From a bacterium (GTDB taxonomy: Bacteria > JAMCPX01): 15,627 nt of DNA. A model generated the notes under the pieces. That model was not told the DNA's origin. It searched no databases and worked only from the letters and a program-made list of their open reading frames with translations. Position numbers and translations under genes: made by a program. The stretch spans positions 1 through 15,627 of the forward strand of contig JAJYJX010000040.1 in NCBI GenBank assembly GCA_021789095.1. Direction: 5' to 3'. Shown here one piece after another: positions 1 to 15,627 of this stretch. How positions within the stretch are numbered: position 1 is the first letter of the stretch; every line of letters starts with the position of its first letter.

Positions 1-801
1 TACCTGTTCTGCGGTTACCGGGAATGATTCTACATTCTGGAGCAGTTTTGCGAGTGATTTTATAAGTATTGCGGGAATATGCATTCTCATCTTCTTTTTC
101 AGTTTATACATGCGTGTTACAATATCCATAATTTCATTGTACGTAACGCTCTTCGCACCGCACAGGACGTAGGTCCTGTTGAATGTGGATTGCCTGCTTA
201 TGATCATGGAAACAGCCTGTGCAAGGTCATCAACATGAACAGGCTGCAGCATGTATCGGCCGTTGCCTATAACAGGCACAATCAGAGGGAACCTTTCGAG
301 TAAGTCCTTTACCGTATTGACAAAATTCATTGTATCCTCTGCTTCCCTGCCGAATACCATGGACGGCCTTAAGATTGTATAATCAATATCCTGTACCTTT
401 AAGTATTCTTCGGCCCTGTACTTTGTCCTTATATAACCTTCCCGTGTATCCGGCCTTACCCCGTTTGCACTGATTTGAATCCATCTTTTTACGCCGGAAA
501 GTCTTGCCTTTTCATAGATGCGCTTCACGCCTTCGACATGAGCAAGTTCGAATGTTATGCCCTTTACGGGGAACTCCCTTATAATGCCTATAAGATAAAT
601 TACCGCATCGCACCCGTCCAGTGCACCGCTCAGTGACGCAGGATCGGATATGTCCCCATAGGCAAATTCGATATGCTTGTCGTTAAGCTTTAATTCAGAG
701 CCTTTACGGACAAGTGACCTTACTTTATAGCCGTCCTTTACCAGCCGCTCTATAACATGATTGCCTATGTATCCTGTTCCACCTGCTACAAAAACATTCA
801 T
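1..801 (-). CDS. NAD(P)-binding epimerase/dehydratase-like protein (atypical SDR, NDUFA9/NmrA-like), C-terminus cut by window edge
   Basis: The 267 visible codons run without a stop to the left edge, so the C-terminus is missing. An N-terminal Rossmann fold is clear: a beta strand followed by GGTGYIG at residues 7-13. A YxxxK-type pair lies at Y123/K127, in the region where short-chain dehydrogenases keep their catalytic Tyr-Lys. The motifs LRPSMVFG (144-151) and QPVHVDDLAQA (186-196) are typical of the atypical SDR group that includes NDUFA9-like and NmrA-like proteins and sugar-nucleotide epimerases. The substrate cannot be read from the sequence. Many members of this group bind NAD(P) for regulatory or structural reasons and do not catalyse a reaction. 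The start ATG overlaps the gmhA stop as ATGA, so the two are translationally coupled as the downstream end of an envelope operon. Family assignment is confident; function is not. Confidence 0.85.
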   Translation of the reverse strand, partial: MNVFVAGGTGYIGNHVIERLVKDGYKVRSLVRKGSELKLNDKHIEFAYGDISDPASLSGALDGCDAVIYLIGIIREFPVKGITFELAHVEGVKRIYEKARLSGVKRWIQISANGVRPDTREGYIRTKYRAEEYLKVQDIDYTILRPSMVFGREAEDTMNFVNTVKDLLERFPLIVPVIGNGRYMLQPVHVDDLAQAVSMIISRQSTFNRTYVLCGAKSVTYNEIMDIVTRMYKLKKKMRMHIPAILIKSLAKLLQNVESFPVTAEQV

Positions 802-1382
802 GATTGCAGATTTTTGATCCTGTGATCAATAATCGAGCAGATAATATGCCCTATCGTGATATGCGCTTCCTGGATGCGTGGTGTATCTGTATGGTCAATA
901 ACAATGGCAAGATCCACCATTGATAGTGCCTTGCCCCCGTCCTTACCGAGCAAACCGATTGTAAAAAGCCCTTTATTTTTTGCAGCGCTGAATGCCTTGA
1001 GTACGTTGGGTGAGTTTCCTGACGTGCTGATGCCGAAGGCGATATCGCCCTTTTTACCAAGCGCGATTATTTGTTTTGAGAAAATATCATCAAAAGAATA
1101 ATCATTCCCTATACTGGTGATGACCGAGGTGTCAGTTGAAAGGGCTATTGCCGGCAGGGACTGTCTTTCGATCTTGAATCTGTTTATGAATTCTGCTGCA
1201 ATATGCTGCGCATCTGCGGCAGATCCCCCGTTCCCGAAAAGAAAGAGCACGGAGCCTTTTGTAACAGCATCGTATATGATGTCCGCTGTGTTTTTAATGA
1301 TTGCCGCGTGTGTATTTGTTAGTCTTAGTTTTAACTCAGCACTTGATTTCAACTCTGATTTTATAATTTCAATTTCATCCAT
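798..1382 (-). CDS. gmhA: Phosphoheptose isomerase (D-sedoheptulose 7-phosphate isomerase)
   Basis: A 194-residue SIS-domain protein, close to the 192 residues of E. coli GmhA. It converts sedoheptulose 7-phosphate to D-glycero-D-manno-heptose 7-phosphate in the cytoplasm, the first step toward ADP-heptose for LPS core. The family hallmark GNGGSAADAQH is at residues 50-60, and STSGNSPN at 120-127 forms the phosphate-binding loop. The residues known as metal ligands or catalytic residues in GmhA are all visible: H60, E64, Q171 and H179, with QEAHITIGH at 171-179. I chose the ATG at 1382 because it gives the family length. The longer reading back to 1490 only adds sequence that encodes the end of the upstream glycosyltransferase in another frame. 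The gene overlaps that upstream gene by 8 bases and the next gene by 4. No other heptose gene (hldE, gmhB, hldD) is in the window. Confidence 0.95.
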   Translation of the reverse strand: MDEIEIIKSELKSSAELKLRLTNTHAAIIKNTADIIYDAVTKGSVLFLFGNGGSAADAQHIAAEFINRFKIERQSLPAIALSTDTSVITSIGNDYSFDDIFSKQIIALGKKGDIAFGISTSGNSPNVLKAFSAAKNKGLFTIGLLGKDGGKALSMVDLAIVIDHTDTPRIQEAHITIGHIICSIIDHRIKNLQS

Positions 1383-2850
1383 AATTACCGCACTTATACC
1401 TTTGACCTTTATATATCGTAAAGGTCTGTCTTGGCAAACCAGTTTTTTCATCAGGTATATATAGTACATCCAGCTTCTGAAGACTTGCAAACCGAGCTCT
1501 TGTAACAGGGTTAATCTCCCCGCTCCCCCTGTCCACTACAATCATATCTTTATCGCATAAACTTTTCCTATTCTGGAAAAACCAATACGCATTTTTTGAT
1601 CTGTTCCATGTGGGCAGATAATACACTTCCGGCTGCCCCTTAATATAAAAGGCAATCTCTGCCGTAACACCATAGTCTGTTGCACCTATAATCTCTCCCG
1701 GCTTTAAATATTTCTCCACCTCTTCAGCAAGCCTGTCCCAGCCCGCAAGCCTGTTTGTGAACTGTCTTTGCGGCGGGATATCCAGGAGCTTAAATATCAA
1801 TTGAGGATAATGTTCGAAGTATACGACAGGCAGTGTTGTTATAAACATAAGGATGAATGCTGACACAACGAATCTTTTGTAACCGCTTTTGTGCATATCT
1901 TCAAGAAGGAAAATACCGCCTATAAACGGAGCAATAAACCCTGCAGACGGCCAGTTAATCTCTGCCCTGCCCTTGAAGGCAAGCAGTGATATGAATGCAA
2001 ATGTGGGCAGGGACGTTGCAAGGATTATCGTGAACCTCTCGTCATGTTCAAACAGGCCCCTTCGTATGGAATAGAACATGGTGTACAGCAGCAGGATAAA
2101 GACGAACGGCGTTACCAGTCCCATATCGCCGAAAAAGAAGGTGGAAAAAACAAACCACGGATTATAATGTTCGGGCAGCAATATCAATGCCCTTTTGAAC
2201 ATGCCGAGCCCGTGTGTGAGATTCCATATAAATACAGGGCTGGCAGTTGCGATAGTTATCAATGCACCGATGTAGGGCTCTTTACGGAATAACCAATGCC
2301 TGTTCTTCTGTGATATAAAAACAAAGAGTACGACCTCGAGGCTGAAAAGAAAAAACATGTGGTGGCTCAATATGCCGAGCCCCAGTACGAGTCCTATAAA
2401 GTACCATAGCCAAGACTTTTGCGTTTGGTTGAGCTCAAAGAGCAGGTATATCAATATGGTCATGAACAAGATCTGCGGAACATAGTACGTCTCTATGAAG
2501 CTGCCTGCTGCAACAAGCGGATTGGACACATAGAGTACCGTTGACAATAAGGCCGTTGTTGAGGAGAAGAAGCGGTTGCCGATCTCGTAGAATATCACTG
2601 CCGTTATTGCTGAGAGGATATTTGCGCCCATTCTTAAAGCGAAGGCGGTTGAGCCGAAAATATGAACCATGAGCATGTTTATCCATGCGATCATCGGCCC
2701 CATATCAAGATAACTTAAACTTGGGTGCCTTGCCCAGTCCCAGTAATAGGCCTCATCAGGGGAAAGAAGCAAATTGCTTGTTTTTATGTAGTATATGCGG
2801 AAGATAAAGCCGAGCAGTATGACGACGTAGGCAATAGTTCGTTTTTTCAT
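1375..2850 (-). CDS. Membrane glycosyltransferase of the ArnT/PMT_2 (GT39/GT83-like) family
   Basis: A 491-residue integral membrane protein with many hydrophobic segments throughout its first 380 residues, starting at the N-terminus (about residues 6-24). The first extracytoplasmic loop has SPDEAYYWDWARH at 30-42, the D-E signature of polyprenyl-phosphate-sugar-dependent transferases such as ArnT and protein O-mannosyltransferases. In these enzymes the acidic residue is essential. The C-terminal part (about 390-491) is soluble and presumably periplasmic. Family members transfer a sugar from an undecaprenyl-phosphate carrier onto lipid A, another glycolipid or a protein outside the cytoplasmic membrane; the acceptor here is unknown. 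I preferred the ATG at 2850 over the one at 2925. It overlaps the preceding stop codon as ATGA and removes an unlikely hydrophilic extension. Position between a lipid-type methyltransferase and gmhA supports a role in the outer envelope. Confidence 0.85.
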   Translation of the reverse strand: MKKRTIAYVVILLGFIFRIYYIKTSNLLLSPDEAYYWDWARHPSLSYLDMGPMIAWINMLMVHIFGSTAFALRMGANILSAITAVIFYEIGNRFFSSTTALLSTVLYVSNPLVAAGSFIETYYVPQILFMTILIYLLFELNQTQKSWLWYFIGLVLGLGILSHHMFFLFSLEVVLFVFISQKNRHWLFRKEPYIGALITIATASPVFIWNLTHGLGMFKRALILLPEHYNPWFVFSTFFFGDMGLVTPFVFILLLYTMFYSIRRGLFEHDERFTIILATSLPTFAFISLLAFKGRAEINWPSAGFIAPFIGGIFLLEDMHKSGYKRFVVSAFILMFITTLPVVYFEHYPQLIFKLLDIPPQRQFTNRLAGWDRLAEEVEKYLKPGEIIGATDYGVTAEIAFYIKGQPEVYYLPTWNRSKNAYWFFQNRKSLCDKDMIVVDRGSGEINPVTRARFASLQKLDVLYIPDEKTGLPRQTFTIYKGQRYKCGNYG

Positions 2851-3404
2851 AGCGGGCACAGATAAAACAGGTGAAAGTGATATTTTAGATAAAGAATAAC
2901 AATTATTGCTATGAATCCCAGCCAAGCATTGTATTCCTCATGTTTTACAACAAGCCTGATGTCAAAATCTTTTGATATTCTTACCGGTTTTATCAAAGGG
3001 AAAAAGCACGGCACCTTTGATTTATAATCAAGGAATGAACCGCCGAACAGCTCTATAAGTCTTTTCTCTTCGTCCCTTATAACGCTTGAGTAAACAAAGT
3101 AGAAAGCTAAAAGGAAAAGAACTACAAAGGTGACACAATTTCCCATAATGGACACTCCCAGCCCTATAAAAAAGCTGCCGAGATACAGGGGGTTTCTGGT
3201 GTACGAGTACGGACCCTCTGTTGATAAGGCCTTGTTCTTTTTTATGTAACCCGACGCCCACAGCCTTATCATAAGCCCGATAAGCCCTACTGGTATGCCT
3301 ATGGCCATCCAGATGACGGATGGCTTTGCCATAACAGTGAATAGCAGGGCAAAGGCAAAACCGAATTTTGTCCTGTAATGTGACAGAAATTCATTAATCT
3401 TCAT
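2847..3404 (-). CDS. Isoprenylcysteine carboxyl methyltransferase (ICMT/PEMT)-like membrane methyltransferase
   Basis: A 185-residue protein with hydrophobic segments around residues 13-25, 30-50, 75-107 and 160-180. It carries the C-terminal signature of the ICMT/PEMT fold: GPYSYTRNPLYLG at 64-76, then RDEEKRLIELFG at 110-121 and a Tyr-Lys stretch ending in PCFFP. In this superfamily these segments bind S-adenosylmethionine from within the membrane. The methyl acceptor cannot be predicted; bacterial members include phospholipid and other small lipid methylases. It is the first gene of the leftward envelope operon and overlaps the glycosyltransferase by ATGA. No convincing Shine-Dalgarno sequence precedes the ATG at 3404. 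A TATAAT hexamer lies only 8 bases upstream (3413-3418), so the transcript may be leaderless or nearly so. Confidence 0.82.
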   Translation of the reverse strand: MKINEFLSHYRTKFGFAFALLFTVMAKPSVIWMAIGIPVGLIGLMIRLWASGYIKKNKALSTEGPYSYTRNPLYLGSFFIGLGVSIMGNCVTFVVLFLLAFYFVYSSVIRDEEKRLIELFGGSFLDYKSKVPCFFPLIKPVRISKDFDIRLVVKHEEYNAWLGFIAIIVILYLKYHFHLFYLCPL

Positions 3405-3507
3405 AAGTTTTCATTATATTATTTTGTCAGACATGTCCACACTTGCGTGTGTTTTTTCAATTTTAAAATTTGTTGCATAAATTTTGTATAAAGCTGTATA
3501 GAAAAAT

Positions 3508-3543
3508 AGGACGAATAGGACTTATAAGACCTATAGGACATAT
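3508..3543. repeat. Four tandem copies of a 9-bp repeat (AGGACNTAT-like)
   Basis: Four consecutive 9-bp units are visible: AGGACGAAT, AGGACTTAT, AAGACCTAT and AGGACATAT. They lie in the 147-bp spacer between two divergent genes, just before the start of the 44-residue membrane protein. The run also lies about 200 bases upstream of the predicted sigma-54 start point at about 3745. Tandem sites at that distance could be activator-binding sites, but nothing in the sequence proves it. It may equally be simple-sequence drift. Confidence 0.7.
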
Positions 3544-3551
3544 AAAAAGAT

Positions 3552-3686
3552 ATGACAATGATTAATGGCATTTTGAAATACATGGGACTGTATGGGTTTA
3601 CGATCCCGGATCTAATGTTTTTTATAGCCGTTCTTTTCATTATTTTAGCATTGGTAAGGCTTTATACCAGGAAAACACTCAAATAG
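3552..3686 (+). CDS. Small single-pass membrane protein, 44 residues, unknown function
   Basis: An ATG-to-TAG frame of 44 codons with the layout of a small bitopic membrane protein. A short amphipathic N-terminus is followed by a hydrophobic helix from about residue 21 to 35 (LMFFIAVLFIILALV), then a strongly basic tail (RLYTRKTLK). The positive-inside rule would place the C-terminus in the cytoplasm. A second in-frame ATG lies two codons in. The only Shine-Dalgarno-like sequence, AGGAC at 3535-3539, is about 12 bases away, so initiation is not well supported. I do not recognise a family. It sits 32 bases before the -24 element of the receiver gene on the same strand. Codon use (AGG, ATA, TTA) resembles the neighbours. 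It could be chance, but a clean helix plus basic tail argues for a real gene. Confidence 0.45.
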   Translation: MTMINGILKYMGLYGFTIPDLMFFIAVLFIILALVRLYTRKTLK

Positions 3687-3718
3687 TCTGCCAGGTTACC
3701 TAAACGTATCCATGATTC

Positions 3719-3734
3719 TGGCACGATGCCTGCT
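3719..3734 (+). promoter_or_regulatory. Sigma-54 (RpoN) -24/-12 promoter for the receiver gene
   Basis: TGGCACG at 3719-3725, four bases, then CTGCT at 3730-3734. Against the sigma-54 consensus TGGCACG-N4-TTGCW only one position differs, and the GG and GC dinucleotides are separated by exactly ten bases as required. The predicted start point is about 3744-3745, some six bases before the ATG at 3751. A perfect 7-bp inverted repeat, CCTGCTT (3729-3735) and AAGCAGG (3743-3749), overlaps the -12 element and ends next to the start codon. Sigma-54 promoters need an AAA+ enhancer-binding activator; none is encoded in the window. Confidence 0.7.
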
Positions 3735-3750
3735 TTTATTTTAAGCAGGT

Positions 3751-4110
3751 ATGAATAATATTATCGTTGTTATAGATGACTGCGAGCTGCTGAAATGGTC
3801 TCTGATGAAGATATTGCCCCATTATGCGGATACAATACAGTACTACGATAATCTGCTAGACGCATTGCAGGCATTGAACCAGGCTAAAGATACCCGATAT
3901 ATCTTAATTGTTGATCTTGAAATCGCAACATTAAGCGGTATTAATACATTAATCAAAAAGCTGGCCGTGGATCGGTATAATCTAATACTTCTAACATCGA
4001 TGCTGTCTGCTTACAATGAACAGGATATTCATTGTCAGGGAGTGGTAAAGATTTTTACAAAACCGTTCAATATCAACGAGCTGACCGATCTGATTTTGAC
4101 ACTCATATAG
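3751..4110 (+). CDS. Stand-alone response-regulator receiver domain protein
   Basis: A 119-residue protein that is one receiver (CheY-like) domain with no output domain. The acidic pocket is D9-D10, the phospho-acceptor is D55 in IVDLE, the switch threonine is T82 (LLTSM) and the conserved lysine is K104 in the KPF motif. All key residues are intact, so phosphorylation by a histidine kinase is expected, although no kinase is in the window. The partner could be a motility complex, a phosphorelay or another enzyme. An in-frame TAA lies just upstream, and the next ATG would delete the first strand and the acidic pocket, so the ATG at 3751 is the only reasonable start. It sits about six bases behind the predicted sigma-54 transcription start and is therefore probably nearly leaderless. 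It converges on mce. Confidence 0.88.
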   Translation: MNNIIVVIDDCELLKWSLMKILPHYADTIQYYDNLLDALQALNQAKDTRYILIVDLEIATLSGINTLIKKLAVDRYNLILLTSMLSAYNEQDIHCQGVVKIFTKPFNINELTDLILTLI

Positions 4111-4121
4111 CATATATTGAA

Positions 4122-4164
4122 CCGAAAAATGCAATAAGGCAAGTTTTACAAATGCATTTTTCGG
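4122..4164. terminator. Perfect 12-bp inverted repeat between convergent genes, likely bidirectional terminator
   Basis: CCGAAAAATGCA at 4122-4133 is the exact reverse complement of TGCATTTTTCGG at 4153-4164, with a 19-base loop. It lies just after the receiver gene stop (4110) and before the end of the leftward operon (4221), where a transcript end is expected for both. There is no T-tract directly after the stem in either direction, only T5 within the arm, so it is not a textbook intrinsic terminator. Confidence 0.5.
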
Positions 4165-4220
4165 GCTGAGATAGTAGGTGGGTCTGAAACTTAACTCTGT
4201 GGCATGTTTTCTAATGGGGT

Positions 4221-4619
4221 TTACATGTCTTTCTCGTAGAATTCTATAAGCACACCGTTCGTTGATGATGGGTGTACGAATACTGCTTTGTTACCTTTAT
4301 AACCGGTGCGCGGCTTATCATCGATCAGCTTTATACCCGACGCCCCAAGGTACCGTATGAGTGCTTCTATATTATCAACCTCAAGGCATATGTGATGCAG
4401 TCCTTCGCCTCTTTTCTCCAAAAAACTTGCTACACCTGAAGCCTTATCAAGCGGTTTTACCAGCTCTATGTGTGCATTATCAAGTTCCATAACAGCTACT
4501 TCGACACCCTCTGCATCAATACGATGCCTCGATTTCAGAGGCACACCGAGTTTTTTACTGTATACAGACGCAGCCTGTTCCAGGTCCCTGACAACTATCG
4601 CGATATGATCAAGCTTCAT
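4221..4619 (-). CDS. mce: Methylmalonyl-CoA epimerase
   Basis: A 132-residue vicinal-oxygen-chelate protein, full length for the family. It interconverts (2R)- and (2S)-methylmalonyl-CoA in the propionate/succinate pathway. Two beta-alpha-beta-beta-beta modules are visible. They open with LDHIAIVVRDLEQA (residues 3-16) and GEGLHHICLEVDN (71-83), and the protein ends with GVLIEFYEK. The metal site expected from characterised epimerases maps to H5, E52, H75 or H76, and E126. The family often has Gln where E52 is. Glyoxalase I is the main alternative, but length and the GxGLHHI motif favour the epimerase. It is the last gene of the PTS operon, starts 11 bases inside the end of ptsI and has AAAGGAA about seven bases upstream. 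No methylmalonyl-CoA mutase is nearby, which is unusual. Confidence 0.88.
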   Translation of the reverse strand: MKLDHIAIVVRDLEQAASVYSKKLGVPLKSRHRIDAEGVEVAVMELDNAHIELVKPLDKASGVASFLEKRGEGLHHICLEVDNIEALIRYLGASGIKLIDDKPRTGYKGNKAVFVHPSSTNGVLIEFYEKDM

Positions 4620-6333
4620 CCTCGAGTTCCTTTGAATAAGTATTAATCAGCAGTTTTTCGACGTCTTCTGCTGAGGAGAGTTTCATTGCCTCCATTGCAA
4701 GCTTACGTGCATTCTCGCTGTTTATCCTTGTTATGGAGCGCCTTACTTTATTTATGATACCTATATTCATGCTCAATTCCGTAAAGCCCATGCCTATCAG
4801 GATTGGTATATAGAGCGGTACGCTTGCCATTTCGCCGCATATCTGTGCTGTCAGATTGTTCTTTTTTGCCTGTTCCGCTATGAGCATTAACACCCTTAAT
4901 ACCGCAGGATGCAACGGCTGGTACAGGTATGAAACGTCCTCGTCGCCGCGATCGATAGCCAGCATGTACTGGATGAGATCGTTTGTGCCTACACTGATAA
5001 AATCGAGCATACCCGACAGTGTGTCGACTATCATTGCAGCAGCAGGTGTTTCTATCAATGCGCCTAATTTTATCTTGCCTATGGCATAATTTTTGGATTT
5101 AAGGTCGGACTTTTCTTCCTCTATGATCCTTTTTGCCTCCTGCACCTCGCTCAATGACGAGATCATGGGCAGAAGTATCCTTATTTCGCCCATTGCGCTT
5201 GCCCGCAGTATGGCCCTTATCTGGGTCCTGAACAAAGGCTGATTTTTCAGGCAGACCCTTATGCCCCTCAGTCCCAGTGCAGGATTTTCAGACCTTTTGT
5301 AGATCGTTGAAAGTATCTTATCACCGCCCATGTCGAGCGTTCTTATGGTAACCTGTGATCCTGCGAATAATCTGGCAATAGTGGCATAATGCATATAACT
5401 TGTTTCTTCTGTTGGCAGCTCTTTCTTGCCTGTATAAAGATACTCCGTCCTTACAAGGCCTATACCCTCTGCACCTGCATTGAAAGCGGCCTCTGCCTCT
5501 TCCAGAAACTCCATATTCGCCATTATCCTTATATCGACGCCGTCCTTGGTTTTTACACCGTTTTTAACATCAGGCTGTGTACTCGGGATTGTGGTCTGAG
5601 GATGCGTACCCTGATATTTATTTATAGTTTCGAATTCTGGCTCAACTATTAAAATACCATTGTCCCCGTCAATAAGTATGTTCTGGCCGTCCCTTATCTT
5701 GTCAGAGATATTTCTTATTCCTGCTACAGCCGGCAGGCCCAATGAACGGGCAATAATGGCGGAATGGGATACAGGCCCCCCTGTCTCCAGCGCAAGACCT
5801 ATTATATTGTCTTTCATAAGGTAAGGTGTATTGGTCAGTGCAAAACTTGACAGTATGATTATACCGGGTTCCTCAATCCCGAATTTTTCCTCTTTTTCGA
5901 ATAGGTTTTTCAGGATTCTCTGGCCTTCATGTGCCACATCGAATTTTCTCTCCTTAAGATATTCGTCCTCAATCCTGTCAAAGGTCTTTTCTATCTCACT
6001 CAGTACCTCTGTTAAGGCCCATTCGGTGTTCACATAATTGTTCTTTATTCTGTTAATCACGCTCTCTATTAATGACTTGTCCTCGAGGATCATCATGTGC
6101 ATATCAAGAATGAGCAGTGCTTCTTTGCCGTGGACAGGATCGATCTTCTCTGTTATTGCCTTTATTTCTTCTTTTGATTTTTCTATGGCTGCGAGGAACC
6201 TGTTTATCTCCGCAGGTATTTTATCAGGCGTTATATGATAGCGGGATATGTCAAACACGCTGCTTATCGGCATGATTGCCCTGCCTACCGCCCAGCCAGG
6301 AGATATAGGAATGCCTTTAAGATAAACGGTCAT
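4609..6333 (-). CDS. ptsI: PTS Enzyme I (phosphoenolpyruvate-protein phosphotransferase)
   Basis: A 574-residue cytoplasmic enzyme, the usual length for Enzyme I. It takes phosphate from PEP onto a histidine and passes it to HPr. The phosphohistidine domain has GGPVSHSAIIARS with the active H190. The PEP-binding barrel shows RTEYLY (295-300), RTLDMGGDK (331-339), NPALGLRGIR (350-359), GTNDLIQYMLAIDR (449-462) and the C499 region ICGEMAS. The HPr-binding helical part lies around residues 20-145. All catalytic residues are present. It lies directly after ptsH with a 4-base ATGA overlap, as expected for stoichiometric partners. There is no GAF domain, so this is not the nitrogen-PTS form PtsP. 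Confidence 0.97.
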   Translation of the reverse strand: MTVYLKGIPISPGWAVGRAIMPISSVFDISRYHITPDKIPAEINRFLAAIEKSKEEIKAITEKIDPVHGKEALLILDMHMMILEDKSLIESVINRIKNNYVNTEWALTEVLSEIEKTFDRIEDEYLKERKFDVAHEGQRILKNLFEKEEKFGIEEPGIIILSSFALTNTPYLMKDNIIGLALETGGPVSHSAIIARSLGLPAVAGIRNISDKIRDGQNILIDGDNGILIVEPEFETINKYQGTHPQTTIPSTQPDVKNGVKTKDGVDIRIMANMEFLEEAEAAFNAGAEGIGLVRTEYLYTGKKELPTEETSYMHYATIARLFAGSQVTIRTLDMGGDKILSTIYKRSENPALGLRGIRVCLKNQPLFRTQIRAILRASAMGEIRILLPMISSLSEVQEAKRIIEEEKSDLKSKNYAIGKIKLGALIETPAAAMIVDTLSGMLDFISVGTNDLIQYMLAIDRGDEDVSYLYQPLHPAVLRVLMLIAEQAKKNNLTAQICGEMASVPLYIPILIGMGFTELSMNIGIINKVRRSITRINSENARKLAMEAMKLSSAEDVEKLLINTYSKELEDEA

Positions 6334-6599
6334 TGTTCTTCCCCGAATTTGCCCTCTATCAGTTTTTGCAGTGATGTCAACGCGCTGTCCTCATCTTTAC
6401 CTTTTGCGGTAATCTTTAATGCTGTGCCCTTTGCCGCTGCAAGGGTCAGGAGTCCGAGTATACTCTTGCCGTTTGCCCTTTCCCCGTTTTTATACACATA
6501 GATCTCGCACTCGTAGGAGTTAGCTACCTTTACAAACTGGGCAGCTGCCCGTGCATGAAACCCCAGCTTATTTATTATGACAAAACTGCCTTCTTTCAT
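6330..6599 (-). CDS. ptsH: PTS phosphocarrier protein HPr
   Basis: An 89-residue HPr. The EI-dependent phosphorylation site is H15 in LGFHARAAAQF (residues 12-22). The regulatory serine is S46 in NGKSILGL, the target of HprK in organisms that have the kinase, and hprK is in the same operon. The residue after HAR is Ala; many HPr proteins have Pro there. It overlaps the EIIA gene upstream and ptsI downstream by ATGA each, so the three phosphorelay proteins are translationally coupled. With no sugar permease component encoded here, its likely role is signalling through EIIA and through its Ser-phosphorylated form. Confidence 0.96.
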   Translation of the reverse strand: MKEGSFVIINKLGFHARAAAQFVKVANSYECEIYVYKNGERANGKSILGLLTLAAAKGTALKITAKGKDEDSALTSLQKLIEGKFGEEQ

Positions 6600-7003
6600 G
6601 GCTCTGTTTTATTCAGCACATCCCCTGCAAGGATAATGTTTTTTTTACCATACTCTTTTATCATATTTGCAAGCTCCCTGACAGGCATTTCTGTGTCCAT
6701 TGATGCCAGTTTTATCAGCATGGGCAGGTTTACCCCTGCGAGCACCTCTACCTGTCCTTCTCTCAGGAAGGAAAGGCTTATGTTTGAGGGGGTTCCTCCG
6801 AACATATCTGTCAGTATGAGAATCCCGTCGCCTTTATCAACCTTCTTTATGGCATTCGAGATCTCTTCCCTCAAGACTTCCACCTGTTGCTGCGGGTCGG
6901 TCATTACCGAGGTAATATAATCTTTTTTACCTACGATAAATTCGGTTGTTGCAAGCAATTCATTTGCAAACTGGCCGTGGGCAACTATAACAATACCGAT
7001 CAT
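6596..7003 (-). CDS. PTS mannose-family EIIA protein (stand-alone)
   Basis: A 135-residue EIIA of the mannose/sorbose family. The phospho-accepting histidine is H9 in IVAHGQFANELL, and the conserved LTDMFGGTPSN at 64-74 closes the active site with D66. It consists of the EIIA domain only; the E. coli ManX equivalent continues into an IIB domain. No IIB, IIC or IID gene is present, so it is unlikely to serve transport here and more likely acts as a phosphorylation-dependent regulator. Its target is unknown. The gene starts 3 bases after the rapZ stop. Stand-alone proteins of this type next to ptsH and ptsI are known from Deltaproteobacteria. Confidence 0.92.
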   Translation of the reverse strand: MIGIVIVAHGQFANELLATTEFIVGKKDYITSVMTDPQQQVEVLREEISNAIKKVDKGDGILILTDMFGGTPSNISLSFLREGQVEVLAGVNLPMLIKLASMDTEMPVRELANMIKEYGKKNIILAGDVLNKTEP

Positions 7004-7006
7004 TGC

Positions 7007-7882
7007 TCATTCCTTTTCAATGTCCCTGTGTCTGACAATCGGCGTATAGCCCAGGGCAGTTATAACGTTTTTAACCTCATCGACAATTGTCACCGATCTA
7101 TGCCTGCCTCCCGTACATCCGAATGATATGGTGAGATAGCTTTTACCTTCCGCATCGTAAAGCGGTACGGCAAATTCCATGAATCTTTTTATAATATCAA
7201 GGAACCTTGTTGTAACATCGTCGCCTTTAACATAATCAATTACACTTTTGTCAAGGCCTGTACAATGTTTTAATTCAGGCACAAAGTAAGGGTTCCTTAT
7301 AAATCGTACATCGAAGATAATATCTGAATCAACAGGGATCCCGAACCTGTATCCGAATGACTGCAGTATGATGGTCATTGATTTTGACTGTGTTGATTGC
7401 TGGACTAAAGACTTAAGTTCTTTTTTTAAGTCATGTACCGTAAAATTGGATGTGTCCAGTATGCGGTCCGCCTGGTTTTTTATCTCTTTCAGGTATTTCC
7501 TTTCAAGGGCAAATCCTTCTTCGATGGGCATGTCATGGGCGAGCGGGTGTTTCCTTCTTGTTTCGCTGTACCTTTTAAAAAGCACGCTGTCGTTTGAATC
7601 GAGGAAAATAATGGTGACCTTGTTCTTTGTGGCCTTAAGCGCCCTTAGTTCATCCGAAAGCCCTGTAAAGAAACCCCTGCCCCTCACATCTATGGAAAGG
7701 GCAATGTTCTTTATGTCTTCTTTTGAGTCTTTAATAATCTCAATAAATCTGGGTATAAGTTTGACAGGGATATTATCAATGCAGAAAAAGCCCATGTCTT
7801 CCAGTACAGCCATGGCAGTGGTTTTACCGGAACCGGACATGCCTGTCACAATGACCATATTCAATGGTTTTTTACTGTTCAT
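7007..7882 (-). CDS. rapZ: RapZ/YvcJ-family nucleotide-binding protein (RNase adapter family)
   Basis: A 291-residue protein, normal for the family. The N-terminal P-loop is GMSGSGKT at residues 14-21, followed by DMGFFCIDNIP. The C-terminal domain has the family signatures SFGYRFGIP, FDVRFIRNPY and SFGCTGGRHRSVT. E. coli RapZ binds small RNAs and guides RNase E to cleave them, controlling GlmS and amino-sugar supply. Gram-positive YvcJ hydrolyses nucleotides and affects competence. In this organism the RNA role is inference. Its place between hprK and the EIIA gene is the conserved PTS-linked location seen in many proteobacteria. The start lies 11 bases inside the end of hprK. Confidence 0.95.
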   Translation of the reverse strand: MNSKKPLNMVIVTGMSGSGKTTAMAVLEDMGFFCIDNIPVKLIPRFIEIIKDSKEDIKNIALSIDVRGRGFFTGLSDELRALKATKNKVTIIFLDSNDSVLFKRYSETRRKHPLAHDMPIEEGFALERKYLKEIKNQADRILDTSNFTVHDLKKELKSLVQQSTQSKSMTIILQSFGYRFGIPVDSDIIFDVRFIRNPYFVPELKHCTGLDKSVIDYVKGDDVTTRFLDIIKRFMEFAVPLYDAEGKSYLTISFGCTGGRHRSVTIVDEVKNVITALGYTPIVRHRDIEKE

Positions 7883-8450
7883 GTGTACTGTTTATCCTTT
7901 TTGCGATCCTCTGCTCAAGTTCTTTTGCTTCTTCTTTACCGCGCTTTTTCAAAAGGAAACTTGTTACCGCAACCTCGACGAGTGAAGCCATATTCCTTGC
8001 AGGCCTTACGGGAAGCTTGATCAGGGGCAGCTTCCTGCCGGTGATCTCATACGTATAAGGTTTTAAAAAACCCCTTATATGGCTTGATTCATCCCATTCG
8101 ATGAAATCTATGACCATGTCTATCTGTTTTTTGGGGCATAGAGCGCGCCTGCCAAAATGAGAACTGACCCTGATTACACCAAGACCGTGCAGTTCAAGAT
8201 ATCCGCTTATGAGAGGATCAGGCATGCCTACCAGTTTATCACGTTCAACGGATGTCACAACAAGATCATCCGCCACAAGCTTATGGCCTCTTATAATAAG
8301 CTCGAGCGCACACTCACTCTTCCCTATGCCACTCTTTCCGGTTATAAGGACGCCGACATTTTTTACAGATACAAGAACACCGTGTATCCGCGCTGAACCT
8401 TTTGTACTATTTAAATCTTGCACCGGTCTCAATGAGCCCGTAGTGGCCAT
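7872..8450 (-). CDS. hprK: HPr kinase/phosphorylase, catalytic domain only (short form)
   Basis: A 192-residue protein. Typical HprK has about 310 residues, with an N-terminal domain of about 130 that is missing here. The catalytic domain is complete. It shows IHGVLV with the conserved H23, the P-loop GKSGIGKS at 38-45, GHKLVADD with the Asp pair at 61-62, LELHGLGVIRV, and the C-terminal signature LPVRPARN followed by VEVAV. It phosphorylates HPr on Ser46 using ATP or PPi and reverses the reaction with Pi. The ATG at 8450 overlaps hpf by 44 bases and has AGAGAGG only two bases upstream. A GTG at 8423 is an alternative that would remove nine residues outside the conserved domain. Domain-only HprKs are known in Alphaproteobacteria, so this is likely functional. 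Confidence 0.9.
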   Translation of the reverse strand: MATTGSLRPVQDLNSTKGSARIHGVLVSVKNVGVLITGKSGIGKSECALELIIRGHKLVADDLVVTSVERDKLVGMPDPLISGYLELHGLGVIRVSSHFGRRALCPKKQIDMVIDFIEWDESSHIRGFLKPYTYEITGRKLPLIKLPVRPARNMASLVEVAVTSFLLKKRGKEEAKELEQRIAKRINSTHEQ

Positions 8451-8940
8451 CGCCTCTCTTGAACACTACATTTACTTTCTCATCACCTGCGTCGAGGTAA
8501 ACAATGAATGGGGTCCCGGACATGTCCAGCTGCAAGACAGCCTCCTCTGTGGTCATGGGTCTTACAAAGTAATCTGTTTCCGGTATTACCATGACCTCGT
8601 CGTTCTCCTCTTCAACTGCCGGCTGTGACAGATGTCTCATTGATGTAATGCCTGTATGCTTTTTCTTCTTTTCTTTCAGTTTCGTGAGCTGTTTATAGAG
8701 TTTATCATATATAAGATCAATAGCAGCGTACATATCTATGCCCTGCTCTTTGGCGTATAGCTCCTTTCCTGCAGATGTGACTGTAAGTTCAACCGTGTTT
8801 GCCTTTTTCTCCTGCGTAAAAATGATATGAACCTCGACAGGTTCTTTTAAGGATTTTGTTAACTTTGTGATTTTTTCTTCTGCGTATTGTTTTAAAGCAC
8901 TTGAAGAAGGGATATGTCTGAAGGTTATCTGAATGTTCAT
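8407..8940 (-). CDS. hpf: Ribosome hibernation promoting factor, long form
   Basis: A 177-residue protein with two domains. The N-terminal S30AE/RaiA-like domain (about 1-97: MNIQITFRHIPSS, YAAIDLIYDKLYKQL) binds the 30S subunit near the decoding centre. The C-terminal dimerisation domain (about 120-177: FVRPMTTEEAVLQLDMSG, FIVYLDAGDEKVNVVFKR) is the one that lets long HPF join two 70S ribosomes into 100S particles. A charged lysine-rich linker joins them. CAGGAGG lies about seven bases before the ATG, the strongest ribosome-binding site in this operon. It is the first gene of the operon. In many proteobacteria hpf follows rpoN; here the upstream neighbour is divergent glyQ. Confidence 0.94.
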   Translation of the reverse strand: MNIQITFRHIPSSSALKQYAEEKITKLTKSLKEPVEVHIIFTQEKKANTVELTVTSAGKELYAKEQGIDMYAAIDLIYDKLYKQLTKLKEKKKKHTGITSMRHLSQPAVEEENDEVMVIPETDYFVRPMTTEEAVLQLDMSGTPFIVYLDAGDEKVNVVFKRGDGHYGLIETGARFK

Positions 8941-8983
8941 AACGAGCCTCCTGTATTTTTATTCTATTTATAGTCCTGATAAT

Positions 8984-9012
8984 AAAATAGATTAGATTTA
9001 GCGTAATTTCAA
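8984..9012 (-). promoter_or_regulatory. Putative sigma-70-type promoter for the hpf-PTS operon
   Basis: Read on the minus strand, TTGAAA (9012-9007) and TATTTT (8989-8984) are separated by exactly 17 bases, and the expected start point near 8977 leaves a leader of about 37 bases before the hpf ATG. The surrounding sequence is AT-rich. The -35 element matches 5 of 6 and the -10 element 4 of 6 consensus positions. Confidence 0.4.
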
Positions 9013-9042
9013 CTGTTTTTTAGTAATTACTTTCCAACTGGG

Positions 9043-9071
9043 TTGACAAATAACCCTGTTATGGCTACCAT
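9043..9071 (+). promoter_or_regulatory. Putative sigma-70-type promoter for glyQS-ppdK
   Basis: A perfect TTGACA at 9043-9048, a 17-base spacer and TACCAT at 9066-9071 form a promoter-like pair. The expected start point (about 9077-9079) is 3-5 bases before the ATG at 9082, which would give an almost leaderless glyQ message. It fits the absence of any Shine-Dalgarno sequence before the possible glyQ starts. Promoters further upstream in the 102-base spacer cannot be excluded. Confidence 0.4.
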
Positions 9072-9081
9072 GCCACGTGTT

Positions 9082-9939
9082 ATGAATGTTCAGGATGTAA
9101 TATTTACGCTTAACAGGTTCTGGGCAGACAGGGGATGCATAATAGACCAGCCTTATGATGTTGAAGTTGGTGCAGGCACATTCCATCCATCCACTTTTTT
9201 AAGGGTACTCGACCCGACACCATGGGCGGCAGCCTACGTCCAGCCTTCAAGGAGGCCTACCGACGGCAGGTATGGCGAAAATCCGAACAGGTTGCAGCGT
9301 TATTTCCAGTATCAAGTTATTATAAAGCCTTCTCCTCCTGACATACAAGACATATATCTTAAAAGCCTTGAGGCGCTTGGAATAAAGACAAAAAGCCACG
9401 ATATAAGGTTTGTGGAGGATGACTGGGAGTCACCGACACTCGGCGCATGGGGACTGGGATGGGAAGTCTGGCTTGACGGCATGGAGATCACCCAGTTTAC
9501 CTACTTCCAGCAGGCAGGAGGCTTTGACCTGAAGCCTGTTCCGGTCGAGATTACATACGGCATAGAACGCATCTCAATGTACCTGCAGGGCGTTGAGGAT
9601 GTGTTTGAACTGCAATGGAATAATAAGGTCAGGTACGGACAGTTGTTTAAAGAGAACGAGCGTCAGAACTCGGTGTATAACTTTGAGTCCGCGGACATAA
9701 ACAGGCTGCTCTTGCTGTTCGACGAGTACGAGCAGGAATCCGGCAGGCTTATCAAGGATGGATTGTACCTGCCGGCTTATGATTTGACCCTTCGGTGTTC
9801 ACACGTCTTTAATCTTCTTGATGCAAGGCGTGCCATATCCGTATCTGAAAGGGCAAGGTACATCGGAAGGGTAAGAGCAATGGCAAAGGGCATTGCACAG
9901 GGATATAGAGAAACTCAAAACTCAGAATCCAGGGGTTAA
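9082..9939 (+). CDS. glyQ: Glycyl-tRNA synthetase alpha subunit
   Basis: A 285-residue class II synthetase subunit that, with GlyS, charges tRNA-Gly. Highly conserved blocks are [20 protein letters not shown] (residues 49-68), [42 protein letters not shown] and [11 protein letters not shown]. Near the C-terminus are [15 protein letters not shown] and a basic helix. I chose the ATG at 9082 because its [14 protein letters not shown] aligns with the usual N-terminus of deltaproteobacterial GlyQ. ATGs at 9061 and 9073 and a TTG at 9043 would add up to 13 residues. None of the starts has a good ribosome-binding site. It is followed after 16 bases by glyS. No T-box leader fits in the spacer. Confidence 0.95.
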
Positions 9940-9955
9940 ATGGTGTAAGTTGAAT

Positions 9956-12049
9956 ATGGCGGAACTTTTTATAGAAATTGGTGTTGAAGAGATGCCGGTC
10001 GCAGAGATAAATCCTGCGATAGAACATCTTTCAAATACATTATCCGTGCTTTTTAAAAATGATGGCATCAATTTTGACAGCTGTGAGACATATTCTGCAC
10101 CAAGGAGGCTGGCAGTATGTTTTAAGGGGCTTTCGGATAAAGGCAAGCCGGACATCACTACATATACGGGACCAAGAAAAGAGGCTGCATTTGATAAAAA
10201 TGGGAACCCCACACAGGCTGCTATCGGTTTTGCCCGCTCAAAGGGTGTGGATGTCAAATCTCTGAAGGTTGTTAAGCTTGATAAAGGCGAGTTCGTGCAG
10301 GTTGAAATTAAAAAGCAGGGTGTTTTAACAAAAAACCTTGTAAAGCAAAAGCTGGCCGGTGTGATCCTCGGAATACCATTCAGGAAATCGATGAGATGGG
10401 ACAGCGAAAGTATAAGATTCATCAGACCTATACGGTGGCTTGTCGTGCTTTACAACGGCAAAATTGTTCCTATAACAATCGGTGATGTAAAGGCATCGGC
10501 ATACACGTATGGATTAAGAACCGGCGGCGTAAAAAGGATAAAAGTCACGGGTTTTGACTCGTGCATCCGCACAATGAAAAAGGGGAAGATCCTGCCGGGA
10601 TTTGATGCAAGAAGAGAAAGTATCAAGAAACAGGCAGATAATTTCATAAAAAAGGTTCATGGAAAAGCTGCGGCAGATATTGAGCTTCTTGATACTATTG
10701 CAAATCTCACGGAATCTCCTTCAGCCATAATGGGCAAATTCGACAAAAGGTTCATGAACCTGCCCGAAGAGGTCATCATGAGCGTTATGAAGACCCAGCA
10801 GAAATACATTCCTGTTGTTGATAAGAAGAGTGCATTGATGCCGTATTTTATAGGCATAAGCAACAATCCTTATGGTGATAAGACCGTTATCAGAAAGGGG
10901 TATGCGCGGGTGCTCAGAGCAAGGCTTGAGGACGCTGAATTCTACTATCATCAGGATATAAAACAGCCGCTTGAAGCATACATAGACCTGCTGAAGGGCA
11001 TGGTCTATAACCCTGCACTTGGCAGTCTTTATGACAAAACACAGCGTATCAGGGCAGTCTCTTCTTTTATTGCCGATACGATCAATACCAATGAGCAGAC
11101 ACGGGCGACAATATTGAAGGCAGCAGAGCTATGCAAGGCAGACCTTTCAACAAGGCTTGTTTCAGAGTTCCCGGAGCTTCAAGGGATCATAGGCAGACAT
11201 TATATACAATTAAAGGATCCAGCATTTAAACCTGTTGCAGCTGCTGTTTATGAGCACAGCAGCAAAGAGATACCTCAAACACTGCCAGGCTCTGTTGTTT
11301 CTATAGCAGATAAGATAGATACGCTTACCGGTTTTTTCAGCATAGGTGAGATACCGACAGGCACACAGGACCCATACGGTTTAAGAAGGGCAGCAATCGG
11401 TATTATCAATGTTGTACTGAACGGACGTATTGAATTAGACGTCAGGGAACTTATAAAATTCAACATGGATCAATACAAACAAATCACGGTTAAAAAGGTG
11501 CTGGGAGGGCAGGTGCTGGATTACATTTACGGGAGGCTGGTAGGCATATTAAGGGAAAGGCATTACACGGAGTTATCACTGGAAGCAGCAATTCAATCAA
11601 AGGCCAACCCTATAGACATGCTCATAAATGCGGTAATAGCGGCCGGACCCGGGAATATAGTGGACATTGATGAAAAGATTAATGCGTTTAAAGATGTATT
11701 ATTCAAACCCGGCTTTGAACCGGTTTTTCTTGCCTTTAAAAGGGTTATAAATATCTCAAAAAACCACAGTGCAGGGGAGGTTAATGTGGAAATGCTTATG
11801 GAACCATCAGAAAAGGCTTTATATGACAGATGGTTAGCAGTGGAGCCTGAGGTTCAGTCAGCACTTGCAAAAAGGGATTATATTGGGTATATAAAATCGC
11901 TTAAAAAAATTGTTCCCGAGATAAACACATTTTTTGATAAGGTGCTTGTAATGAGCGATGATGAAAATATAAGGAATAATAGATTGAACCTGCTTGCAAA
12001 GATCAAATATCTCACTGCGCAGGTCATGGATATAACAAAATTGATATAG
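9956..12049 (+). CDS. glyS: Glycyl-tRNA synthetase beta subunit
   Basis: A 697-residue protein, close to the 689 of E. coli GlyS. The N-terminus MAELFIEIGVEEMP is the canonical start. Internal signatures include APRRLAV, PIRWLVVLYNG, VSEFPELQGIIGRHY and IADKIDTLTGFFSIGEIPTG, and then QDPYGLRRAAIGI of the HD-like domain. The C-terminal region of about 120 residues is the helical anticodon-binding domain. The beta subunit binds tRNA and completes the alpha2beta2 enzyme. The ATG at 9956 matches the conserved N-terminus; the open frame extends back to 9893 into glyQ, but that part has no family similarity. It ends 8 bases before ppdK. Confidence 0.95.
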   Translation: MAELFIEIGVEEMPVAEINPAIEHLSNTLSVLFKNDGINFDSCETYSAPRRLAVCFKGLSDKGKPDITTYTGPRKEAAFDKNGNPTQAAIGFARSKGVDVKSLKVVKLDKGEFVQVEIKKQGVLTKNLVKQKLAGVILGIPFRKSMRWDSESIRFIRPIRWLVVLYNGKIVPITIGDVKASAYTYGLRTGGVKRIKVTGFDSCIRTMKKGKILPGFDARRESIKKQADNFIKKVHGKAAADIELLDTIANLTESPSAIMGKFDKRFMNLPEEVIMSVMKTQQKYIPVVDKKSALMPYFIGISNNPYGDKTVIRKGYARVLRARLEDAEFYYHQDIKQPLEAYIDLLKGMVYNPALGSLYDKTQRIRAVSSFIADTINTNEQTRATILKAAELCKADLSTRLVSEFPELQGIIGRHYIQLKDPAFKPVAAAVYEHSSKEIPQTLPGSVVSIADKIDTLTGFFSIGEIPTGTQDPYGLRRAAIGIINVVLNGRIELDVRELIKFNMDQYKQITVKKVLGGQVLDYIYGRLVGILRERHYTELSLEAAIQSKANPIDMLINAVIAAGPGNIVDIDEKINAFKDVLFKPGFEPVFLAFKRVINISKNHSAGEVNVEMLMEPSEKALYDRWLAVEPEVQSALAKRDYIGYIKSLKKIVPEINTFFDKVLVMSDDENIRNNRLNLLAKIKYLTAQVMDITKLI

Positions 12050-12057
12050 GGGGTTTT

Positions 12058-14841
12058 ATGAAAGCAAAGCGGATTTACTTTTTTGCAAAAGGCCGGGCTG
12101 ACGGCACAGGAGATATGAAAGACCTGCTCGGCGGCAAGGGTGCAGGGCTTGCCGAGATGACAAGGGCGGGCATACCCGTACCACCTGGTTTTACAATCCC
12201 TACAACAATGTGTCTTGAATATTTCAAAAAAGGTTTAAGATTTCCCCAGGGTTTGAGAGAGGACGTAAAAAAATCCATAAAAAGGCTCGAATCCGTTACA
12301 GGCAAAGGCTTTGGCAGTAAAGAAAATCCTTTGCTTGTGTCAGTGCGTTCCGGCGCAAAGTTCTCTATGCCGGGCATGATGGACACAATACTTAACCTCG
12401 GTCTTAATGATCAGACTGTTGGCGGGCTTGCAGACAAGACCGGGAACCAGAGGTTTGCCTACGACAGCTACAGAAGGTTCATGTATATGTTCGGCGATGT
12501 CGTTCTCGGGATAGGCAAAAAGGTATTTGAAGAGATCTTTGAAGGATATAAGAAGAAGTTCAATGCAAAGGACGACACGTCTGTTCCACATGCTGCATTG
12601 AAGTCCGTTGTGGAAGATTTCAAGAACATCATCAAATCAAAAACAAAAAAGGAATTTCCCCAGGACCCTTATCAGCAGTTATTCATGGCAATAGAGGCTG
12701 TCTTTAAATCATGGAACAACGACAGGGCAATATATTACAGAAAACAAAACAATATACCCGAGAACCTCGGCACTGGTGTAAACGTCCAGACAATGGTGTT
12801 CGGCAATGCGGGAGATGATTCTGCAACGGGTGTTGGTTTTACACGCAACCCGGCAACTGGCCAGAAGGTGTTCTACGGCGAGTACCTTACCAATGCCCAG
12901 GGCGAAGATGTTGTAGCAGGGATAAGGACGCCAAAGCAGATATCAGAACTTGCAAAGGAGATGCCGGGTGTATACAGGCAGTTGCAGAGCATCACAACCA
13001 GGCTTGAAAAACATTACAGGGACGTGCAGGACTTTGAATTTACCATTGAAAACGGCAAGCTTTACATGCTTCAGACAAGAACAGGCAAAAGAACGCCGCA
13101 GGCAGCTTTAAAAATAGCGGTTGATCTTGTGAAAGAGAGACTTATTACCAAAGAGCAGGCTATAGCGAGGATAGAGCCAGATAAGCTTGAACAGCTTCTG
13201 CATCCTGTATTTGATCCAAAAGTGAAGTATGAGGTCTCTGCAAAAGGGCTTGCAGCATCGCCAGGCGCTGCATCCGGCATTGTCGTACTTGATGCAAACA
13301 AGGCTGTTGAGCTTTCCCAGAAGAGCGAAGCGGTTATACTGTTAAGGGAGGAGACATCACCTGATGATATCCACGGCATGGATGCATCAAAGGGCATCCT
13401 TACAAGGCGTGGCGGAATGACATCGCATGCTGCTGTTGTTGCAAGGCAGTACGGGAAACCCGCTGTTGTCGGATGTGAGGCCCTGGAAATAGATGAAAAG
13501 ACACGGTCGGTAAAGATAGGAAATAAGCTGCTGAAGGAAGGCGATCATATATCAATAAACGGAACAACGGGCGATGTAATAATAGGCAAGGTGCCGTTTG
13601 TCGATCCTGATCTTACGGGTGATTTTAAAACAATCATGACGTGGTCAGACAATATAAGAAGGCTTGGCGTAAGGGCCAATGCGGATACACCAAGGGATGC
13701 AATGAGGGCAAGATCGTTTGGAGCACAGGGCATAGGCCTTTGCAGGACGGAGCACATGTTTTTTGCCGAGGACAGGATAGGGATAATGCAGAAGATGATC
13801 CTGGCGGAAACAAGGGAGGAGAGGCTGAAGTTCCTTGATATGCTCCTTGTCATGCAGAGGCAGGACTTTACAGGTATATTGAAGGAGATGCACGGACTTC
13901 CTGTAACAATACGGCTCCTCGATCCGCCGCTCCACGAGTTCCTTCCCAAAAGGGAAGAACTGATGGTTGAGATAACGAAGCTCGAGTTCAATGGCTTGAA
14001 TCCGGGTGAGCTGGCTGAAAAGAAGAAACTGCTTGCAAGGGTGGAGGAACTGCATGAGTTTAACCCTATGCTTGGGTTAAGGGGTGCAAGGCTCGGCATA
14101 ATAATGCCGGACATAACCAGAATGCAGGTAAGGGGGATAATAGAAGCAGCGTGCGACCTGTCGGACAAGGGCATAAAGGTTTATCCGGAGATCATGCTGC
14201 CTGTCATAAGCATGGAAGAGGAGATGCATGCTCAGAAGGCGATTGTCATTCAAACAGCCAATGAGGTTATGAAGCAGAAAAACAAGAAGATCAAATTCCT
14301 TGTAGGTACGATGATAGAGCTGCCAAGGGCAGCTATTACCGCTGATGAGATTGCGCGGGAGGCGGAGTTCTTCTCCTTCGGTACGAATGACCTTACCCAG
14401 ACCACTTACGGTTTTTCAAGGGATGATGCAGGCAGGTTTATAAGCTTCTACAGATCATACTCTGAACATTGTCCTGTCTGTGGCGGCAGGCTTAATAAGG
14501 ACGGCATATGCGAGGTATGCGGCTATAAGGTGCCTGTAAAACCGCAGAATATACTCTCATTTGATCCGTTTGCGACCATAGATGTAAAAGGGGTAGGGGA
14601 GCTCGTTAAAATAGCGGTTGAAAAGGGCAGAAAAACAAGGCCCGATATAAAACTCGGTATATGCGGTGAACACGGAGGCGATCCCATGACCGTCCGTTTC
14701 TGTCATGATGTAGGTCTGACATATGTAAGCTGTTCGCCGTACAGGTTACCGGTTGCAAGACTTGCTGCAGCACAGGCTTCGCTGAGTGCAAAGGCAGCAA
14801 CCGCCGTTAGAAAGAGCAGGATTTTAAGCCGTTCCCGCTAA
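12058..14841 (+). CDS. ppdK: Pyruvate, phosphate dikinase with a four-cysteine zinc-ribbon-like insertion
   Basis: A 927-residue enzyme; characterised bacterial forms are near 875. It interconverts pyruvate + ATP + Pi with PEP + AMP + PPi. The N-terminal ATP-grasp domain shows GGKGAGLAEM, SVRSGAKFSMPGMMDT, TGVGFTRNP and QTRTGKRTPQ. The swivelling phosphohistidine domain has GGMTSHAAVVAR with catalytic H457 and neighbouring T455, the regulatory position in plants. The C-terminal PEP/pyruvate barrel has GLCRTEHMF, LGLRGARLG, FGTNDLTQTTYGFSRDDAG and GICGEHGGDP with catalytic C869. Between FSRDDAG and DPF there are 43 residues where the Clostridium symbiosum enzyme has about 14; the extra stretch carries C805-P-V-C808 and C818-E-V-C821. 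The C-terminus also has a short basic tail. AGGGGG lies four bases before the ATG, the best ribosome-binding site on the plus strand. It is the last gene of the glyQS unit. Confidence 0.96.
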   Translation: MKAKRIYFFAKGRADGTGDMKDLLGGKGAGLAEMTRAGIPVPPGFTIPTTMCLEYFKKGLRFPQGLREDVKKSIKRLESVTGKGFGSKENPLLVSVRSGAKFSMPGMMDTILNLGLNDQTVGGLADKTGNQRFAYDSYRRFMYMFGDVVLGIGKKVFEEIFEGYKKKFNAKDDTSVPHAALKSVVEDFKNIIKSKTKKEFPQDPYQQLFMAIEAVFKSWNNDRAIYYRKQNNIPENLGTGVNVQTMVFGNAGDDSATGVGFTRNPATGQKVFYGEYLTNAQGEDVVAGIRTPKQISELAKEMPGVYRQLQSITTRLEKHYRDVQDFEFTIENGKLYMLQTRTGKRTPQAALKIAVDLVKERLITKEQAIARIEPDKLEQLLHPVFDPKVKYEVSAKGLAASPGAASGIVVLDANKAVELSQKSEAVILLREETSPDDIHGMDASKGILTRRGGMTSHAAVVARQYGKPAVVGCEALEIDEKTRSVKIGNKLLKEGDHISINGTTGDVIIGKVPFVDPDLTGDFKTIMTWSDNIRRLGVRANADTPRDAMRARSFGAQGIGLCRTEHMFFAEDRIGIMQKMILAETREERLKFLDMLLVMQRQDFTGILKEMHGLPVTIRLLDPPLHEFLPKREELMVEITKLEFNGLNPGELAEKKKLLARVEELHEFNPMLGLRGARLGIIMPDITRMQVRGIIEAACDLSDKGIKVYPEIMLPVISMEEEMHAQKAIVIQTANEVMKQKNKKIKFLVGTMIELPRAAITADEIAREAEFFSFGTNDLTQTTYGFSRDDAGRFISFYRSYSEHCPVCGGRLNKDGICEVCGYKVPVKPQNILSFDPFATIDVKGVGELVKIAVEKGRKTRPDIKLGICGEHGGDPMTVRFCHDVGLTYVSCSPYRLPVARLAAAQASLSAKAATAVRKSRILSRSR
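14470..14520 (+). other. Zinc-ribbon-like CxxC-x9-CxxC insertion encoded within ppdK
   Basis: Codons 805-821 encode CPVCGG, nine residues between the inner cysteines, then CEVC followed by Gly-Tyr. Two CxxCG knuckles at this spacing are the typical layout of a small zinc ribbon. The segment falls in the loop after the GTND strand of the catalytic barrel and before the conserved GVGELVKIAVEKGRKTRPD helix, close to where the catalytic C869 strand follows. Reading frame and codon use are continuous, so it is part of the protein. Metal binding is inference. Confidence 0.8.
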
Positions 14842-14859
14842 ACAATAAATAGTACCTGT

Positions 14860-14884
14860 GGGTTAAAATACCCATTAATGGGTG
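14860..14884. repeat. Direct repeat copy 1 with a perfect 14-bp palindrome
   Basis: GGGTTAAAAT, seven bases, AATGGGTG. Bases 14870-14883 form the perfect palindrome ACCCATTAATGGGT. The ACCCA half can also pair with the upstream TGGGT at 14859-14863 around a TAAAAT loop, so two mutually exclusive hairpins are possible. A 7-bp outer inverted repeat, TACCTGT (14853-14859) and ACAGGTA (14902-14908), encloses this copy. The second copy lies 100 bases downstream. Confidence 0.65.
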
Positions 14885-14959
14885 TTTCATGATTATATAG
14901 AACAGGTAATATGCACAAAGTACAACAGTATCAATAGGTTAGAAGCTATATCAATCATT

Positions 14960-14994
14960 GGGTAAAATGACGCTAAATGGGTGAAAACACCCAT
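14960..14994. repeat. Direct repeat copy 2 with a perfect 7-bp hairpin
   Basis: GGGTAAAAT, seven bases, AATGGGTG (14960-14983) repeats copy 1 with one deleted T and a different central heptamer. It runs into the hairpin ATGGGTG-AAAA-CACCCAT (14977-14994). No T-tract follows, so it does not look like a terminator. It ends 27 bases before the anmK start, a position suited to an operator or a leader RNA structure. Confidence 0.65.
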
Positions 14995-15021
14995 GGGGAC
15001 AAAAAGGCGCTTCAATAGGAT

Positions 15022-15627
15022 ATGATAGGTATTGGTATAAACACAGGCACATCAGCAGACGCAATTGATGTTGCAGTAGTGGAGTTCGGCAGGATACTGC
15101 CATACACATCTATAAAACTTTTATGGTCGGGTACGTATCCATACCCTGCTTCATTAAAGAAGATATTTCTATGTCTGGTTGATTATACAAGCACGTTAAC
15201 ACCCTCAACCTGGTTTGATATGGCAGGTAAATTCGACTTTGCGCTTGGTATTGAATTTGCTGATGCTGTTATGAAAACGGTAAGAGCATCGGGGATCAAA
15301 AAGAACAGGATAGCGTTCATCGGCTCCCACGGCCAGACAGTATGGCATGCACCGCTCAACAAAGAGAGTATAACAGGAAAGTTTATAATTGGTTCTACAA
15401 TCCAGCTCGGCAATCCTTCTGTTATAGCTGTCAGGACAGGCATACCTGTAATAGCACATTTCCGGGACAAAGATGTAGCACTGAAGGGCCAGGGCGCACC
15501 TCTTGCTCCTGTTTTACATTTCGAGCTTTTCAGAAAGTATGCGCCTGCCGTTGTTTTAAACATAGGGGGCATCGCGAACATTACTGTAATCCCTTCACAA
15601 ACAGATTTTTTGTCCGTGTACGGGTTT
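15022..15627 (+). CDS. anmK: Anhydro-N-acetylmuramic acid kinase, divergent, C-terminus cut by window edge
   Basis: 202 codons are visible and the frame is open at the right edge. AnmK phosphorylates and opens 1,6-anhydro-MurNAc during peptidoglycan recycling, giving MurNAc-6-phosphate. Matching blocks are the ATP-site motif GINTGTSADAID (residues 5-16), GSHGQTVWH (101-109), IQLGNP, KGQGAPLAPVLH (155-166) and LNIGGIANIT (179-188). Several usually conserved positions differ: the common SGTSxDGxD is TGTSADAID, the common DFR is HFR (H146) and the first Gly of GGQGAP is K155. The catalytic Asp of the DxGPGN motif lies just beyond the window end, so activity cannot be judged. An in-frame TAG lies just upstream, making the ATG at 15022 the first possible start; AGGA sits unusually close to it. 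Confidence 0.88.
   Translation, partial: MIGIGINTGTSADAIDVAVVEFGRILPYTSIKLLWSGTYPYPASLKKIFLCLVDYTSTLTPSTWFDMAGKFDFALGIEFADAVMKTVRASGIKKNRIAFIGSHGQTVWHAPLNKESITGKFIIGSTIQLGNPSVIAVRTGIPVIAHFRDKDVALKGQGAPLAPVLHFELFRKYAPAVVLNIGGIANITVIPSQTDFLSVYGF

Follow-up and report, generated by a model that had tools for sequence, protein, structure and literature searches.

A conserved putative zinc ribbon inserted in the PEP/pyruvate barrel of a subfamily of pyruvate phosphate dikinases

Pyruvate phosphate dikinase (PPDK) determines which way carbon flows between pyruvate and phosphoenolpyruvate (PEP), and it is a textbook example of a swivelling-domain enzyme, of which only the dimer is active. The closest described relatives of the protein reported here are PpdK enzymes of TIGR01828 with solved structures, namely those of Clostridium symbiosum (1KBL/1DIK), maize (1VBG) and Trypanosoma brucei (2X0S), with which it shares its full length, the catalytic residues and the three-domain fold. 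PTS enzyme I and PEP synthase belong to the same PEP-utiliser family and have a PEP/pyruvate-binding barrel homologous to that of our PPDK; we know of no four-cysteine ribbon at the equivalent loop of either. The window (the whole stretch of DNA analysed, 15,627 nucleotides) encodes a PPDK with an insert in this barrel, and the features concerned are as follows.

12058 to 14841, + strand: ppdK, pyruvate phosphate dikinase with the ribbon insert, 927 amino acids (TIGR01828 equivalog; catalytic residues; PDB chains of PPDK at E of about 1e-300)
14458 to 14544, + strand: inserted stretch, about residues 801-829, in the β7-α7 loop of the C-terminal barrel (no alignment with solved PPDKs at 799-832; loop length; model)
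14470 to 14481, + strand: first knuckle, C805-P-V-C808, both Cys invariant in 44 distinct inserts
14509 to 14520, + strand: second knuckle, C818-E-V-C821, both Cys invariant in 44 distinct inserts

Apart from the insert, the window PPDK resembles the classic enzyme throughout. It scores 1330.7 bits against the TIGR01828 profile (cut-off 843.45, whole protein), and the solved PPDK chains match it at about 1000 bits with 51-53% identity over about 840-860 aligned residues. An earlier note on this DNA had described an otherwise canonical PpdK with all catalytic residues, and this proved correct: every position checked (in C. symbiosum numbering K22, R92, D321, E323, Q335, R337, T453, H455, R561, R617, E745, N768, D769 and C831), covering the ATP site, phospho-His455 and the PEP/pyruvate site including Cys831, is retained. 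The same residues are present in 31 other ribbon PPDKs, apart from a few gaps and single substitutions. The AlphaFold model of the full-length protein has a mean pLDDT of 87.2 and superposes on 1KBL with a Z of 44.3 and an rmsd of 5.3 over 853 residues, showing the three domains of the solved enzymes. The best explanation is that the window protein would be an active-type PPDK (pyruvate + ATP + Pi <-> PEP + AMP + PPi).

The 29-residue Cys4 insert is absent from both the solved PPDKs and the TIGR01828 profile, the match to which is interrupted at residues 799-832; these residues have no counterpart in the solved structures, and the sequence match of solved enzyme I chains stops ahead of the insert. 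The gap between the conserved Tyr798 and Asp836 is 37 residues in the window PPDK versus 8 in plain relatives (+29), in agreement with the excess over the C. symbiosum loop, carrying C805xxC808-x9-C818xxC821, that had been noticed earlier. The ribbon core reads C805-P-V-C808-G-G-R-L-N-K-D-G-I-C818-E-V-C821, and the four Cys codons (C805 at 14470-14472, C808 at 14479-14481, C818 at 14509-14511 and C821 at 14518-14520) all lie within 14431-14570. In barrels of this type, the β-to-α loops form the catalytic face. The AlphaFold model places the insert between strand 771-775 (SFGTND, β7 of the PEP/pyruvate barrel) and helix 846-860 (α7), which supports the earlier view that it sits in the catalytic barrel, close to the PEP/pyruvate site. 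The insert-bearing loop opens with an invariant SRDD motif, and the ribbon follows about 15-30 residues after it.

A CxxC-x5..15-CxxC pattern arose in 1 of 20,000 shuffles of the window PPDK, although the invariance of the cysteines across the clade is stronger evidence against chance than this test. Ribbon PPDKs were found in all nine genomes of the window's phylum, and the insert is therefore not an assembly artefact; together with the 44 distinct inserts, this rules out both a chance origin and an assembly error.

All four cysteines are invariant in these 44 inserts from several phyla (35, plus 9 further ones from the Nitrospirota-type phylum of genome G394), and each of the four sites is encoded by TGT in some inserts and by TGC in others. 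The 35 inserts are 36-93% identical to that of the window, the remainder of the insert drifting to about 40%. The best matches, albeit weak ones, are Pfam zinc-ribbon models, with DZR_2 matching 30 and DZR 28 of the 35 members. The window insert itself stays below the gathering cut-offs, at 19.1 versus 27.3 bits for DZR (PF12773), 18.5 versus 27 in a second zinc-ribbon comparison, and 17.9 versus 26.5 bits for the rubredoxin-like RUBY_RBDX model; because the zinc-ribbon scores fall under the curated cut-offs, we do not file it in the double-zinc-ribbon families. It resembles DZR, DZR_2 (PF18912) and PF13248 in its CxxC pairs, short spacer and predicted hairpin, with weak matches in most members, but differs from them as a single ribbon lying inside an enzyme domain and scoring below cut-off.

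The insert has a pLDDT of about 73-82 in the full-length AlphaFold run and 81 over its core when folded alone with homologues. Both runs agree, at moderate confidence, on a bridge at 804/824 and on a hairpin at 811-812/817-818 with a CxxC knuckle on either side. This predicted strand pairing would put both knuckles at one end of the hairpin, the arrangement of a ribbon, with moderate pLDDT and no significant fold match. With the insert alone, the top of the Foldseek list consisted mostly of zinc-binding proteins, none of them significant (E>1); a PDB profile search likewise gave weak matches, mostly to zinc proteins, and VIA-align was uninformative (best Z 2.3). The Foldseek list included NADH pyrophosphatase NudC (2GB5) and methionyl-tRNA synthetase (5URB), in which Cys4 knuckles are built into an enzyme, and which offer a working analogy although they are other enzymes with other sites, matched at E>1. 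Most likely, the four cysteines hold one structural zinc, forming a Zn(Cys)4 ribbon at the edge of the PEP/pyruvate site; the earlier reading of the insert as one of zinc-ribbon type is supported.

The ribbon is confined to a minority of PPDKs. In a broad draw of 386 genomes, it was present only in the window family (9 genomes), in G022 and in G158/G296, while about 155 other genomes gave a plain PPDK match. A widespread occurrence in PPDK is thus ruled out (3 of about 377 unrelated genomes), and so is an insert private to the window genome, as it is present across a PPDK subfamily in several phyla. Sampling of two further phyla found the ribbon in 3 of 79 genomes (phylum of G388) and 10 of 245 (phylum of G394, the record of which is titled Nitrospira sp.). 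Within the class of G388, it is intact in 24 of 26 genomes, lies across a frame break in one (L171) and could not be judged in one. The named members of this class are mostly "Deltaproteobacteria bacterium" MAGs, including CSP1-8, and we suspect that it is the MBNT15/Deferrimicrobia lineage (cf. PMC9386147). A scan of 84,980 species genomes for the exact DNA pattern returned 24 records, which is an undercount as it required a fixed distance and a Gly after the second Cys; for this reason it missed most Nitrospirota x11 ribbons. The plasmid collection gave no match. The earlier expectation of novelty holds in part: the insert is not in most PPDK clades and is undescribed in the sources searched, but it is not confined to this genome. 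No paper on a PPDK ribbon was found in the open-access literature, subscription journals lying outside the search, and the insert appears to be undescribed. Two records deserve comment. In L171 (G486), the reading frame is broken where the ribbon begins, with the remainder of it in a different frame, probably through an assembly error. The PPDK of L054 (JAENIX010000036.1), on a contig titled Actinomycetota, is nearly identical to that of L053 from an unclassified MAG, so that the contig is likely mis-named or mis-binned.

In PPDK trees built without the insert residues, the ribbons with an x9 spacer (window phylum, the one-genome phylum of G022 and the class of G388) form one clade (support 100/99), and those with an x11 spacer (the two-genome phylum of G158/G296 and the Nitrospirota-type genomes) fall in another, related clade. 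A larger clade (support 99/96) unites the two with a few plain PPDKs. A single clade of all ribbon PPDKs was rejected by the AU test (p 2.6e-14 and 1.2e-69), which does not exclude a single gain followed by losses. L104 of G394, a plain yet intact PPDK, branches within the x11 clade and has probably lost its ribbon. Two gains with one loss, and one old gain with three losses, fit about equally. We favour a single origin, to which the identical site, the identical spacing between SRDD and the first Cys, and the N-I-L (N831) that all share behind the ribbon would point. Judged from sequences, the ribbon is an ancient trait, fixed in a PPDK subfamily that spans several phyla.

Some genomes have two PPDKs. 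G394 holds both a ribbon PPDK (L098; x11, long branch, away from glyS) and the ribbon-less L104 near glyQS. Several genomes of the class of G388 carry a second, ribbon-less paralogue (L100, L101, L105-L108, L173 and L174) in a long-branched clade of its own, in which GEHGGDP is changed to GEQVDP and CSP to GSP, with the His455 and Cys831 equivalents kept; its function has possibly changed. As the active-site motif of this plain copy has drifted, these genomes likely rely mainly on the ribbon copy.

Upstream of ppdK lie the genes for glycyl-tRNA synthetase:

9043 to 9939, + strand: glyQ, upstream neighbour (NCBIfam PRK09348/TIGR00388; synteny)
9893 to 12049, + strand: glyS, immediately upstream of ppdK (TIGR00211, 699.9 bits; synteny)

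The listed start of glyS overlaps glyQ, and its true start is probably further down. The order glyQ-glyS-ppdK with a ribbon ppdK recurs in other phyla (G002, G022, G387, G390 and G397). As the plain ppdK of G394 shares this linkage to glyS, the gene order says little about the role of the ribbon. Pyruvate kinase (PF00224) is encoded in 9 of 15 ribbon genomes, among them the window's own (G000); PPDK therefore probably runs towards PEP in this organism. Elsewhere in the window (4221-8940, - strand) there is a compact set of genes for HPF, HprK, RapZ, EIIA-Man, HPr, enzyme I and methylmalonyl-CoA epimerase; this HprK is short (192 aa, C-terminal part only), and the PTS parts, being without sugar permeases in the window, are probably regulatory.

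PPDK forms dimers through the PEP/pyruvate-binding domains, on which the central domain docks after a swing of about 45 Å (PMC5556012). We lean, with moderate confidence, towards the ribbon being a structural clamp that would brace the β7-α7 loop and a dimer or phosphohistidine-domain contact in an active-type PPDK. On this proposal: the ribbon would fold on its own into a hairpin at the edge of the catalytic face, after the SRDD motif; one structural zinc would pin the hairpin via the four cysteines; and the rigid clamp would fix the loop and aid a contact, either barrel to barrel in the dimer or, on docking, with the mobile phosphohistidine domain, while the ribbon would take no part in the chemistry. 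Outside the insert and its flanks, the positions characteristic of the ribbon clades partly cluster at 718-725 in the β5-α5 loop, again on the catalytic face. Their nearness to the ribbon face is suggestive only, and the cluster may reflect shared ancestry instead of contact. Against the clamp, a stabilising role leaves unexplained why the ribbon is missing from most PPDKs, even in related lineages.

The ribbon might instead be a regulatory switch that senses zinc or the thiol redox state in place of PDRP phosphorylation, the control of PPDK known from other bacteria and plants; loss of the metal or oxidation of the cysteines would loosen the loop and turn the enzyme down. Consistent with this, the insert adjoins an active-site loop in the model, and PF03618, the known PPDK regulator family, was found in none of the 15 ribbon genomes tested, leaving room for another control. 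However, PF03618 was also absent from 11 of the 14 control genomes (present in 3), so that its absence is hardly informative, Zn(Cys)4 ribbons are usually structural, and no redox partner gene is evidently linked to the ribbon ppdK. We therefore consider a switch unlikely. Its broader form, a metal- or thiol-controlled PPDK subfamily in which the rim ribbon would gate phosphohistidine-domain docking or the dimer, and zinc or redox state would set PEP synthesis in lineages without the known regulator, seems rather improbable to us.

Binding to proteins or nucleic acid is common among zinc ribbons, and the insert might also be a docking module that recruits a partner, for example an enzyme of PEP metabolism or the translation machinery. 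The adjacency of ribbon ppdK to glyQS in several phyla would fit this, as would the short Lys/Arg-rich tails in which ribbon PPDKs end (a mean of 4.5 K/R in the last 10 residues versus 2.5 in plain ones; 14782-14838 in the window). However, the linkage to glyS is shared by the plain PPDK of G394, and the ribbon surface varies strongly between groups, unlike a conserved docking face; docking is thus an unlikely role. Another view is that the ribbon is an old, tolerated insertion of nearly neutral effect, its cysteines being kept only so that it folds without disturbing the barrel. Most PPDKs work without a ribbon, and L104 indicates that the module can be lost, but its retention over long branches in 9/9 genomes of the window phylum and 25/26 of the large class, when neutral loss would be easy, makes this explanation improbable. 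Finally, a rubredoxin-like Fe(Cys)4 site, electron-active or mis-metallated in iron-rich habitats, is highly improbable despite the CxxCG-type knuckles on both sides in the window group and weak RUBY_RBDX matches in 12/35 members, as the Gly is lost after the second knuckle in most of the Deltaproteobacteria-type group and after the first in many Nitrospirota, the rubredoxin aromatic core is not seen in the inserts, and the PPDK reaction has no redox step.

Ribbon PPDK is a variant of the classic enzyme and not a new system. On the sequences compared, the ribbon is real and conserved and occurs in only part of the PPDK family; as a structural variation it is modest but clean, and it marks a subfamily that current annotation does not distinguish. 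A conserved, putative metal module in the PPDK barrel, probably lost at least once and absent from the solved structures, amounts to a natural experiment on this loop.
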